Shown: one piece after another, positions 1-60,727 of the stretch
Position numbering within the stretch: the stretch's first letter is position 1
How the letters are laid out: the number at the start of each line of letters is the position of its first letter
Assembly (NCBI RefSeq): GCF_000378145.1
Contig: NZ_KB899298.1
Location: forward strand, 1-60,727
Source: Saccharibacillus kuerlensis DSM 22868
GTDB taxonomy: Bacteria > Bacillota > Bacilli > Paenibacillales > Paenibacillaceae
Length of the DNA: 60,727 bases
Direction of reading: 5' to 3'
Notes under the pieces: model-generated
What the model saw: only the letters and a program-made list of their open reading frames with translations
Database searches by the model: none
Told to the model about the DNA's origin: nothing
Program-made: the position numbers and the translations under genes

Positions 1-137
1 GGCAGGTTGCCTACGTGTTACTCACCCGTCCGCCGCTAAGTATCAGAGAAGCAAGCTTCTCATCAACTCCGCTCGACTTGCATGTATTAGGCATGCCGCC
101 AGCGTTCGTCCTGAGCCAGGATCAAACTCTCCATTAA
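1..137 (-). rRNA. 16S ribosomal RNA, 5' end (partial)
   Basis: The reverse strand reads the universal 16S start (GAGAGTTTGATCCTGGCTCAG), then the conserved GACGAACGCTGGCGGC stretch and the V1 region, and runs off the left edge. The mature 5' end is placed by comparison with Bacillus 16S, a few bases before GGAGAGTTTG. The V1 sequence, with its short hairpin around GAGAAGCTTGCTTCTC, fits Paenibacillaceae. It is the first gene of an rrn operon transcribed leftward. Confidence 0.97.
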
Positions 138-387
138 GTTGCGAATACTTTCGCAACCGCGACTTCATTGCCTGACCCCTTCGGGCAAGAGCAATGAACC
201 AAGCGATTACTTGATCTTCGCTATTAAAGAAAGCACCATGTGCTCGTTAAAACGTGGCGGGAATTTTCATTCCCTATATTCACTCGAACCGTGCAAGATC
301 AAAGGCAAAACCTTATCGCTTGTCGCGATTCCTCAAATCACTATGCCCGGCTGGGTTAAGTGATTCTCGTTACTCACTGTTCAGTTT

Positions 388-397
388 TCAAAGAACA
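388..397 (-). promoter_or_regulatory. rrn leader boxA antitermination site
   Basis: On the minus strand TGTTCTTTGA lies about 250 nt before the 16S gene in the rrn leader. This matches the boxA-like element (TGTTCTTTGAAAACT) found in Bacillus rRNA leaders, where the Nus factors bind to prevent Rho-dependent termination. The rest of 138-660 is non-coding leader and promoter DNA. Confidence 0.6.
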
Positions 398-453
398 AAC
401 TGTGTTGCGCTTGTTTCTTTCGTGCGTCTCTGCATCTCAGCGGCGACTTTTAT

Positions 454-483
454 ATCCTATCACAGTTCCAAGCAGTTCGTCAA
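454..483 (-). promoter_or_regulatory. rrn promoter P2 (proximal)
   Basis: Minus strand TTGACG, an 18-nt spacer, then TAGGAT. It lies between the distal promoter and boxA, so it drives the 16S gene. Confidence 0.75.
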
Positions 484-583
484 GCACTTTTTTTAAAAAG
501 TTTTTTTGAACTTCGATGTGATTGGGTTGTACTTTGATTCTTCACAGCGACTTAGCACTGCTGCCTTTCGAAGGCCGAGATTT

Positions 584-613
584 AATATATCATATACCTT
601 TTCAAAGCGTCAA
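584..613 (-). promoter_or_regulatory. rrn promoter P1 (distal)
   Basis: Minus strand TTGACG, an 18-nt spacer, then TATATT, about 130 bp upstream of P2. Tandem rrn promoters are the norm in Bacillales. Confidence 0.75.
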
Positions 614-660
614 CCCTTTTTTCTATTTTTGTGTTTCCGCTTTTCTACTCCGGCCTTTCT

Positions 661-1530
661 TCAATTCACACTGTAACGGATTTCCTCATTCCTAATATTG
701 TTTTTCCCTTCGCGAGGCCACTGTAGAATCAAATTGCGGTATACAAGCTTACGTACAACCATTGGAAGTTCCCTTTTAACATATTGAAGATCTGGATGCT
801 GCATAAGCTCTTCAATTGTCCAAGGTGCCTTCCGACTGCGCAGTACACGTATAAGAAGTTCTGAACAATCTGCCATTTTGGACATTACGGAAAATTCACA
901 TGCCAGCAGTACCAACTCTACCCTCTCTTTCAGTGTTTCCTTGCTGAAGGCTAACTGCTCATAAAATTTATATACTTGAGCGCTATAAGCTCGAACTTGA
1001 TTCCAAATTGTCTTTTCTGGATATACCGACTGTTGAACAAGTTCGATGCAAGCCCAATGGTGCAGAGCTTTGAGTGTACTGTAATAAGCGTCCATCTCAT
1101 GTCCTTCCGTTAAATGACGCTTGGCTTCTACATAGTTGTGCAAAAAACGTGCAAATTCAAAAAACAATCGCTGTTCCTGCAGCGGCTGCTCAAATTGTTC
1201 GACCTGTTGTCTTAACTGCAATATTTGTCCTTTCACGTCATGGATCACTTCCCCCTGCAAAAAGTAATGAACCAGCGAACGATTTTCTCCCGTGACGATC
1301 CAGCGTTTTAATTCCTCTGCCTGCAGGCTGAGAAGCTGATAGTGTACACCGTTCTCCATTTGATGATGAATCTGCATTTCTTCCTCAAGCGTCTCAAAAA
1401 TCAAAAACACCAATACGTCAAAGTCTTGAAGCAGGGCGCCGTGAAACTTGCCTCCGGGTCTATGGCAGGCGACGGCGCCGAGAGGAATAGGTTCATTGTG
1501 AGCCCTTCCTCCAAAAATAAATGAATTCAA
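661..1530 (-). CDS. YgxA-like nucleotidyltransferase-fold protein
   Basis: A 289-aa cytosolic protein that resembles the YgxA family of Firmicutes, annotated as nucleotidyltransferase-like. The N-terminal part (after NSFIFGG) would be the nucleotidyltransferase-like domain and the C-terminal half is alpha-helical; I see no complete GS...DxD catalytic motif, so activity is uncertain. The start chosen is TTG at 1530 because GAGGGGGAG lies about 8 nt before it; the ATG 21 nt upstream (1551) has no Shine-Dalgarno. Its position directly upstream of an rrn operon and near perR copies the B. subtilis perR-ygzB-ygxA-rrnD order. Its biological role is not known to me. Confidence 0.75.
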   Translation of the reverse strand: MNSFIFGGRAHNEPIPLGAVACHRPGGKFHGALLQDFDVLVFLIFETLEEEMQIHHQMENGVHYQLLSLQAEELKRWIVTGENRSLVHYFLQGEVIHDVKGQILQLRQQVEQFEQPLQEQRLFFEFARFLHNYVEAKRHLTEGHEMDAYYSTLKALHHWACIELVQQSVYPEKTIWNQVRAYSAQVYKFYEQLAFSKETLKERVELVLLACEFSVMSKMADCSELLIRVLRSRKAPWTIEELMQHPDLQYVKRELPMVVRKLVYRNLILQWPREGKNNIRNEEIRYSVN

Positions 1531-1571
1531 TCTCGTCTCCCCCTCGCGCATAAACTGCCCGGCAATCCAAT

Positions 1572-1599
1572 TAAGAAATAAGCGCGCCTTAGCGCGCTT
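1572..1599 (-). terminator. Intrinsic terminator after the GH18 gene
   Basis: Minus strand AAGCGCGC-TAAG-GCGCGCTT followed by a T-rich tail (ATTTCTTAATT). It separates the GH18 gene from ygxA. Confidence 0.7.
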
Positions 1600-1684
1600 G
1601 CCGTTACTTCTTATTCTACGCGGAGCTTTCCACTTCCTTCTTTATTTTATAGAGGAAGATGGAAGAGAAAATAGATTGAATTCC

Positions 1685-3397
1685 TTATTTTTCTCCAATT
1701 GTACGAAGCACTTCCCAAGCTTTGGCAGAAGCAAAGCTCCGCGCCCAACTCCCTACGCCGGCTAGGTCATACCGTTTTGCCAATTCGATACGCCGTTCCA
1801 GCGAGTCACTGTCCTCCAGCCAGATCCGTTTGAGCGCTCCCTCTTCTTCATATTGAATGTAATTCTGTCCGATGTCTTCAAGAAACTCCTTCTCAGCTCC
1901 GCTTTCGGCTGCAAGACGCTGAGAACTTTCCATGCCTACCGCCGCAGAAGAAACTTTCATCTTCCCCTCTTCTTCTGCTTCCGTCCATACTCGCGTATAT
2001 AACGGAATGCCAAGCACTAACTTGGATGCTGGGACATCATCTTCCTCAAGAATGCGTGTCACGGACTTTTCTACCCAAGGCAGCGATGCAACCGAACCTG
2101 CATTGGGACTGCTGGCCCAATGTTCGTCGTATGCCATCACAATCATAAAATCTACCGTCTCACCCAGAGCGCGCCGATCCAGAAAAACCGACCACATTTC
2201 GCTGTTGGACTTTGGAGTCACATCGATCGATACCGTAAGCCCGGCCGCCCTTGCACCTACCGTAAACTCGCGCACAAATTCGACGAACGGCTCTTTGTCT
2301 TCGGTGTATACATTTTCAAAGTCGAGATTGATCCCATCGAGCTTGTATTCCTTCGCGTAATCCAATACTTGTCGGATCGCTCGAGCCCGTGTCTCATAGT
2401 CACTCAACATTTCACGTGTAAGATTGGCGTCAAAATCATTGCTGAACAACCCCCATACCTGCTTCCCACGATTGTGAGCACGCCCTACATAGGCCGAATC
2501 TGCTTTACTGACGACATTTCCTTCACTATCCTTCAATGCAAACCAGGTTGGACTGACGACGTTGACACCCTGCATTTCTTCAATCACATCCGGGTTTGGG
2601 CGCTGTTCATATACAGCCTCCCACGCCAGATTGATCTTTTTGTCTGCCCATTCCTGTGATGCTGCTGTCCGTACCTCTTTTACCGCAGGAAGGCTTCTTT
2701 CTTCACTCAGCTTCACTTCATCCTTCCGGATATAACCGGAGTATCCCTCATTGGTCTGTGCATACAGCCAACCATCTTCTTCTTTCCAAACCCGAAGCTC
2801 CGTTCCATCCTCCAGCTTTGCGGTAATCGGAGCTTTGGTCGTCATGCCGCTTCGGAGCTTGGGCGAACTAAAAATCCCTCCGTCCACAGCCGAAGCTGTA
2901 CGGAATGTGTCACCTGCTTTGAACACCATAACGCCCTCTTCCGCTCCTACTTCCTCGATCTGAATACCATACATATGCTTAAGAGCTTCTACCGGCACAT
3001 ACAAAATTTCGTTTTCCTCTTCGACAGCGGATTCGAGTACATGATCCGCCCCGTTCAATACAGCCGTTTCACTGCCTATTGTCATAACTAATATCTGGTT
3101 TGCCGTCGTCAGAATCGCCGTTTCTCCATCCGGATCGCCGTAAGCATAATCATTGATCTGCTCCTTAACCAGCGGAAGCGGAAGCTTCAGCGAATCGCCG
3201 CTGCCGACAGCCGTATAACCGCTCCATTGACCCTGTACAAAAATAGGCTTGTGCTTCCCCACCCACTCCGGGTCTTCGTAAAAAAAATTCGGTAAAAGCT
3301 TCCAGGCTCCCCATGCGGCTCCCGCAATAACAACGCCCAGTAAAAGAATGCTGCCCATTCTTCTTTTTTTGCGGCCGCGCATTTTTCTGCTTTGCAT
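1685..3397 (-). CDS. Secreted/membrane-anchored glycoside hydrolase family 18 protein
   Basis: About 570 aa. A basic N-terminus and one membrane segment (about residues 16-36) are followed by a copper-amine-oxidase-N-like stalk domain (YVPVEALKHMYGI region), a bacterial SH3 domain (about 175-240, GYSGYIRKDEV) and a GH18 TIM barrel. The GH18 catalytic signature DGINLDFE is present, with the acid at about E361. Similar proteins (YaaH/YdhD/SleL relatives) cut N-acetylglucosamine linkages of spore cortex or cell wall, so a peptidoglycan-directed glucosaminidase is likely. The ATG at 3397 was chosen: longer versions would start inside the perR terminator; ATG 3382 is also possible and neither has a strong ribosome site. 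Confidence 0.85.
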   Translation of the reverse strand: MQSRKMRGRKKRRMGSILLLGVVIAGAAWGAWKLLPNFFYEDPEWVGKHKPIFVQGQWSGYTAVGSGDSLKLPLPLVKEQINDYAYGDPDGETAILTTANQILVMTIGSETAVLNGADHVLESAVEEENEILYVPVEALKHMYGIQIEEVGAEEGVMVFKAGDTFRTASAVDGGIFSSPKLRSGMTTKAPITAKLEDGTELRVWKEEDGWLYAQTNEGYSGYIRKDEVKLSEERSLPAVKEVRTAASQEWADKKINLAWEAVYEQRPNPDVIEEMQGVNVVSPTWFALKDSEGNVVSKADSAYVGRAHNRGKQVWGLFSNDFDANLTREMLSDYETRARAIRQVLDYAKEYKLDGINLDFENVYTEDKEPFVEFVREFTVGARAAGLTVSIDVTPKSNSEMWSVFLDRRALGETVDFMIVMAYDEHWASSPNAGSVASLPWVEKSVTRILEEDDVPASKLVLGIPLYTRVWTEAEEEGKMKVSSAAVGMESSQRLAAESGAEKEFLEDIGQNYIQYEEEGALKRIWLEDSDSLERRIELAKRYDLAGVGSWARSFASAKAWEVLRTIGEK

Positions 3398-3443
3398 CAC
3401 TCTACAACAGCTGCCCTTCTGCATGCCTGCAAGAATACGCCAT

Positions 3444-3483
3444 AAAAAAAAGCGTGGGAGCCTAATTCGGCTCCACACGCTTT
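3444..3483 (-). terminator. Intrinsic terminator after perR
   Basis: Minus strand hairpin AAAGCGTGTGGAGCC / GGCTCCCACGCTTT followed by eight T residues, immediately after the perR stop codon. Confidence 0.9.
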
Positions 3484-3497
3484 ATTGTAAGCAAATG

Positions 3498-3923
3498 TTA
3501 ATGCTCGCTGCAACTCTTGCATACCCCATAAACTTCCAGACGGTGCCCTTTTACCGAAAATCCCGTCGACTTTGCCGCAGCATGCTCGACTTCCTCTAAA
3601 TAAGAATAATGGAAATCTTCGATTTTGCCGCATTTCTCACAGATAATATGATAGTGGTCACTGATGTTCGCATCGAACCGGCTGGAATTGTCTCCATAAG
3701 TCAGCTCGTGGATCATCCCGGCTTCAATCAACATCTTGAGATTATTATATACGGTAGCTACACTCATGCTGGGAAATTGAGGACACAATGCGCGGTAAAT
3801 CTCATCCGCAGTCGGATGACCCATGTTTTCCATGAGGTAGGTCAAAATGGCATGTCTCTGGGGAGTGATGCGCACACCGTTGATTTTCAGCTGTTCTAGA
3901 GCATGTTGTACGCGTGACGTCAT
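3498..3923 (-). CDS. perR: Peroxide-stress repressor PerR (Fur family)
   Basis: A 141-aa Fur-family repressor. The winged helix is N-terminal ([15 protein letters not shown] and [12 protein letters not shown] recognition region). The PerR regulatory metal site is visible: His in MGHPTADE, then [11 protein letters not shown] supplying Asp and two His. Two CxxC pairs (CEKC, CKSC) form the structural zinc site. The Asp in RFD is the PerR-type ligand that allows metal-catalysed histidine oxidation by peroxide, which separates PerR from Fur and Zur. The start at 3923 has AAGGAGGAG upstream; an in-frame ATG at 3965 would fall inside the -10 element and is rejected. Expected targets are catalase, peroxidase and iron homeostasis genes. 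Confidence 0.95.
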
Positions 3924-3963
3924 CTCATTCTCCTCCTTGCCGTTATTCCTCGTGTTATTCTCC

Positions 3964-3993
3964 ATTGTAAGGTTTTTGAATATTTCTTGTCAA
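3964..3993 (-). promoter_or_regulatory. perR promoter
   Basis: Minus strand TTGACA, an 18-nt spacer, TACAAT. I see no clean Per box (TTATAATNATTATAA) overlapping it, so autorepression cannot be claimed from sequence. Confidence 0.75.
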
Positions 3994-4012
3994 CGTATGA
4001 ACTTTTGCCGTT

Positions 4013-5278
4013 TCATTCATCAATCCGAAAAACATTTAAATCTCCGTTGCCGTCTGCCTTCACGGTAAAGGTACCCTCACCGTAGGTGCCGCTCAGCGTA
4101 CGATCTTGAATACCAAACGGCAGCTCGCTGTTTATATTTCCGTATCCGTTCGATCCTTCCATCCGGTAATCTCCGGAAGACGGAAGGGTGAGATCGATCC
4201 GCCCAACTGCGCTGTATACGGACCAATCACCGCGTACGACACGGGAGCTGACGGAAATGTTGCCGTTGAGCGTTTGTGCGGATAAACCGAAGTTAACGCC
4301 ACCAATATCAATGCTTCCGTTACGAGTATCGACTGCAATATCGCCGATCGTTCCGTTCGCTATAATGCTGCCGAGCATGGTTGTGAATTTGACGGAACCC
4401 GCTACATTCGAACTCTCGATATCCCCCTGCTGGGTGTCGGCTTGTATACTGCCGGTAACGGTAGACACCCGTACGCCGCCTCTTAAGGTAGATGCCGTAA
4501 TATTCCCGCTTACATTGGTAAAATTGAGATTGCCGCCTCCAGTTTGTACGGAAATCGAACGCAAAGCCTGAACCCCATCCAGAGTTACCGATCCTCCGTT
4601 CGTTCGAATGTTCATATCGAAGCTTCGCTCAGGCGGGAGAAGGATCTCCAGATCGATCCGAGGCTGCCGACGACCAGATGTACCGTAAGGCTGAGCCTCG
4701 GTGGTAATAGCCAATGTCTTGCCTTCTTCGATTTTGATTCCTGTTTTTTCGGCGATTCCTTTTGCCTCTTCCGCTTCAACTCGGTCGACCCAGACGGTGC
4801 TGTGGACCCGGATACGATCGGAAAATCCTCGGCGTATCACAATATCCCCGTTGATTCCTTCAACAGACAGCTCGTTCATCTCCAGCGCTGCGGCAATATC
4901 GACAGAAGGCTTGGCAAATTTATTGCCTTCCGCTTCACTAAATTCGATAGCGGAACTGGTCAGATCAAGACTGACCCGGTTCCATAAGTGCAGATAGTGA
5001 TTTTGCTGGGTAACGATAAAAACGGAAGCGCTAAGCAGCAGAGCAACCAGCATACCCGAGATGTCAATACCAAATCGTCGATTTCCACCTCGTCTATGTC
5101 TGAACAGCAGCAGCATGACGACATATTCAATTCCCCAAAAGATAAAGACGGCCGGCCACCAGCGAAGCAGCTGCAGCATATCTTCGCGCCCGCGAAACTG
5201 GTCGTTCAGCAGCAGCAAACCGACAACGATAAGCAGTAGGGAGGCTGTCCAGCGACCGATACGAATTTTAGGATTCAT
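4013..5278 (-). CDS. DUF4097 beta-strand-repeat protein with LiaF-like membrane N-terminus
   Basis: About 421 aa. The N-terminus carries three to four membrane segments (LLLIVVGLLLL; AVFIFWGIEYVVMLLLF; MLVALLLSASVFIV) like the LiaI/LiaF-type region. The rest is a repetitive beta-helix of the DUF4097 adhesin type, with short GxI/GxV turns such as GSITAN and GNISVSS. Family members act in cell-envelope stress sensing or as surface proteins; no enzyme motif is visible. The start at 5278 follows a GGGGGAA ribosome site and overlaps the end of the upstream gene by 11 nt, so the two genes are probably translationally coupled. Confidence 0.8.
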   Translation of the reverse strand: MNPKIRIGRWTASLLLIVVGLLLLNDQFRGREDMLQLLRWWPAVFIFWGIEYVVMLLLFRHRRGGNRRFGIDISGMLVALLLSASVFIVTQQNHYLHLWNRVSLDLTSSAIEFSEAEGNKFAKPSVDIAAALEMNELSVEGINGDIVIRRGFSDRIRVHSTVWVDRVEAEEAKGIAEKTGIKIEEGKTLAITTEAQPYGTSGRRQPRIDLEILLPPERSFDMNIRTNGGSVTLDGVQALRSISVQTGGGNLNFTNVSGNITASTLRGGVRVSTVTGSIQADTQQGDIESSNVAGSVKFTTMLGSIIANGTIGDIAVDTRNGSIDIGGVNFGLSAQTLNGNISVSSRVVRGDWSVYSAVGRIDLTLPSSGDYRMEGSNGYGNINSELPFGIQDRTLSGTYGEGTFTVKADGNGDLNVFRIDE

Positions 5279-5855
5279 GACGATTCCCCCGTTCCGCAGT
5301 CGATTCCAGCTGAGACGAAGTCGGTCGATAAGGTTGAAGTGCAGCTTTGCGTACATTTGCCGCTTGAATCCCCGCTAGAACAGCGCCCAGCAAAATAAGT
5401 CCAACGGCCGAAACCTCTCGGCCATACTGCTCGATCAATTGTCGAAACCAAGAAGGACGACTGTGCAGCAGCAGAAGAAGCGTCCCCTCGCCAATCAGGA
5501 CCAAAGCAAACTTCATACTTTTCCGCCAATTGTAAACTTCGCTGTCCAGTACCTGTCTTCGTTCATTAACCTGATCCGTTTCCTGCAGCACATCATATAC
5601 ACTGTAGAAATAAATGATCGGAATTGTCAGGCCAAGCAGGATAAGCAGCGGCACATTTATCCTCATGCCCGTCGACGAAAAGTAAAGCAAAGATTCGGCT
5701 ACGAGCAGAATAATTAGCATAAACGATATGCCTTTCTGAATGAGTCCCAGGTAAACATGTCCGGTCCCTGGGATGACAGCAGAGAGCAGACAGGCGATCG
5801 CTTTACGCTTTTTTTTCCTTTGTTGTCTTGTCCTTGTCTTGACGGTCTTAGCCAT
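5268..5855 (-). CDS. Multi-pass membrane protein of unknown function
   Basis: 195 aa. A highly basic N-terminus (KTRTRQQRKKKRK) precedes five or six hydrophobic segments: IACLLSAVIPGTGHVYLG, FMLIILLVAESLLYF, LLILLGLTIPIIYFYSV, FALVLIGEGTLLLLL and VGLILLGAVLAGI. The PGTGHVYLG turn recalls TM2-domain and small permease-like proteins, but I do not recognise a named family with confidence. It is co-transcribed with the overlapping DUF4097 gene, so a joint envelope role is likely (inference). An AAAGGAGG ribosome site precedes the ATG. Confidence 0.75.
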   Translation of the reverse strand: MAKTVKTRTRQQRKKKRKAIACLLSAVIPGTGHVYLGLIQKGISFMLIILLVAESLLYFSSTGMRINVPLLILLGLTIPIIYFYSVYDVLQETDQVNERRQVLDSEVYNWRKSMKFALVLIGEGTLLLLLHSRPSWFRQLIEQYGREVSAVGLILLGAVLAGIQAANVRKAALQPYRPTSSQLESTAERGNRHES

Positions 5856-5880
5856 GATCCGGGCCTCCTTTCCTCCGGCC

Positions 5881-5913
5881 AGCGGTAAGCACGTCCTAAG
5901 ACGTAGTACCGCT
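5881..5913. other. Stable hairpin without T-tract
   Basis: AGCGGTA...TACCGCT arms enclose an inner ACGTC/GACGT pair around a CTAA loop. It lies between the mgtC stop and the next gene's start. There is no U-run on either side, so it is not a canonical terminator; an RNA processing or stability element is possible. Confidence 0.4.
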
Positions 5914-5938
5914 CGGTTGCTGTCCTCTACCCTATGCT

Positions 5939-6658
5939 CTACTCAATCGCCACGGAATAGACGCCGTCCATTCTCAGCAGTTGATGTGTCATTTCGGCCG
6001 GATCCATTCTTTTATCCGAAGTGAGGTGCATCGTAATTTCGGCAGCTGAAGAAGTTTCACCCGATTCGGACAGCGGATAGCCGCTCTTCACGTGAACTTC
6101 CAACTTGCGGATGCGTATTTCACGCTCTTTCATAAAATCGGACACTTTCTCCAGCAGTCCGCTGCCTGTTCGGCCCCGCACAGTGACGACATGGGTATGA
6201 TGGCCTCGGATATAACGCTGTTCAACGCTATTAAGCACAAGAAGCGTCAAGAAAACGATCAGCGTGGTCAGAATTGCGGCAAAATAAAAACCTGCGCCTA
6301 CGGCGAGTCCGATAGCGGCTACTACCCACAGCGAGGCGGCAGTCGTCAATCCGGTAATCGCCTTGCCGGTAAACAGAATCGTCCCTGCACCCAGAAAACC
6401 GATTCCCGAGATGACAGCTGTCGCCAAACGAGCCGGATCAACACGTACACTGGGTTCCTGCACAAATGCCGCAAATCCATACATGGACAGCAGCATAATC
6501 AGTGCGGAACCAAGAGAAACCAGAATATGAGTGCGGAGACCTGCCGCATGACTCGAACGTTCCCGTTCCCAGCCGATCAAGCCGCCCAACAGCACTGCAC
6601 AGAGCAGCCGCAGTAAAATATACGTGTTGTCGATAACCCAGGGATTTGTCATTTGCAT
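5939..6658 (-). CDS. MgtC/SapB family membrane protein
   Basis: 239 aa. Four to five N-terminal membrane helices include the family hallmark GGLIGWERERSSHAAGLRTH and the SGIGFLGAGTI stretch, followed by a soluble C-terminal domain of about 80 residues with an ACT-like beta-alpha pattern. MgtC proteins modulate growth in low magnesium or acidic conditions, partly through effects on ATP synthase in pathogens; they are not magnesium transporters themselves. The ribosome site is AAGGAG five nt before the first ATG. No magnesium riboswitch is visible in the short (30 nt) upstream gap. Confidence 0.9.
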   Translation of the reverse strand: MQMTNPWVIDNTYILLRLLCAVLLGGLIGWERERSSHAAGLRTHILVSLGSALIMLLSMYGFAAFVQEPSVRVDPARLATAVISGIGFLGAGTILFTGKAITGLTTAASLWVVAAIGLAVGAGFYFAAILTTLIVFLTLLVLNSVEQRYIRGHHTHVVTVRGRTGSGLLEKVSDFMKEREIRIRKLEVHVKSGYPLSESGETSSAAEITMHLTSDKRMDPAEMTHQLLRMDGVYSVAIE

Positions 6659-6688
6659 CCTTGCTCCTTCAGTTCGAAAATTACATAA

Positions 6689-7165
6689 TCAGCCGGTTTC
6701 TCCCGTCTTTCTTTCTCTCTTCATGGTCATTAATTCAACACCAGGCGCAATATACTCGCTTTTGAACGGAACAAATCCAAAACGCTCGTATAAGCGCCTC
6801 GCAGGCTCGTTCTTCAAACCGGTCGATACAATGTATATCGGAAATTCCGGGTAGTTCGCAAATACATACTCAATCAACCGGCTCGCAATCCCTTGACGAA
6901 AAAAGTCCGGATGCACCATCATTCTCGTCAGCGTGAGCTCTCCCGGCCGCTCTTCCTCGACTGCGACGGCCCCGACAAGTTTACCGGACTGGACGGTATA
7001 ACCGTAAAAAACATCGCGGCTTCGCTTAAGGGTATCGACCGTATCGGCCAATGGCGGAATCTCGTCGAAGCCGATCAACTTCGCCTCCAACCGATATGCC
7101 GTCGTCTGCAGCCTCAATAGTTCTTCCATTTTGAGTTCGTCCTGCGTATCGAGTTTACCAATCAT
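6689..7165 (-). CDS. GNAT family N-acetyltransferase
   Basis: 158 aa. Motif A (TRMMVHPDFFRQGIASRLIEY) has the R-Q-x-x-G-x-A acetyl-CoA pyrophosphate loop, and the C-terminal motif B (NEPARRLYERFGF) is clear. The substrate cannot be told from sequence. ATG 7165 is chosen because GAGGAGG precedes it at proper spacing; an upstream in-frame ATG at 7243 lacks one. It stands alone between mgtC and the gatCAB operon. Confidence 0.85.
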   Translation of the reverse strand: MIGKLDTQDELKMEELLRLQTTAYRLEAKLIGFDEIPPLADTVDTLKRSRDVFYGYTVQSGKLVGAVAVEEERPGELTLTRMMVHPDFFRQGIASRLIEYVFANYPEFPIYIVSTGLKNEPARRLYERFGFVPFKSEYIAPGVELMTMKRERKTGETG

Positions 7166-7275
7166 CGCAATCCTCCTCGCTTCTTCTTGTTTTATTAACC
7201 GATTTTTCTTTGCTGCTTTGACTGCGAGGGGGATTGCGGTCAATAGAAACTTTACACATAAAATTAGCCGTGTTT

Positions 7276-7315
7276 AAAAAAAGAGGGCGCGTTCGCAAGC
7301 GAACGCGCCCTCTCG
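7276..7315 (-). terminator. Intrinsic terminator of the gatCAB operon
   Basis: Perfect 14-bp stem (GAGGGCGCGTTCGC / GCGAACGCGCCCTC) followed on the minus strand by seven T residues. Confidence 0.93.
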
Positions 7316-7331
7316 AAAGCTTCTCGGCTGA

Positions 7332-8768
7332 TCAGCCTTTCAGCAGTTCCATGAGCAGCTTGTTGACCAATCCGGGATTGGCTTTGCCCTTGCTCTGCTT
7401 CATTACCTGACCAACCAGGAAACCAATTGCTTTATCCTTGCCGGCGCGGTAATCTTCGACAGACTGAGGATTGGCCGCGACCACCTCAACGACAATGGCT
7501 TTGATCGCGCCTTCGTCGCTGATCTGAACAAGTCCTTGCTCTTCAACAATCTGCTGCGGATTCTTGCCGCTCTGCAGCATTTCCTTGAAGACCGTCTTGG
7601 CGATCTTGCTGTTGACTGTTCCCTTGCCAATCAGACCAACCAATTCGCCGAGACCCTGTCCAGTAAGCGGAACCGCACCCAGCTCCAGACCGCTGGTATT
7701 TAAATAGCCCATCAGCTCTCCCATAATCCAGTTGGAGACGGACTTTGCATCTTCTGTATATTTCAGACTTTCCTCGAATAAATCCGCCAGCGGCTTCGAA
7801 GAGGTGATAACCTGCGCATCATAGGCAGGCAGTCCATAATCAGCACTGTACCGCGCACGCCGCGCATCCGGAAGTTCCGGGATCGTTAGGCGGATCTTTT
7901 CCTTCCAATCTGTTCCGATCTCAACGGCTACCAGGTCAGGGTCCGGGAAATAACGATAATCGTGCGCTTCTTCCTTGCCGCGCATAGAGAAAGTTTGTCC
8001 CTTGCCTTCATCCCAGCGGCGAGTCTCCTGAACGACCGTTCCGCCTTCATCCAGAATTTCAGCTTGGCGGATTTCTTCGTATTCCAGACCGCGCTGTACG
8101 CCGCGGAAGGAGTTCATATTTTTCAATTCAGCGCGGATGCCGAATTCCTTTTGTCCCTGCGGACGAATACTGATGTTGGCATCGCAGCGAAGCGAACCTT
8201 CTTCCATCTTCACGTCGGATACTTCACAGTACTGCATAATGGCCCGCATCTTCTCAAGGTAAGCGCGAGCTTCTTCGGGTGAGGAAATCTCCGGCTCGGA
8301 GACGATCTCAATGAGCGGTGTGCCTACACGGTTAAAATCGACCAGAGAGCCAAATGCCCCGGTATGGGTCAGCTTCCCTGCGTCTTCTTCCAGATGAAGA
8401 CGAGTAATTCCGATTCGCTTTGTACGTCCATCCACTTCAATATCGATCCATCCGTGCTCGCCGATCGGACGGGCTGCCTGCGAGATTTGATACGCCTTCG
8501 GCGAATCGGGATAGAAGTAGTTTTTGCGATCAAAATGGCTGACGTCCGCAATTTCACAGTTCAGCGCCATCGCTGCCTTGATCGCATACTCGACCGCTTG
8601 ACGATTGAGTACCGGCAGAACACCAGGGTGTCCGAGGCAGACCGGGCAGGTATGTGTATTGGGCGGCGCTCCAAATTCGGTGGAGCAGCCGCAGAAGATC
8701 TTGGACTTTGTGTGCAGCTCAACGTGCACCTCGAGTCCGATGACCGTTTCGTATTGTACGGTGGACAT
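7332..8768 (-). CDS. gatB: Asp/Glu-tRNA amidotransferase subunit B
   Basis: 478 aa, the usual GatB length. It opens with [13 protein letters not shown] and carries the zinc-knuckle cysteines (FCGC...CPVCLG), the HLEEDAGK kinase loop and the C-terminal YqeY-like tail domain. GatB phosphorylates the Glu or Asp of mischarged Glu-tRNAGln or Asp-tRNAAsn and hands it to ammonia from GatA. It is the last gene of the gatC-gatA-gatB operon, 32 nt after gatA. Confidence 0.98.
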
Positions 8769-8800
8769 GAAAGGCAGTTCCTCCTTCTTATGCGCGGAAA

Positions 8801-10258
8801 TTAAATCTGAGGGCGGCGCTTGTGATGATCCGTATGCTGCTCGAACGCATGCGAAACGCGCAGTACGGTCTGTTCGTCAAACGGCTTACCAATAATCTGC
8901 AAACCGACCGGCATTCCGTCTTCGAATCCGCAGGGAATACTGATTGCCGGAACACCAGCAAGACTGACAGGAATCGTCAGAATATCATTTAAGTACATCG
9001 TCAGTGGATCATCCGTCTGCGAGCCGATTGCAAATGCTGTCGTTGGCGCCGTTGGACCGACAATAACGTCGAATTTCTCGAATACATTGTCGAAGTCACG
9101 TTTGATCAGCGTACGGACTTTTTGAGCCTTCAAGTAGTAAGCGTCATAATAGCCCGAGCTGAGCGCGTAGGTACCCAGCATGATCCGGCGCTTCACCTCG
9201 TCGCCAAAACCTTCGCTTCTCGACTTAAGATATAGATCAAGCAGGTTGTCCGGGTTGTCGGCACGTGCGCCGTAACGCACACCGTCGAAACGTGCCAGGT
9301 TAGATGACGCTTCAGAAGAGGAAAGCAAGTAGTAAGCCGCCAGTGCATATTCCGTATGCGGCAGCGATACTTCCTCCCAGGTAGCGCCAAGTGCTTCAAG
9401 CTGTCGAATCGCAGTCATTACGGATTCTTTGACTTTCGGATCGACGCCTTCGCCCATGTACTCTTTCGGTACGGCAATACGCAGACCTTTGATGTCTCCT
9501 GTAAGTGCGGAAACATAATCTGGAATTTCGACATTTGCCGAAGTCGAATCACGATCGTCATGACCGGCAATTGCCTGCAGCACATAAGCAGAGTCTTCCA
9601 CGGTACGTGTTACCGGACCGATCTGATCGAGCGAAGAAGCGAACGCCACCAGACCGAAGCGGGAGACAAGTCCGTAAGTTGGCTTCAACCCGACTACTCC
9701 GCAGTAAGAAGCAGGCTGTCGGATTGAACCTCCGGTATCGGAACCCAGAGTGAAATAAACTTCTCCCGCAGCAACTGCAGCAGCAGATCCGCCGCTGGAG
9801 CCGCCCGGAACGCGATCCAAATTCCAAGGATTGCGTACCGGATAGAAGCTGGAATTTTCATTTGAACCGCCCATGGCGAACTCGTCCATATTCAGTTTGC
9901 CAATCGTTACGCTATCAGCTTCACGGAGTTTCTTCACTACCGTTGCGTCGTATACGGGATCGAAGCCGCGCAGGAATTGACTGGCGCAGGTTGTGCGCAG
10001 CCCTTCTGTCACAATATTATCTTTGATCCCGGCCGGTAGACCAAATAAGAGACCGCGCTCTTCGCCAGCAGCCAACTTTTGATCAAGTTTAGCAGCCGAA
10101 GCCAGAGCACCTTCTTCATCCACCGTTAAAAATGCTTTTACCTTTTCTTCGCGTTCCCCGACTTTTTGCAGGGAATCCTTGACCAAATCGGTCACGGACA
10201 GCTCTCCGGCATGCAGCCGGTTGTGAATCTCCCGAAGTCCCAAATCGAACAATGTCAC
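8801..10258 (-). CDS. gatA: Asp/Glu-tRNA amidotransferase subunit A
   Basis: 485 aa amidase-signature enzyme. The Ser-cisSer-Lys triad is visible: Lys in GIKDNIV, the cis-Ser in [11 protein letters not shown] region and the nucleophile in the [11 protein letters not shown] glycine-serine loop. It hydrolyses glutamine and channels ammonia to GatB for transamidation of Glu-tRNAGln/Asp-tRNAAsn. It is the middle gene of gatCAB, downstream of gatC. Confidence 0.98.
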
Positions 10259-10302
10259 TATCGCACCTCCGCGTTGATCATTAACTCTTCACATACTTCC
10301 GG

Positions 10303-10590
10303 TCAGTCCAAAACCGCCGGTACCCGGAACTGGCCGTCTTCGTCTTCGGGTGCATTATGCAAAACCCGTTCGATCGGCAAACTTTCATGCACTTTATCTT
10401 CGCGCATCACGCTGTGCAGCGGCAGTACATGCGTGGTAGGCTCTACGCCTTCCGTATCCAGCTCGTTCAGCTTTTCGGCATACTGCAAAATAGCGCTAAG
10501 CTGTTCGGCGAACATTTCTTTTTCGTCGTCTTTTACGTTCAGCCGTGCCAGCTTGGCCACATGCTCGACCTGTTCCACCGTAATTTTCAT
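10303..10590 (-). CDS. gatC: Asp/Glu-tRNA amidotransferase subunit C
   Basis: 95 aa, typical GatC size and pattern ([52 protein letters not shown]). It is the belt-like subunit that stabilises GatA on GatB and is the first gene of the operon. Confidence 0.97.
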
Positions 10591-10645
10591 GACATACTCT
10601 CCTGTCGTTTAAAGGATTAAAGTACCGAAACTCCTCAACGTCCCC

Positions 10646-10651
10646 ATTATA
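10646..10651 (-). promoter_or_regulatory. gatCAB promoter -10
   Basis: A consensus TATAAT lies on the minus strand about 55 nt upstream of gatC. No good -35 is found at 16-18 nt, so only the -10 is supported. Confidence 0.5.
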
Positions 10652-10754
10652 GGTTAGCAACCCGCAAAAATCCAGAGGATCGCGAAGTTCCTGTAACGTG
10701 TCTCCTGCGTCATTGCAACTGCCTGACGCTTCATATACCGCAGTTCTAATAAAG

Positions 10755-10778
10755 AAAAAAGCCGGCGTATGCCGGCTT
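10755..10778 (-). terminator. Intrinsic terminator overlapping a stop codon
   Basis: Minus strand AAGCCGGC-ATAC-GCCGGCTT followed by T6. The stem begins within the stop codon of the upstream 129-aa gene. Confidence 0.88.
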
Positions 10779-11167
10779 CAGATCCATGCCCGTAAATTGA
10801 TTTTCTTAATGAACTCGGCTTGCGACATCGGCTCGGAAACCGTCTCTGCTTCCGATTCCGATTCAGACGTCTCTTCTTCGCCGTTCATAACTTGATAGAA
10901 CAGCTTCTCATTGTGTGTCGCCAGCGCATAATCGATCAGCGCGGCTCGCTCGACCTGTTCGGCCTCGAAGCGCAGCACATTTTCCTCCGGCTCAACATCT
11001 TTTTCCGTTACGAAAAAGTTGCGATTGGCCTGTGGGACTCGAACGATATAATCGAAAGCATTATCCGGATTACGATCGTAAGCAATCAAATACCCATACT
11101 CCCCCACAGGGAGGTTCTGCTCGAACACATCCGCGACGATCACAATTTTCTCTCCCAGATGAAGCAT
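10778..11167 (-). CDS. Conserved small protein of unknown function
   Basis: 129 aa, cytosolic, acidic. The N-terminal 70 residues look like a compact beta-rich domain (LHLGEKIVIVADVFEQ; GEYGYLIAYDRNPDNAFDYIVRVP), followed by a helix and a very acidic low-complexity stretch (EEETSESESEAE) and a short basic end. I do not recognise the family. The preceding GAGGGGGAGAA-type ribosome site and the terminator at the stop codon support a real single-gene unit. Confidence 0.7.
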   Translation of the reverse strand: MLHLGEKIVIVADVFEQNLPVGEYGYLIAYDRNPDNAFDYIVRVPQANRNFFVTEKDVEPEENVLRFEAEQVERAALIDYALATHNEKLFYQVMNGEEETSESESEAETVSEPMSQAEFIKKINLRAWI

Positions 11168-11396
11168 TGTTTCTCCCCCTCGGTCGTTATCTATAAAGCC
11201 CGGCCCGCCCGGACACTATCGGCTTCATGGTTCCACTTTTCATGAAAATGAATGTAATTACAAATGCTTAGCTTATATCGTACTAAAAAAAGGTTTTGCT
11301 GTCCACGCTATTGATTCCCCTTACGCAGGTTTTGTAAAAAAAATGAGATAAAGCCACCTGACAAGCACCTACAGCGTTCTTGGAATCGCCTTTTGA

Positions 11397-11654
11397 CTAA
11401 ATTCGCGGATCTCTGCCGCTGCGTATTCGGCTCAAGCGTTCATGCCAAGGCTGCTGAATTCGGTCTTCCCTCAGCTTGGTCGATTCCCAAGAACATACGA
11501 AAATCGCTTTTCTCCTGCTTTCATAAGAAGACACTTCTTCATGAACCTCTTGCTGCTTGATTTCGATTTTAACGTCCTTATTTAGTTCCAACCGCTGCTG
11601 CATAAGTTTCAGTTGTCCATTGTTCTTTTTATCAAAAGGTTCCATTCCGTCCAA
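11397..11654 (-). CDS. Small unknown protein with TTG start
   Basis: 85 aa, very polar. A strong AAGGAGGAGAT ribosome site lies 8 nt before the TTG start, which is the main reason to accept it. The middle is lysine/glutamate-rich (LNKDVKIEIKQQEVHEEV), consistent with a helix; the C-terminal third is basic. I do not recognise a homologue, and the last 30 residues could be a frame-shifted tail. It stands alone with an inverted repeat upstream. Confidence 0.45.
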   Translation of the reverse strand: MDGMEPFDKKNNGQLKLMQQRLELNKDVKIEIKQQEVHEEVSSYESRRKAIFVCSWESTKLREDRIQQPWHERLSRIRSGRDPRI

Positions 11655-11704
11655 TTTTCTATCTCCTCCTTGAATGTTTGAATAAATGTACGAGTAACTT
11701 TCAC

Positions 11705-11728
11705 TTGAATATGTAAGGGGTTATTCAA
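11705..11728. repeat. Inverted repeat TTGAATA-N10-TATTCAA, possible operator
   Basis: Perfect 7-bp arms with a 10-nt centre, about 50 nt upstream of the small TTG-start gene. Operator-like in size and position; the binding protein is unknown. Confidence 0.4.
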
Positions 11729-11762
11729 TTGCCATCCTAGTCAATAGTCTCTTCAAAAGAAC

Positions 11763-11806
11763 AAAAAAGCACACAAACCGAGAATAGTTCCTCAGCTTGC
11801 GTGCTT
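11763..11806 (-). terminator. Intrinsic terminator after the MBL hydrolase gene
   Basis: Minus strand AAGCACGCAA...TTGTGTGCTT stem with an inner CTGAG/CTCGG pairing, followed by TTTTTTG. It lies 230 nt beyond the stop codon. Confidence 0.75.
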
Positions 11807-12038
11807 CGCAGGCATTATGCACCGTATATCAATTATTCAGGCGCGTATTCAATTTCGCTTTTCGATACACGAGAATCCTCATACTTCTATATCCGATTGC
11901 AGGCATACTGGTCCGGTTCTTTATAAAGTTTCACTTGAATACAGGCTCTTGAAAATAAGTTTGCGACAGCTGTATCTTACTATCCGAATCGAATATTGTC
12001 CAGCCGCTTGGCATCTGCATTCTATATTCCGGAAAACT

Positions 12039-12671
12039 CTATAATCCGGGAACGAATGGATTGTTCGCTTTCTCGTGGCCGATTTTGGTACGCGGACCAT
12101 GACCGGGATATACAACCGTTTCATCCGGCAGCTTGTACAGCTTCATCCGAATGGAATCCACCAAGTCTCCCTGACGCCCTCCATACAGATCGGTACGTCC
12201 TACTCCTTCGCGGAACAGTACATCCCCTGCGAACAAATCCTTGCCGCATAGGAAGCTTACGCTGCCTGGAGAATGACCAGGTGTATGCAGTACTTTGAAT
12301 TCATTTCCGATCAGGCTTAGTGTCTGGCCCTCGGCTAGGGCGAATTCCGCTGGTGACGCGGTAATCGGTCCGCCCAGTTCGGTCCACTTGGCCGAACCGT
12401 TATGCTTGGGCTCAGTCAGCCAGTCCGCTTCCAGATCGTGCAAATACACCGGACATCCTTTTAGACGACGCAGTTCTTCTACGCCCCCTATGTGATCGAA
12501 ATGTGCGTGGGTCAGCAGAATGGCTTCAATATGCAGATGCTCAACCCGGCGGAGCAGCGCAGCAGGGTTCATTCCGGGATCGATAACGACCGCTTTCAAA
12601 TCATCTTCGCCCCGAAGCAGATAAGCATTGGTCTGCAGCGGACCAAGATTGAATGTCTCAACTCTCAGCAT
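12039..12671 (-). CDS. MBL-fold metallo-hydrolase (YqgX / glyoxalase II-like)
   Basis: 210 aa. Complete metal-ligand set: THAHFDH (HxHxDH), HTPGHSPGS, AGDVLF and the final GPRTKIGHE histidine. The size and compact layout match the short glyoxalase II-like group (YqgX/YcbL), which hydrolyse thioesters such as S-lactoylglutathione or, in bacillithiol users, S-lactoyl-bacillithiol; the exact substrate is not determined by sequence. The gene starts 1 nt after the end of the upstream thioredoxin-like gene, so the two are translated together. Confidence 0.88.
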   Translation of the reverse strand: MLRVETFNLGPLQTNAYLLRGEDDLKAVVIDPGMNPAALLRRVEHLHIEAILLTHAHFDHIGGVEELRRLKGCPVYLHDLEADWLTEPKHNGSAKWTELGGPITASPAEFALAEGQTLSLIGNEFKVLHTPGHSPGSVSFLCGKDLFAGDVLFREGVGRTDLYGGRQGDLVDSIRMKLYKLPDETVVYPGHGPRTKIGHEKANNPFVPGL

Positions 12672-12672
12672 C

Positions 12673-13242
12673 TTACACCCCCGACAGAAGCGTACGCAGT
12701 TCGTGCACGATCACTTCATGGATCGACGTGCCTTCGCCGTAACGCTCCATCATTTGTTCGCGAACGACCTTCATATTGTCGGCATAATCGGGTGCCTCGC
12801 GGTCCGGATTTTCTGTCTTAAACTTACGCATCAGTTCCTGTACCTTCTCGGGACGCGGTCCCCATTGAAGCAGTGGTTCGCCTTCCGCATCTGCAAAAAT
12901 AACGATAGGTACGGAACGGCCGCCCATAGTCAGATATTCATCCATTAAGTCAAAATTTTCTTCCAAAATCATCACGTCGACCGGGATTTCTGCCGCTTCC
13001 AATACCCGAAATACGACAGGGACGTTGCGCACGACATCGCCGCACCAGTCGGCAGCCAGAATCACAGCTCTCAGATCTTCACGCGAACGCAATCCTTCAA
13101 AAAACAACCGATCCTCTTCCTTCTTCCAGGTAAAGTCTCGATAACCGGTCTCGAACGTTTCTTTATTTTTCTGCATGGAATCGATGAACCCCTGCGGACT
13201 CAATCCGGTTCCAAAACGAGATCTTAAATTGGATTTGCTCAT
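12673..13242 (-). CDS. Thioredoxin-fold family protein with a single active-site Cys
   Basis: 189 aa. The thioredoxin fold is suggested by the beta strand RAVILAADWCGDVVRNVPV and the cis-proline region GGRSVPIVIF. The classical WCxxC motif reads WCGDV, so only the first cysteine is present; it cannot act as an ordinary disulfide reductase and may have a monothiol role. This type (thioredoxin_9-like) is known in Bacillales with unknown function. It is transcribed together with the MBL hydrolase. Confidence 0.8.
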   Translation of the reverse strand: MSKSNLRSRFGTGLSPQGFIDSMQKNKETFETGYRDFTWKKEEDRLFFEGLRSREDLRAVILAADWCGDVVRNVPVVFRVLEAAEIPVDVMILEENFDLMDEYLTMGGRSVPIVIFADAEGEPLLQWGPRPEKVQELMRKFKTENPDREAPDYADNMKVVREQMMERYGEGTSIHEVIVHELRTLLSGV

Positions 13243-13294
13243 TGTGTCTCCTCTTTTCTCAGTAAGTGAAGCAGCCGGTATCCGTAGGACCCGA

Positions 13295-13909
13295 TTAAGC
13301 TCTGCTTTTTTTGCGACGTGTCAGCACTGTCTTCACAACCAGATAAACGATCAGAAGACCCGCGGCAGTCAGAACGATCGGTATAATGTAAGGTGCTGCC
13401 ACCTCGTCGATCCGCTCCCATTGACTGCCCAATTGATAGCCGAGGGAAATGAACAGAATCGACCATGGAATAACAGCGAGTGTCGTCAGCCAGGTAAAGC
13501 GCCACGTCGACATCTTGGCCAGACCCGCCGGAATCGATATTGCATGGCGGACGACGGGAATAAATCGGCCGCTGAAGATGATACCTGTTCCGTATTTATT
13601 AAACCATTTCTCGGCGTGATCAATATGCGATTCCTTGATGAAAATGTATTTGCCGAACTTGTTCAATACCGGACGGCCGCCGTAACGACTGATCCAGTAG
13701 ATGAAAAGCTGGGCGAACACGCCGCCGATTGTACCGAACAAAACAGCTCCCCAGAAGTTGATGTCTCCCAAGTAAACCAAATATCCGCCGTACGCCAACA
13801 CAATCTCGCTGGGAATTACTTCAACCATTAAACCGATCATGATTCCGAAGTAACCCAATCCTTGAATCCATTGAAACAACTGCGATACGACATCCGAAAT
13901 AAAGCCCAC
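13295..13909 (-). CDS. DedA family membrane protein
   Basis: 204 aa, about five membrane segments. The family motif GRFIPVVRH and the acidic membrane residues of VEVIPSEIVL are present. DedA proteins are lipid scramblases or transporters, including undecaprenyl-phosphate recyclers; which lipid this copy handles cannot be told. ATG with GAGGGGAAA-type ribosome site. Confidence 0.9.
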   Translation of the reverse strand: MGFISDVVSQLFQWIQGLGYFGIMIGLMVEVIPSEIVLAYGGYLVYLGDINFWGAVLFGTIGGVFAQLFIYWISRYGGRPVLNKFGKYIFIKESHIDHAEKWFNKYGTGIIFSGRFIPVVRHAISIPAGLAKMSTWRFTWLTTLAVIPWSILFISLGYQLGSQWERIDEVAAPYIIPIVLTAAGLLIVYLVVKTVLTRRKKSRA

Positions 13910-13954
13910 TGTTTCCCCTCTTTCCTATACCTGTTTTATTTTATTGAAGCGCAG

Positions 13955-15175
13955 TTAAACCTGTGAAGAAGACGGAAGACGATCGCGAAGCGCATTTTCC
14001 AAATAGGGCGAAGCGCCCAAGAAATTGCGGAACGCTTCATATTCCTGCCATAAAGCCTTCGTATCCTGACCATTTGACTTGACCGCACGAATCAGAATGT
14101 TTTTTGGCGTATGCTCCATATCGATAAATTCGAGCAGCTGCGTTTTATAACCGACAATATCAAGCAGCTTGGCACGGATTGCATCGGTAGCCAGTGCGGA
14201 AAAACGCTCCTTCAAAATACCGTGCGAAAGCAGCGGCTCCAGTACGTCATTTTGCACCTGCGAGAACATTTCATGCTGACAGCACGGAACGGATAAAATC
14301 GCCGAAGCCCCCCAACGCACCGCTTTCTCTAATGCAGCGTCAGTCGCCGTGTCGCAGGCATGAAGAGTAATGACCATATCGACGGCACTGAATTCGTCAT
14401 AGTCCGCGATATCCCCAATCCGGAAGTGCAGGCCTTTGTAATCCAGCGTACGAGCGAGCGATTCGCAATGTTCGATCACATCTGCCTTAAGATCAAGACC
14501 CACGACGTTCAGCTCAAATCCTTCTTGAACAGCTAAATAATGATACAACGCAAACGTCAAATACGACTTACCGCAGCCAAAATCAACGATCGTCAGCTTT
14601 CTCTCTTTCGGCAGCGCAGGCAAAATGTCACGTACCATCTCGAGGAAACGGTTGATCTGGCGGAACTTATCGTATTTGGCTGCGAGCACGCGTCCTTTGT
14701 CATTCATAACGCCAAGCTCCACCAAGAACGAGATCGGCTCGCCTTCTTCCAAGACATAGGTTTTCTTACGGTTATGCGAGAGATCCGGCCCTTGTTTCTT
14801 GGTTGGCGGCTTCTTTAAGATGGCTGTTTTCCCTTTTTTGCTGACCAGCACCTGATAGTCCGCTTCTAGTGTACAGAACAACCCTTGGCGCATATCGTCT
14901 TCCAGCAGCTTCGCAATTTGTGCCTGTGCTTCTTTCGGACTCAGATTGTCATGCGTAACTTTTTTTTCATAATAATAAGCAAGCTGATAATGCAGCTCAT
15001 TCCTCAACATGACCGGTTTCACAGCGACTTTGCCGTAAATTTCGCTGTCTTTGCGCCGGGGCTGGCTGATGGTCGCCGTAATCAGTTGGTCTTCCTTCAT
15101 TACGGCATCCAACAGTTCATTAATATTTTGCATAAGGTGGATCTCATCCTCTCGAAGTTGTCCTCTGGGTGTCAT
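13955..15175 (-). CDS. SAM-dependent methyltransferase (Methyltransf_32 type)
   Basis: 406 aa. The C-terminal half is a class I methyltransferase: motif I VDFGCGKSYLTFALYHY, an acidic strand ending VVGLDLK, and the catalytic-side stretch ITLHACDTATD plus the characteristic PCCQHE. The N-terminal 150 residues are an extra domain, possibly RNA-binding. Function in the cell is unknown; relatives are annotated as RNA or protein methyltransferases. The ATG at 15175 overlaps the upstream stop codon (ATGA), suggesting coupling; an internal ATG at 15133 is an alternative start. Confidence 0.8.
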   Translation of the reverse strand: MTPRGQLREDEIHLMQNINELLDAVMKEDQLITATISQPRRKDSEIYGKVAVKPVMLRNELHYQLAYYYEKKVTHDNLSPKEAQAQIAKLLEDDMRQGLFCTLEADYQVLVSKKGKTAILKKPPTKKQGPDLSHNRKKTYVLEEGEPISFLVELGVMNDKGRVLAAKYDKFRQINRFLEMVRDILPALPKERKLTIVDFGCGKSYLTFALYHYLAVQEGFELNVVGLDLKADVIEHCESLARTLDYKGLHFRIGDIADYDEFSAVDMVITLHACDTATDAALEKAVRWGASAILSVPCCQHEMFSQVQNDVLEPLLSHGILKERFSALATDAIRAKLLDIVGYKTQLLEFIDMEHTPKNILIRAVKSNGQDTKALWQEYEAFRNFLGASPYLENALRDRLPSSSQV

Positions 15176-15828
15176 TCGTCCTGAAGCGCCTCAATGCCTT
15201 CTTCAAGATCCAATCGACTTAAGCCTCCGCTCCGCAGCTGCTCGTCATCGAGGGCTGCTAGTCGGGCATAAAACATACGGCCTTCTTCAAGCGCATTCTC
15301 GTCGTCTATCGGACTGGCATTCAGCATTCGAAACATCGCGTCTTCCGCTTGTATGTATCGTCCTTCGCGTTCTTCATACAGCATAACCAATTTCTCCGCT
15401 TCGGCGGGCAGTCGATAACGTTCGAGCTGTGCAGTCAATTCACTAATTCGCTGTGGATAATCGACCAGCTCGCGGCTGCCGCCGTTAAGCGCTGCATACA
15501 GATATAAATGAAGCGCCTTGATCCGGACTGATGCGGCTTCCTGTTCCTCGCCCATGTTCTCGCGTATTTCTCCGTTCTCCTGCAGCATGCGTGCAACAAG
15601 CTGAAGACTTTCTGCATCGACACCTCCACGCTGCTGAAATAACAGGATCAGTTCTTCAGGCGGCAGGGAGCGCAGCATCCGCTCGCTCATCCGGAAGTTT
15701 CTCTTAAGAAGGCCGTCAAGCTTCTCAAGCGCCTGTTCATTTTTATGCTCTCTGCGTAGGCCCATCATGGAACCTACGGCCTCAGTCATTTCCTCGATCA
15801 TACGCATCAAGTAATCTTTTCTCAGCAA
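15172..15828 (-). CDS. DUF6483-like helical protein
   Basis: 218 aa, all-helical, acidic. The start LRKDYLMRMIEEMTEAVGSMMGLRREHK is typical of a Firmicutes family of unknown function (DUF6483, from memory). TPR-like helices follow. The TTG at 15828 is chosen because AAAGGCGGG precedes it; the longer ATG version (15882) would overlap the end of the upstream hydrolase gene and has no ribosome site. The stop overlaps the methyltransferase start by ATGA. Confidence 0.65.
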   Translation of the reverse strand: MLRKDYLMRMIEEMTEAVGSMMGLRREHKNEQALEKLDGLLKRNFRMSERMLRSLPPEELILLFQQRGGVDAESLQLVARMLQENGEIRENMGEEQEAASVRIKALHLYLYAALNGGSRELVDYPQRISELTAQLERYRLPAEAEKLVMLYEEREGRYIQAEDAMFRMLNASPIDDENALEEGRMFYARLAALDDEQLRSGGLSRLDLEEGIEALQDE

Positions 15829-15856
15829 TGGAATCCCGCCTTTACTGTCGGTACAT

Positions 15857-16642
15857 TTACAGCCTTTCAACGAAAGAAGCAATATGACGGGCCAGTTCCT
15901 GCGGTGCTTCGAATAAACTCATGTGACCCGCACCTTCAATCACATGTTTCACGGTATGGGCGTTTTCCGCTGCAAATGCTTTTTGCGGCGGTGCAATTCC
16001 GTCTTCGTCGCCGGCAATCAGCAGTACGGGCAGTTCCAGTTCCCGGATAATATGGCTTCGATCCGGACGTTCGCGCATAGCTAGAGCTGCACCGGCAGCA
16101 CCTTCAGGTTTTGTGGCAAAACCGATTCCCATAACCCGCTCCAGTTCCGGTTTCATCCATTTTGCATTATCCGGCGCAAACCAATTCGGTGCTGACTGCT
16201 CTACAAACGGACGGACCCCTTCGCGCATTACCCGCTCAGCCACCGCCGTTCGCTTCTCTTTACCCGCTTCATCGTCGGGCAGAGGCATCGAGTGAACAAG
16301 TCCCAACGCCAGCAGCCGCTCAGGATAACGCTCCGCAAAAGACAAAGCCGTATATCCGCCCATTGAATGCCCTAATATTACCGCACGCTCGATACCAAGC
16401 GAATCCAACAGCTGCAGCACATTATCGGCCAGCTGTTCGATCGTATAAGGTCCCGACGGTGCTTCGGATTCGCCATGACCGAGCAAATCCGGAACAATGC
16501 AGCGGAAGTGTCCTTCCAGCAGAGGCACAACCCGCTCCCAATAATCGGCACTGCCCACAAAACCATGCAGCAGCAGCAATGCCGGTCCTTCTCCTCGGTC
16601 CACATAACGAATCGGCAGGCCTTCCTGACTTCGTCTCTCCAT
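15857..16642 (-). CDS. Alpha/beta-hydrolase fold protein
   Basis: 261 aa. Oxyanion region LLLHGFVGSADYW, nucleophile elbow GHSMGG, acid in AGDEDGIAPP and base in GAGHMSLFEAP complete the Ser-Asp-His triad. The length and cap region match small esterases or MenH/BioH-like hydrolases, but the substrate is open. It is 34 nt downstream of yyaC on the same strand. Confidence 0.85.
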   Translation of the reverse strand: MERRSQEGLPIRYVDRGEGPALLLLHGFVGSADYWERVVPLLEGHFRCIVPDLLGHGESEAPSGPYTIEQLADNVLQLLDSLGIERAVILGHSMGGYTALSFAERYPERLLALGLVHSMPLPDDEAGKEKRTAVAERVMREGVRPFVEQSAPNWFAPDNAKWMKPELERVMGIGFATKPEGAAGAALAMRERPDRSHIIRELELPVLLIAGDEDGIAPPQKAFAAENAHTVKHVIEGAGHMSLFEAPQELARHIASFVERL

Positions 16643-16677
16643 ATCTCAGCTTTCCTCCCTTATCTGTTGTCGGTATT

Positions 16678-17232
16678 TTATACCACTCCGCCTGGCGCTT
16701 GCATTCCAAATGCTTCTTCCACGGCGGAAATTGTTCGATCGGTCAACTGCAGGACAAGCTGCAGCGATGCGGTCTGAAGCGATTGATAAGGCTTAGGTCC
16801 ATGAACATTGACCACTGCCGCTACACTATAATCGCCAACCGGGGCAAAATCACTTTTCATGGAACCAGCAGGGGTCAATGGTGCACGCCGTGCAAGAATT
16901 TTTCCTACTGAACCGGGTTTCCCCAAGCAAGCGTCGAACGCTACTATGGTCAACTTTTTGGGAATAGAGGAGACAATATGCTCCAGATTGGCAGCATCGC
17001 ACGGCTCTTCCAATGTACCTGCAACATTTGGAAATCCCAACGCCTTCAGTCGACTGCCGACCAGCGGCCCAAATGCATCTCCACTGGAACGATCCGTTCC
17101 AATACATAGAAAAAACAGTTCTTCCAGACGAAAATGCAGTGCCATCTCGGCAAAAAGTGCTTCGAGGCTGGCAAAGCGATCTTCACGCCTGCCGTCATCC
17201 ATCTTCGCCCATATTGATTCGCTGATACTCAA
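16678..17232 (-). CDS. yyaC: YyaC-type spore protease-like protein
   Basis: 184 aa. The diagnostic segment FFLCIGTDRSSGDAFGPLVGSRL and later VAFDACLGKPGSVG match YyaC, a sporulation-specific protein related to the germination protease GPR and hydrogenase-maturation proteases. In B. subtilis it is made in the forespore; its substrate is unknown. Its presence marks a spore former. Confidence 0.85.
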   Translation of the reverse strand: MSISESIWAKMDDGRREDRFASLEALFAEMALHFRLEELFFLCIGTDRSSGDAFGPLVGSRLKALGFPNVAGTLEEPCDAANLEHIVSSIPKKLTIVAFDACLGKPGSVGKILARRAPLTPAGSMKSDFAPVGDYSVAAVVNVHGPKPYQSLQTASLQLVLQLTDRTISAVEEAFGMQAPGGVV

Positions 17233-17319
17233 TGTGTGCCTTCACCTCTCCAATCCGGCTGGACCTGCGCCAGCTTCCATCAAAGGATTACTTTTTGCAT
17301 ATACGCATTAGTCTTCTCG

Positions 17320-17349
17320 ATTTTATCGTACTTATAGGGTATTCTGCAA
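17320..17349 (-). promoter_or_regulatory. Candidate promoter for yyaC and downstream genes
   Basis: Minus strand TTGCAG, an 18-nt spacer, TAAAAT. It looks sigma-A-like; a forespore sigma site cannot be excluded by eye. Confidence 0.4.
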
Positions 17350-17378
17350 AAAAAGGTGAGCCTGGAACCGGATCGTGA

Positions 17379-17384
17379 TACAAT
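17379..17384 (+). promoter_or_regulatory. Extended -10 promoter for the DUF1128 gene
   Basis: TGATACAAT contains a TGn-extended -10 (TACAAT) about 110 nt upstream of the start codon; no strong -35 is seen. Confidence 0.45.
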
Positions 17385-17493
17385 AAAGACACGTGAGCCG
17401 TCGAACACCGCTCTTCGGGTCAAGCATTGGACTTGGCAGAAAGGCTGTACGTTTGCGGACGGAACTTGTTTGCCGGAAGGAGAGTACTTACAC

Positions 17494-17718
17494 ATGGATT
17501 TGTCTAACAAAACCCAAGAAAATGTCGAGCTTATGATTGAAGCAATCAAAAACAAGCTTCGAATGGCTTCCGGAGCAGCAATGCAGTCTTCCTCATTCTC
17601 AGTCGACCAATACGACGACATTCTTGATATCTATCATCTTGTGATGAGCAAGCCTACCCTTAGCATTTCTGAAGTCGAAGCGGTTGCTTCGGAGTTTGGA
17701 CGTTTGCGCCGGAAGTAA
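17494..17718 (+). CDS. DUF1128 family protein (YfkL-like)
   Basis: 74 aa. MDLSNKTQENVELMIEAIKNKL followed by the SVDQYDDILDIYHLV stretch is characteristic of DUF1128, a small helical cytosolic family of Bacillales with no known role. The ATG is preceded by GGAAGGAG; the reading frame is open upstream but has no ribosome site. Confidence 0.9.
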   Translation: MDLSNKTQENVELMIEAIKNKLRMASGAAMQSSSFSVDQYDDILDIYHLVMSKPTLSISEVEAVASEFGRLRRK

Positions 17719-17884
17719 GCTTGAAATTGTCGTATATTCTGGTTGGGACTTACACACCGTAGAAAAAGCATTTTCTTTACCAATTCCGGCTTTCTGTGCT
17801 CTTTACTGAGCCAAAGGCCGGTTTTTTGTTTTGCAAACTGCGAATCGCAGGGCTGCTCTTCATCTACAGCTGTCCTTCTTGTCT

Positions 17885-17910
17885 GTTTCAGCAGGAAAGG
17901 GGGCGTTTAT
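17885..17910 (+). promoter_or_regulatory. Candidate sigma-B-type promoter for the GlsB/YeaQ-like gene
   Basis: GTTTCA, a 14-nt spacer, GTTTAT. The -35 and spacing fit sigma-B (GTTTAA-N12-15-GGGTAT); the -10 matches only in four positions. The same layout recurs before rsbV. Confidence 0.3.
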
Positions 17911-17984
17911 ATAGCAATTAAGAGTGGTTGCGCAGCCTACTGGGCCATTGCGTACTCGGAAAGCCTGGAATGGAGGTGAGCCGG

Positions 17985-18242
17985 ATGTGGGGGCTGGTTA
18001 TCAGTCTGATTATGGCGATCGTCATCGGATTTATCGGAGACGCATTGGCTGACAATATGATGCCGGGTGGGATCATAGGAGCCGCGATCGCCGGTCTTGC
18101 CGGTGCTTGGATCGGTAACCTGCTGTTTGGAAATTTTGGCCCGAACATTTCAGGATTCGCCATTATTCCGGCCGTATTAGGAACTGCAATCTTCGTCTTG
18201 ATTCTTGGACTCATTGCCAGACTGTTTAGACGTACAGCCTAG
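17985..18242 (+). CDS. GlsB/YeaQ/YmgE family stress membrane protein
   Basis: 85 aa, nearly all membrane: MWGLVISLIMAIVIGFIGDAL, GGIIGAAIAGLAGAWIGNLLFG and VLGTAIFVLILGLIARLF. The glycine-zipper spacing is typical of this transglycosylase-associated/GlsB family, induced by general stress in many bacteria. GGAGGTGA precedes the ATG at 17985. Confidence 0.9.
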   Translation: MWGLVISLIMAIVIGFIGDALADNMMPGGIIGAAIAGLAGAWIGNLLFGNFGPNISGFAIIPAVLGTAIFVLILGLIARLFRRTA

Positions 18243-18249
18243 AGGTTCA
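18224..18249 (+). promoter_or_regulatory. Weak candidate sigma-B-type promoter for the YtxH gene
   Basis: GTTTAG, a 14-nt spacer, GGTTCA. It overlaps the end of the upstream gene. The -10 is poor, so this is only a candidate. Confidence 0.22.
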
Positions 18250-18330
18250 ACTCATCCGACAGATGGAATGATCAATACAAATCGGTCTATGGCCGTACGG
18301 TACATGACTATACTTAAGGAGTGATTTCTC

Positions 18331-18981
18331 ATGAACGAAGCAGAAAGAGAATATCCGGCACAAAGCAGTACAACTTTCACTAAAGGCCTGTTGATTGGCG
18401 GACTGATCGGTGCGGCGGCAGCTCTGCTGTTTGCTCCTAAACCGGGACGCGATCTTCGCAGCGACCTTTCCGACAAAGTTGGAGTCGCGACAGACAAGAC
18501 TAAAGGCGTTGCCAGCACAATTGGTGTGAAAGCCAAAGACACGGCTTTCGTTGTAAGCGATAAAGCCAAATCCGCTGCAAGCGTAGTTGGCGGCAAAGCG
18601 ACAACTTTGGCACAAGCCGTATCCGAAAAAACATCGAATGTTGTTCAATCGGTACGTAAAAACAGCGAAGATGTTACCGAGTCTGTTAAAGATTCTTCTT
18701 CGGACGTAGGAGAAACGGTTAAAAAAGCTTCGGCAGATGTTGCAACCGAAGCTGCTAAAGCGGACAAAGAATTGATGCAGGAAACAGCCGATAAGGCTAA
18801 AGAAACCGGAGCTGAAGTTAAAGATTCCAACAATTCCGATTCCAGCAATTCTAACTCCAATAACTCTAATTCTAACTCTAATAACTCCAATTCCGGAAAC
18901 TCCGCTTCCAAGTCGGGTGCTCCTTCCAACTCCGGTTCAAATTCCGGCGCGCTGAACAATAACAGCAAGAGCACACTGTAA
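18331..18981 (+). CDS. YtxH family general-stress protein with Ser/Asn-rich tail
   Basis: 216 aa. The N-terminus has the YtxH signature: one membrane helix (GLLIGGLIGAAAALLFAP) followed by KPGRDLRSDL. The middle 100 residues are a Lys/Asp/Ala/Ser-rich apolipoprotein- or LEA-like amphipathic repeat region. The last 50 residues are almost entirely Ser, Asn and Gly. YtxH belongs to the sigma-B regulon in B. subtilis. A strong AAGGAGTG site precedes the ATG and a terminator follows. Confidence 0.9.
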   Translation: MNEAEREYPAQSSTTFTKGLLIGGLIGAAAALLFAPKPGRDLRSDLSDKVGVATDKTKGVASTIGVKAKDTAFVVSDKAKSAASVVGGKATTLAQAVSEKTSNVVQSVRKNSEDVTESVKDSSSDVGETVKKASADVATEAAKADKELMQETADKAKETGAEVKDSNNSDSSNSNSNNSNSNSNNSNSGNSASKSGAPSNSGSNSGALNNNSKSTL

Positions 18982-18999
18982 GGTATTGCTAAATTCTGA

Positions 19000-19025
19000 G
19001 CCGGCTTTTAAGCCGGCTTTTTTAT
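19000..19025 (+). terminator. Intrinsic terminator after ytxH-like gene
   Basis: GCCGGCTT / AAGCCGGC stem followed by T6. Confidence 0.85.
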
Positions 19026-19078
19026 TGGCAAACGACGATCCTATTTTTTGATTACCTTATAGAAAGTGGGGAAGCATC

Positions 19079-19513
19079 ATGGCAAACACAGAAACACGTC
19101 CGAATCAGGAGGACCCCTTTGCAAACGGCACAATCGAACAAAATGAAAAGACTCAAGATGGAAGCGTAAGGCCTCAAGATTTAGCCAAAGACCATCCTTT
19201 TGAGCTGCGACATGAAGTAACAAGATTAAACAAACAGTTGGAAGACATTTCAGTTGCTCTGCGAAAAGGCGACTTTAAAGATTTGATCGAAAATTACACC
19301 AACTGGAAAAGAAGACTCATCACCAATTTCACTGCAGGAATGGCCCGCGGTCTGGGACTTACCGTCGGTACAGTTGCCGTTATTGCCCTGTTGACCTGGA
19401 TCGCTTCAATTATGGCCAGCCTTGGTGTTCCTTATGTAAGTGGTTTTTTCGATTACATGGGCAGCTTGATCCAAGAAGGTCGTAACAACGGAACCAGCGG
19501 AAGCGGAGCCTGA
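19079..19513 (+). CDS. DUF5665 domain membrane protein
   Basis: 144 aa. A polar N-terminus is followed by the DUF5665 pattern LNKQLEDISVALRKGDFKDLIENYTNWKR, a conserved amphipathic helix (NFTAGMARGLGLTVG) and one membrane segment. Function is unknown. It sits in the stress block, convergent with sigB. Confidence 0.85.
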   Translation: MANTETRPNQEDPFANGTIEQNEKTQDGSVRPQDLAKDHPFELRHEVTRLNKQLEDISVALRKGDFKDLIENYTNWKRRLITNFTAGMARGLGLTVGTVAVIALLTWIASIMASLGVPYVSGFFDYMGSLIQEGRNNGTSGSGA

Positions 19514-19525
19514 TCCTCGAAAGCC

Positions 19526-19585
19526 AAAACCGCCAAGTTTCCAGAAAATTTCGGTTTCCGGAGACTCGGCGGTTTTAGTTTTTTG
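19526..19585 (+). terminator. Intrinsic terminator after DUF5665 gene
   Basis: AAAACCGCC...GGCGGTTTT long stem with inner pairing (TTTCC/GGAGA), then AGTTTTTTG. Confidence 0.75.
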
Positions 19586-19631
19586 TCTACACAAGCAACA
19601 AAGCAGAGAAAAAATCATATAGGTCCATAAT

Positions 19632-19680
19632 AAAAAGGCCAGGTGCTCCTCTGATTGCAGAGACGGCCCAGCCTTTTTTG
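19632..19680 (-). terminator. Terminator of the sigB operon
   Basis: Minus strand AAGGCTGGGC...CCTGGCCTT with inner CTCTG/CAGAG pairing, followed by TTTTTATT. T-runs on both sides could let it act in both directions. Confidence 0.75.
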
Positions 19681-19706
19681 CAAAATCGTAAAATTAGGAT
19701 CCTGAT

Positions 19707-20483
19707 TCATAAAGAAGAAGAAGAATTGGACATAATCTGTTTAAGCTTCTCGGTAGCCCGTTTCTGAATTCGAGACACGCTCATCTGAGAAACACCCAGC
19801 TTCTGCGCAATCGCTCGCTGCGACTGTCCTTCCTGGAAAGCAAGGAGCAGCACCTTTTGCTCCTGCTCCTTCAACTGACTGAGTGCCTGCTGAAGGTCCA
19901 TTCGCCGCTCGACAGTATCATAGTCGTTAACATCCGAGCTAATGAGTTCTCCGAGCGTTGCGGCGCTCTCTTCTTGAGAAAGCGGAGAATCGAGAGATAC
20001 ATAATGGTAGCATTCCCGTCCAGCCAATACTTCAACTGTTTCTTCTACGCTCAAATCCAGATATTGGGCAATTTCTTTAACGTCGGGCGAGCGCTCCAGA
20101 CGAACAGTAAGCTCGTCGATCGCCTGTTGGACCAACGCTCCTTTTTCCTTAATTCGTCTTGGCACCTGTATGTACCATGATTTGTCGCGTAAAAAGTTTT
20201 TCATGTGCCCAATCATACTTTTCATCGCATAAGGCTCAAAAGGAATACCTAATTGGATGTCGTACTGCTGAAGCAGACGAATTAATGCCATTTGACCAAC
20301 CTGATACAAGTCTTCGTAAAGATCGGGCCGGTTTCTGGCAATTTTGCCTGCGGCCATCTTGACCATCGGCTCGTACTTTTTGATAAGCACCGTGGCGATT
20401 TCGTTATCCTTGGTCTGTTGATACTCCCAGATCAAGGATACCGCTTCCGACATGGATTCAGGCGGGGTCACTTTATCATTCAT
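19707..20483 (-). CDS. sigB: RNA polymerase sigma factor, sigma-B family
   Basis: 258 aa with region 2 (LYEDLYQVGQMALIRLLQQYD), region 3 (VPRRIKEKGALVQQAIDELT) and region 4 helix-turn-helix (SQRAIAQKLGVSQMSVSRIQKRA). Length and pattern fit the sigma-B/F/G group, and the overlap with rsbW makes sigma-B the clear choice. It directs the general stress response and is held inactive by RsbW. The start overlaps the rsbW stop by ATGA, so translation is coupled. Confidence 0.93.
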   Translation of the reverse strand: MNDKVTPPESMSEAVSLIWEYQQTKDNEIATVLIKKYEPMVKMAAGKIARNRPDLYEDLYQVGQMALIRLLQQYDIQLGIPFEPYAMKSMIGHMKNFLRDKSWYIQVPRRIKEKGALVQQAIDELTVRLERSPDVKEIAQYLDLSVEETVEVLAGRECYHYVSLDSPLSQEESAATLGELISSDVNDYDTVERRMDLQQALSQLKEQEQKVLLLAFQEGQSQRAIAQKLGVSQMSVSRIQKRATEKLKQIMSNSSSSL

Positions 20484-20929
20484 ACTTTCTCCTCACTCCT
20501 GGTGAGACGCTTGGTCAATACGACCTGCGTTCCTTTTCCGCTCTCGCTGGCGACGCGTACGTCATCCATCAGAGCCTGCATTAGATAGAAACCCAGACCG
20601 CCGATTTCTACATCATGCAGTTCTTTGTTGTGCAGGGTTGGAGCGTCAGATGCCTCTTGCGACAGGGCGAAGCTTACGCCTTCATCCTTAACGGTAATCG
20701 TAAGTTCTTCTCCGTTGACGCCGAAGACAACTTCCACCAATCCTCCTTCCTGTCCATATGCATATAGAACCGAGTTATTGCAAGCTTCAGATACGGCAAC
20801 CTTCATATCCTCGATGTCCTCATAAGAAAAGCCCATCTTGGACGCGATTCCGTATAGGTTAAGCCGTACAATATCCACGTAGTCGGCAGTAGCCGGTAAG
20901 TTGAGAGTAACGGTTTGATCTGCTTTCAT
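20480..20929 (-). CDS. rsbW: Anti-sigma-B factor and serine kinase RsbW
   Basis: 149 aa GHKL kinase. N-box VSEACNNSVLYAYG and G-box KDEGVSF plus GGLGFYLMQALMDDV bind ATP. RsbW sequesters sigma-B and phosphorylates RsbV when ATP is high. It lies between rsbV (18 nt upstream) and sigB (4-nt overlap). Confidence 0.95.
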   Translation of the reverse strand: MKADQTVTLNLPATADYVDIVRLNLYGIASKMGFSYEDIEDMKVAVSEACNNSVLYAYGQEGGLVEVVFGVNGEELTITVKDEGVSFALSQEASDAPTLHNKELHDVEIGGLGFYLMQALMDDVRVASESGKGTQVVLTKRLTRSEEKV

Positions 20930-20947
20930 GCGTTGTTCGATCCTTTC

Positions 20948-21286
20948 CTATTGGGAATTCTCTTGGGGTTCAAAAAATTTAGCAATACCTGTCATGTCGA
21001 ACAGCTTTTGAATTTGTGTCGGCACTTCTTCTACACTGAACGAAGCGTTCATCGAATGCCGTGCTTTCAAAATGGACAGTAGAATCCCAATTCCTGTGCT
21101 GTCGATATACTTCAATTCTTTCAAATTGATTGCCAAGTCGACATCAGAATCCCCTACAAGTGGCTCCATAACGAGGCGGAAGTCCGGTGCTACGGATAAA
21201 TCAAGTTCTCCGCTCAGGTAGACGATGCTTCTGCCTTCTTCCGAAACCGTTCTAGCATTAAACTTGTCATTCTTATTTGTGGTCAT
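20948..21286 (-). CDS. rsbV: Anti-anti-sigma factor RsbV (STAS domain)
   Basis: 112 aa STAS domain. The phosphorylatable serine lies in LKYIDSTGIGIL. Unphosphorylated RsbV pulls RsbW off sigma-B. The ATG at 21286 is chosen because AGGGAGA lies 7 nt upstream; in-frame ATGs further out have no ribosome site. A candidate sigma-B promoter lies directly upstream. Confidence 0.94.
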   Translation of the reverse strand: MTTNKNDKFNARTVSEEGRSIVYLSGELDLSVAPDFRLVMEPLVGDSDVDLAINLKELKYIDSTGIGILLSILKARHSMNASFSVEEVPTQIQKLFDMTGIAKFFEPQENSQ

Positions 21287-21321
21287 AGACATTCTCCCTA
21301 AAAAAATGTTTTCTAAACTTA

Positions 21322-21347
21322 TTAAACTTAAACCAAGCGATTGAAAC
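21322..21347 (-). promoter_or_regulatory. Candidate sigma-B-type promoter of rsbV-rsbW-sigB
   Basis: Minus strand GTTTCA, a 14-nt spacer, GTTTAA, about 35 nt before rsbV. Position matches the autoregulated sigma-B promoter of B. subtilis, but the -10 agrees with GGGTAT in only half its bases. Confidence 0.35.
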
Positions 21348-21402
21348 GAAAGCTTGTCGATCACTTCGTACAGTCCATCATATTCTTGAAAAGAAAATCG
21401 GT

Positions 21403-23064
21403 TTAACGCACTGCCTTTTTGGTCGGATAATCACTGTAAGCAGACATATGGCGGGCGAGCACCTGCTTAACTCCAGCCATTTTGACCGGTTTGCTGATGT
21501 AATCGTCCATGCCTGCTTCTCTGCAGCGAGACTGAATATCGTTCATAACATTCGCTGTCATTGCCACAATTACCGGTCCGCTTTCACGAGAAAGCCGCGC
21601 CCGGATTCTTCTCGTCGCCTCTAAACCGTCCATAACCGGCATCTGCAGGTCCATAAACACATAATCGTACGAACGCTCGTTCAACATACGCAGTGCCTGT
21701 TCTCCGTCCTCCGCAGCATCGGCTGTGATGTCCATTTTCTGCAGCATGCTGACCATAAGCTTACGGTTAACCGGATGGTCATCCACAATCAGAACCGCTG
21801 TTGTCTGCATGCCTACATCTTCTCGCACAGATGTTAGAGACTCACCCCGAAACGGATTCGGCTCTTCTGGCCGGAAACAGCCGACTTGAATCGTAAAGAC
21901 AAAGGTTGCTCCCCCTTCGTCCATCGCTTCGACGCGAATATCTCCGCCCATCATTTCGACGAGTGTTTTGCAAATTGCCAAGCCCAGACCCGTACCGCCA
22001 TATTTTCTGGTCATGGAAGAATCGAGTTGAGAGAACGGTTGGAACAGCCGATTAATCTTCTCGGGTGAAATACCAATTCCGGTGTCTTTGACGGCAAATT
22101 CCAGCGTCATCCTGCCATCTTCTTCTCCGCGGCTCGAAACGACCAGATAAATGCCGCCGCGGTCGGTAAACTTAACGGCATTCGCTACCAGATTGATCAG
22201 TACCTGCCGCAGTCGAGCCATATCGCCGTACAGCAGTTCCGGCACCGAATCCTCTGTAAAGTATACCATTTCCAGATTCTTGCGTGTCGTTTCCATTGTA
22301 AATAGATTAAAAACTTCACCGATACAAGTTTTCAGTTCGAACGGATGCTCTTCCAGTTCCATTTTTCCGGATTCCATTTTGGTAAAGTCCAAGATGTCGT
22401 TGATCACGGTGACGAGCGCATCCGCACTGCCGCGAATAATCTCTGTATATTCCTTTTGTTCAGGCTTGAGTTCCGTTTCCATCAGCAGATCGATCATGCC
22501 GATAACTCCATTCATCGGCGTGCGAATTTCGTGGCTCATCATGGCCAAGAATTCCGTTTTCGCTTTAGCCGCGATCTCGGCAGCCTCTTTGGCCTTGATC
22601 AACTCCTCGTTGATCTTCTCCAGTTCCTGCGTTTTCTGATGCAGCAAAGCGGTCTGATCCTTCAAGCGCTTGTTAGCGAGATACATACTAACGAACCCTT
22701 CGATTTTGGACTTCAAAATCTGTGGGATAAATGGTTTCACCATATAGTCAATCGCGCCTGCCGAATAGCCCGCAAATAAATGCTCGGACTCTTTGCTGTT
22801 GGCAGAGATAAAGATAATGGGGATGTCTTTGGTCTTTTCTCTGGCCTTGACGAGCTTTGCGGTTTCTATTCCATCCATGCCGGGCATTTGGACATCAAGC
22901 ACAATAACCGCAAATTCGTCTTTTAGAAGGCAGCGCAGTGCTTCTTCGCCCGAAGTCGCTTTTACAAGCGTATAACGCTCGCTGCCCAGAACGGCTTCCA
23001 ACGCGAGCAAGTTCTCTGGACGATCGTCGACCAACAGGATATGAATCGGCTCTTGAACCACCAT
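21403..23064 (-). CDS. Hybrid histidine kinase (REC-HisKA-HATPase-REC)
   Basis: 553 aa, no membrane segment. Receiver 1 (about 1-125; [10 protein letters not shown], Lys in VKPF), a coiled coil (about 128-165), HisKA with H178 ([12 protein letters not shown]), HATPase ([25 protein letters not shown]) and receiver 2 (about 425-540; [10 protein letters not shown]). Having receivers on both sides suggests it accepts a phosphate or is controlled from another kinase, probably the 1225-aa kinase encoded two genes upstream. It lies between the CheR-like gene and rsbV, so a role in sigma-B control is inferred. I know no counterpart in the B. cereus RsbKMY system. Confidence 0.9.
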
Positions 23065-23082
23065 GGAATCCTCCTACACATT

Positions 23083-23952
23083 CTATTTAATCTTTCGGTA
23101 AATCTTCTCAACCCGATCTAGCGGCTCATAGCAATCACTGAAACGAGTGAAGTGGATGGACTCTTTGGAGCCGAGAACCAAAATACCAAAACGGCTTAGG
23201 CTCTCATAAAATAGTCCATGGACCTGATCCCGAAGTGTGTCATTGAAGTAAATCATAACGTTCCGGCAAAAAATAACATTGAATTCGTTGAAGGAGCGGT
23301 CTGTCGCCAAATTATGTTCAGCAAAAATGATATTTTTGCGCAAATAAGGCTGGAACATGACCGAATTATATTTGGCGGTATAGTAGTCGGAAAACGACTG
23401 CGTTCCTCCTGCATCCAAATAGTTCTTCGTATACAGCTTCATTTTCTCGATACCGTAAATGCCTTCTTTGGCCTGCTGAAGAGAGCGGTCGTTCATATCG
23501 GTTGCGTAAATACGCGCCTTATCATACAACCCTTCTTCATGCAGCAGAATAGCCATCGAGTATACTTCTTCCCCTGTAGAACAACCGGCATGCCAGATTC
23601 GAATATAGGGGTAGGTCCGCAGAATGGGTACAACTTCCCTGCGGAACGTTTTAAACAGTTCAGGATCACGAAACATTTCCGTAACCGGGATCGATAGGCT
23701 TTGCACCATACGTTCAAAGCAGGAACGGTCGTGCAGCACTTTGTCCTGCAATTGTGAAATTGTACTGAGATTTTCGGCATGAGCGTGATGCCAGATCCGC
23801 CGTACTAACGACGGCCTAGCATAATTCCGAAAATCGTATCCGTACATTCGATGCACGCCTTCAAGCAGAAGATCGCATTCGATCGTCTCAAGCTCTATGG
23901 CATCCGGTGTATTTTCCGATGAAGATTCTTCTTGAAACCTGTTGAATGTCAT
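23083..23952 (-). CDS. CheR-type protein-glutamate methyltransferase (RsbM-like)
   Basis: 289 aa. N-terminal CheR helix bundle (YGYDFRNYARPSLVRRI) and SAM-binding domain: IRIWHAGCSTGEEVYS, IYATDMNDRSLQQAKEGIY, FNVIFCRNVMIYF. No chemoreceptor genes are near. In B. cereus, RsbM is a CheR-type enzyme that methylates the hybrid kinase RsbK and damps sigma-B activation; the kinase gene here is directly upstream, so the same role is likely. The ATG at 23952 is chosen (GGGGCTGA upstream); a TTG at 24006 in frame is weaker. Confidence 0.85.
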   Translation of the reverse strand: MTFNRFQEESSSENTPDAIELETIECDLLLEGVHRMYGYDFRNYARPSLVRRIWHHAHAENLSTISQLQDKVLHDRSCFERMVQSLSIPVTEMFRDPELFKTFRREVVPILRTYPYIRIWHAGCSTGEEVYSMAILLHEEGLYDKARIYATDMNDRSLQQAKEGIYGIEKMKLYTKNYLDAGGTQSFSDYYTAKYNSVMFQPYLRKNIIFAEHNLATDRSFNEFNVIFCRNVMIYFNDTLRDQVHGLFYESLSRFGILVLGSKESIHFTRFSDCYEPLDRVEKIYRKIK

Positions 23953-24015
23953 AAATTCAGCCCCGATTACATAAAAAATCGTCTTTAATCTTTGTTTATT
24001 ACCCAAACTTTTGGT

Positions 24016-27000
24016 TTACGAATACAACCAGACACGCATTAACGAAAGAAGCTGTTCGGTTTGAATCGGTTTTTTGACATAATCCGATGCTCCGGCTTCA
24101 ATACACTTGCTTCGATCTTCCTTCATTGCCTTTGCCGTCAGTGCGATGATTGGGATTCGCTCGAATTTCGGCATCTGCCGAATACGGCGCATCGCTTCGT
24201 ATCCGTCCATCTCCGGCATCATCATATCCATTAGAATCAGATCAAATTCGCCTTGTTCTTCCAATGTCTCGATTGCTTCACGACCATTCTCAGCGAATGT
24301 GACATCCATCCGGTAGCTTTCAAGTACACTTGAAAGTGCGAATACGTTGCGAACGTCATCGTCAACGAGCAAAATTTTCTTGCCCTCGAACAGCGTTTCT
24401 TTATTATGAAGCTTCTGGAGGATCTGACGCTTGTCTTCCGGCAAATCCGCTTCGACCCGGTGCAGGAACAACGTTGTTTCGTCGAGCAGCCGCTCCGGCG
24501 ACTTGACGTCTTTGACGATAATCGACTCGGCGTACTGACGAAGTTTCGTTTCCTCTTTGGAATCCAGATCTTTGCCTGTGTAGATAATGATCGGAAGATC
24601 CCGTAGACGTTCATCTTCGCGAATACGATCAAGCATTTCAAAACCGGTCATATCCGACAGCATCAGATCGAGCACCATGCAATCATACCGATGCCGCTGC
24701 AATTCTTCAAGCGCCTGTGCCCCAGTGCCGACCGCCTTAATCGCGACATCGTCGTGACCGATCAGCTCAATGATTGCACCTCGCTGTGTTTCGTCGTCTT
24801 CTACAATCAATAGATGCTTCAGACCTTTGTCCGCGTAGGAACCGATATAAGAGAAAGCTCTTTCCAGCCCCTCTTTGTTCGCAGGCTTCTTCAGATAAGC
24901 AATAGCTCCCATCATTAATCCCTGCTTAACGTCATCGACAACCGATACAACATGTACCGGAATGTGACGGGTTTCCGAGCTGCTCTTCAACTCGCTCAGA
25001 ATCGTCCAACCGTCGATAACCGGCAGCTGGATATCCAGGATAATGGCATCAGGCATTTGGCTGCGCGCTGTCTCAAGACCCGTATCACCTTGAACCTCTA
25101 CAATTGCCTTGTATCCGTAGCTTCTTGCCATATCACGCAAAATAACAGCAAATTTCGGATCATCCTCAATAATCAATAAAACTTTATCTTGAGCGCCAAG
25201 ACTGTCACGATCGTCTTCGATTTGCGCCTGCTGCATTTTCGGCGGCAGCGCCTCAACCGCTGCAGGTTCTCTCCGGCGGAAAGACTCTCGTTCTTCGACG
25301 GAAGGATGAGCGGCGGAAGCTTCATGTTGTCCTACTTCTTCGCCTGGTGCGTAAGTCGTCAGCTTTGGAATGTAGAGAGTGAAGCGGCTTCCTTGACCCT
25401 CTTCACTTTCGAGCTCAATTCCGCCGCCAAGGAGCTTGGCCAGCTCGCGGCTGATCGACAATCCGAGCCCCGTTCCTCCATATTTCCGGCTGGTCGTACC
25501 GTCAACTTGCTGGAAGGCTTCAAAGATGATGTCCGTTTTATCGGAAGGAATACCGATTCCTGTATCGATAACGGAGAACTCGATGAACTTCCTCTTCTTC
25601 TCCAGATAATCCGGAAGCTGTTCAGGCTTCGCTTCGCGGACTCGGAAAGTAACGGAACCTTCGGAAGTAAACTTAAACGCATTGGACAATAAGTTGCGTA
25701 GAACCTGCTTAAGCCGATGACCGTCGGTCAATAAAGAATTTGGCAGATCCTTTGCATCCGCCTCAATATGAAGGTCAATTTCTTTCTTCTCTGCAACGGC
25801 AGCAAAGTTGTTGGATACGAACATTGTAATCTCTTCAAACGGCACCGGCTCGCGATTGAGTTCCATTTTGCCGGCATCGACTTTGGACAAATCAAGGATC
25901 TCATCAATCATCTTCAGCAGATCTGCGCCGGACATGTAAATCGTTTGGGCGTACTCTACTTGTTTCGGTGCCAGATTGCCATCCTTGTTCTCTGCCAGCA
26001 GCTGCGACAAAATCAGCAGGCTGTTGAGCGGCGTCCGCAGTTCATGCGACATGTTGGCCAAAAATTCCGACTTGTACTTGCTCGATACAGCAAGCTGCAT
26101 CGTCTGCCGTTCCAGCTGAACCCGCGCCAGTTCGACTTCGCGATTCTTCTCTTCGGTCTCATGCACTTGTTCTTCCAACGCTCTTGTTTTGGCAATAAGT
26201 TCGGTATTAAAGTGCTCCAATTCTTCCTGCTGCCGCTGCAGCAGCTCTTCCGAACGCTTAAGCGCTTCAGTCTGCGATTCGAGATTTTCATTCGAGCGCT
26301 TGAGCTCTTCCTGCTGAGTCTGCAGTTCTTCAGATTGACACTGCAGCTCTTCGGTAAGCGCCTGCGATTCGCGAAGCAGTTCTTCAACCCGAAGCCGTCC
26401 CTTGATATTATTCAGGATCACTCCCAAGTTAGACAGCAATTGATTCAGAAGCTGCCGCTGCAGTTCACTGAACGGCGTCAGCGAGGCGATCTCGAATACT
26501 CCGATCAATTCGTCTTCGGCCATAACTGGGCAAATCATAATTTGAGTCGATGGACTGTCACCGAGCGCTGAACGAATCTCGATATACTGCTGCGAAACGT
26601 CTTCAAGCACAATCTCACGGCGGTCTGCCGCACTTTGCCCCAGCAGTCCTTCTCCGATACGGAAAGACGTTTTCGCTGTCGGCTCATTGGCAAACGCGTA
26701 GGAGCCGTACAAATGCAGTTCATTCGCATTTGTCACGTCGGTTAAATACAAGGCTCCATATTCTGCGCCCAGAACCGGGGTGAACTCGCTGACAAAGGTT
26801 TGTGACACTTTTTCCAGCGACATAATGCCTCTAAGCACATCGGTAATGCGCGCCATATTAGAATTAATCCATGACTGATTATTTTGCGCTTCCGTATATT
26901 CGCGTTCTAAAGCCTGCTTATCTTCGATATCTTCAGCCATCTTTTGAAAAACAAGCGCCACATTGCCAATTTCGTCTTTGGACTTGACCTTGATCCGCCG

Positions 27001-27693
27001 GATCGCCTTCAACTTCCCTTTGCCGAAGCTTGCAATCATCATCGATACGGTGTTCAGACCTCGCGTTACAGTTGGTATAACCCACATCATGATCCCAAGC
27101 CCGGTTATCAAGCCGACAACGAGAAACGCCGTAGTAATTTGTGTGGAGCGCTGATAAGCTTCTTTGACGTTTGCGACTTCTTTTTCAACTTGAAGATCTT
27201 GAAAATTCGCCAATTCGTTCAGTGCAACCAATGCCGACCGCTGTACTTCGACACCTGTCGTATCCCGATAATCCTGGGCCTCCTCCAACTCTCCGTTCTC
27301 GATCAGCCGCATTAGCGTGGTCTCATAGGTTGAAAAGTTTTGCCAACCGGTCCCAACATTCTGAACATAACGTTGTTCTTCCGCCGAACCCTGCTCTTCC
27401 GTAATCAAGTTCCAATAACTTTGCGCAAGCCCTCTGGAATTTTCAATGGACAAACGACTTTCGGATAGAGCGGAAGCTTGACCGCCCAGCAGCTGATTGG
27501 ACAGCTCTGTAGCAATATTATTGACTTCGCCTCTCATTCCGCTGCTGTAACGAACCTTCATATAGCGATCTTCATAAACGCGGTCGATCTGGTCGTTCAT
27601 ATAGCTCATTCGATCGTAGCTCGCCAGCGACAGCGACAGCATAATGATCAGCAGCGCTGAAAAGCCTACGACCAGCTTAGTCTTTATCTTCAT
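24016..27693 (-). CDS. Giant membrane hybrid histidine kinase (RsbK-like)
   Basis: 1225 aa. TM1 (about 7-27), a four-helix-bundle extracellular sensor (28-185), TM2 (about 187-209), HAMP (210-262), GAF (285-430), long Glu/Gln-rich coiled coil (430-540), HisKA with H550 (NMSHELRTPLNS), HATPase (650-770; GGTGLGLSI) and three receivers at about 835-950, 958-1075 and 1104-1222, each with an intact Asp (IILDIQLP, MVLDLMLS, LMDMMMP). The layout TM-sensor-GAF-HK-REC fits RsbK, the stress sensor that signals to the phosphatase RsbY in B. cereus. Its ATG directly follows the stop codon of the rsbY-like gene. Three receivers make it unusually large. Confidence 0.92.
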   Translation of the reverse strand: MKIKTKLVVGFSALLIIMLSLSLASYDRMSYMNDQIDRVYEDRYMKVRYSSGMRGEVNNIATELSNQLLGGQASALSESRLSIENSRGLAQSYWNLITEEQGSAEEQRYVQNVGTGWQNFSTYETTLMRLIENGELEEAQDYRDTTGVEVQRSALVALNELANFQDLQVEKEVANVKEAYQRSTQITTAFLVVGLITGLGIMMWVIPTVTRGLNTVSMMIASFGKGKLKAIRRIKVKSKDEIGNVALVFQKMAEDIEDKQALEREYTEAQNNQSWINSNMARITDVLRGIMSLEKVSQTFVSEFTPVLGAEYGALYLTDVTNANELHLYGSYAFANEPTAKTSFRIGEGLLGQSAADRREIVLEDVSQQYIEIRSALGDSPSTQIMICPVMAEDELIGVFEIASLTPFSELQRQLLNQLLSNLGVILNNIKGRLRVEELLRESQALTEELQCQSEELQTQQEELKRSNENLESQTEALKRSEELLQRQQEELEHFNTELIAKTRALEEQVHETEEKNREVELARVQLERQTMQLAVSSKYKSEFLANMSHELRTPLNSLLILSQLLAENKDGNLAPKQVEYAQTIYMSGADLLKMIDEILDLSKVDAGKMELNREPVPFEEITMFVSNNFAAVAEKKEIDLHIEADAKDLPNSLLTDGHRLKQVLRNLLSNAFKFTSEGSVTFRVREAKPEQLPDYLEKKRKFIEFSVIDTGIGIPSDKTDIIFEAFQQVDGTTSRKYGGTGLGLSISRELAKLLGGGIELESEEGQGSRFTLYIPKLTTYAPGEEVGQHEASAAHPSVEERESFRRREPAAVEALPPKMQQAQIEDDRDSLGAQDKVLLIIEDDPKFAVILRDMARSYGYKAIVEVQGDTGLETARSQMPDAIILDIQLPVIDGWTILSELKSSSETRHIPVHVVSVVDDVKQGLMMGAIAYLKKPANKEGLERAFSYIGSYADKGLKHLLIVEDDETQRGAIIELIGHDDVAIKAVGTGAQALEELQRHRYDCMVLDLMLSDMTGFEMLDRIREDERLRDLPIIIYTGKDLDSKEETKLRQYAESIIVKDVKSPERLLDETTLFLHRVEADLPEDKRQILQKLHNKETLFEGKKILLVDDDVRNVFALSSVLESYRMDVTFAENGREAIETLEEQGEFDLILMDMMMPEMDGYEAMRRIRQMPKFERIPIIALTAKAMKEDRSKCIEAGASDYVKKPIQTEQLLSLMRVWLYS

Positions 27694-28860
27694 CTACTCA
27701 GCCGCTCCCTCTTTCAAAGAAATCCAGACCAGACACTTATCGTCGTCCTGTTCGGCATTGGCTTCGCCCTCGAAGAACACTTCCTCCATTCGCACTTTGT
27801 TAAAACCGTGCTCTCCCTGAAGATGACTGATCAGGAAACTCAGCTGTTCCTCTTGTTCGCCGTCCACCGCTTCCAGCAGGCCGTCGGTGTAGAGCACCAA
27901 GTGGCTGTCTCCGTCATAAGAGATCGTTTGCGGTTCGGCATCGATCCGGTCGAAAAGACCTACAGGATGAGAAGAACGCTGCAGACGGGCTACTTCATTG
28001 CTGCCGCGGAAAAGGAGCGCCGGAGGATGCCCTGCGTTGACGTAATCGATTCGCTTGAATCGTGTATCAACTACCATATAAATAGCCGTAAAATAGTATT
28101 GAATCAGCTGGTTTTCAATATGCAGTTGATTAAAACGACGGTTCAATTCCTGAATGACTTTTTCCGGTTCTACATAAGTCACTACCGTATCTTTGAGCAC
28201 CGAAGCAATAAACATGCAGAATAGCGACGAAGAGATGCCATGTCCCATCATATCCAGCAAGATGATACCATAACGTCCATCACCGAGCGGATACCAGGCA
28301 TACAAGTCACCGGCCAACTCAAATGAAGGTTTATACAAGGCATCAATCTCGATATGTCGATCATTGACAGGTAGACTCAATACCGCATTTTGCACCAAGG
28401 CTGCCAGCTTCAATTCATCCTGAATTCGCTGATCTCGTTCCTTGTGCCAGTCCTTCTCCTGCTTGAGCCGAAGCGCCAAACGAATCCGGGCCATCAGTTC
28501 AACTTTATTAATCGGTTTCGTTACATAGTCTCCAGCACCTGCATCGAGCGCTTCTGCCAGCTTTTTGGAGTCGCCCACAGCTGTAACCATAATAATAGGA
28601 ATATCGCGTAAATGTTCGTAAGTCTGCACGATCCGGCATGCTTCAATTCCATCCATTTCCGGCATCATCATATCCAGCAGAATCAAATCAATGTCGGAAT
28701 TTTTGGATTTGACCTGAGAATCCAGATTGGCAATACCCAGAATGGAAAACATTTCTCGGGCGGAAGAAGCGATCTCGATATTCCGATAATCTTCTTTTTT
28801 CAAAATCTCTCGAATGATAATGACATTGGTAGGATTGTCGTCGACAACTAAAATCTTCAT
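27694..28860 (-). CDS. Response regulator-PP2C phosphatase (RsbY/RsbU-like)
   Basis: 388 aa. N-terminal receiver (MKILVVDDNPTN; LLDMMMPEMDG; TKPI) and C-terminal SpoIIE/PP2C domain (GDLYAWYPLGDGRYG, LDMMGHGISSSLF, YVNAGHPPALLF, LVLYTDGLLEA). Such proteins dephosphorylate RsbV-P and so release sigma-B; the receiver-PP2C layout is that of RsbY in B. cereus, activated by RsbK. The start at 28860 has AGAGGGAGAGG upstream. It is the first gene of the seven-gene array ending in sigB. Confidence 0.9.
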   Translation of the reverse strand: MKILVVDDNPTNVIIIREILKKEDYRNIEIASSAREMFSILGIANLDSQVKSKNSDIDLILLDMMMPEMDGIEACRIVQTYEHLRDIPIIMVTAVGDSKKLAEALDAGAGDYVTKPINKVELMARIRLALRLKQEKDWHKERDQRIQDELKLAALVQNAVLSLPVNDRHIEIDALYKPSFELAGDLYAWYPLGDGRYGIILLDMMGHGISSSLFCMFIASVLKDTVVTYVEPEKVIQELNRRFNQLHIENQLIQYYFTAIYMVVDTRFKRIDYVNAGHPPALLFRGSNEVARLQRSSHPVGLFDRIDAEPQTISYDGDSHLVLYTDGLLEAVDGEQEEQLSFLISHLQGEHGFNKVRMEEVFFEGEANAEQDDDKCLVWISLKEGAAE

Positions 28861-28977
28861 AATCCTCTCCCTCTTGTGTGAAAACACGTGTAATACTGCT
28901 TCTGCCGTTCCCGATTCTTGTATTGTACAAAGAGTCTCGCTCTTGTATTTCGAAGATGGTTCGGCCAGCACTTACTC

Positions 28978-29024
28978 CTATCTTTCGCTATCAAATACCT
29001 CTATCTTTAAATATTTCTATCTTT
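28978..29024. repeat. Three direct repeats CTATCTTT upstream of rsbY-like gene
   Basis: Exact octamers at 28978-28985, 29001-29008 and 29017-29024 (AAAGATAG on the coding strand), 120-165 nt before the start codon. Spacings are 23 and 16 nt. Iterons of this sort can be activator sites. Confidence 0.45.
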
Positions 29025-29090
29025 GTCGTCAAGGACCTTTTATCCCTTATAAAAACTGTTTATCAACATCTTGTAAAAGATTCCATAAAC

Positions 29091-29132
29091 ATAGATAAGG
29101 AATGGGACACAGGGTTCCCATTCCTTATCTAT
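29091..29132. other. Perfect 17-bp hairpin, no T-tract
   Basis: ATAGATAAGGAATGGGA pairs fully with TCCCATTCCTTATCTAT across the loop CACAGGGT. No U-run follows on either strand. It may end the leftward DUF4309-like transcript or be a processing element. Confidence 0.55.
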
Positions 29133-29434
29133 ACTTCGAATCCGCTAAACCGCGGCCAACATGTATAATCGATAACTAACTATTGAAAATTCGGCACTAA
29201 AGCAGCAATCAGAAAATTTCTCCGGCTCGAACTGTTTTTCATAATTAATCGACTCTTTTATAAGAATCTTAATGTTTGCAATAAGTTTTTAAAATTCACT
29301 TTCAACCAGCAAAGGTTTATTTTGAACCTAAAACGTTATTTACCCTGCCAGAAAGGGAATGAAACAAAAAAATAAAAATAAAATCAAAAATAAATTTAAA
29401 ATTATAAAATTCTTTGAAATTAATTTGTATTGAA

Positions 29435-29992
29435 TTAGACGGAAGTACTGTCGAACAATTCAACACTTCTCACTTTACCGCTGGACGAATCAACAAAGAT
29501 CTTAAGCGCTTGGCCCTGATGTTCATATCCGAAACCATCATCAGCCGTAAAATCAGGCTCGCCAAGTCGTGCGCGAATCTCTCTGATTTCCATTGGCAGT
29601 TCATGGCCATTCAAATTGAATACTCCCGCTTCTGCAGGAACGGATACGTAATAAATCCAATCCTCGTATGCTCCAACACTTAGACCATCATAACGATGCT
29701 CTTCTCCAGCCATATAAGCGGGAACGCGTTCAAAGGGTTCGCCATACAGCTTGTTTGCATCTTCGATACGACTCTGGAGAGTAAGTCCGTTCAACGTTTC
29801 AAAGCCTGATTTTGCCGGATAAATAGGTGTTTGAACTTGTTCCGGCAGCGTCTGTGCATAAGCAGCGTGATAAATAGAGGATGCACCCATTACATGGGGT
29901 ACGGTCGCGGCATAGGAAGGTGAATAATCCTGATTTGAAAGAGAAGATAGCATTCCTGTTAGCAGCATCATGATTGTAAGCATCGTTCTCAT
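29435..29992 (-). CDS. Secreted DUF4309-like protein
   Basis: 185 aa. The N-terminus (MRTMLTIMMLLTGMLSSL) is a signal peptide or short anchor. The body contains two repeats beginning LNGLTLQSRIEDANKLYGEP and LNGHELPMEIREIRARLGEPDF, a pattern of the DUF4309/YjgB-type extracellular proteins, with unknown role. Weak ribosome site (GGATGAGA). Confidence 0.65.
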   Translation of the reverse strand: MRTMLTIMMLLTGMLSSLSNQDYSPSYAATVPHVMGASSIYHAAYAQTLPEQVQTPIYPAKSGFETLNGLTLQSRIEDANKLYGEPFERVPAYMAGEEHRYDGLSVGAYEDWIYYVSVPAEAGVFNLNGHELPMEIREIRARLGEPDFTADDGFGYEHQGQALKIFVDSSSGKVRSVELFDSTSV

Positions 29993-30138
29993 CCTTTCGT
30001 ATTGCTCAGGGAATTGCTTAAACAGCTCCGCCTATGCCTGCAAACCGCTTACCCTACATAGTAGTAAACCGAATAATAACCCGATTCAAAACTATGTATC
30101 TTCAATTCGAAGTTGTAATAATCGAAGCAGTCATCTAA

Positions 30139-30663
30139 TTAGCGGCGGAACTTTTGCCAAAGTGAAGCACCTGTGTCAACCCATTTTACGATTTTCTGTA
30201 CGCCGCCGTTTTGACCGTTTCCGTTACCATATGTGGCATTGTAAGTACGTACGGTCTTACTCTCGCCTGACGCGGGCAGTAGCGCTGCGTCTCCGCCTTC
30301 ACGCTTCTCTTGTTCTTTCTTCTCTTTATGATGTTTGGCTTTCTCAATCATCCGGTGCGAGTACTGCTGAGTCACCAGCGTCACTTCATTAAGAAGTTGT
30401 CCCAGGTTCTTTACCGATTCCATAACAGGATCAAGCTGCTTCAACTTATGGTTGGCATCCAATGTAATATCGTTGGTATGCCGCACAACCTGTTTAACTT
30501 CGTAAGTCAGCTCATCCATCGTTTTTTGAACTTCTTTCAACGTTTCCGCCGTGTTTTCCAGCGTCTTGGTACCGGCCTGCAGTGTTTTGATCAAAAATAC
30601 GACAAGCACTGCAAAAGCTACAGCCACGATAAGTAAAGCCCATTGCCACAATTCCACATTCAA
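30139..30663 (-). CDS. DUF948 general-stress protein (YtxG-like)
   Basis: 174 aa. One N-terminal membrane helix (WALLIVAVAFAVLVVFLI) is followed by a long coiled coil (LENTAETLKEVQKTMDELTY) typical of DUF948, then a Lys/Glu-rich linker and a glycine/asparagine patch. In B. subtilis the YtxG member belongs to the sigma-B regulon. A convincing sigma-B-type promoter lies 88 nt upstream. Confidence 0.88.
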   Translation of the reverse strand: MNVELWQWALLIVAVAFAVLVVFLIKTLQAGTKTLENTAETLKEVQKTMDELTYEVKQVVRHTNDITLDANHKLKQLDPVMESVKNLGQLLNEVTLVTQQYSHRMIEKAKHHKEKKEQEKREGGDAALLPASGESKTVRTYNATYGNGNGQNGGVQKIVKWVDTGASLWQKFRR

Positions 30664-30750
30664 AACCTCTCTTTCTTCACATCCGTTTTTTTTGTTCGTT
30701 CGTGCGTTTTTTGTTCGTTCTTGCGCATTGTCTCCTGCGTTACTTCATAG

Positions 30751-30776
30751 TTACCCTGAGCTTTTTGACACGAAAC
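30751..30776 (-). promoter_or_regulatory. Sigma-B-type promoter of the DUF948 gene
   Basis: Minus strand GTTTCG, a 14-nt spacer, GGGTAA. This closely fits the sigma-B consensus GTTTAA-N12-15-GGGTAT, and the gene belongs to a known general-stress family. Confidence 0.7.
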
Positions 30777-30819
30777 AAAGCGAAAGTCAGTCCTATCCCA
30801 ACCAAAACCGCTTTGTTTC
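30772..30819. repeat. 11-bp inverted repeat carrying both -35 elements
   Basis: GAAACAAAGCG (30772-30782) and CGCTTTGTTTC (30809-30819) are perfect inverted copies 26 nt apart, each containing most of the -35 of a divergent sigma-B-type promoter. Confidence 0.7.
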
Positions 30820-30840
30820 AAGGCGAAAGTGCCCGGTTAA
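30815..30840 (+). promoter_or_regulatory. Divergent sigma-B-type promoter toward the DUF1328 gene
   Basis: GTTTCA, a 14-nt spacer, GGTTAA. One base of the -10 departs from the partner promoter on the other strand. It would give a 140-nt leader. Confidence 0.5.
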
Positions 30841-30987
30841 TGTGTCTCAGCGAGACGCTTAGGTAAGAGGCCGGGGCCCATATACAACTTTGCCCTATCG
30901 GTCATATGTTTCTACTTAATTACTTTTGTTTTGCTGTACATGCTTTGCATTACACTGATATCGAATATTGAAAGGAGGGTGAAGCTC

Positions 30988-31155
30988 ATGCTGAAATGGT
31001 CTATGATTCTGCTTGTCATTGCAATCGTGCTCGGTATTTTCGGTTTCGTCGGAATTATTGAAGCTGCTGCTGCAATCTTCAAGGTGCTGTTCTGGGTCTT
31101 CCTGGCCCTGTTCGTTATTTCTCTGTTCTTAGGCAGAGGACGATCAACTCGTTAG
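30988..31155 (+). CDS. DUF1328 small membrane protein (YtjA-like)
   Basis: 55 aa. MLKWSMILLVIAIVLGIFGF, GIIEAAAAIFKVLFWVFLALF and LFLGRG match DUF1328, a two-helix membrane family linked to stress. AAAGGAGGGTGA precedes the ATG. The frame is open upstream but lacks a ribosome site. Confidence 0.92.
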   Translation: MLKWSMILLVIAIVLGIFGFVGIIEAAAAIFKVLFWVFLALFVISLFLGRGRSTR

Positions 31156-31186
31156 ATAAGCTTTTCCCTTTAATCAGGGATCTTTG

Positions 31187-31216
31187 AACCGCTTCCCGGT
31201 CGGGAAGCGGTTTTTT
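31187..31216 (+). terminator. Intrinsic terminator after DUF1328 gene
   Basis: Perfect 11-bp stem AACCGCTTCCC / GGGAAGCGGTT with GGTC loop and T6. Confidence 0.93.
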
Positions 31217-31393
31217 ATTTTCCTCCTTTATCTTTTATACTCTCCGAAATATTTCAGCCAATTGCATCCTTATGTAAAAATAAAATTCCCCGACGTACCT
31301 AATAATAATATCAACTTCACTCTTTGGGCAAAAAGTTTATTCTGCGCAGATCAAGTTACGATTCCGTAATTTTTTTTCGCAGAAATGGTTCAA

Positions 31394-31422
31394 TTGGCCG
31401 CTATCTAGTTTATTCATATAAC
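31394..31422 (+). promoter_or_regulatory. Promoter of the secreted-protein gene
   Basis: TTGGCC, a 17-nt spacer, TATAAC, about 48 nt before the start codon. Positions 31217-31393 are AT-rich with nothing else recognised. Confidence 0.6.
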
Positions 31423-31469
31423 AGTAAGGAGCAATCAAGCTCCTAAATTACAGAGGAGGAACTCTTATT

Positions 31470-32240
31470 ATGAAAAAATTGGTAACCCTTACAGCTTCGG
31501 CTTTGCTCATGGGCAGCATTGCAACAGGAGCTTCGGCAGCAGAAACAACTACAGGAACAGTGACTGACACTACTTACACTTCCCCTACAACAGGAACAGT
31601 TTCGACGAAGTTCGTAGGAAACAACAACGGTTTCAGCTTCACTAACCCTACTGCTTGGAACGAACGCGTAAGCAGCCAAGAATTCACAGGAAGCGCACTG
31701 TCCGAAATGGGCGAAAGCGGAGTATACCTCGTTAACTTTACATACACTCCAACCGATACAAATGCCACTCCGGTAACTTTCGCTTCGATCCGCGGCTATG
31801 ATAGCGCTGTCTGGAACAGCATCGCCAACAAAGAAACACTGGGTACTCCGCTCAACACAACAGGCAGCACGATCTATGTTCTGTCTAAAGCAGCTAGCAA
31901 CCCGTTCACTTCCAGTGAAGATATGAACGCGTTCAACACACTGCTGCAAAGCTTGGACAGCGGATCGCTGCAAAACTTCACAGTTAACCCAATGACAGGA
32001 ACCCTTCCAGGTGCTCCAATCGTTACGGGTGACGATCCAGACAAAGTTTCCACTAACCCAACTCCTACGATTCAACTGACAAGCATGACGCCGTTCTACA
32101 AAGCTCCAGGCGGCGCAATGATGGGTTACCTCGCACCGCAAAAGCTCGATACAACGGGCAACGGTACGACAACTCCTGCAAATGGTCAGTGGATCGAAAT
32201 CTACACTTGGATGGGTATGGCTTGGATCGTAGTCGAGTAA
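31470..32240 (+). CDS. Secreted protein of unknown function with SH3-like C-terminus
   Basis: 256 aa. Clear signal peptide (MKKLVTLTASALLMGSIATG, cleavage after ASA). The mature protein is Thr/Ser/Asn-rich, with a central domain (about 45-170) I do not recognise. The last 55 residues (SMTPFYKAPGGAMMGYLAP ... GQWIEIYTWMGMAWIVVE) look like a bacterial SH3-type wall-binding module. AGAGGAGGAAC ribosome site, own promoter and strong terminator, and very regular codon use suggest high expression. No catalytic motif is visible. Confidence 0.8.
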   Translation: MKKLVTLTASALLMGSIATGASAAETTTGTVTDTTYTSPTTGTVSTKFVGNNNGFSFTNPTAWNERVSSQEFTGSALSEMGESGVYLVNFTYTPTDTNATPVTFASIRGYDSAVWNSIANKETLGTPLNTTGSTIYVLSKAASNPFTSSEDMNAFNTLLQSLDSGSLQNFTVNPMTGTLPGAPIVTGDDPDKVSTNPTPTIQLTSMTPFYKAPGGAMMGYLAPQKLDTTGNGTTTPANGQWIEIYTWMGMAWIVVE

Positions 32241-32268
32241 TCGACTCTTTCTTCCATCCTTCACATCA

Positions 32269-32297
32269 AAAACACCGGCAGCCGCCGGTGTTTTTTT
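32269..32297 (+). terminator. Intrinsic terminator after the secreted-protein gene
   Basis: ACACCGGC-AGCC-GCCGGTGT followed by T7. Confidence 0.93.
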
Positions 32298-32347
32298 GCA
32301 TTCCCAAACAGCAGCCGTACATCATCATTCTTCTGGAAATTTGCCGC

Positions 32348-32376
32348 TTGTCCCGCCGCTTGAAAGCGGCTAATAT
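32348..32376 (+). promoter_or_regulatory. Promoter with palindromic spacer
   Basis: TTGTCC, a 17-nt spacer, TAATAT. The spacer contains the palindrome GCCGCTTGAAAGCGGC (32355-32370), a possible operator for the small gene downstream. Confidence 0.5.
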
Positions 32377-32451
32377 AAAGAGGAAACCCGCAGCGGGCAG
32401 GCAGCTCGTTCAGGAGCACCGGTTAAGCTGCGCAGCGAGGAGGAATTCCGT

Positions 32452-32634
32452 ATGACCGAAGAAAAAGGAACTCGCAAAGTCGATTTGGCCGAAGCGATCC
32501 GCAACAAGCTTGAACAAAAAAAGCAGCAGGCCGGTTCAAACAAAAACAGTTTCCAAGGCAATCAGACTAAAAAGCTGACGACCCAAAACAACAAAAAGCC
32601 GAATAATCAGCGCCGCCGTACCGGAGGATCTTAA
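32452..32634 (+). CDS. Small basic protein of unknown function
   Basis: 60 aa. An N-terminal charged helix (KVDLAEAIRNKLEQKKQQ) is followed by an Asn/Gln/Lys/Arg-rich disordered tail ending NNQRRRTGGS, suggestive of nucleic-acid or ribosome binding. GCGAGGAGG precedes the ATG; its own promoter and terminator make it a real gene. I do not recognise the family. Confidence 0.7.
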   Translation: MTEEKGTRKVDLAEAIRNKLEQKKQQAGSNKNSFQGNQTKKLTTQNNKKPNNQRRRTGGS

Positions 32635-32660
32635 ATTTCTATTTGTATGGCTGTCGATGC

Positions 32661-32704
32661 AAAAGCCCCTTTCCAAGCCTATGGCTCGGAAAGGGGCTTT
32701 TTCT
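32661..32704 (+). terminator. Intrinsic terminator after small basic protein gene
   Basis: AAAGCCCCTTTCC / GGAAAGGGGCTTT stem followed by TTTTCT. Confidence 0.9.
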
Positions 32705-32731
32705 AATCGAAGGTGGAAAGTGCTTCTGTTC

Positions 32732-32767
32732 AGAAACGCCGAGCTGCACAGGCAGCTCGGCGTTTCT
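32732..32767 (-). terminator. Hairpin after the ABC-F gene, probable terminator
   Basis: Perfect 16-bp stem AGAAACGCCGAGCTGC / GCAGCTCGGCGTTTCT; the U-rich part lies within the stem arm itself. Confidence 0.6.
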
Positions 32768-32769
32768 CT

Positions 32770-32793
32770 TTCTATACTTCTATACTTCTATAC
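32770..32793. repeat. Tandem repeat (TTCTATAC)x3
   Basis: Three exact 8-bp units end 2 nt before the stop codon of the ABC-F gene, between the gene and its terminator. Confidence 0.8.
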
Positions 32794-32795
32794 CT

Positions 32796-34421
32796 TTAAA
32801 CTTGGACCGTATACATCCGCTGACGCAGTTCCTTGACTTCATCGCTTTCAAGGTACTCATCGTAAGTCATTACACGGTCGATTACGCCGTTAGGTGTAAT
32901 TTCGACAATACGGTTGGCGATCGTCTGGATAAACTGATGGTCATGGGAAACAAACAGCAGTGTACCGTCGAAGTCGATCAGGCCGTTATTGAGGGCCGTA
33001 ATGGATTCGAGATCCAAGTGGTTGGTCGGCTCGTCCATGATCAGAACATTTGCACCATTCAGCATCATTTTAGCCAACATGCAGCGAACTTTTTCGCCAC
33101 CCGACAATACGCTCGCCTTTTTCAAGCCTTCTTCGCCTGCAAACAGCATCCGGCCAAGGAATCCGCGCAGGAATGTTTCATCCTGTTCGTTGGAATACTG
33201 GCGCAGCCATTCCACCAGCGTCAGATCTACGCCATCAAAGTAAGCGGAGTTGTCTTTTGGGAAATACGCCTGGGTTGTCGTAACGCCCCATGTGTATTCG
33301 CCTCCGTCCGCCTCTACTTCACCCATTACGATATCGAATAGCGTCGATTTCGGTGTGCCGTAAGGGCCGACAAATGCAATCTTATCGCCTTTGTTGACAA
33401 CCAGGTTAAGATTGTCGAGGATCTTCTCGCCTTCAATCGACTTGCTCAGGTTCTCAACCGTCAGCAGCTGCTTGCCCGCTTCACGTTCAGGCTTAAAGTT
33501 GATAAATGGATATTTACGGTTGGAAGGACGAATGTCGTCCAGCGAAATTTTTTCGAGCTGCTTTTTCCGCGAAGTCGCCTGCTTCGATTTGGAAGCATTT
33601 GCCGAGAAACGCTGAACGAAGGCTTGAAGCTCTTTGATCTTTTCTTCTTTTTTCTTGTTCTGGTCACGCACAAGTCGCAAAGCCAACTGACTCGACTCAT
33701 ACCAGAAGTCATAGTTGCCGACATACAGCTGAATTTTGCCGAAGTCGATATCCGCGATATGCGTACATACTTTGTTCAGGAAGTGACGGTCGTGAGAAAC
33801 GACAATGACAGTGCCTTCATAGCTCATCAGGAAGTTCTCAAGCCAGTTGATCGATTCGATGTCCAAGTGGTTGGTAGGCTCATCCAGCAGCAGGATCTGC
33901 GGATTACCGAACAACGCTTGCGCAAGCAGGACACGGACTTTTTCATTGCCGCTCAGCTCGTCCATTTTTTTGTCATGCAGATCGCGATGAATACCGAGAC
34001 CAATCAGAAGCGCAGCCGCGTCAGCTTCTGCATCCCAACCGTTCAATTCGGCAAATTCGCCTTCGAGTTCGCCGGCACGAATGCCGTCTTCTTCAGAGAA
34101 GTCGCTCTTTGCATACAGTGCATCTTTCTCTTTCATGATCGAATACAGCCGGTTGTGACCCATAATAACGGTCTCCAGTACCGGATATTCATCGTATTCG
34201 AAATGGTTCTGCTTCAGAACGGCCAGACGTTCGCCCGGCGTGATGGATACTTCGCCCTGGTTCGGTTCGATTTCTCCCGAAAGGATCTTCAAGAATGTCG
34301 ATTTGCCGGCGCCGTTGGCGCCGATCAGGCCATAACAGTTGCCTGGGTTAAATTGAATGTTGACGTCTTCAAAAAGTGGCCGCTTGCCGTAGCGAAGCGT
34401 AACGCCGCTTGTACTAATCAT
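32796..34421 (-). CDS. ABC-F family ATPase (YbiT/YkpA type)
   Basis: 541 aa with two ABC domains and no membrane segments. First Walker A GANGAGKST, signature LSGNEKVRV and Walker B LLLDEPTNHLD; a linker rich in Lys and Ser; second Walker B VLIMDEPTNHLD and signature LSGGEKVRC. The second Walker A reads GPYGTPKST, where Pro replaces the usual Gly before Lys. ABC-F proteins act on the ribosome in translation or antibiotic tolerance. ATG 34421 aligns with the E. coli YbiT start and has an AAAGGATGGGA site; nearby ATGs at 34427 and 34433 are possible. Confidence 0.92.
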   Translation of the reverse strand: MISTSGVTLRYGKRPLFEDVNIQFNPGNCYGLIGANGAGKSTFLKILSGEIEPNQGEVSITPGERLAVLKQNHFEYDEYPVLETVIMGHNRLYSIMKEKDALYAKSDFSEEDGIRAGELEGEFAELNGWDAEADAAALLIGLGIHRDLHDKKMDELSGNEKVRVLLAQALFGNPQILLLDEPTNHLDIESINWLENFLMSYEGTVIVVSHDRHFLNKVCTHIADIDFGKIQLYVGNYDFWYESSQLALRLVRDQNKKKEEKIKELQAFVQRFSANASKSKQATSRKKQLEKISLDDIRPSNRKYPFINFKPEREAGKQLLTVENLSKSIEGEKILDNLNLVVNKGDKIAFVGPYGTPKSTLFDIVMGEVEADGGEYTWGVTTTQAYFPKDNSAYFDGVDLTLVEWLRQYSNEQDETFLRGFLGRMLFAGEEGLKKASVLSGGEKVRCMLAKMMLNGANVLIMDEPTNHLDLESITALNNGLIDFDGTLLFVSHDHQFIQTIANRIVEITPNGVIDRVMTYDEYLESDEVKELRQRMYTVQV

Positions 34422-34510
34422 ATGCATTCCCATCCTTTATTATAAACTTTTCATTAAGCTCCGGTTTCCTCATGCAGCTTATCGTTGACTAAGGTGCTTT
34501 TCAAAAGCTT

Positions 34511-34516
34511 ATTATA
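34511..34516 (-). promoter_or_regulatory. Extended -10 promoter of the ABC-F gene
   Basis: Minus strand TATGCTATAAT contains a perfect TATAAT with an extended TGn, 90 nt upstream of the start. Confidence 0.6.
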
Positions 34517-34592
34517 GCATAAAATGGCCGCTCGTAAGGCATTCATGGCCTGTTTTCCAGTAAAATTTCGCCCAGTATGCATCCAATGCATC

Positions 34593-34624
34593 AAAAACCG
34601 CCCCGGTTTAGGCCGGAGCGGTAT
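34593..34624 (-). terminator. Intrinsic terminator after the MBL hydrolase
   Basis: Minus strand ACCGCTCCGG / CCGGGGCGGT stem with TTTTTG tail. Confidence 0.8.
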
Positions 34625-34626
34625 TT

Positions 34627-35733
34627 TTATGAATCGATCGTTTTCTGCTGTGCGTGTACAATCATCGTTTCGCCGTGGACCATAAGTTTAATACAATCCC
34701 GCGACGTTCCGGTTCGTTGACGCTCCGCTTCCAAACGTGCCAGCGCTTCTTCTGCCGTGTCGTCAGACAGCTTAAACGTACCGTAATGCATTGGAATCAT
34801 GATTTCGGCCCCGACATCCCGAAAGGCCTGCAGCGCCTGCTCAGGATTCATATGCTGAGGTCCCATAAACCACTCGGGCTCGTAGGCGCCGATCGGCATC
34901 ATCGTAATATGAATGCGGTAGCGCTCGCCAATCTCCCGGAATCCAGCAAAGTAGCCGCTGTCTCCCGCAAAATAAATGGTTGGCGGCAGCGGAGTGCCAT
35001 CGGCGGAAACATTAGCGTTCAGCGTCTCATCCCAGCGGCCGCACTTTTGATCGTTCACCGAACGGATGGATGAAGGGTCGGAGTGGCGCTCATAAGGCGA
35101 TGTTTCCGACGCATTCATCACCTTCCCCAGCTTTACCTTGACGGAATCTGCCGGCTCCAGCACAAATCCGCCCCAGTGTGACGTATTGGCATCAAACAAT
35201 GTTCGGCGTGTCCAGTGCTGAGTCGGCACGAAACTGATCTTAACGCCTTCGATCACGATGTCTTCCCACCAGGACAGCTCAATGCAGCGGCCGATCTGCT
35301 TGCGGGCCAACTTCTTCTTAAGCCCTACGGGTACGATTATTTGCGTTTTCGGATTCTGCAATCTCCGGATCGAAGCGATATGCATATGGTCGTAATGGGA
35401 GTGAGAGATCAAGATCAGATCGATAGGCGGCACTTTTTCAATAGGGATGCCCGGTTCACTAAGCCGTTTACCAACTCCCATACGTTTGGCCCAGATAGGG
35501 TCCGTAAGGATATTCAGTCCCGCGTATTGAACAAGAAACGTGGCATGACCCACCCAAGTAATAGTCACATCCTCTCGATTATCCGTCAAATAATCCAGTT
35601 TCGCGGGCTGGCTCGGAATAATATAGGAATAATCGCGTTTTTTGCGTCTGCGATGCAGATGCCGGTCGCGATGTTCTTTTAATGTTTTCCTCATGGGTGT
35701 ATTGTTTGCATTGAGATATTTAACCTTGGGCAT
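34627..35733 (-). CDS. UlaG/NAPE-PLD-like MBL-fold hydrolase with an insertion
   Basis: 368 aa. Metal ligands: SHSHYDHMH (HxHxDH), VPTQHWTRR, FAGDSGYF and PMHYGTFKLSDD. The ITWVGHATFLVQYAGLNILTDP start is typical of the NAPE-PLD/UlaG-like group (phosphodiesterase or lactonase activity). Unusually, about 45 polar residues (after GGFVLEPAD, up to PPTIYFAGDSGY) sit where relatives have a short turn. The N-terminal 40 residues are very basic. Substrate unknown. Confidence 0.85.
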   Translation of the reverse strand: MPKVKYLNANNTPMRKTLKEHRDRHLHRRRKKRDYSYIIPSQPAKLDYLTDNREDVTITWVGHATFLVQYAGLNILTDPIWAKRMGVGKRLSEPGIPIEKVPPIDLILISHSHYDHMHIASIRRLQNPKTQIIVPVGLKKKLARKQIGRCIELSWWEDIVIEGVKISFVPTQHWTRRTLFDANTSHWGGFVLEPADSVKVKLGKVMNASETSPYERHSDPSSIRSVNDQKCGRWDETLNANVSADGTPLPPTIYFAGDSGYFAGFREIGERYRIHITMMPIGAYEPEWFMGPQHMNPEQALQAFRDVGAEIMIPMHYGTFKLSDDTAEEALARLEAERQRTGTSRDCIKLMVHGETMIVHAQQKTIDS

Positions 35734-35835
35734 ACCCGTTCCTCCTTCTCTAGATTGCCTCTCTACCCATTACCCTCTGGCTGCTTGTATGGACTAGAAA
35801 AGTACAATTTTTTGTCGTACGAATCTTATGCTATT

Positions 35836-35864
35836 GTGACATTTGTCAGGGTGACGTGTAAAAT
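35836..35864 (+). promoter_or_regulatory. Promoter of the CvfC-like gene
   Basis: GTGACA, a 17-nt spacer, TAAAAT, 30 nt before the start codon. Confidence 0.6.
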
Positions 35865-35893
35865 AGACATTATAGAAGGAGGCCTGATCGCTT

Positions 35894-37042
35894 ATGAAAA
35901 TTAAATTAATCGAACCTACTCCCAGCCCAAACTCGATGAAGCTTCATCTGGACGAAACGCTGGAAGCAGGCATTCGGAAAACATACACACTCGACAACGA
36001 ACGTTCCGCCCCGCCGATTATCGCACAGCTGCTGCATATTGAAGGCGTTAAGAGTGTCTTTCACACTACAGATTTCATGGCCATCGATCGTAAACCGGGA
36101 GCGGATTGGTCCGCCATTCTGTCGAACGTGCAGCAGGTATTCGGCAGCAGTTCCGATCAGCCGGTCGTCGCCGACATTGAAGATGCCGCCGGTCACTTCG
36201 GCGAAGCACAGGTATTCGTTCAGTTCTTCCGGGGCATCCCCATGCAAATTCGCGTTAAATCAGGCATGTCGGAAGAACGGATTGGTCTGTCGCAGCGCTT
36301 TGTCGAGGCCGTAACGGAAGTGGCAGGCGCGACAATGATCAAGGAACGCAAACTGACCGACTACGGCGTGCGCTACGGCGACCTGCCGGATATCGCCCGA
36401 GAAGTGGAACAGGAACTGGAAGCTGCTTTTCCTCCGGAACGCTTGGAGCGCGTCGTGAAGCAGGCGATCGCCCATGGTGCAAAAGCCGAAGAATTCGTCG
36501 AAGAACGTCGCGAATGGTCGCAGGCCGAGATCGAAGAAGGCTTGAACAGCGAAGATTGGCGCCGACGCTACTCCGCACTTGAAGCGATGGAAGCCAGCGA
36601 AGAAAATCTTCCATTGATCGAACGTGCACTTGGAGACGATAAGATGCAGATTAGGCGTCTGGCCGTTGTTTACCTGGGCGATTTGAAAACGCCGGAAGCT
36701 ATGCAGCTGCTGTTCCGGGCCATGAAAGACGGATCGCCGGCTGTGCGCCGTACCGCTGGCGATACACTGTCGGACATTGGTGACCCTTCGGCCACTCAAG
36801 TCATGCTTGAGTCACTCAAGGATGTCAGTAAGATTGTTCGCTGGCGTGCAGCGCGTTTCCTCTATGAAGTCGGTACAGCCGAGGCCAGAGAAGCGCTTGA
36901 AGAAGCGTCGAACGATCCGGAATTCGAAGTCGGCCTGCAGGCGCGCATGGCGCTGGAACGGATCGATTCCGGCGAAGAAGCCGCCGGAACCGTATGGCAG
37001 CAAATGGCCAAAAGCCGCCAGAAACCGGACGAACCTGTATAA
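35894..37042 (+). CDS. Conserved virulence factor C-like protein (Nfu-N plus HEAT repeats)
   Basis: 382 aa. The N-terminal 85 residues match the Nfu/NifU N-domain pattern (IEPTPSPNSMKLHLD; VKSVFHTTDFMAIDR). A middle domain (about 90-210) is shared with the CvfC/YpgR proteins. The C-terminal third is HEAT repeats (RRYSALEAMEAS; RRLAVVYLGDLKTPEA; RRTAGDTLSDIGDP; RWRAARFLYEVG). CvfC affects virulence and growth in Staphylococcus; the mechanism is unknown. The Nfu-N domain lacks the CxxC of the cluster-binding Nfu domain. GAAGGAGG site before the ATG. Confidence 0.85.
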   Translation: MKIKLIEPTPSPNSMKLHLDETLEAGIRKTYTLDNERSAPPIIAQLLHIEGVKSVFHTTDFMAIDRKPGADWSAILSNVQQVFGSSSDQPVVADIEDAAGHFGEAQVFVQFFRGIPMQIRVKSGMSEERIGLSQRFVEAVTEVAGATMIKERKLTDYGVRYGDLPDIAREVEQELEAAFPPERLERVVKQAIAHGAKAEEFVEERREWSQAEIEEGLNSEDWRRRYSALEAMEASEENLPLIERALGDDKMQIRRLAVVYLGDLKTPEAMQLLFRAMKDGSPAVRRTAGDTLSDIGDPSATQVMLESLKDVSKIVRWRAARFLYEVGTAEAREALEEASNDPEFEVGLQARMALERIDSGEEAAGTVWQQMAKSRQKPDEPV

Positions 37043-37074
37043 ATGGACTCCCTAAAAGATTGTGTGAAATAGGG

Positions 37075-37103
37075 TTGCCTCAAGAGAGACAATCCCGTAT
37101 ACT
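37075..37103 (+). promoter_or_regulatory. Promoter of the lysP leader
   Basis: TTGCCT, a 17-nt spacer, TATACT. Predicted start about 37110, seven nt before a hairpin-plus-T-tract. Confidence 0.75.
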
Positions 37104-37116
37104 GTGAAAGTTGTTC

Positions 37117-37140
37117 GCCCTGCGAATGCAGGGCTTTTTC
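37117..37140 (+). terminator. Terminator-like hairpin at the 5' end of the lysP leader
   Basis: GCCCTGC-GAAT-GCAGGGC followed by T5C. It can end transcripts from the CvfC-like gene, but it also forms the first hairpin of RNAs made from the promoter at 37075-37103. Confidence 0.75.
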
Positions 37141-37192
37141 TTGTTTCACACTAAACCGAATAAGCTATTCCCTCATCGTATCCGAGTTCGAA

Positions 37193-37383
37193 CCGGTGAT
37201 GAGGTAGAGGTTGCGGTGGCGATCAGTACACCGGCGGAGGCGCAGCAGAGCGCTTATAATGCCGGCTTGGAAAGGCGCACCCGCCGAAGTACGAACTTCT
37301 TCTGCCTGAAGTTTGTGCTGGGGCCGTCTCCGAAAGGAACGGAACTGTCATCCGCCGCAAAGCGGATGTTGAGCTATCTTCAC
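37193..37383 (+). promoter_or_regulatory. Lysine riboswitch (L-box)
   Basis: The conserved L-box elements occur in order: GAGGTAGAGG (37201), AGTA, GGAAAGG, CCGAAGTA, CTGGGGCCG, GGAACTGTCATCCGCC and GCTATC closing P1. P1 pairs GTGATGAGGTAG with CTATCTTCAC. An intrinsic terminator and then the lysine permease gene follow, so lysine should switch off expression by premature termination. The antiterminator helix was not worked out. Confidence 0.94.
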
Positions 37384-37416
37384 GAAACGAAGCGTTTACG
37401 ATGCGGATTTTGCCCT

Positions 37417-37444
37417 ACCGGCGGACCCGTGTCCTCCGGTTTTT
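37417..37444 (+). terminator. Riboswitch-controlled terminator
   Basis: ACCGG-C-GGAC / GTCC-T-CCGGT with CCGT loop and TTTTT tail, between the L-box and lysP. Confidence 0.85.
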
Positions 37445-37500
37445 GTCGTACGCTTCTTTTCGTGGTCGATCAAAATTACACGAGGAGAGTTGAATTACAC

Positions 37501-38958
37501 ATGAAAGCTGCACAAGGAAAGAACCCCCAGACATCGGGGTTGAAAAAGGGGCTTCAAGCCCGTCATATGACGATGATCGCACTGGGCGGCGCAATTGGTA
37601 CAGGATTGTTTCTGGCAAGCGGCGGCGCGATCGCCAGCGCCGGTCCCGGCGGTGCCCTGCTGGCCTACGCGGCAGTCGGCATTATGGTTTACTTCCTAAT
37701 GACCAGTCTCGGTGAACTGGCGACCTACTCGCCGGAACCAGGCTCCTTCAGCGCTTATGCCGGCCGTTATGTCGACCCGGCTTTCGGCTTCGCTATGGGC
37801 TGGAATTATTGGTACAACTGGGCGGTAACCATCGCAGCGGAACTTGCAGCGGCAACGCTCATTATTAAATATTGGTTTCCGGACAGTTCCTCGTTCTTAT
37901 GGAGCGTCTTGTTTCTCGCCATGTTGTTCCTGTTGAACGTCATGTCCGTCCGCGCTTATGGCGAAGCGGAATATTGGTTTGCCTTGATCAAGATCGTCAC
38001 GGTCATTATCTTCCTGGTTATTGGCGTTGCCATGATCTTCGGTGTGTTGGGCGGCGAGGCAGTGGGATTCACCAACTTCGCAACCGGTACGTTTAATGGC
38101 GGATTCTTCGCCTTCTTGGGCGTATTCATGGCTGCCGGCTTCTCGTTCCAAGGAACCGAGCTGATTGGTGTCGCCGCCGGCGAAAGCGAAAATCCACGCC
38201 GCAACGTGCCGCGTGCGATTCGCCAAGTGTTCTGGCGGATCTTGATCTTCTATATTTTGGCTATCTTCGTCATCGGCCTGCTGATTCCATATACCAATCC
38301 AAATCTGTTGAACGGCGATCTTGACCAGATCGGCGTCAGTCCGTTCACGCTTGTCTTTGAACGTGCCGGCTTTGCTTTTGCGGCCGCTGTCATGAACGCT
38401 ATTATCCTGACATCGGTTCTGTCGGCCGGCAACTCGGGCATGTACGCTTCCACACGTATGCTGTACGCGCTGGCTCTTGAGGGCAAAGCGCCGAAAGCCC
38501 TGGCCAAACTCTCCCGCGGCGGCGTGCCGATCAACGCCCTGATCGTAACGGCAGCAGTCGGAATGTTGGCTTTCCTGGCTTCATTTTTCGGAGATGGCGT
38601 CGTCTACAGCTGGCTGCTTAATGCTTCCGGTATGTGCGGCTTCATTACTTGGGTAGGTATTGCAATCAGTCATTACCGGTTCCGCCGTGCTTTCATCAAG
38701 CAGGGGCACAGCCTCGACGAACTGCCATATCGCGCACGCTGGTTCCCGTTTGGTCCACTGTTCGCCTTTGCGCTCTGTCTGTTCGTCATTGTTGGCCAAA
38801 GTCTGTCCTCCATCGAGAACGGCACGGTAGACTGGCTGGGCCTGATTGCGACGTACTTGAGCGTGCCGCTGTTCCTTATTCTTTGGCTTGGCTACAAACA
38901 AATCAATCATACCAAAGTGATTCCATTGGAAGAATGCGATGTGGAAGGACACAGCTGA
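37501..38958 (+). CDS. lysP: Lysine-specific permease LysP
   Basis: 485 aa, twelve membrane segments, amino acid/polyamine/organocation superfamily. It is strongly similar by eye to E. coli LysP over its length: LKKGLQARHMTMIALGGAIG, ELATYSPEPGSFSAY, GWNYWYNWAVTIAAEL, FSFQGTELIGVAAGESE, SAGNSGMYASTRMLY and ISHYRFRR. The upstream L-box makes lysine the substrate with high confidence. The ATG at 37501 follows GAGGAGAG; the open frame upstream is riboswitch RNA, not protein. Confidence 0.95.
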   Translation: MKAAQGKNPQTSGLKKGLQARHMTMIALGGAIGTGLFLASGGAIASAGPGGALLAYAAVGIMVYFLMTSLGELATYSPEPGSFSAYAGRYVDPAFGFAMGWNYWYNWAVTIAAELAAATLIIKYWFPDSSSFLWSVLFLAMLFLLNVMSVRAYGEAEYWFALIKIVTVIIFLVIGVAMIFGVLGGEAVGFTNFATGTFNGGFFAFLGVFMAAGFSFQGTELIGVAAGESENPRRNVPRAIRQVFWRILIFYILAIFVIGLLIPYTNPNLLNGDLDQIGVSPFTLVFERAGFAFAAAVMNAIILTSVLSAGNSGMYASTRMLYALALEGKAPKALAKLSRGGVPINALIVTAAVGMLAFLASFFGDGVVYSWLLNASGMCGFITWVGIAISHYRFRRAFIKQGHSLDELPYRARWFPFGPLFAFALCLFVIVGQSLSSIENGTVDWLGLIATYLSVPLFLILWLGYKQINHTKVIPLEECDVEGHS

Positions 38959-39031
38959 CGACGACGAAGCCTCGTCACCGCAGCTGTGCACTGTTTTTTT
39001 CGCAGCCGCTGCAATATGCATTTCCGACAAG

Positions 39032-39074
39032 AAAAGCCTTCGTTTCCGGATAACCGGAAGCGAAGGCTTTTTTG
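39032..39074 (+). terminator. Terminator after lysP
   Basis: AAAAGCCTTCGTTTCCGG / CCGGAAGCGAAGGCTTTTTT, nearly perfect 16-bp stem. The opposite strand ends in TTTTC, so it may also serve the convergent gene. Confidence 0.9.
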
Positions 39075-39123
39075 CATACTCATATTCATACAGAACTCTA
39101 ATAGCAATCCAAGAAAACAGCGA

Positions 39124-40236
39124 TTATTTCCAGTACAGCGTAATCTGCAGATTGTTGGTACTGCCGAGCGATCTGCTTGTATATCCGATCGGCGAAAGGC
39201 CGTGATTGTACAGAGTGAGCAGGTCTTTCTTCAGTTTGGTCTTGCTGCCCTGATAGCGGAACGTCAGACTGTTCTCGCCGCTGCGATCTGCCGTCTTCAC
39301 GATCTTCTGCAGTACGGCTGCTGTTGACACTACACGGTTTGAGACTGCCGAATAGCCGAGCGTCGTACGCAGCTCTTTCGCTCCGGTTACACCTTTGGCG
39401 ACCAACACGTTCAGCGTCTCGCTGTACGTTGTCACCGCCTGCGGATAATTGGCTGTTTTCCAAGTATGATCTTTCTTCAACTGCTCATCCGTCAACAGAT
39501 AATAGGAAGTCGAGACCCGATCAGCGCGATCAGGTACGGGGTCATCCCACGTCGTATCGATCTGATACCACTTGCCGTCCAGCTTGACCATATTCCAGGC
39601 ATGCGCTTCGCTCTCCACGTATCCTTCAACAATATTGGTCTCAAATCCCGCCTGTTTCAGCATATCGTAAGTGAGGAGAGCGTATCCCTGACAGACCGTA
39701 CTTCCCGTCTTCAATCCTTCGTACGCCGTAAATTTCGACAGCGTTGTATCGTATTTCAAATTGCGGACCACCCAATCATGAATCGCTTTAACTTTCAAGT
39801 GATCATTCATGTCCGGAGTAATAATTTCTTTGAGCACGGACGCAACTTTCTGATGCACATAAGCGCTCTGCTCTGCCGACTCCCGGTAGGTCAGCTTGAT
39901 CGATGCGGTAGAAGACGAATTGCTGCCTCGCAGCGAGTAGGCGTAGCCCTTCATTGTGTAATGAATATATGGATCCTGCGCAATTGCTGCTTCCAGCGCA
40001 GGCTCGATCGCTTTCTTCAGTTCATTGATTCCCCCGGCGTAGGTCAGATTCACATTGTCCTTACGCGCTGACAAAGCTTGAAACAGCTGGTTTTGCAGCT
40101 GGCTCTGTGGCGATACGCTCGCTGCGCTTGCCGTCTGCAGCGCTGACAGCGGTTGGAATCCTCCTAGAGTGCCTCCCGTCACCAGTGCGAGTGCGGCGCT
40201 TATCTTCAACAGCTGTCTTTTTGCATTCCCCTTCAT
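39124..40236 (-). CDS. Secreted transglutaminase-like protein
   Basis: 370 aa with a signal peptide (ISAALALVTGG ... TASAA). The transglutaminase core has the Cys-His-Asp triad: GSTVCQGYALLTYDML, SEAHAWNMVKL and WYQIDTTWDDP. The C-terminal 90 residues form a separate beta domain. Such proteins act as extracellular peptidases or cross-linkers; the substrate is unknown. Confidence 0.87.
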   Translation of the reverse strand: MKGNAKRQLLKISAALALVTGGTLGGFQPLSALQTASAASVSPQSQLQNQLFQALSARKDNVNLTYAGGINELKKAIEPALEAAIAQDPYIHYTMKGYAYSLRGSNSSSTASIKLTYRESAEQSAYVHQKVASVLKEIITPDMNDHLKVKAIHDWVVRNLKYDTTLSKFTAYEGLKTGSTVCQGYALLTYDMLKQAGFETNIVEGYVESEAHAWNMVKLDGKWYQIDTTWDDPVPDRADRVSTSYYLLTDEQLKKDHTWKTANYPQAVTTYSETLNVLVAKGVTGAKELRTTLGYSAVSNRVVSTAAVLQKIVKTADRSGENSLTFRYQGSKTKLKKDLLTLYNHGLSPIGYTSRSLGSTNNLQITLYWK

Positions 40237-40420
40237 GTGGCTGCCTTCTCTCCTTTACTGACGAAAGTTATTCGTTTATATCGGTATATATCGGCATTAC
40301 GACGGAAAAATTGCACTTTTTTTGTACATTTCAAACAAAAAAATCCCCCACTCCATTATGAACGTCTCCCCTCAAAAATCAACTTTAGCGCTTTTTCCCG
40401 TCATTCAGCTTGTGCACGAC

Positions 40421-40461
40421 AAAAGCCGCTTCCTCTTTATACAAGAGAAAGCGGCTTTTTC
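40421..40461 (-). terminator. Terminator of the xylose operon
   Basis: AAAAAGCCGCTTTCTCTT / AAGAGGAAGCGGCTTTT stem on the minus strand, 56 nt after the xylB stop. Confidence 0.85.
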
Positions 40462-40516
40462 ATCGAATCGGGTGACTGATCCTTACTCTGCTTGCTGTGC
40501 GCATCGACCTATTGGA

Positions 40517-42025
40517 TTACTCGTTATTGCCTTTGCGGAATTTCGCCAGCTTGCGGTTCAATTCGGCTGTCTGCGTATAGACATCCTGATAGACCGCAAA
40601 CAGTCGGCTGTAAATTTCGGCACGCTGCGCATCGGGCGTATACGTCTTGGCTTCGCGAATAAACTCGCGGGCACAGTCCTGAAGCGTCTCGAACCAACCG
40701 CTGCCGAAGGCCGCCAGCATCGCCGCGCCCATAGCCGGGCCCTGCTCGCTCTCGAGCTTGACGACGCTTGCTCCAAATACATCCGCCTGCATTTGCAGCC
40801 ATTCTTTGTTTTTCGCGCCTCCACCTATTGAGATTACTTTGTCGACCGTTTTGCCGGCAGCTCGCAAAATATCGATCGATTCGCGCAGAGAAAACGTGAT
40901 GCCTTCCATCACAGCGCGGGCAAAATGCGGAAGCTTGTGGCTGGCATCAATCCCGACAAAGCTGCCGCGAATGTCCGAATCCGGATGCGGAGTACGTTCC
41001 CCGACAATATACGGTGTAAACAGCAGGCCGTTCGCACCCGGCGAAATTTCGCCGATACCGGCAAGCAGGTCTTCGAACGATAGACCTCCGCCAAACGTTT
41101 CACGGAACCACTGCATACTGTATCCGGCTGCCAGGGTTACGCCCATGATATAGAATGCATCTTTTTCACTGTGGTTGAAGAAATGGACTTTGCCTTCAAA
41201 ATCCAGGTCGCGTCGGGTTTCATACGACAGTACTACACCGGATGTTCCGATGCTGCACATGGTCTGCCCTTCGTCTAGAATACCTGCTCCAATTGCTCCG
41301 CAGGCATTGTCCGCTCCGCCCGCGTACACACGCGTTCGGTCTGTCAGACCGGTTCGGGCCTGCATTTCCGGCAGCAGCGATCCCGTGTCGTCGAACGATT
41401 CGACAAGCTCCGGGAACAAGGAAGGTTTCAGACCAAACGCTTCGCCGATCTCTTTGCTCCAGCGCTTGCCGCCCACGTCCAGCAGCAGCGTGCCGGCGGC
41501 ATCCGAATAGTCCATTGCAGCATTGCCGGTCAGGCGCAGGCGGACATAGTCTTTCGGCAGCAGGAAAAATGCAGTCTGCTCAAGAATTTCCGGTTCATGT
41601 TCCTGCACCCACAGGATTTTCGGCAGTGTAAAACCTTCGAGCGCGCGGTTGCGCGCCACCTTCAACAGCTTGTCGCCCAATACCTGTTCAATTCTGCGGC
41701 ACTGCGGTGTAGTGCGTGTATCGTTCCACAGAATAGCCCGGCGCAGCGCACGTCCGTCCTGACCCACCAGTACCAGCCCGTGCATTTGTCCGGAGAAGCT
41801 GATTCCTTCAATCTCTTCCGGCTTCACACCAGATGCCGACAGCAATTTATTCAGCGACAGAACGGTCTTCTCGACCCAATCTTCCGCTTCCTGCTCGCTG
41901 TAGCCGGGCTTGGGCTGATACAGCGGATATTCTTCCGACTCCTCACAGATAACGGTTCCTTTGCGGTCTACCAGCACGGATTTGACGGCGCTGGTACCAA
42001 GGTCGATTCCGATTACGTAACTCAT
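40517..42025 (-). CDS. xylB: Xylulokinase
   Basis: 502 aa FGGY-family kinase. ATP-phosphate loop GIDLGTSAVKSVL, substrate segment GQMHGLVLVGQDGR, catalytic-Asp region GGADNACGAIGAG and C-terminal FGGY signature region GGGAKNKEWLQMQADVFG. It phosphorylates D-xylulose to xylulose 5-phosphate. It is the second gene after xylA, 346 nt away; the gap holds repeats and an attenuator-like hairpin. AAGGAGG precedes the ATG. Confidence 0.96.
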   Translation of the reverse strand: MSYVIGIDLGTSAVKSVLVDRKGTVICEESEEYPLYQPKPGYSEQEAEDWVEKTVLSLNKLLSASGVKPEEIEGISFSGQMHGLVLVGQDGRALRRAILWNDTRTTPQCRRIEQVLGDKLLKVARNRALEGFTLPKILWVQEHEPEILEQTAFFLLPKDYVRLRLTGNAAMDYSDAAGTLLLDVGGKRWSKEIGEAFGLKPSLFPELVESFDDTGSLLPEMQARTGLTDRTRVYAGGADNACGAIGAGILDEGQTMCSIGTSGVVLSYETRRDLDFEGKVHFFNHSEKDAFYIMGVTLAAGYSMQWFRETFGGGLSFEDLLAGIGEISPGANGLLFTPYIVGERTPHPDSDIRGSFVGIDASHKLPHFARAVMEGITFSLRESIDILRAAGKTVDKVISIGGGAKNKEWLQMQADVFGASVVKLESEQGPAMGAAMLAAFGSGWFETLQDCAREFIREAKTYTPDAQRAEIYSRLFAVYQDVYTQTAELNRKLAKFRKGNNE

Positions 42026-42063
42026 GGATTTCCTCCTTGTGTAAAAACGAATAAAAAGACAAA

Positions 42064-42108
42064 CGAACGGCTTCCCTTCCCCGAAGGGAGCTTACGGGAA
42101 GCCGTCCG
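42064..42108 (-). terminator. Attenuator-like hairpin before xylB
   Basis: CGGACGGCTTCCC / GGGAAGCCGTTCG stem with an inner CCCTTC/GAAGGG, followed on the minus strand by TTTGTCTTTTT and then the xylB ribosome site. Confidence 0.6.
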
Positions 42109-42180
42109 ATTATGATGCGGTGATCGCTTATGCGATTCTGTATAGGTGTTTCAACCCTGACTTGGAGTGAAGTGAATGAA

Positions 42181-42370
42181 ACTTTTAAAGATTAAAGATT
42201 AAAGATTATCGCTTGTCGCGGGAACTCATTCATACCCTGAACTCATTCATACCCTGAACTCATTCACCTCCCTTTGAAGGGGAGGCGAATGAAGTTTTAA
42301 AAGATTAAAGACTATCGCTTATCGCGGGAACTCCAATTCACCTTGCCCAGAGGGGTCGGTGAATTTCGTT
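42181..42370. repeat. Mosaic repeat region between xylA and xylB
   Basis: A 7-bp unit AAAGATT is repeated three times (about 42187-42207). A 17-bp unit GAACTCATTCATACCCT occurs at 42222 and 42239, with a diverged third copy at 42256. A block around AAGATTA..TATCGCTT.TCGCGGGAACTC occurs twice (42200-42227 and 42302-42333). A CCTCCC/GGGAGG hairpin flanked by CATTC/GAATG lies at 42261-42292. Confidence 0.85.
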
Positions 42371-42371
42371 C

Positions 42372-43685
42372 CTAACCATAAATGTACTGGTTAAGAATCG
42401 CTTGAAGCATTTCCTGACGACCCGACTTGTTCGGACGAGGATTCTCGTTATTCATCGCGTACTCGGCCAGGGAAGACAGAGTCGTCTTACCTGCTACGAT
42501 GTCAGCGCCGATACCTTCGGAGAAGCTGCTGTAACGTTCTTCGATGACTTTGTCGAACGCGCCGTCTTCGATCAGCTTGGCAGCGACTTTAAGGCCTTTA
42601 GCGTACGTATCCATGCCAGCGATATGAGCCAGGAACAGATCATCCGCTTCGAAGGAATCGCGGCGTACTTTGGCGTCGAAGTTGATGCCGCCTTTGCCAA
42701 GACCGTCGTTCTTCAGTACTTCGTACAAAGTAAGTGTCGCATCGTAGACGTTAACCGGGAACTCATCGGTATCCCAGCCCAGCAGCATATCGCCCTGATT
42801 GGCGTCAAGCGATCCCAGCATGCCGTTGATACGTGCTACGCGCAGCTCGTGCTCGAATGTATGGCCGGCCAATGTCGCATGGTTGGCTTCCAGGTTGAGC
42901 TTGAAGTGCTTGTCGAGATTGTATTTCTGCAGGAATGCAATCGAAGTCGCAGCGTCGAAGTCGTATTGGTGCTTCGTCGGCTCTTTCGGTTTTGGTTCGA
43001 TCAGGAATTGAGCGTCAAATCCGATTTCTTTAGCATAATCGATCGCCATATGGAACATGCGGGCAATGTTGTCCTGCTCCAGCTTCATGTCTGTGTTCAG
43101 CAGGGACATGTAGCCTTCGCGGCCGCCCCAGAAGACATAGTTCTCACCGCCGAGACGTTTGCCGACTTCAAGGCCTTTTTTGATTTGAGCCGCTGCATGA
43201 GCGTAAACGTCCGCATTGTTGGTCGATGCGGCGCCGTGTACGAAGCGCGGATTCGTGAACATGTTGGCTGTGTTCCACAGCAGTTTTTTGCCGCTGGACT
43301 TCATGTTCGACTCAATCAGATCAACGATAGTGTCGATGTTTGCGAAAAACTCTTTGAGTGTCGATCCCTCAGGCGTGATATCGATATCGTGGAAGCAGAA
43401 GTAATCCAACCCCATCTTCTCCATGAATTCGAAACCTGCTTCAACGCGGGCTTTGGCCAGGTCCATGCCTTTGTAGGAATGCCAAGGACGGGTTGCCGTT
43501 GTATCACCGAAAGGATCGTTTCCTTCAGCTGTCAGCGTATGCCAATACGCCATCGAGAATTTCAGGTGCTCGGACATTTTTTTGCCGGCCACTACTTCGT
43601 CTGCATTATAGAATTTAAAAGCGAATGGGTTTTGCGACTGACTGCCTTCGTAAGCCACTTTACCGACGTTTTCAAAATAAGCCAT
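42372..43685 (-). CDS. xylA: Xylose isomerase
   Basis: 437 aa. Catalytic His in [13 protein letters not shown]; metal ligands in [38 protein letters not shown] and [10 protein letters not shown]. It converts D-xylose to D-xylulose (class II type length). ACGAGGAGG precedes the ATG. Its promoter overlaps a XylR-type operator and a cre site. Confidence 0.98.
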
Positions 43686-43712
43686 GTAAGAAAAGCCTCC
43701 TCGTTATTTCGC

Positions 43713-43726
43713 AGAAATCGTTTACA
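43713..43726 (-). promoter_or_regulatory. cre site (CcpA) at the xylA transcription start
   Basis: Minus strand TGTAAACGATTTCT matches TGWAANCGNTNWCA in all but the last base. It lies just after the -10, where CcpA binding blocks transcription in the presence of preferred sugars. Confidence 0.8.
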
Positions 43727-43731
43727 TCGCT

Positions 43732-43760
43732 ATCCTAGCACATCGAAAAAACTTTGTCTA
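43732..43760 (-). promoter_or_regulatory. xylA promoter
   Basis: Minus strand TAGACA, a 17-nt spacer, TAGGAT. The -35 lies inside the XylR-type operator. Confidence 0.75.
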
Positions 43761-43775
43761 TCGAGTAAACTAAGT
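43751..43775. promoter_or_regulatory. XylR operator
   Basis: ACTTTGTCTATCGAGTAAAC followed by TAAGT is an imperfect 25-bp palindrome (ACTTAGTTTA type arms), like the AGTTTGTTTA-based XylR operators of Bacillus. It lies between the divergent xylA and xylR genes and covers the xylA -35. Confidence 0.75.
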
Positions 43776-43924
43776 CTTTCGAAAATTTTTCTTTCTGGTT
43801 ACAATAAACACGGAACACATAAACAGGACGTTAGACAAAAAGGATTGAGCGCAGCAAAACATCTTCATTTTGATGTTGGGTTAGCTTATGATAGAAGTTC
43901 ACAGGCATGGATGGAGGAATCGGA

Positions 43925-45154
43925 ATGAGAGTAACTGGGGATCAGGCTCTGGTCAAGAAATTAAACAAATCGATCGTACTCGATACAATTCGCAGAAAAG
44001 GACCGCTGTCAAGAACAGATGTGTCGGAACGAACCGGACTCAACAAAGCAACAGTATCGAATCTGACATTTGAGCTGTTGGAGCAGAAGCTTGTCGAAGA
44101 AACGGGACTCGGGGTATCCAGCGGAGGACGCAAACCGCTAATGCTGCTGTTTAACGGCGGTGCAGGCTGTGCAATCGGAATCGAACTGGGCGTCACACTG
44201 GTTAAGGCTGCGCTGACGGATCTGAAGGGCGGTATTCTGCTTGAAACAAGCGCCCCGCTGGGAAAGCACAATCCCGATACAGCGTTTGCCGTCATTTGCG
44301 AAATCGTAAGACCGCTGCTGGAAGCTGCGCCGGAAGCACCTCACGGAGTGGTCGGCATAGGAATCGGTGTACCGGGTATGGTCGACGAATCGGGTCTGAT
44401 CCTTTACGCACCCAACTTGGGCTGGGAAGGCGTTGATCTGAAAGGACGGCTTGAATCGGAGTTCGGCGTACCTGTAGTGATCGACAACGAAGCCAATGCC
44501 GGTGCGGCAGGCGAGCGTGAATACGGAGCCGGCCGGCATGTCCGTCATCTGGTCTATGTCAGTGCAGGTATGGGTATCGGCTCGGGCATGATTATCGATG
44601 GACAGCTCTACAAGGGCGCCTGGGGCTATGCGGGCGAGACCGGGCATATGTCGATCGAAAGCGATGGCCGGCTGTGCAGCTGCGGCAGCCGCGGCTGTTG
44701 GGAGCTGTACGCATCGGAACGCGCCTACGCCTATTTTGAATCGCAAGAAGAGGAAGGTCAGATATCCACCCAAGAATCCGGCAGCCGGTCGACAGAATTT
44801 GATAAACCTATCGACCTCCCATCTCTTACTACGCCCGAATTAACGGAATATGCGCGCCAAGGACACGATAATACGCTGCGGATGTACGAAGAGATCGGCC
44901 GGCGTCTCGGTATCGGCATAACCAATCTGGTTAACGGGTTCAATCCGGAAAAAATCGTCGTCGGTGGACCGCTGACTGAAGCGAAAGAGTGGATCGAACC
45001 TGCCATGCTTGCTGTAATTGCCGAACGAGCCCTGCCTTATCATCGGCGTGAGCTGGCTGTGTCCTTCTCGGAGCTGGGCAGCCGCTCAGCCGTGCTGGGA
45101 GCAGCGCATCTGGCGGTATCACAGTTTCTCGGAAGAGTTCGCGTATCGCTGTAA
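43925..45154 (+). CDS. xylR: Xylose-responsive repressor XylR (ROK family)
   Basis: 409 aa. N-terminal winged helix (LVKKLNKSIVLDTIRRKG; LSRTDVSERTGLNKATVSNL) and a ROK sugar-binding domain (GIELGVTLVKAALTDLKG; GIGIGVPGMVDE; zinc-type motif GETGHMSIESDGRLCSCGSRGCWE). It represses xylA-xylB and is released by xylose. The start at 43925 follows GGAGGAAT; an in-frame ATG 18 nt upstream lacks a site. Confidence 0.93.
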   Translation: MRVTGDQALVKKLNKSIVLDTIRRKGPLSRTDVSERTGLNKATVSNLTFELLEQKLVEETGLGVSSGGRKPLMLLFNGGAGCAIGIELGVTLVKAALTDLKGGILLETSAPLGKHNPDTAFAVICEIVRPLLEAAPEAPHGVVGIGIGVPGMVDESGLILYAPNLGWEGVDLKGRLESEFGVPVVIDNEANAGAAGEREYGAGRHVRHLVYVSAGMGIGSGMIIDGQLYKGAWGYAGETGHMSIESDGRLCSCGSRGCWELYASERAYAYFESQEEEGQISTQESGSRSTEFDKPIDLPSLTTPELTEYARQGHDNTLRMYEEIGRRLGIGITNLVNGFNPEKIVVGGPLTEAKEWIEPAMLAVIAERALPYHRRELAVSFSELGSRSAVLGAAHLAVSQFLGRVRVSL

Positions 45155-45159
45155 TACTG

Positions 45160-45191
45160 AAAAAGGCGGAGCCGTTGCGGCTCCGCCTTTT
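45160..45191 (+). terminator. Intrinsic terminator after xylR
   Basis: AAGGCGGAGCC-GTTGC-GGCTCCGCCTTTT. Confidence 0.9.
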
Positions 45192-45268
45192 CATATGCAA
45201 ATTTTTATGCCTAACGCATTTCTATGCTTAAAGCTCGGCAGTGCCGAAAAAGTGATCCAAAGCAGAAT

Positions 45269-45499
45269 TTAAGCGTTCAATGCTTTTTCCAATTGCAGCT
45301 TGTTCATGCCTACAATTTTCGCTTCACCGATTACCGTTACTGGAACGGCACGCAGACCCATATCCCAAACTTGTTGAGCGAAATCGTCGCTTTGTTCGAT
45401 ATTGCGCTCCTCATAAGCTACGCCTTTGCCGTCGAGGTAAGTTTTAACCTGTTTGCAGTGCGGGCAGTTGGTGCTTGTGTATACGATTGCTGTCGTCAT
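45269..45499 (-). CDS. Glutaredoxin family protein (NrdH-like)
   Basis: 76 aa. Active site NCPHC, cis-Pro in RAVPVTVIG and the GMNKLQLEKAL end. The CPHC motif and small size are like glutaredoxin-3 or NrdH redoxins, which in organisms lacking glutathione can be reduced by thioredoxin reductase. Its gene follows trxB by 86 nt on the same strand. Confidence 0.88.
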   Translation of the reverse strand: MTTAIVYTSTNCPHCKQVKTYLDGKGVAYEERNIEQSDDFAQQVWDMGLRAVPVTVIGEAKIVGMNKLQLEKALNA

Positions 45500-45585
45500 G
45501 TTCTCTCTCCACCTTTGCAGTACTTTTTTGATATCAGCTTTATTTATTATAACGTTCTCTTAAAACAATACCAATTTGTACGTCT

Positions 45586-46539
45586 TTAAACAACGGCTTC
45601 CGCAGCTGCCTCAGCAAATTCCAGGCTCTCGATAAAACGTTCTGCGTCCATTGCTGCCGCACATCCGCTGCCTGCAGCTGTAATCGCCTGGCGATAACGC
45701 GTATCCTGCACATCGCCGCAGGCAAATACGCCCGGAATGTTCGTTTCGCTTGTACCTGGAGTTACAACGATGTAGCCGTTCTCGTCGGTCGTAATCTGGC
45801 CGTTCAGGAATCCTGTGTTCGGATGGTGGCCGATCGCTACGAATACGCCGCTTGCTTCGATCAGCGTTTCTTCTCCGGTCTCATTGTTACGAACTCGCAG
45901 ACCTTCCAAACCGTTAGCGCCTTTGACAACTTCAAGCGGTGTACGGTCAAGTGCCCATTCAATTTTCGGATTTTGACGTGCGCGATCCTGCATAATTTTC
46001 GAAGCACGCAGCTCCGATCTGCGATGTACCAATGTCACTTTTGTAGCAAAGCGGGTCAGGAAGTTCGCTTCTTCAAGCGCCGAGTCTCCGCCGCCCACTA
46101 CAATAATTTCTTTGCCGCGGAAGAAGAATCCGTCGCATGTCGCACATGTGCTGACGCCCATACCCACGTTCTCTTCCTCACCTGGGATACCCAAGTATTT
46201 GGCACTCGCACCGGTCGAAATAATTAGTGTATCGGTCACCAATTGACCCATGCCGTCTACCGTCAATTTAAATGGACGCTCCGACAGATCAACGTTCTCT
46301 ACCCAGCCGGTACGGAATTCTGCTCCGAAACGTTCCGCCTGCTTGCGCATGTTGTCCATCAGCTCGGGACCCATGATGCCTTCCGGGAAGCCCGGGAAAT
46401 TCTCGACTTCAGTCGTTGTTGTCAATTGTCCTCCCGGCTGCGGGCCTTCGATAACCAGTGGACTCATGTTGGCGCGCGCCAGATAGATAGCGGCGGTCAG
46501 TCCGGCAGGTCCCGTACCGACGATGATCGATTTATACAT
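45586..46539 (-). CDS. trxB: Thioredoxin reductase
   Basis: 317 aa. FAD site GTGPAGLTAAIYLARA, redox centre STCATCDGFFF, NADPH site GGGDSALEEANFL and the C-terminal FAD motif GVFACGDVQDTRYRQ. It reduces thioredoxin (and possibly the adjacent glutaredoxin) with NADPH. AGGAGGATC ribosome site. Confidence 0.96.
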   Translation of the reverse strand: MYKSIIVGTGPAGLTAAIYLARANMSPLVIEGPQPGGQLTTTTEVENFPGFPEGIMGPELMDNMRKQAERFGAEFRTGWVENVDLSERPFKLTVDGMGQLVTDTLIISTGASAKYLGIPGEEENVGMGVSTCATCDGFFFRGKEIIVVGGGDSALEEANFLTRFATKVTLVHRRSELRASKIMQDRARQNPKIEWALDRTPLEVVKGANGLEGLRVRNNETGEETLIEASGVFVAIGHHPNTGFLNGQITTDENGYIVVTPGTSETNIPGVFACGDVQDTRYRQAITAAGSGCAAAMDAERFIESLEFAEAAAEAVV

Positions 46540-46597
46540 AGATGATCCTCCTCTTTCTCAGTCATTTCTATTCTATAATAATTACAATGTAGTGCTT

Positions 46598-46626
46598 ATT
46601 ATGCTGCTTGCTATTGATTGTGTCAA
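46598..46626 (-). promoter_or_regulatory. trxB promoter
   Basis: Minus strand TTGACA, a 17-nt spacer, CATAAT. The rest of 46627-46744 holds nothing recognisable. Confidence 0.82.
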
Positions 46627-46744
46627 GTTGAATGTCTTACCATTAAAATGAAGATTTCATGAACCAAATCCGCATTTGCAGCACTCCCTTCCCACATAAA
46701 ACAAGCTCCGCATTTCCGCTGCACCCTTCTTCCAATTGCGGATC

Positions 46745-46784
46745 AAAAAAGGCCCGATTCGTCTGTGGCGAAATCGGGCCTTTT
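46745..46784 (-). terminator. Terminator downstream of the SDR gene
   Basis: Minus strand AAGGCCCGATTTCG / CGAATCGGGCCTT stem followed by T6. It ends the leftward uronate cluster. Confidence 0.88.
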
Positions 46785-46941
46785 GCATTTACTTGTCAAA
46801 CCAGCGGGTTATGCGCTGCTTTGTACAAGGCTAATTTCCACCTGAATCCGCGATCTCCTGTTCTCCGTGAACGGCGAGCGTCTCGAAAGTAAGCTTTCTT
46901 CCTTACATATCCGATTCTTCCCTTTGGCTTATACCTGCAGC

Positions 46942-47769
46942 TCAGTTTTCTTTCGGATATACGACGCCCCAGCCGTAACCAGCTTCTTCCGAAGTATCTT
47001 CCGGCATACCTGGCAGAATCAATCCGCCGTCGATCCGGAGGTTGATGCCGGTAATATAAGAGGCTTTATCCGAAGCCAACCAAGCGATCGCCTCACCAAT
47101 ATCCGAAGGCGTACCCAGTCTGCCGAGCGGGATTTTGCGCCCCAACGGTTCCGTATGCGCATCCTGATCCAGATCGTGAACTGTCGCACCCGGCGCGATA
47201 CAATTGGTTCGAATGCCGTGCGGCGCCCATTCCAGAGCCAACGAAGCGCAGGAACGGATCAGTGCCGCTTTCATACCGCCATAGATGCTGTCTCCGGGAT
47301 AAGCGCGCTCCCCCCGGGACGATGTAATGAAGTGAACATGACCTTTGATGCCTCGCTCAATCATGGACCGGACCGCATATTTGGACAGTACGATAGGTGC
47401 CGTATAGTCTAAAGTGACCATCCAGGAAATATCTTCTTCTTCAAGTTCCGTCAGCGGCTTCATCGTGCTCTGTCCCGCATTGTTAACGACTAGGTCAATC
47501 CGTCCAAAGTGCTCCAGCACCGCTTCGATGACCCGCTTGGGCTCGCCGGGCTGCGTCAGATCGCTCTGCATTGCGAACGGCTCCGCCCCGTAAATATGTT
47601 TCAGCTCTTGGGTCACGCTGTTCATGTCTTCCGAATCCGAATGATAAGTCAGCGCAATCCGATAGCCCTTTTGCGCCAGAACATGCGATATTCCACGGCC
47701 AATCCCTTTCGCGCCGCCGGTTACCAGAGCAACGAGAAACTGTTCCGAAGAATGCGTATCTTGGGTCAT
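46942..47769 (-). CDS. Short-chain dehydrogenase/reductase
   Basis: 275 aa. NAD(P) site VTGGAKGIGRG, VVNNAGQS, catalytic Ser (FITSSRG) and YGGMK (YxxxK). The last gene of the kdu-type cluster; the substrate is probably a sugar or sugar acid (inference from neighbours). It is distinct from kduD in sequence. Confidence 0.85.
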   Translation of the reverse strand: MTQDTHSSEQFLVALVTGGAKGIGRGISHVLAQKGYRIALTYHSDSEDMNSVTQELKHIYGAEPFAMQSDLTQPGEPKRVIEAVLEHFGRIDLVVNNAGQSTMKPLTELEEEDISWMVTLDYTAPIVLSKYAVRSMIERGIKGHVHFITSSRGERAYPGDSIYGGMKAALIRSCASLALEWAPHGIRTNCIAPGATVHDLDQDAHTEPLGRKIPLGRLGTPSDIGEAIAWLASDKASYITGINLRIDGGLILPGMPEDTSEEAGYGWGVVYPKEN

Positions 47770-47847
47770 CCAATCTCTCTCCTTTTTATTGGGGTTATCG
47801 ATTTACGCCCCATTACCCCGCTTCAGCAGAGTATAACCGGCTGCAAT

Positions 47848-48708
47848 CTAAGCTTGGGCATAAATTTGCCGCAGCGTGTCTGCCGAACGTTTTGCCTGTT
47901 CCGCCGTAACCCCTTCGATCGAAATATCAATATGCGGCTTATGTTCCTTCAGCAGGCGATACAGCAGCTCTTTGTTAAGCAGTCCGTCTCCGATCGGCCG
48001 ATCGAGCCGAGGCTGACCGCCGCCGGCCCAATGGCCGCCTTCGCCGAAATCCAGATCTTTGGCATGGATCAGCACCATTCGATCTCCCAATGTCTCAAAA
48101 GCATCGCGGATCATCTCGTCCTGCACAGGCAGTCTTTCTTCATTCAGCAGATTGCATGCGTCGAACAGCAGTCCAATTGAAGAAGAAGGGACCTCCGCAA
48201 GCAGACGCCGGAAATGATCCAGCGAATGCAGCGTATGACCGGCAACCGGCTCCAGTGCAAGCTTCACTCCCCATTTCTCCGCTTCTTCGGCAAGTTCGCT
48301 CATCGTCTCGCGCAGTACACTCCAGCCATGCTCTTCATAATTGGACGGATGCGATTCGCTGTAAGTTCGAATCGATCCGGTCTCCGTTCCGACCATGCCG
48401 CAGCCGAAATCCCTTGCCAGACGGAGATGTTCTTTGAACCGTTGGATCTCCGCACGGCGAGCTTCTTTATCTGGATGAACCGGATCGATATAACAGCCGA
48501 GTATCGCAATCCTTACGCCTTCACGTCCGAAAGTCTCTGCGATATGATTAGCCAGTCCCGGACTTAATTTGCCCGGCGAGCAGTCGATATCCCCAATCGC
48601 TTTCAGCAGAGCAAGCTGGACGGAAGTGAATCCTTCCTCCGCCACTTTTCGCGCCAATTCGGCTGTAGGCAGCTTGCCGTAAGTATGCGCCAGAATGCCA
48701 AGTTTCAT
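47848..48708 (-). CDS. Sugar phosphate isomerase/epimerase-like TIM barrel
   Basis: 286 aa, AP-endonuclease-2-like xylose-isomerase superfamily. Metal-binding residues are likely in ALEPVAGHTL, FDACNLL, IHAKDLDFG and DISIEG. Its position between kduD and an SDR gene suggests an epimerase for an uncommon sugar acid. It is preceded by a terminator-like hairpin and AAAGGAGG. Confidence 0.8.
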   Translation of the reverse strand: MKLGILAHTYGKLPTAELARKVAEEGFTSVQLALLKAIGDIDCSPGKLSPGLANHIAETFGREGVRIAILGCYIDPVHPDKEARRAEIQRFKEHLRLARDFGCGMVGTETGSIRTYSESHPSNYEEHGWSVLRETMSELAEEAEKWGVKLALEPVAGHTLHSLDHFRRLLAEVPSSSIGLLFDACNLLNEERLPVQDEMIRDAFETLGDRMVLIHAKDLDFGEGGHWAGGGQPRLDRPIGDGLLNKELLYRLLKEHKPHIDISIEGVTAEQAKRSADTLRQIYAQA

Positions 48709-48743
48709 TCAAAAATCCTCCTTTTTGTTCGAAAAATCGATTC

Positions 48744-48796
48744 AAAAAGGACCGCGGCGCGCGGCGCTGCACGATTCGCCTTCGCTTCCACGGTCC
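48744..48796 (-). terminator. Hairpin between kduD and the epimerase gene
   Basis: Minus strand GGACCGTGG / CCGCGGTCC arms with GC-rich loop structure, followed by TTTTTG. It could limit readthrough from kduD into the downstream pair. Confidence 0.65.
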
Positions 48797-48864
48797 GGAT
48801 TGGAATTGCCCTTGCCTGAATTCCGATCAGATTGCTGCTCCTCCAGAGAGCCTGCTGCAGTCGA

Positions 48865-49617
48865 TCAGCGATTCATCCAGCCTCCGTCAACACACAAAAT
48901 ATGACCGTTCACGTAATCTGAAGCGGAGGAGGACAGGAAGACTGCAGGACCTCCCATATCTTCGCCCGTTCCCCATCTGCCGGCTGGAATGCGCGCAATA
49001 ATCGAATCCGCCCGTTCCTTGTCTTCCCGAATCGGAGCCGTATTGTCGGTCGTCATGTAGCCCGGCGCGATTGCATTGACCTGTACGCCTTTAGAAGCCC
49101 ATTCGTTGGCAAATGCTTTGGTCAGCCCTGCTACGCCATGTTTGCTCGCCGTATATCCCGGTACGTTGATCCCTCCCTGGAACGACAGCATGGAAGCAAC
49201 ATTGATAATCTTGCCGCTGCCGCGTTCAATCATATGATTGCCAATCAACTGCGTCAGATAAAAGACGGTCTTGAGATTGATATCCAGCACGTCTTCGAAA
49301 TCTTTCCAGCTGTGTTCGGAAATCGGTGTACGCCGAATGATCCCTGCGTTGTTAATCAGAATGTCGATGTTTCCCGTAAATTCCAGACACTTTTTCACGA
49401 TATCTTCCAGGTCTTCGGCTTTGCTAAGGTCTGCCTGTAATTCATATGCCTGACGCCCAAGCGCTTTTACCTTCTCCACCGTATCCGAGCATGGCGAGAA
49501 CGAGACTGCAATGATATCCGCACCGGCCTCCGCCAGCGCCAGCGCCATCCCTTGTCCGAGTCCGCTGCGTGCTCCCGTGACCAGTGCTACTTTTCCACTG
49601 AGATCGAACATGCTCAT
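48865..49617 (-). CDS. kduD: 2-dehydro-3-deoxy-D-gluconate 5-dehydrogenase
   Basis: 250 aa SDR. VTGARSGLGQGMALALAEAG, NNAGIIRRTPI, NVASMLSFQGG, YTASKHGV and the KduD-like end SDYVNGHILCVDGGWMNR. It reduces 2,5-diketo-3-deoxygluconate to 2-keto-3-deoxygluconate in pectin or uronate breakdown, acting after KduI. The start at 49617 has GGGAGG nearby; a longer version would overlap the regulator gene. Confidence 0.92.
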   Translation of the reverse strand: MSMFDLSGKVALVTGARSGLGQGMALALAEAGADIIAVSFSPCSDTVEKVKALGRQAYELQADLSKAEDLEDIVKKCLEFTGNIDILINNAGIIRRTPISEHSWKDFEDVLDINLKTVFYLTQLIGNHMIERGSGKIINVASMLSFQGGINVPGYTASKHGVAGLTKAFANEWASKGVQVNAIAPGYMTTDNTAPIREDKERADSIIARIPAGRWGTGEDMGGPAVFLSSSASDYVNGHILCVDGGWMNR

Positions 49618-49660
49618 TTTTCTTTTCCTCCCAAAATATCGCCGGACCGACCGGTTCCTG

Positions 49661-50440
49661 TTATGTCTGATTCGGTTTTTCGCCGCTTCCATCGTCCAGC
49701 ACTATGTTTTTTTGCTCAAAAATTTTCTTCTGCTCCGGCTCCAGCCCGCTGTCGGTGATAATCACATCCATGTCTTCACACGCTGCAAATGTCCATAGAG
49801 CAAACTTGGCGAATTTTTGATGCTCAATTACCCCATATACATGCCTAGCCGTTTGGACCAGCGCTTTCTTGTAAGGCACCAGGTCGCCCGTATAAATCGA
49901 AGCGCCAAGTTCCGGGTGGAGTGCCGTTGCCGACAAAAAAGCTTTGCTGATATTCAGTCCTTCAACGAATGCCGCGCTGCCCGGACCGATCAGGACATTG
50001 CGCACCCGTTCACCGCCCGGCACGACAAGCCGAATTTTGTCCTTCCGCGCCAGCTCACTGAGGATAAAGAGATCGTTCGTTACGACCGTCAGCGGCACAT
50101 TTTCGAGCTGTCGGGCGATCTCGAGCGTCGTGCTTCCTCCGTCCAATGCGATAATATCGCCGGGTTCAATATAACATAGAGCACGGGCAGCAATTTCCGC
50201 TTTCTCCGCCGCGTGCATATCTCCTGTTCCTTTTGCCGACAAGATACCGAATTGATCGTTCTGAGCCAGCATCGCACCGCCATGTACCCGCACAAGCAGA
50301 CCTTTTTCCTCAAGTCTCGCCAGATCTTCCCGAATGGTCTTCCCGGTAACTTCAAGCAGAGCGCTTAATTCGCTTACTTCGATTTCCTTGCGTTCGATCA
50401 GAATTTCCATAATTTTTTCATGCCGTTTGAGTGCGTTCAT
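49661..50440 (-). CDS. DeoR/GlpR family transcriptional regulator
   Basis: 259 aa. N-terminal HTH (KRHEKIMEILIERKEIEVSEL; EVTGKTIREDLARLEEKGLL) and the DeoR C-terminal sensor domain (ALDGGSTTLEIARQL; TNDLFILSEL; IFVTDSG-like VIITDSGLEPEQ). Its place between kduI and kduD suggests it controls this cluster in response to a sugar acid intermediate. Confidence 0.88.
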   Translation of the reverse strand: MNALKRHEKIMEILIERKEIEVSELSALLEVTGKTIREDLARLEEKGLLVRVHGGAMLAQNDQFGILSAKGTGDMHAAEKAEIAARALCYIEPGDIIALDGGSTTLEIARQLENVPLTVVTNDLFILSELARKDKIRLVVPGGERVRNVLIGPGSAAFVEGLNISKAFLSATALHPELGASIYTGDLVPYKKALVQTARHVYGVIEHQKFAKFALWTFAACEDMDVIITDSGLEPEQKKIFEQKNIVLDDGSGEKPNQT

Positions 50441-50480
50441 CTGTTGAAATAGCCCCTATCCGCAAAAAGTCAATTAGGAT

Positions 50481-51314
50481 CTATTTTAAGTCCTTCATGG
50501 CTACCGCGTCCATATCGTCGAAGACTTGATTTTCCCCGGCCATTGCCCAGCAGAAGGTATAGTTGTTGGTACCGACACCGCTGTGGATCGACCAACTTGG
50601 AGAAATAACCGCCTGCTCGTTGCGTACAACCAAATGACGAGTCTCCTGCGGTTCGCCCATGAAATGGAACACGGCGGCATCTTCCGGCATATTGAAGTAC
50701 AGATAGACTTCCGAACGGCGATTATGCGTATGGCAGGGCATCGTATTCCACATATTGCCCGGTTCCAGTTCCGTAATGCCCATAACCAACTGACAGCTCT
50801 CGATACCGCCCGGCAGAATGTATTTGTTGATGGTGCGCTCGTTAGAACTGTCGATGCTGCCCAGATGCGCTTTGATCGCTTCCCCTTGTCCGGCTTTCTT
50901 TGTTGGATAAGCTTTGTGCGCTGGCGTCGAGACGAGATAGAATTTGGCCGGGCTTGCACTGTCCGAACTTTTGAACACAACGTCTTTGACACCAAGGCCG
51001 ATATACAGACATTCGTTTACTCCAAGTTCGAAACTTTCGCTGTCAGCCGTTACACTGCCCGCTCCACCCACATTGATAATGCCCACCTCACGCCGCTCCA
51101 GGAAAAAGTCTGCGCCAATCTGCTTCAAATCCACTTCCAACTTGATATCCTGCGATACAGGTACGGCTGAACCTACAATATAGCGGTCCACATGCGAGTA
51201 AACGGTTACAAGTTGATCCGGCGTAAAGAGACTTTCGATCAGGAACTCCTCCCGCAGGCGGGTCGTATCAAATTTCTTTACGTCATTCGGATGCGAAACA
51301 TAGCGGTTTTCCAC
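50481..51314 (-). CDS. kduI: 5-dehydro-4-deoxy-D-glucuronate isomerase
   Basis: 277 aa cupin enzyme. Zinc ligands in TMPCHTHNRRSEVYLYF (His, His, Glu) and the later His in WSIHSGVGTN. FLERREVGIINVGGAG and the ending NQVFDDMDAVAMKDL match KduI proteins. It converts 5-keto-4-deoxyuronate to 2,5-diketo-3-deoxygluconate. GTG 51314 is chosen: AGAGG lies 9 nt upstream and it gives the family start MENRY; the ATG at 51323 is too close to that site. Confidence 0.94.
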   Translation of the reverse strand: MENRYVSHPNDVKKFDTTRLREEFLIESLFTPDQLVTVYSHVDRYIVGSAVPVSQDIKLEVDLKQIGADFFLERREVGIINVGGAGSVTADSESFELGVNECLYIGLGVKDVVFKSSDSASPAKFYLVSTPAHKAYPTKKAGQGEAIKAHLGSIDSSNERTINKYILPGGIESCQLVMGITELEPGNMWNTMPCHTHNRRSEVYLYFNMPEDAAVFHFMGEPQETRHLVVRNEQAVISPSWSIHSGVGTNNYTFCWAMAGENQVFDDMDAVAMKDLK

Positions 51315-51360
51315 AAAATTCATCCTCTCGAATTGGAATTGAAAGCAAACTCTTTTAGTA

Positions 51361-51394
51361 AATGAACGTTTATATAGGTTCATTTTAGTTCATT
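51361..51394. promoter_or_regulatory. Candidate operator of the kduI cluster
   Basis: AATGAAC-N10-GTTCATT (51361-51384) is a perfect inverted repeat and a third half-site AGTTCATT follows at 51387. A minus-strand TATATA lies between the first two arms. The region is about 50 nt upstream of kduI. Confidence 0.55.
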
Positions 51395-51420
51395 AAGTTC
51401 TATTTGTACACCTTTCCTTC

Positions 51421-51460
51421 AAAAAAAGAAGCTTACCGTCAAAAACTCAAACGGTAAGCT
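51421..51460 (-). terminator. Terminator of the regulator-esterase unit
   Basis: Minus strand AGCTTACCGT / ACGGTAAGCT followed by TCTTTTTTT. Confidence 0.9.
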
Positions 51461-51526
51461 CAATCAAATTTAAGTATTTCAGATTGCAGTAACGAGAAGG
51501 AATTAGTATAACCCTCCGTATATTGC

Positions 51527-52591
51527 TTAGACGAGAATTTGCTTAATCTGTCGTACCAACTTTTCCGCCGCTTTGGCATGTGTCAGCTTTGACGGATGAA
51601 AGTCAGCTCCATAGCCATCTTCATCCCGCTGTACTTCAAATTTCATGACAGAGATACCGTCTTCGCCCGTGTCTTCGATATAACGGCTTACCGCCTGTTC
51701 GACAAAAGGATACAGGCGATCGCCCATAATCCCCAGTGTACAAAGAATCGGAACATGAGCATTTTGTCGTCTGACCTGCTTAAGAAACTCCGTATACTTT
51801 TGAGAAAACTCGGTTTGTCTGTTCACTCGATCGCCTGTGTAAGAATTGTCGTTGGTACCGAGATTGACAACAATCAGATCAGGTACGAATCTTGTAAAGT
51901 CCCATTCGATATTCAAAGGGTCCAGTGTACCGTCCAACCTGCCTTCAGACTTTGCAAACTTCTCGTAGTAATCCGGGATAAGATGAGTGAGCAGCTTGGT
52001 ATCGTTCTCCGTATATCCAGAAATGATGCCGTAGCCGCTGTACGACACCATACTGTAATCAGCATTCAGCGCTTGAGCAGTCAAATAAGCGTAGGCTTGT
52101 GTGACGTCTTCCATAGCAGTTGTAAAAGAATCCGTTCCCCGATTGTTGTCTACTCCGTACCCGCACGTAATGGAATCGCCGATGAATTCAATCCGAGGCC
52201 GCTTATTGGGAGTCGGCACGATGCCTCCCTCGGTGTCGACTCGGAGGTCCAGAATGCCTACTGTCGACATTGCGGCTTCCGACAGCTTAACGATAGTGAC
52301 CACAACATTCTGTTCGATGTCGCTTTCGAAAACTGTATAGGATTTGAGCGCTTGATCGATTTGATCGTCAATCACCCGAATTCCGTTCACATAAATCCCG
52401 ATTCGAGCAAGGTTTACACTGCCGACTGCTATATTGTCGCCTTTGAATACAATTTCCGCTTTTTTTCCGTAAAACGAAAATTCGGCTCCGCTGCCCGATA
52501 GCGCCAGCCACAAAGCCTCATTGTATTCGTATGTTCTGCCCAACTTTTTTACATGTTTATCGGCTGCTTTGAAAGATTTCATTCCGCTCAC
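51527..52591 (-). CDS. SGNH-hydrolase carbohydrate esterase (CE2 type)
   Basis: 354 aa. An N-terminal jelly-roll domain (GSGAEFSFYGKKAEIVFKGD) precedes an SGNH domain: GDSITCGYGV, NLGTNDNS and DFHPSKLTH. This order is that of CE2 acetyl esterases, which remove O-acetyl groups from xylan or other glycans. No signal peptide, so it probably acts on imported oligosaccharides. Its start overlaps the stop of the regulator gene by ATGA. Confidence 0.88.
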   Translation of the reverse strand: MSGMKSFKAADKHVKKLGRTYEYNEALWLALSGSGAEFSFYGKKAEIVFKGDNIAVGSVNLARIGIYVNGIRVIDDQIDQALKSYTVFESDIEQNVVVTIVKLSEAAMSTVGILDLRVDTEGGIVPTPNKRPRIEFIGDSITCGYGVDNNRGTDSFTTAMEDVTQAYAYLTAQALNADYSMVSYSGYGIISGYTENDTKLLTHLIPDYYEKFAKSEGRLDGTLDPLNIEWDFTRFVPDLIVVNLGTNDNSYTGDRVNRQTEFSQKYTEFLKQVRRQNAHVPILCTLGIMGDRLYPFVEQAVSRYIEDTGEDGISVMKFEVQRDEDGYGADFHPSKLTHAKAAEKLVRQIKQILV

Positions 52592-53517
52592 TCTTCTCCT
52601 TTTGTTGGACTCCCGCTGATATAGACCCGAATCCTGATATCTTGATCATGATTGCCGAAGCCTGCTCCATAAAGCGTAAGCCCCCCTACATTGGCCGCCT
52701 CTTCTTTAACATGGAAGCGCAATGTCCAAAATGGTTCTTCAAGGCGTATGTCTGAGACCGCAACGTCCGACATTCGCTCTCCGTCGATAAATGTTCCCGC
52801 TGCGTCGATCCGGATTGTTTTCAGCAAACCGTACTGATTTACGTTCCGGTGCCACCACGACGGTGTATATTTGCCGCGCGCTGCTCGACCGAAGTCAGCC
52901 GGACTGGTCCAGGTCCCGAGAATCCTGCCGTTGAATGCAAACTCGATATCTGAAGGCCAATCGTCCTGCAGGCCGGGCGCTTCGGAAGCCAGTTCCATCG
53001 AAATTTCGACAGCTTCTACCCTTTGCTCCGCCAGCAGATAGTTGGGCGTTTTGTATTCGACGAATCCCCGACCGAACCATAGAATGGCAGCGTGAACACG
53101 CTCGGGATCAAGAAAGTACCGAGGATCGTCCCATACACCGATTTCTTTTTCAAGCGTGCCAAGTCCGCAGGTAGGATGAACGTCGAAAGCAGTATAGTGG
53201 CCAATTGCAATTGTTTGTTCCCGAACCTTCGATTCCTCGCAGGCGGACGGCAGTTCGATTTCAATCTTTTTTTCCTTAAGAAAACACAGTTTGTGCGTTC
53301 CTCCGTTGAGCCGCACTCGACGGCTCCCGATCAGACCGGCCTGCTCCAGCTTGCGAATGTGCATGGTGACGATAGACGGACTGAGCTTGAGTTCAGCTGC
53401 TAAGTCCTTGACATTGATTTCACCTTCGGCAAGCAGGCTCATCATTTTCCACCTGACGTCACTTGCCAGAGCCTCGTAAAGCGGCATGAATTTGTCTTTA
53501 CTATTTGCTTTGATCAT
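52588..53517 (-). CDS. ArsR-family winged-helix regulator with large C-terminal domain
   Basis: 309 aa. The first 90 residues are an ArsR-type winged helix (ALASDVRWKMMSLLAEGEINVKDLAAEL; SPSIVTMHIRKLEQAGLI). No metal-binding Cys motif is seen. The remaining 210 residues form an all-beta domain I cannot assign (GRGFVEYKTPN; IEFAFNGRILGTWTSP), perhaps sugar-binding. It overlaps the esterase gene and diverges from the GH43 gene, so it likely controls both. Confidence 0.82.
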   Translation of the reverse strand: MIKANSKDKFMPLYEALASDVRWKMMSLLAEGEINVKDLAAELKLSPSIVTMHIRKLEQAGLIGSRRVRLNGGTHKLCFLKEKKIEIELPSACEESKVREQTIAIGHYTAFDVHPTCGLGTLEKEIGVWDDPRYFLDPERVHAAILWFGRGFVEYKTPNYLLAEQRVEAVEISMELASEAPGLQDDWPSDIEFAFNGRILGTWTSPADFGRAARGKYTPSWWHRNVNQYGLLKTIRIDAAGTFIDGERMSDVAVSDIRLEEPFWTLRFHVKEEAANVGGLTLYGAGFGNHDQDIRIRVYISGSPTKGEE

Positions 53518-53586
53518 AGTTTGCTCCTATGCACGCTTATTCTTTGCATTTTATTTGAAATCACATTAATATTCATTCAATCAATT

Positions 53587-53616
53587 TTGATAACTAATTA
53601 AACTTTATCATATTGT
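53587..53616 (+). promoter_or_regulatory. GH43 promoter overlapped by a palindrome
   Basis: TTGATA, an 18-nt spacer, TATTGT. TGATAA (53588) and TTATCA (53605-53610) form an inverted repeat covering the -35 and spacer, a possible operator for the adjacent regulator. Confidence 0.5.
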
Positions 53617-53701
53617 AACATCCCTGAGTATATTGTTTAATCTCCTTAGCTTCCATAAAATCCGTAATTCGCAAAAACGTGAATTCAAAAAGAGGTGCTG
53701 G

Positions 53702-55195
53702 ATGAAATATAACAACCCTGTTCTGAAAGGCTTTTATCCCGATCCTAGCGTATGTAAAGCTGGCGACTCCTATTACCTTGTTTGCAGCTCCTTTCAATAC
53801 TTCCCTGGCGTTCCGCTCTTTGAAAGTAAAGACTTGATCAACTGGACACAGATTGGTCACTGCCTGACTCGAAAAAGTCAGATTGAATTGAGGACCGTAA
53901 CCAGCTCCGGAGGTGTCTTTGCTCCGACAATCCGTTATTACGATGGCCGCTTTTATATGACGACGACCAATGACACTACGCATCAGAACTTCTATGTATG
54001 GACCGATGACATTTATGGCGAATGGTCCGAGCCGATATATGTTGATCAAGGAGGCATCGATCCTGATTTGTATTTTGAGGATAACAGAGCGTACTTTATA
54101 AGCAATGGGCTTGACGATAACGGTATTAGCGGTGTTGTGCAATGCGAGATTGATATCCAGACGGGAACTAAGCGTTCCCGAAGCCGTTCGATCTGGCAGG
54201 GGACCGGCGGACGATATTTGGAAAGTCCCCATATGTACAAAATCAACGGCCGTTATTACCTGATGGCAGCCGAAGGCGGCACAGAGTACGGTCATATGGT
54301 TATTTACGCACGAGGAGAATCGCTTTCCGGTCCTTTTGAATCCTATGCAAATAACCCTGTGCTGACCAATCGCAATTTGGGGGGTTATGAACTGCAAGGA
54401 GTCGGCCATGGCGACTTGATACAGGATAATAATGAAAACTGGTGGATGCTGCATCTCGGCTTTCGTCAAATCGGTCGGTGGCTGACCTATCATCACTTGG
54501 GTCGCGAAGTATTTCTGACTCCGGTAACATTCGACGAAAATGGCTGGTTTACTGCCGGACAAGATGGTACCACACTGACCGCCTTCAATACCGACCGAAT
54601 TCCCGAGACAGTCGTGCAGCAGGAGAAAAAGCTGGATACGTTCGAAAACACGAATTGGACGCTGGATTGGTGCTATCTGCGCCATCCACTAACAGCCAAT
54701 TATCGGCTGGAAGCCAATAAAGCCGTTCTGTCGGGAACAGACATTACGCTGGATATGCCGGCTTCTCCAACGTTTATCGGTATTCGGCAAAAAGATTTCA
54801 AGGCTGCGATCACCTGCGAAATCGTTTTGAACGGAATCGGCGAAGCAGGCATAACTCTATATATGGATGAAAATCATCATTACGACTTGGCCATCCGAAA
54901 AAACGACTCCGGCTTTGAAGCAATCGAGCGCTTAAACATTGGAGATATTAAGTCTGTCGAATTTAAAGTCGATCTTATCGACGATAGTCGTGCAGTATTG
55001 ATTATCCGCTCCGATCCTGAACGTTACCAATTTTTTGCTCTGGTAGACGGGCGCGAGATTCCGCTGGGAACTGCTCAGACCCGTTACTTGTCTTCTGAAG
55101 TCGCCGGAGGGTTTACGGGTGTACTGATCGGGCTTTATGTCTACGGGCAGGGAACCAAAGCGGAATTCACAAATTTCAAATGTGAGTATTTGTAA
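53702..55195 (+). CDS. Glycoside hydrolase family 43 (beta-xylosidase/arabinofuranosidase)
   Basis: 497 aa. Five-bladed propeller with catalytic Asp in GFYPDPSVC, pKa-tuning Asp in GGIDPDLYFED and acid Glu in GRYLESPHMYK. A C-terminal beta-sandwich (after LDTFENTNWTLDW, about 325-497) is typical of GH43 xylosidases. No signal peptide, so it cleaves imported xylo- or arabinoxylo-oligosaccharides. The ATG at 53702 follows AAGAGGTG. Confidence 0.92.
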   Translation: MKYNNPVLKGFYPDPSVCKAGDSYYLVCSSFQYFPGVPLFESKDLINWTQIGHCLTRKSQIELRTVTSSGGVFAPTIRYYDGRFYMTTTNDTTHQNFYVWTDDIYGEWSEPIYVDQGGIDPDLYFEDNRAYFISNGLDDNGISGVVQCEIDIQTGTKRSRSRSIWQGTGGRYLESPHMYKINGRYYLMAAEGGTEYGHMVIYARGESLSGPFESYANNPVLTNRNLGGYELQGVGHGDLIQDNNENWWMLHLGFRQIGRWLTYHHLGREVFLTPVTFDENGWFTAGQDGTTLTAFNTDRIPETVVQQEKKLDTFENTNWTLDWCYLRHPLTANYRLEANKAVLSGTDITLDMPASPTFIGIRQKDFKAAITCEIVLNGIGEAGITLYMDENHHYDLAIRKNDSGFEAIERLNIGDIKSVEFKVDLIDDSRAVLIIRSDPERYQFFALVDGREIPLGTAQTRYLSSEVAGGFTGVLIGLYVYGQGTKAEFTNFKCEYL

Positions 55196-55229
55196 ATCGC
55201 TGATCGATGAATTATAGCTGATCAATCCG

Positions 55230-55266
55230 AAACCCTATCTAAGTTTCTTCGATAGGGTCTCTTTTG
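55230..55266 (+). terminator. Terminator after GH43 gene
   Basis: ACCCTATC / GATAGGGT stem followed by CTCTTTTG. Confidence 0.7.
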
Positions 55267-55315
55267 TGTGTCTGTATGCACAGATTCTTGAAATTCACTT
55301 TTTATTCTTATTCAA

Positions 55316-55348
55316 TAAAAAAAGAGCCCGCAAATGCGGACTCTTTTC
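55316..55348 (-). terminator. Terminator of the quinol oxidase operon
   Basis: Minus strand AAGAGTCCGC-ATTT-GCGGGCTCTT followed by T5. Confidence 0.9.
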
Positions 55349-55389
55349 ATGACAGACATTCCTTCAATAGGAAAGTGATATCAGGTTTC

Positions 55390-55734
55390 TTACATTCTCG
55401 TACCGATCTGGTTGTTACCCATGATCCAGATCGAACCGATTACGACCGTCAGCAGAACCAAAATGCCGAAGACAAGCGTAATCAAATTCCAACGAGGCTG
55501 TTCGCCATCACGGACGTGCATGAAGAAGATCAGCTGCACTAGGAATTGCAGGGCCGCTGTTACCATGATGACTGCAATCGTTGCCGTGCGGCCCATCATG
55601 TCGTTCAAAACGACAACGAGCGGAATGATCGTCAGTACGATCGAAATGATATAGCCGATGATGTAGGACTTGATCGAACCGTGTTCGTGACGTTCCCCAC
55701 CGTGGCTGTTATGCGTGTTGTTGTGATCCGCCAT
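55390..55734 (-). CDS. cyoD: Quinol oxidase subunit IV
   Basis: 114 aa with three membrane helices (IIGYIISIVLTIIPLVVVL; IAVIMVTAALQFLVQLIFFMH; LVFGILVLLTVVIGSIWIM) typical of CyoD/QoxD. The N-terminus is His-rich (MADHNNTHNSHGGERHEHGS). Last gene of the operon, 1 nt after cyoC's stop codon region. Confidence 0.92.
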   Translation of the reverse strand: MADHNNTHNSHGGERHEHGSIKSYIIGYIISIVLTIIPLVVVLNDMMGRTATIAVIMVTAALQFLVQLIFFMHVRDGEQPRWNLITLVFGILVLLTVVIGSIWIMGNNQIGTRM

Positions 55735-55735
55735 C

Positions 55736-56353
55736 TTACATCACCTCCATCAGGTACACGATCGAGAGCAGGAAGATCCAGACCGCGTCCAGGAAGTGCC
55801 AGTACAAGCTGAATACCGTAACTTTGCCCCTGGTGTCCGAATTCAATCCACGGCGGACGATTTGAATAATGATCGCAATCATCCAGAAGAGACCGACAGC
55901 AACGTGCACACCGTGTGTCCCGACAAGAGTAAAGAATGCCGACCAATATGCGCTTGTCTGCAGCGTTGCGCCTTCATGTACCAAGTGAATGAACTCAGTC
56001 ACTTCGAGACCCAAGAATGCTGCGCCGAGCAGACCGGTAATGACCAACCAGATAATCATCTGCTTGACCTTGTTCTGATTCATGGCGAGAACAGCTACCC
56101 CGCTCGTGAAGCTGCTTGTTAGGAGCAGGAATGTCGAGATAATAATCCCGTTCATTTCCAATACTTCTGCTCCTGTTATACTACCGTCCGTATTGCCTCG
56201 CAGTACCATAAAGGTTGCGAACAATGTTCCGAACATAATAACGTCGGTAACGAGGAACATCCAGAAACCGAGCAGTTTAAGATCCTGCGGGTCGTGATGA
56301 CCCGCAGCGTGATGATCATGATGATCCGTGCCATGTGCCGGAGATTGTGCCAT
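55736..56353 (-). CDS. cyoC: Quinol oxidase subunit III
   Basis: 205 aa with five membrane helices, CyoC/QoxC type (LGFWMFLVTDVIMFGTLFATF; HGVHVAVGLFWM; VTVFSLYWHFLDAVWIFLL). The N-terminus is His-rich (HGTDHHDHHAAGHHD). Its start overlaps the stop of cyoB. Confidence 0.95.
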   Translation of the reverse strand: MAQSPAHGTDHHDHHAAGHHDPQDLKLLGFWMFLVTDVIMFGTLFATFMVLRGNTDGSITGAEVLEMNGIIISTFLLLTSSFTSGVAVLAMNQNKVKQMIIWLVITGLLGAAFLGLEVTEFIHLVHEGATLQTSAYWSAFFTLVGTHGVHVAVGLFWMIAIIIQIVRRGLNSDTRGKVTVFSLYWHFLDAVWIFLLSIVYLMEVM

Positions 56354-58326
56354 TACACCGACCCTCCTCTTAACTTCGCTTCGGTTCTTTCAATTTCCTC
56401 AACCGGAATATAATATTCCGCTTTGTGGGCACTGAACGACCGAGCGAACATACAAATGAATACGCCGATGAGACCCGGAATGGCCATCCACAACCAGTGG
56501 AAGACAAGACCGAAACCGAGAACGAACCAGCAGGCGGACATAATTGCCGGGATTGCCGAGTTTTTCGGCATATGAATCGGTTCAATTGGTCCAAGCTGCC
56601 AAGGCTTCTCGCCGCGTCTGCGGCGTTCTTTCTCTTCCCACCACTCGTCACGGCTGTGAACTTGCGGAATAACTGCAAAGTTGTACTCGGGCGCCGGCGA
56701 TGGAGTTGACCATTCCAAAGTACGGCCATCCCAGATATCCCCTGTCGTATCTTTTTCATGACGGAAGATACTATAGCCAATCTGAGCGACCTGGAACAAG
56801 AATGCGATACCCATCAGGTAAGCACCGATTGTCGAAACGATATTCAGTCCTATCCAATCCGGATTGCTGAATACACTGATCCGACGCGTCATACCGTCGA
56901 GACCAACCAGGTACTGCGGCATGAAGCAGACATAGAATCCGATATTCCAGAACCAGAATGCCCATTTGCCGAGGTATTCGTTCAGCTTGAAGCCAAACAT
57001 CTTCGGCCACCAGTAGTAGAGACCTGCGAAGTAACCGAATACGGTACCGCCGATCAGCACCTGGTGGAAGTGGGCGATCAGGAAGTAACTGTTGTGGAAC
57101 TGGAAGTCCGCTGGTGCAACGGACAGCATAACCCCCGTCATCCCGCCAACAACGAATGCTGGTATGAATGCAATCGTCCACATCATTGGCGTCGGGAAGG
57201 TGATCCTACCTTTGTACATCGTAAACAGCCAGTTGAATATCTTGACCCCTGTCGGAATCGCAATAATCATCGTTGAAATTGCGAAGAAAGAGTTAACGTT
57301 CGCACCGGAACCCATTGTGAAGAAGTGGTGAGCCCATGTGAAGAACGAGATGATACTGATGATAACCATGGCGAATACCATCGACGCATAGCCGAACAGT
57401 CGTTTTCTCGCGAAGGTAGCAACCGTCTCGGAGAAGACACCAAAGGCTGGCAGGACGACGATATACACTTCCGGGTGACCCCACATCCAGATGAGGTTGA
57501 TATACATCATCGGGTTACCGCCGCCGTCAAGCGTGAAGAAATGGGCGCCGAAGAAGCGGTCCAAGAACAGCAGTAGCAGGGTAATGGTCAAGATTGGGAA
57601 CGCGAAGATGATCGTCGTAGAAGCGGCGAATACCGACCAAGTAAACATCGGCAGTTTCATCATCGTCATACCCGGTGCACGCATCTTGAGGATCGTAACC
57701 AGGAAGTTGATACCGGATGCAAGCGAGCCGATACCGGATATCTGGATCCCCCAGATATAGAAGTTCTGTCCGACGCCCGGGTTGAATTCCGCACCCGAAA
57801 GCGGCGGATAAGCAAGCCAACCGGCGTCAGGCGAACCGCCGATAACGAACGACAGGTTGAACAGCATCGCTCCGGCGAAGAAGAGCCAGAAACTGAGCGA
57901 GTTTAGGAAAGGGAATGCAACGTCGCGCGCACCGATCTGCAGCGGCACGATAATATTAAACAGACCAAACATCAGCGGCATGGCCATAAAGAAGATCATG
58001 ACAACACCGTGCGTTGTAAAGATTTGGTTATAGTGTTCCGGTTCCAGGAAATTCAGATCCGGAAAAGCGAGCTGAGTCCGCATCATGACGGCATCTACGC
58101 CGCCGCGGAAGAGCATCAGCATTGCGGCCAGGATATACATGATCCCGATCTTCTTGTGGTCGACGGTCGTGATCCAGTTTCTCCAGAGCCAGCCCCATTT
58201 TTTGAAGTACGTCAGTACGAATACGATACCGATCGTCGCCAGGACGATGGACGCATCCGCACCGTAGATCAGCGGATCGCCCGTTACAAAAAACTCGGAT
58301 GCGAACTCTTTGATATTATCGAGCAT
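56353..58326 (-). CDS. cyoB: Haem-copper quinol oxidase subunit I
   Basis: 657 aa. Haem and CuB ligands are in the expected places: TTHGVVMIFF (low-spin haem His), WGHPEVYIVVLPAFG (CuB His and cross-linked Tyr), THHFFTM-type AHHFFTMGSG and LIAHFHQVLIGG. It reduces O2 with electrons from quinol and pumps protons. Whether the haems are aa3 or bo3 cannot be told from sequence alone. Confidence 0.97.
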   Translation of the reverse strand: MLDNIKEFASEFFVTGDPLIYGADASIVLATIGIVFVLTYFKKWGWLWRNWITTVDHKKIGIMYILAAMLMLFRGGVDAVMMRTQLAFPDLNFLEPEHYNQIFTTHGVVMIFFMAMPLMFGLFNIIVPLQIGARDVAFPFLNSLSFWLFFAGAMLFNLSFVIGGSPDAGWLAYPPLSGAEFNPGVGQNFYIWGIQISGIGSLASGINFLVTILKMRAPGMTMMKLPMFTWSVFAASTTIIFAFPILTITLLLLFLDRFFGAHFFTLDGGGNPMMYINLIWMWGHPEVYIVVLPAFGVFSETVATFARKRLFGYASMVFAMVIISIISFFTWAHHFFTMGSGANVNSFFAISTMIIAIPTGVKIFNWLFTMYKGRITFPTPMMWTIAFIPAFVVGGMTGVMLSVAPADFQFHNSYFLIAHFHQVLIGGTVFGYFAGLYYWWPKMFGFKLNEYLGKWAFWFWNIGFYVCFMPQYLVGLDGMTRRISVFSNPDWIGLNIVSTIGAYLMGIAFLFQVAQIGYSIFRHEKDTTGDIWDGRTLEWSTPSPAPEYNFAVIPQVHSRDEWWEEKERRRRGEKPWQLGPIEPIHMPKNSAIPAIMSACWFVLGFGLVFHWLWMAIPGLIGVFICMFARSFSAHKAEYYIPVEEIERTEAKLRGGSV

Positions 58327-58386
58327 TAGGGAGCTCCTTTCGTTGCGTTAAATGTCCAGGGCTTAACAGTCAGCATCAGCCGACTG

Positions 58387-59361
58387 TCAGTGTCCGCTAT
58401 GCGAGGAAGAATGATCTTCCGAGTCCGCGTCTTGCACATCGACCGTTTCCGGTCCTTTCAAATCTCCGGTCTCCGCGCTGCCGTGTTGGTGCAGCTCGGC
58501 GCCGTCATGCAAATACTTGGTCACGATGCTCTCATACATGCCATTCGGGAAAGAGGCATAGAGTCTAGGCTCTTCCTTCTCGGTCGGTTTCGAAAGCTCT
58601 TCATACGATTCTGCGGTCAGTGTCTCCGAAGAGCTCTTCGCTTCCTCGATCCACTGTGCGTACTCTTCCTCGCTCGTTGCGTTGACGTCAAACGTCATGT
58701 TCGCAAAGTGCTCGCCGGTGAAGTTCGCACCGGTACCGAAGTACGTTCCCGGCTCGTCAGCCTGCAAGTACAGCGCCATCGACATGCCGGACATCGCGTA
58801 GAGCTGTCCTCCGAGTTCAGGAACCCAGAACGAGTTCATCGGGGAATCCGAAGTCAGTTCGAAGCGAATCGGCCGATCTTCCGGAATCGTAATCGTATTG
58901 ATGGTTGCGATTCCTTCCTCTGGATAGAGGAACAGCCATTTCCAGTTCAGTGATACAGCTTGAATGACGACTTCATCCTTATCCGAAGCCAATGCCTTGG
59001 AAGGCTCGAGTTCATGCGTGTAGCGCACCGTAACGATAGCCAAAATGATAACGATGACAATCGGAATTCCCCACCAGATCGTTTCCAGCAGGTTGCTGTG
59101 TGCCCATTCTGGCTTATAATCGGCTTTCTTGTTGCTGGCACGATAGCGCCAGACAATGACGAACGTGATAATCAGCACTGGCACGATAATAACCGCGCAC
59201 AATAACGTCGTGATGATGATCAAGTCGAGCTGCTTCGCCGCAATCGGTCCCTTAGGATCGAGAACCATATAATTCCCGCATCCCGAGAGCAGCAGCATCG
59301 TCATAACAAGTGTGACGGCCGAGAAAGCTGCACGAACAAGCGATCTTCTTTTTTTGCCCAT
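58387..59361 (-). CDS. cyoA: Quinol oxidase subunit II (lipoprotein)
   Basis: 324 aa. Lipobox LLLSGCG, then two membrane helices and a cupredoxin domain (FWVPELGGQLYAMSGM; GANFTGEHFANMTF). The CuA cysteines are absent, so it takes electrons from quinol, not cytochrome c. The C-terminal 40 residues are acidic and His-rich (ending HSSSHSGH). ATG 59361 follows AAGGAGAGGGG. Confidence 0.95.
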   Translation of the reverse strand: MGKKRRSLVRAAFSAVTLVMTMLLLSGCGNYMVLDPKGPIAAKQLDLIIITTLLCAVIIVPVLIITFVIVWRYRASNKKADYKPEWAHSNLLETIWWGIPIVIVIILAIVTVRYTHELEPSKALASDKDEVVIQAVSLNWKWLFLYPEEGIATINTITIPEDRPIRFELTSDSPMNSFWVPELGGQLYAMSGMSMALYLQADEPGTYFGTGANFTGEHFANMTFDVNATSEEEYAQWIEEAKSSSETLTAESYEELSKPTEKEEPRLYASFPNGMYESIVTKYLHDGAELHQHGSAETGDLKGPETVDVQDADSEDHSSSHSGH

Positions 59362-59848
59362 GTAGATCCCCTCTCCTTGTTGAACGCTCAAGTCATTCGA
59401 TAAGCATTTCACACAATAAAACGCAACTTTGATTCTACACTTAAAGATACCAGAAATGAACAGGTTTTTCGAAAAGTTTTGACTTTGTTAACAAAGATGT
59501 CAAACTATATGGCTTGTTTGGTGAAATTGAGCCTTGAAAACACCCTAAAAACCTTTCTACTTCCTTTCCATAACCGGCTTTTATTCTTCCTTCACCTCAC
59601 TTTATTTCAAAGCGCATTTTTTTCTTCCTTATATATGTCCTTATATAGCCATTACGTCTCCCCAACTTATCCTAAACACCTTTCTGATTCTCCCCCCACT
59701 TCCTCCCTTTAAGTTTCTATTTCCATTATCGACCATTCGTTCGCTTTTTGCCTGCTTCCAAAATGCTTTTGTTCGACACTTTTGTGACATTTGTCATTGT
59801 TTCGTATTTTCTCTTTAAACATAGCGAAAAGTCCGTTTGTCTCCACGT
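59362..59848. other. Upstream region of the quinol oxidase operon
   Basis: About 490 nt without a gene. A minus-strand TAGAAT near 59435 is a possible -10 with weak -35. A dyad at 59480-59503 is operator-like. The rest (59510-59780) is strikingly pyrimidine-rich on the plus strand, with no open frame that has a ribosome site. Confidence 0.5.
59480..59503. promoter_or_regulatory. Dyad upstream of cyoA, possible redox operator
   Basis: The 14-bp palindrome CTTTGTTAACAAAG (59483-59496) is flanked by TTGAC/GTCAA arms. It lies about 120 nt upstream of cyoA. It resembles no single consensus fully; a redox regulator of the Rex or Fnr kind is only a guess. Confidence 0.4.
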
Positions 59849-59891
59849 AAAAAGTCCCCGGCCGATTCCTTTCGGAATCTCGCCCGGGGAT
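59849..59891 (-). terminator. Terminator after the small membrane protein gene
   Basis: Minus strand CCCCGGGCGAGATTCC / GGAATCGGCCGGGG stem followed by ACTTTTTAC. Confidence 0.8.
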
Positions 59892-59927
59892 CGACTACAT
59901 GGATAACGGAACTGCGGCGAGAAAGCG

Positions 59928-60170
59928 TCAATTTTCCACTTTGCCTTTGCCTTCTTCTTTGCGCATCTGTGCCATGCCTACTGCCCTGCTGAGTCCAAAA
60001 ATGAGAATACTGCCTACGATGAATCCAATCCCGATCATGACCCGATAACTTTTATCGCCAAAGTTGCCCAGATCCGAAAGAATCATGACAATCCCGATGA
60101 CTGCCAATACGATGGATATGATGGATGATACGAGCATCAGACCTCTGGTGTTTTTCGCTTCGCGGTTCAT
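59928..60170 (-). CDS. Small membrane protein of unknown function
   Basis: 80 aa with two membrane helices (LMLVSSIISIVLAVIGIVMILS; YRVMIGIGFIVGSILIFGL) and charged ends. GGGGGCAGGG precedes the ATG at 60170. It stands alone; I do not recognise the family. Confidence 0.72.
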   Translation of the reverse strand: MNREAKNTRGLMLVSSIISIVLAVIGIVMILSDLGNFGDKSYRVMIGIGFIVGSILIFGLSRAVGMAQMRKEEGKGKVEN

Positions 60171-60287
60171 TGTCCCTGCCCCCTTTTTTTTCATGCCGCA
60201 TCGGCGGCTCGAATGGTTTGGTTACTCTCCATTAACTCTTTTAAAGGCGGTTCAAACAATGCTGCTCGCCAACTGGGACGGAAACAC

Positions 60288-60312
60288 GAAAAGGACGCGG
60301 CTTCCCGCGCCC
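60288..60312 (-). terminator. Terminator of the GH1 gene
   Basis: Minus strand GGGCGCGG-GAAG-CCGCGTCC followed by TTTTCG. It lies 280 nt after the GH1 stop codon; the gap is filled with repeats. Confidence 0.75.
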
Positions 60313-60345
60313 TCTGGACATGCAAAAAGAGAGTTGAGTGATGTT

Positions 60346-60443
60346 GGGGACTTTGTCCCCTACACTATTCCTTGCGGGTTACTCGGGAGCCACTGGGGAC
60401 TGCGTCCCCTACGTTATCCCTTCCGAGTTACTCGCAAACATTC
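60346..60443. repeat. Two 49-bp diverged direct repeats with hairpins
   Basis: GGGGACTTTGTCCCC (60346) and GGGGACTGCGTCCCC (60395) head two 49-bp units that also share CCTAC, TATnCCTT and GTTACTCG. They lie between the 46-nt repeats and the GH1 terminator. Confidence 0.75.
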
Positions 60444-60608
60444 GCGCTTCGCTGCTTCACTGTTCTTTGCGAGTTACTCCCAAACGTTCGCACTTCGCTG
60501 CTTCACTGTTCTTTGCGAGTTACTCCCAAACGTTCGCACTTCGCTGCTTCACTGTTCTTTGCGAGTTACTCGCAAACATTCGCGCTTCGCTGCTTCACTG
60601 TTCTTTGC
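60425..60608. repeat. 46-bp tandem repeat, four units, overlapping the GH1 stop codon
   Basis: Units at 60425-60470, 60471-60516, 60517-60562 and 60563-60608. Units 1 and 4 are identical, units 2 and 3 are identical, and the two types differ at only a few bases. Unit 4 covers the last codons and stop of the GH1 gene. Each unit junction makes the small palindrome GCGAGTTACTCGC or a variant. Confidence 0.92.
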
Positions 60609-60727
60609 GAGTCTCCATCCAATTGTTTTTCACTACATTCTGATACCAATAGAAACTTTCCTTCGGCGTACGTTTCAGGCTGCGGTAATCGAGGTGAACC
60701 AGTCCAAAACGCATCCGATAGCCTTCC
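60595..60727 (-). CDS. GH1 beta-glucosidase, C-terminal end (partial)
   Basis: The minus strand at the right edge encodes 43 residues (EGYRMRFGLVHLDYRSLKRT, then PKESFYWYQNVVKNN to the stop). The RFGLVHLDY...KRTPKxSFYWY pattern is the classic end of family 1 beta-glucosidases and 6-phospho-beta-glucosidases. The 5' part lies outside the window, so the substrate class is open. The final residues (TRKEQ) are encoded by the repeat unit. Confidence 0.9.
   Translation of the reverse strand, partial: EGYRMRFGLVHLDYRSLKRTPKESFYWYQNVVKNNWMETRKEQ

Follow-up and report, generated by a model that had tools for sequence, protein, structure and literature searches.

A SigB-like gene array of Saccharibacillus kuerlensis with a second, receiver-bearing kinase beside its RsbK/RsbM/RsbY-type genes

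In Bacillus cereus, removal of the receiver of the hybrid kinase RsbK, whose sensor was described as CHASE3, rendered sigma-B constitutive, which was taken there as evidence against a relay, and the function of this receiver was called open (PMC4574943). RsbKY and RsbM were also reported earlier in two genomes of Paenibacillus spp. (PMC9847131). In Leptospira, signalling runs from the hybrid kinase LvrA to LvrB, a REC-HK protein, and then to LvrC (PMC5863495, PMC13269768), and the regulation of REC-controlled kinases was called open (PMC13269768). In Rhodospirillum centenum, CheA3 phosphorylates a receiver of the kinase CheS3, and CheY3 is phosphorylated by CheS3 only (PMC3868531).

The locus analysed here lies in a stretch of 60,727 nucleotides of S. 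kuerlensis DSM 22868 (contig NZ_KB899298.1), referred to below as the window. Judged by its domains and gene order, the array is a variant of the RsbK/RsbM/RsbY-type input module for a SigB-like factor, and the same evidence bore out the likeness to RsbY, RsbK and RsbM proposed in the initial annotation. It has in common with the B. cereus module, as far as described in the available text of PMC4574943, a methyltransferase, a membrane hybrid kinase comprising GAF, S-helix, HisKA and a C-terminal receiver, a REC-PP2C phosphatase and the RsbV/RsbW/sigma-B partner switch. Unlike that module, it carries a 4HB_MCP sensor instead of CHASE3, three RsbK receivers instead of one, and a REC-HK-REC kinase, here called HK2, between rsbM and rsbV.

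Gene content of the array

Seven open reading frames, all on the minus strand, were found in the order rsbY-rsbK-rsbM-HK2-rsbV-rsbW-sigB between the ATG of rsbY and the stop codon of sigB (19707-28860). ORF and Pfam analyses agreed with the initial annotation on the number, strand and order of the genes and on the presence of six receivers (one in RsbY, three in RsbK and two in HK2), each of them with its phospho-Asp. Starts were chosen from the sequence and are shorter than the longest ORFs for rsbY (ATG at 28860), rsbM (23952) and rsbV (21286). The CheR-type methyltransferase gene adjoins the kinase gene, and the REC-PP2C gene sits in the rsbV-rsbW-sigma cluster.

The rsbY-like gene (27694..28860) encodes a 388-aa protein with a receiver (Pfam REC, phospho-Asp D63) and a SpoIIE-type PP2C phosphatase domain. 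It is followed by the rsbK-like gene (24016..27693), coding for a 1225-aa membrane hybrid kinase with the Pfam architecture 4HB_MCP-GAF-long helical region-HisKA-HATPase-3xREC, in which H550, D887, D1009 and D1156 were identified; its membrane-like segments begin near residues 3 and 190, and the long helical region is, by analogy, an S-helix. The three receivers (24034..25188) were delimited with our own HMMs and their phospho-Asp residues as REC1 (24844-25188), REC2 (24460-24822) and REC3 (24034-24378). Among 77 three-receiver RsbKs, REC1 and REC3 kept the acidic pair and the Asp in all 77, and the acidic pair of REC2 was changed in 5, of which 3 lacked the phospho-Asp; misaligned Thr/Ser and Lys columns were excluded from the conservation figures for REC2 and for the C-terminal receiver of HK2. 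Since domains were assigned with our own HMMs, divergent receivers or CheB may have been missed. The rsbM-like gene (23083..23952) encodes a CheR methyltransferase of 289 aa, with CheR_N and CheR recognised by Pfam on the longer ORF beginning at 24006.

HK2 (21403..23064) is a soluble kinase of 553 aa composed of an N-terminal receiver (22693-23043, D57), HisKA (22366-22563, H178), a CA domain (21886-22227) and a C-terminal receiver (21463-21795, D472). No membrane-like segment was present, the maximum hydropathy over 19 residues being 1.09, and its residues 36-399 matched the REC and kinase parts of the LvrB structure 8vc9 by phmmer (E 1.2e-14). HK2 fits the LvrB-type layout of an N-terminal receiver joined to DHp-CA without a membrane segment.

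Downstream, the rsbV-like gene (20948..21286) encodes a STAS anti-anti-sigma factor scoring above the TIGR00377 cut-off, in which S63, within IDSTGIG, is by analogy the expected phosphoserine. The 149-aa anti-sigma kinase RsbW (20480..20929) passed one of two RsbW models (PRK04069, 162.9 against a cut-off of 145; TIGR01924, 137.7 against 155.05). The sigma factor (19707..20483, 258 aa), whose gene overlaps rsbW by 4 nt, carries sigma-70 regions 2, 3 and 4 by Pfam, and its best NCBIfam models, SigB/F/G (205.4, cut-off 234.35) and SigB (TIGR02941, 203.8, cut-off 315), were both below their cut-offs; it was named SigB-like because the TIGR02941 equivalog cut-off was missed.

A candidate sigma-B-type promoter, the motif match GTTTC-N15-GGGTAA, lies upstream of the array (29340..29365). 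Promoters with GTTTA, as in B. subtilis, found in 1 of 95 cases upstream of rsbY and 5 of 95 upstream of rsbV, were dropped in favour of GTTTC-N15-GGGTAW, a motif picked after two sites had been seen in the window. Of 118 loci, 44 had this motif in the 1 kb preceding rsbY, with 0.1 expected from shuffles, and the organism's own genome had 7 sites against 4 control sites; the promoter search of the whole window returned 7 matches against 8.47 expected.

Conservation of HK2 and its fate where RsbK is missing

The survey covered 197 genomes of the family, comprising 16 of the host genus and 181 others, from which the 120 best RsbW matches were taken and 61 genomes left out, so that the sample favours modules resembling that of the window. 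A further set of individually named loci, the best 80 among the matches listed, appears to overlap the counted genomes and was kept out of the counts. The locus tree comprised 133 of the 136 loci, with L225, L233 and L242 left out.

The same array was present in all 16 genomes of the genus, which places it beyond chance. The initial annotation had proposed the conservation of the second kinase beside rsbV in relatives as a check, and the outcome favoured its view: HK2 was found there in 16/16 genus genomes and, at no more than 400 nt from rsbV, in 96 of the 136 loci; counted at any distance it was present in 100. HK2 is not a local oddity. Its H box was kept in 100/100 HK2 loci, and the acidic pair and Asp of its N-terminal receiver were intact in 90/90 HK2s with a local rsbK. 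In four g12 loci a distance of 0.9-3.0 kb separates HK2 from rsbV, and the HK2 of L220 is broken into two ORFs.

RsbK loci without HK2 amounted to 7 of 97. When an HK2 orthologue was sought elsewhere in HK2-less RsbK genomes at a cut-off of 1e-60, G170, G195, G143 and G156 gave only matches of 35-39% to the kinase-receiver part, G183 and G136 gave matches of 45-46% that left out the N-terminal receiver, and, outside the sigma locus, G189, G163, G177 and G129 encoded REC-HK-REC proteins at 48-53%.

In genus g18, rsbK was absent from 14 of the 37 assessable loci, and the losses were nested among relatives with the full array. No RsbK was found elsewhere in these 14 genomes, the only matches being HisKA-sized or sensor-part matches at 19-23% identity. 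HK2 was gone in seven of them, lacked both receivers in five and had an altered N-terminal receiver in two: in L190 the Asp is replaced by Asn, and in L279 the Asp is kept, with the switch region and alpha1 altered. The C-terminal receiver was absent from all seven surviving HK2s. The five receiver-less proteins, whose genes sit between rsbY and rsbV, retain the H, N and G boxes as read by eye, and dN/dS was 0.15-0.19 in the 5 of 10 pairs tested, against 0.04-0.06 in three near-saturated (dS) pairs of full-length HK2s. HK2 may be on its way out in RsbK-less genomes, since it was lost in 7 of 14 and the constraint was relaxed.

The kinase tree, in which three of the five receiver-less HK2s were included, placed them inside the sigma-linked HK2 group, where they sat on a long branch next to the HK2s of g12 (support 87), away from their g18 relatives; because of this separation, decay of the receivers in place is only likely. 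The RsbK losses number one to three (at least 2 changes by parsimony, with a single clade not rejected at p-AU 0.233), and the natural-knockout argument therefore rests on few events. In a converse case, four g6 loci have rsbM without a local rsbK and a canonical HK2 receiver, and an RsbK-like protein is encoded elsewhere in the genome; being only 28-29% identical, this unlinked protein may be a paralogue. Besides the gene order, domains, catalytic residues and their conservation, a decay of HK2 correlated with the loss of RsbK was observed.

Proposed cascade and alternative readings

The gene losses among relatives suggest that HK2 is phosphorylated by RsbK at its N-terminal receiver and itself phosphorylates RsbY, the RsbK/RsbM/RsbY module being extended by a receiver-controlled kinase, a reading for which the case is judged marginally better than even. 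The tie of this receiver to RsbK is drawn from its intact state beside rsbK and its decay where RsbK is missing, and the output towards RsbY from the receiver-less kinases, with their retained boxes and their place between rsbY and rsbV; LvrA-LvrB and CheA3-CheS3 serve as precedents. We infer each phosphotransfer step with its activating or inhibiting sign, the methylation and the sigma-B output as follows. A stress signal would reach RsbK, with RsbM tuning it by methylation of the coiled-coil region; RsbK would then phosphorylate HK2 at D57, and this receiver would gate the ATP-driven autophosphorylation of HK2 at H178. HK2 would in turn phosphorylate D63 of RsbY, beside or replacing direct transfer from RsbK, and activated RsbY would dephosphorylate RsbV, which would capture RsbW and release the sigma factor. 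The extra receivers (RsbK REC1 and REC2, and the C-terminal receiver of HK2) would most likely be internal brakes or phosphate sinks. Points standing against this cascade are that other lineages, and B. cereus, have a working RsbK with no HK2, that the HK2 of L279 retains its receiver Asp despite the absence of RsbK, and the distant g12 and split L220 HK2 genes.

A classical multi-step relay must pass through a histidine on its way from one receiver to the next; the kinase-to-kinase cascade, unlike a His-Asp-His-Asp relay, would require no Hpt protein. The initial annotation had suggested a multi-step phosphorelay feeding RsbV; this is unsupported because Pfam found no Hpt domain among the genes of the cluster and because RsbV, as a STAS protein, is no receiver, the output receiver being that of RsbY, the phosphatase acting on RsbV. 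Such a relay could still pass through an unlinked Hpt or through the histidine of HK2 itself, given the two kinases and six receivers of the array and four Hpt matches in the genome, all unlinked to the cluster and one of them within a soluble HK-REC-Hpt protein. It is nevertheless very improbable: the REC2 phospho-Asp is absent in 3/77, and in B. cereus the receiver deletion activates sigma-B instead of blocking it (PMC4574943).

That RsbK and HK2 can each stand alone, as modules with only one of them occur (7/97 RsbK loci without HK2, and HK2 modules without RsbK), would suit two kinases phosphorylating RsbY independently, with some other kinase feeding the N-terminal receiver of HK2; the alpha1 residues of RsbY, unchanged by the presence of HK2, are likewise compatible with this. 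These parallel inputs are considered unlikely, since decay or loss of the HK2 receiver was seen only in RsbK-less genomes, which ties the receiver to RsbK, and HK2s without receivers would have no obvious input. It is distinctly unlikely that HK2 acts as a brake on RsbK or on phospho-RsbY, as a phosphatase or phosphate sink with the extra RsbK receivers as its counterparts. The inhibitory receiver of B. cereus RsbK speaks for such a brake, as does the pairing of HK2s bearing a C-terminal receiver only with three-receiver RsbKs (71/71 among the 136 counted loci, named loci excluded). Purifying selection on the HK2 core after RsbK loss would be unexpected for a brake on RsbK alone, however, and the named loci L035 and L037 pair a one-receiver RsbK with HK2, that of L037 carrying a C-terminal receiver. 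Together with L228, which has a three-receiver RsbK and no HK2, they break the strict rule that extra RsbK receivers need HK2, and are exceptions to the link between the two drawn in the initial annotation.

The alpha1 residues of the receivers are invariant but were discarded as evidence of specificity, because column sets picked at random did no worse (fractions 0.060, 0.077 and 0.102). That RsbY switches specificity upon HK2 loss was also rejected, these residues following lineage and not HK2 presence.

At just under even confidence, the kinase-to-kinase cascade may be taken further: a general stress sigma factor of Paenibacillaceae would be placed under an Hpt-free cascade in which a methylatable membrane hybrid kinase turns a soluble, receiver-gated kinase on or off and this second kinase drives the REC-PP2C phosphatase, a hybrid kinase-CheR-REC-HK cassette, of a type that other bacteria carry unlinked to sigma factors, would have joined the partner switch, and the module would shrink in a predictable order after loss of the first kinase. 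If so, a two-kinase input would become one more of the few known ways to activate sigma-B, and no Hpt protein would be needed to amplify or filter a stress pathway. Naturally occurring variants of the family (RsbK without HK2, HK2 without RsbK, and HK2 receivers missing, dead or intact) make the role of each receiver directly testable.

Comparison with known systems

The RsbKY and RsbM genes of Paenibacillus (PMC9847131) belong to the same bacterial family and probably to the same type of locus; the available text of that report gives gene presence only and mentions neither the second kinase nor the extra receivers. The view of the initial annotation that the system had not been described thus stands only in part: RsbKY and RsbM were known there, and no description of HK2 was found in the literature searched, a search without de Been 2011.

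Cassettes of hybrid kinase, CheR (with or without CheB) and REC-HK were also found in other phyla (L038, L044, L045, L047, L048, L053 and L060), as well as in Cohnella (L082) and in Paenibacillus pinihumi (L042). They share with the present array a GAF-HK kinase bearing two or three receivers and, close to it, CheR and a REC-HK(-REC) kinase, but differ in having no rsbV, rsbW or sigB-like gene in the retrieved stretch and, in all seven other-phylum loci, in having CheB; their second kinases do not group together with HK2 in the kinase tree.

In the Leptospira system, as described in the available text (PMC5863495, PMC13269768), a hybrid kinase acts on a soluble REC-HK protein by phosphorylating its N-terminal receiver, as is proposed here; this raises the activity of the REC-HK protein, and the output protein is anti-sigma-like. 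This output is the REC-RsbW-like LvrC, in contrast to the REC-PP2C phosphatase found here; LvrB has no C-terminal receiver, and a CheR gene is not mentioned in that text. The R. centenum pathway, according to the available text of PMC3868531, differs in its Che-type upstream kinase, in having no sigma-factor partner switch and in that receiver phosphorylation derepresses cyst formation. It nevertheless resembles the cascade proposed here in that the first kinase controls the second by phosphorylating its receiver and leaves the output receiver to be phosphorylated by the second alone.

Organization and distribution of the sigB-like array

The seven genes of the array were all located on the minus strand, running from 28860 to 19707 in an operon-like order, as the initial annotation had proposed and as ORF positions and domain profiles bore out: rsbY (REC-PP2C), rsbK (4HB_MCP-GAF-HK-3xREC), rsbM (CheR), the gene of a second kinase, here HK2 (REC-HK-REC; 21403..23064), rsbV, rsbW and a sigB-like sigma gene. 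rsbY abutted rsbK, HK2 started 18 nt after rsbM and ended 116 nt before rsbV, and rsbW and sigB overlapped by 4 nt. The phospho-acceptor Asp was present in all six receivers of the array, and the H box in both kinases. Judged by its sequence, the source of the window is a Saccharibacillus-like member of Paenibacillaceae, and the closest named HK2 locus among the matches listed was that of Saccharibacillus qingshengii (88% identity).

The same array was found in 16/16 genus genomes, the window's included, and an identical domain order was observed in 55 of 120 further family loci, taken by best RsbW match. Across these 136 sigma-linked loci, HK2 or a derivative preceded rsbV in 100, the H box being preserved in 100/100. 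The gap to rsbV was below 400 nt in 96 of them (the median over all 100 loci being 86 nt) and reached 0.9-3.0 kb in four loci of genus g12 (L213, L219, L220 and L226), with the HK2 of L220 split into two ORFs. A local rsbK was present in 97 loci; 90 carried both kinases, seven rsbK only and ten HK2 only. At L239, L244 and L245, rsbY and rsbM were kept at the sigma locus and rsbK was not found there (spacing checked for L239). Separately, a REC-HK-REC protein with 48-53% identity was encoded in G189:C30, G163:C1, G177:C9 and G129:C1, genomes whose sigma loci had no HK2, with giant RsbK-like kinases (1842-1917 aa) lying no more than several kb away.

Receiver numbers differed among loci in both kinases. 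The C-terminal receiver of HK2 was found in 71 of the 136 loci, and RsbK carried three receivers in all 71; HK2 without this receiver accompanied a two-receiver RsbK in 14 loci and a three-receiver RsbK in five. Five other loci shared the arrangement of B. cereus, a one-receiver RsbK without HK2. By residue pattern, REC1, the first RsbK receiver, was the one absent from two-receiver RsbKs, and a REC3-like receiver was kept in one-receiver RsbKs; the REC2 Asp was lost in 3/77 three-receiver RsbKs. A strict receiver-HK2 link was broken by L228 (three-receiver RsbK, no HK2) and, among the matches listed outside these counts, by L035 and L037 (one-receiver RsbK plus HK2), the HK2 of L037 having a C-terminal receiver despite its one-receiver RsbK.

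Natural losses of RsbK and the proposed wiring

For genus g18, the 21 loci of the family sample were joined by a further 17, giving 38 in all, and an RsbW match was obtained in 38/40 genomes searched; G202 and G211 gave none at E 1e-30 and are possibly without any module. L270, placed on a short contig, was left out of local counts (its genome had RsbK on another contig), leaving 37 assessable loci. rsbK was present in 23 of them, and in 23/23 the N-terminal receiver of HK2 preserved the acidic pair and the Asp (12 read by receiver analysis, 11 from sequences directly). Both rsbK and rsbM were absent from the other 14, and a search with RsbK residues 1-566 did not find RsbK elsewhere in these genomes, the matches being only HisKA-sized or sensor-part at 19-23% identity. 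Among these 14 loci, HK2 was gone in seven and retained neither receiver in five. In the remaining two, the L190 protein had Asn in place of the N-terminal receiver Asp, together with a changed acidic pair, and that of L279 kept the Asp with an altered switch region and alpha1. The C-terminal receiver was absent from all seven surviving HK2s.

The five receiver-less HK2s kept the H, N and G boxes, as read by eye, and their dN/dS was 0.15-0.19 (5 pairs tested); three full-length HK2 pairs gave 0.04-0.06, with dS near saturation. Three receiver-less HK2s placed in the kinase tree fell inside the sigma-linked HK2 group, where their long branch (support 87) adjoined the HK2s of g12 and not those of g18, with which the L190 HK2 grouped. 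The rsbK losses were nested in a clade whose other members carry the full array and required at least two changes by parsimony, a single clade not being rejected (p-AU 0.233). These patterns suggest that the HK2 receivers decay upon RsbK loss and that the kinase core stays selected beside rsbY and rsbV. Conversely, genus g6 gave four loci that had no local rsbK and kept rsbM and an intact HK2 receiver; their genomes encoded elsewhere an RsbK-like protein of 930-939 aa (28-29% identity), which may be a paralogue. This case agrees with signaling from RsbK to the HK2 receiver.

The simplest account would be that RsbK signals to HK2 through its N-terminal receiver and that HK2 in turn signals to RsbY. 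The phosphorelay feeding RsbV, as initially annotated, had the wrong wiring, because, by family, RsbV is what RsbW and the phosphatase act on. Domain profiles found no Hpt domain in the cluster; four Hpt matches occurred elsewhere in the genome, one in a 558-aa HK-REC-Hpt protein (domains read by eye). The alpha1 residues, at positions presumed to set specificity as in other two-component pairs, were TNIIEI in RsbY and ENALAV in the HK2 N-terminal receiver, each in 71/71; they were rejected as a specificity signal, their invariance being no greater than that of random column sets, and as HK2-dependent, there being no change with HK2 presence.

Candidate promoter motif, leader and neighbouring genes

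Candidate sigma-B-type promoters of the form GTTTC-N15-GGGTAA were located on the minus strand upstream of rsbY (29340-29365) and of a DUF948 (ytxG-like) gene (30751-30776). Within 1 kb upstream of rsbY, this form occurred in 44/118 loci vs 0.1 expected from shuffles, with the 15-nt spacing in 42/44, and in 17/71 full arrays. A looser form preceded the neighbouring DUF948 gene in 80/117 (0.5 expected) and rsbV in 12/134 (0.6 expected); these counts are not independent, because relatives share ancestry. In the window's own genome, the strict form had seven sites vs four for the reversed control. The motif upstream of rsbY suggests autoregulation of the array. The form widespread in the sampled family loci has GTTTC, whereas the B. 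subtilis consensus, GTTTAA-N15(+/-2)-GGGTAT (PMC9847131), has GTTTAA at -35.

Following the promoter position, a small coding sequence (about 29140-29340, minus strand) was found in 7/10 aligned genus leaders; in relatives with listed ORFs its product was a stress protein with a YflT domain, about 113-115 aa long, and only a decayed remnant was left in the window. Between promoter and rsbY, at 29094-29129, a perfect 13-nt inverted repeat (GATAAGGAATGGG/CCCATTCCTTATC) is a candidate terminator or operator. Both arms were present in 10/10 aligned genus leaders; a spacing-limited pattern matched one place per genome in 6/16 genomes and missed the window copy, whose spacer is longer. The flanks (17928-19513, plus strand; 30139-30663, minus strand) encoded Transgly_assoc, YtxH, DUF5665 and DUF948 proteins among others, some having B. 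subtilis homologues that are general stress genes.

Elsewhere in the window, a lysine riboswitch was identified at 37197-37384 on the plus strand (Rfam RF00168, 101.4 bits), and a 16S rRNA gene start, cut by the window end, at 1-137 on the minus strand. SpoIIAB above cut-off was found in none of the 16 Saccharibacillus-like genomes, the best matches being RsbW genes, and Spo0A was present in 16/16; these searches make a loss of the sporulation sigma-F switch in the genus possible.

Origin of the kinase cassette and known systems

Trios of hybrid kinase, CheR and REC-HK were found, among the matches listed, in Cohnella (L082) and Paenibacillus pinihumi (L042), and in other phyla (L038, L044, L045, L047, L048, L053 and L060), where CheB was present; rsbV, rsbW and sigB-like genes were not found in the fetched stretches of any of these loci. 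RsbK grouped with the hybrid kinases of the trios in a quick kinase tree (support 99), where the Paenibacillaceae HK2s, L042 and L082 included, made another group (support 97); the other-phylum second kinases did not form a single group with HK2. A custom CheB model found no CheB in 136/136 sigma-linked stretches, and the window genome had two CheB genes, both away from the array.

Neither the second kinase nor the RsbK receiver count was found described in the literature searched; outside that search lay de Been et al. 2011, reportedly a survey of RsbK homologues, Paenibacillus included, with gene context. RsbKY/RsbM in Paenibacillus have already been published (PMC9847131). The additional receivers would most simply act as brakes, because the B. 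cereus RsbK receiver is inhibitory and its loss makes sigma-B constitutive (PMC4574943). As for RsbY, a general proposal for PP2C phosphatases is that N-terminal domains control them via a helical linker (PMC12143880).

Hpt-free precedents for both proposed steps are described in PMC5863495, PMC13269768 and PMC3868531. CheA3 phosphorylates a CheS3 receiver, which derepresses cyst formation, and CheY3 is there phosphorylated only by CheS3 (PMC3868531). Phosphorylation of the LvrB receiver by LvrA raises LvrB autokinase activity (PMC5863495), and LvrB phosphorylates LvrC, whose output domain is RsbW-like (PMC13269768). HK2 resembles this Leptospira kinase over its residues 36-399, which aligned with the LvrB structure 8vc9 (E 1.2e-14).
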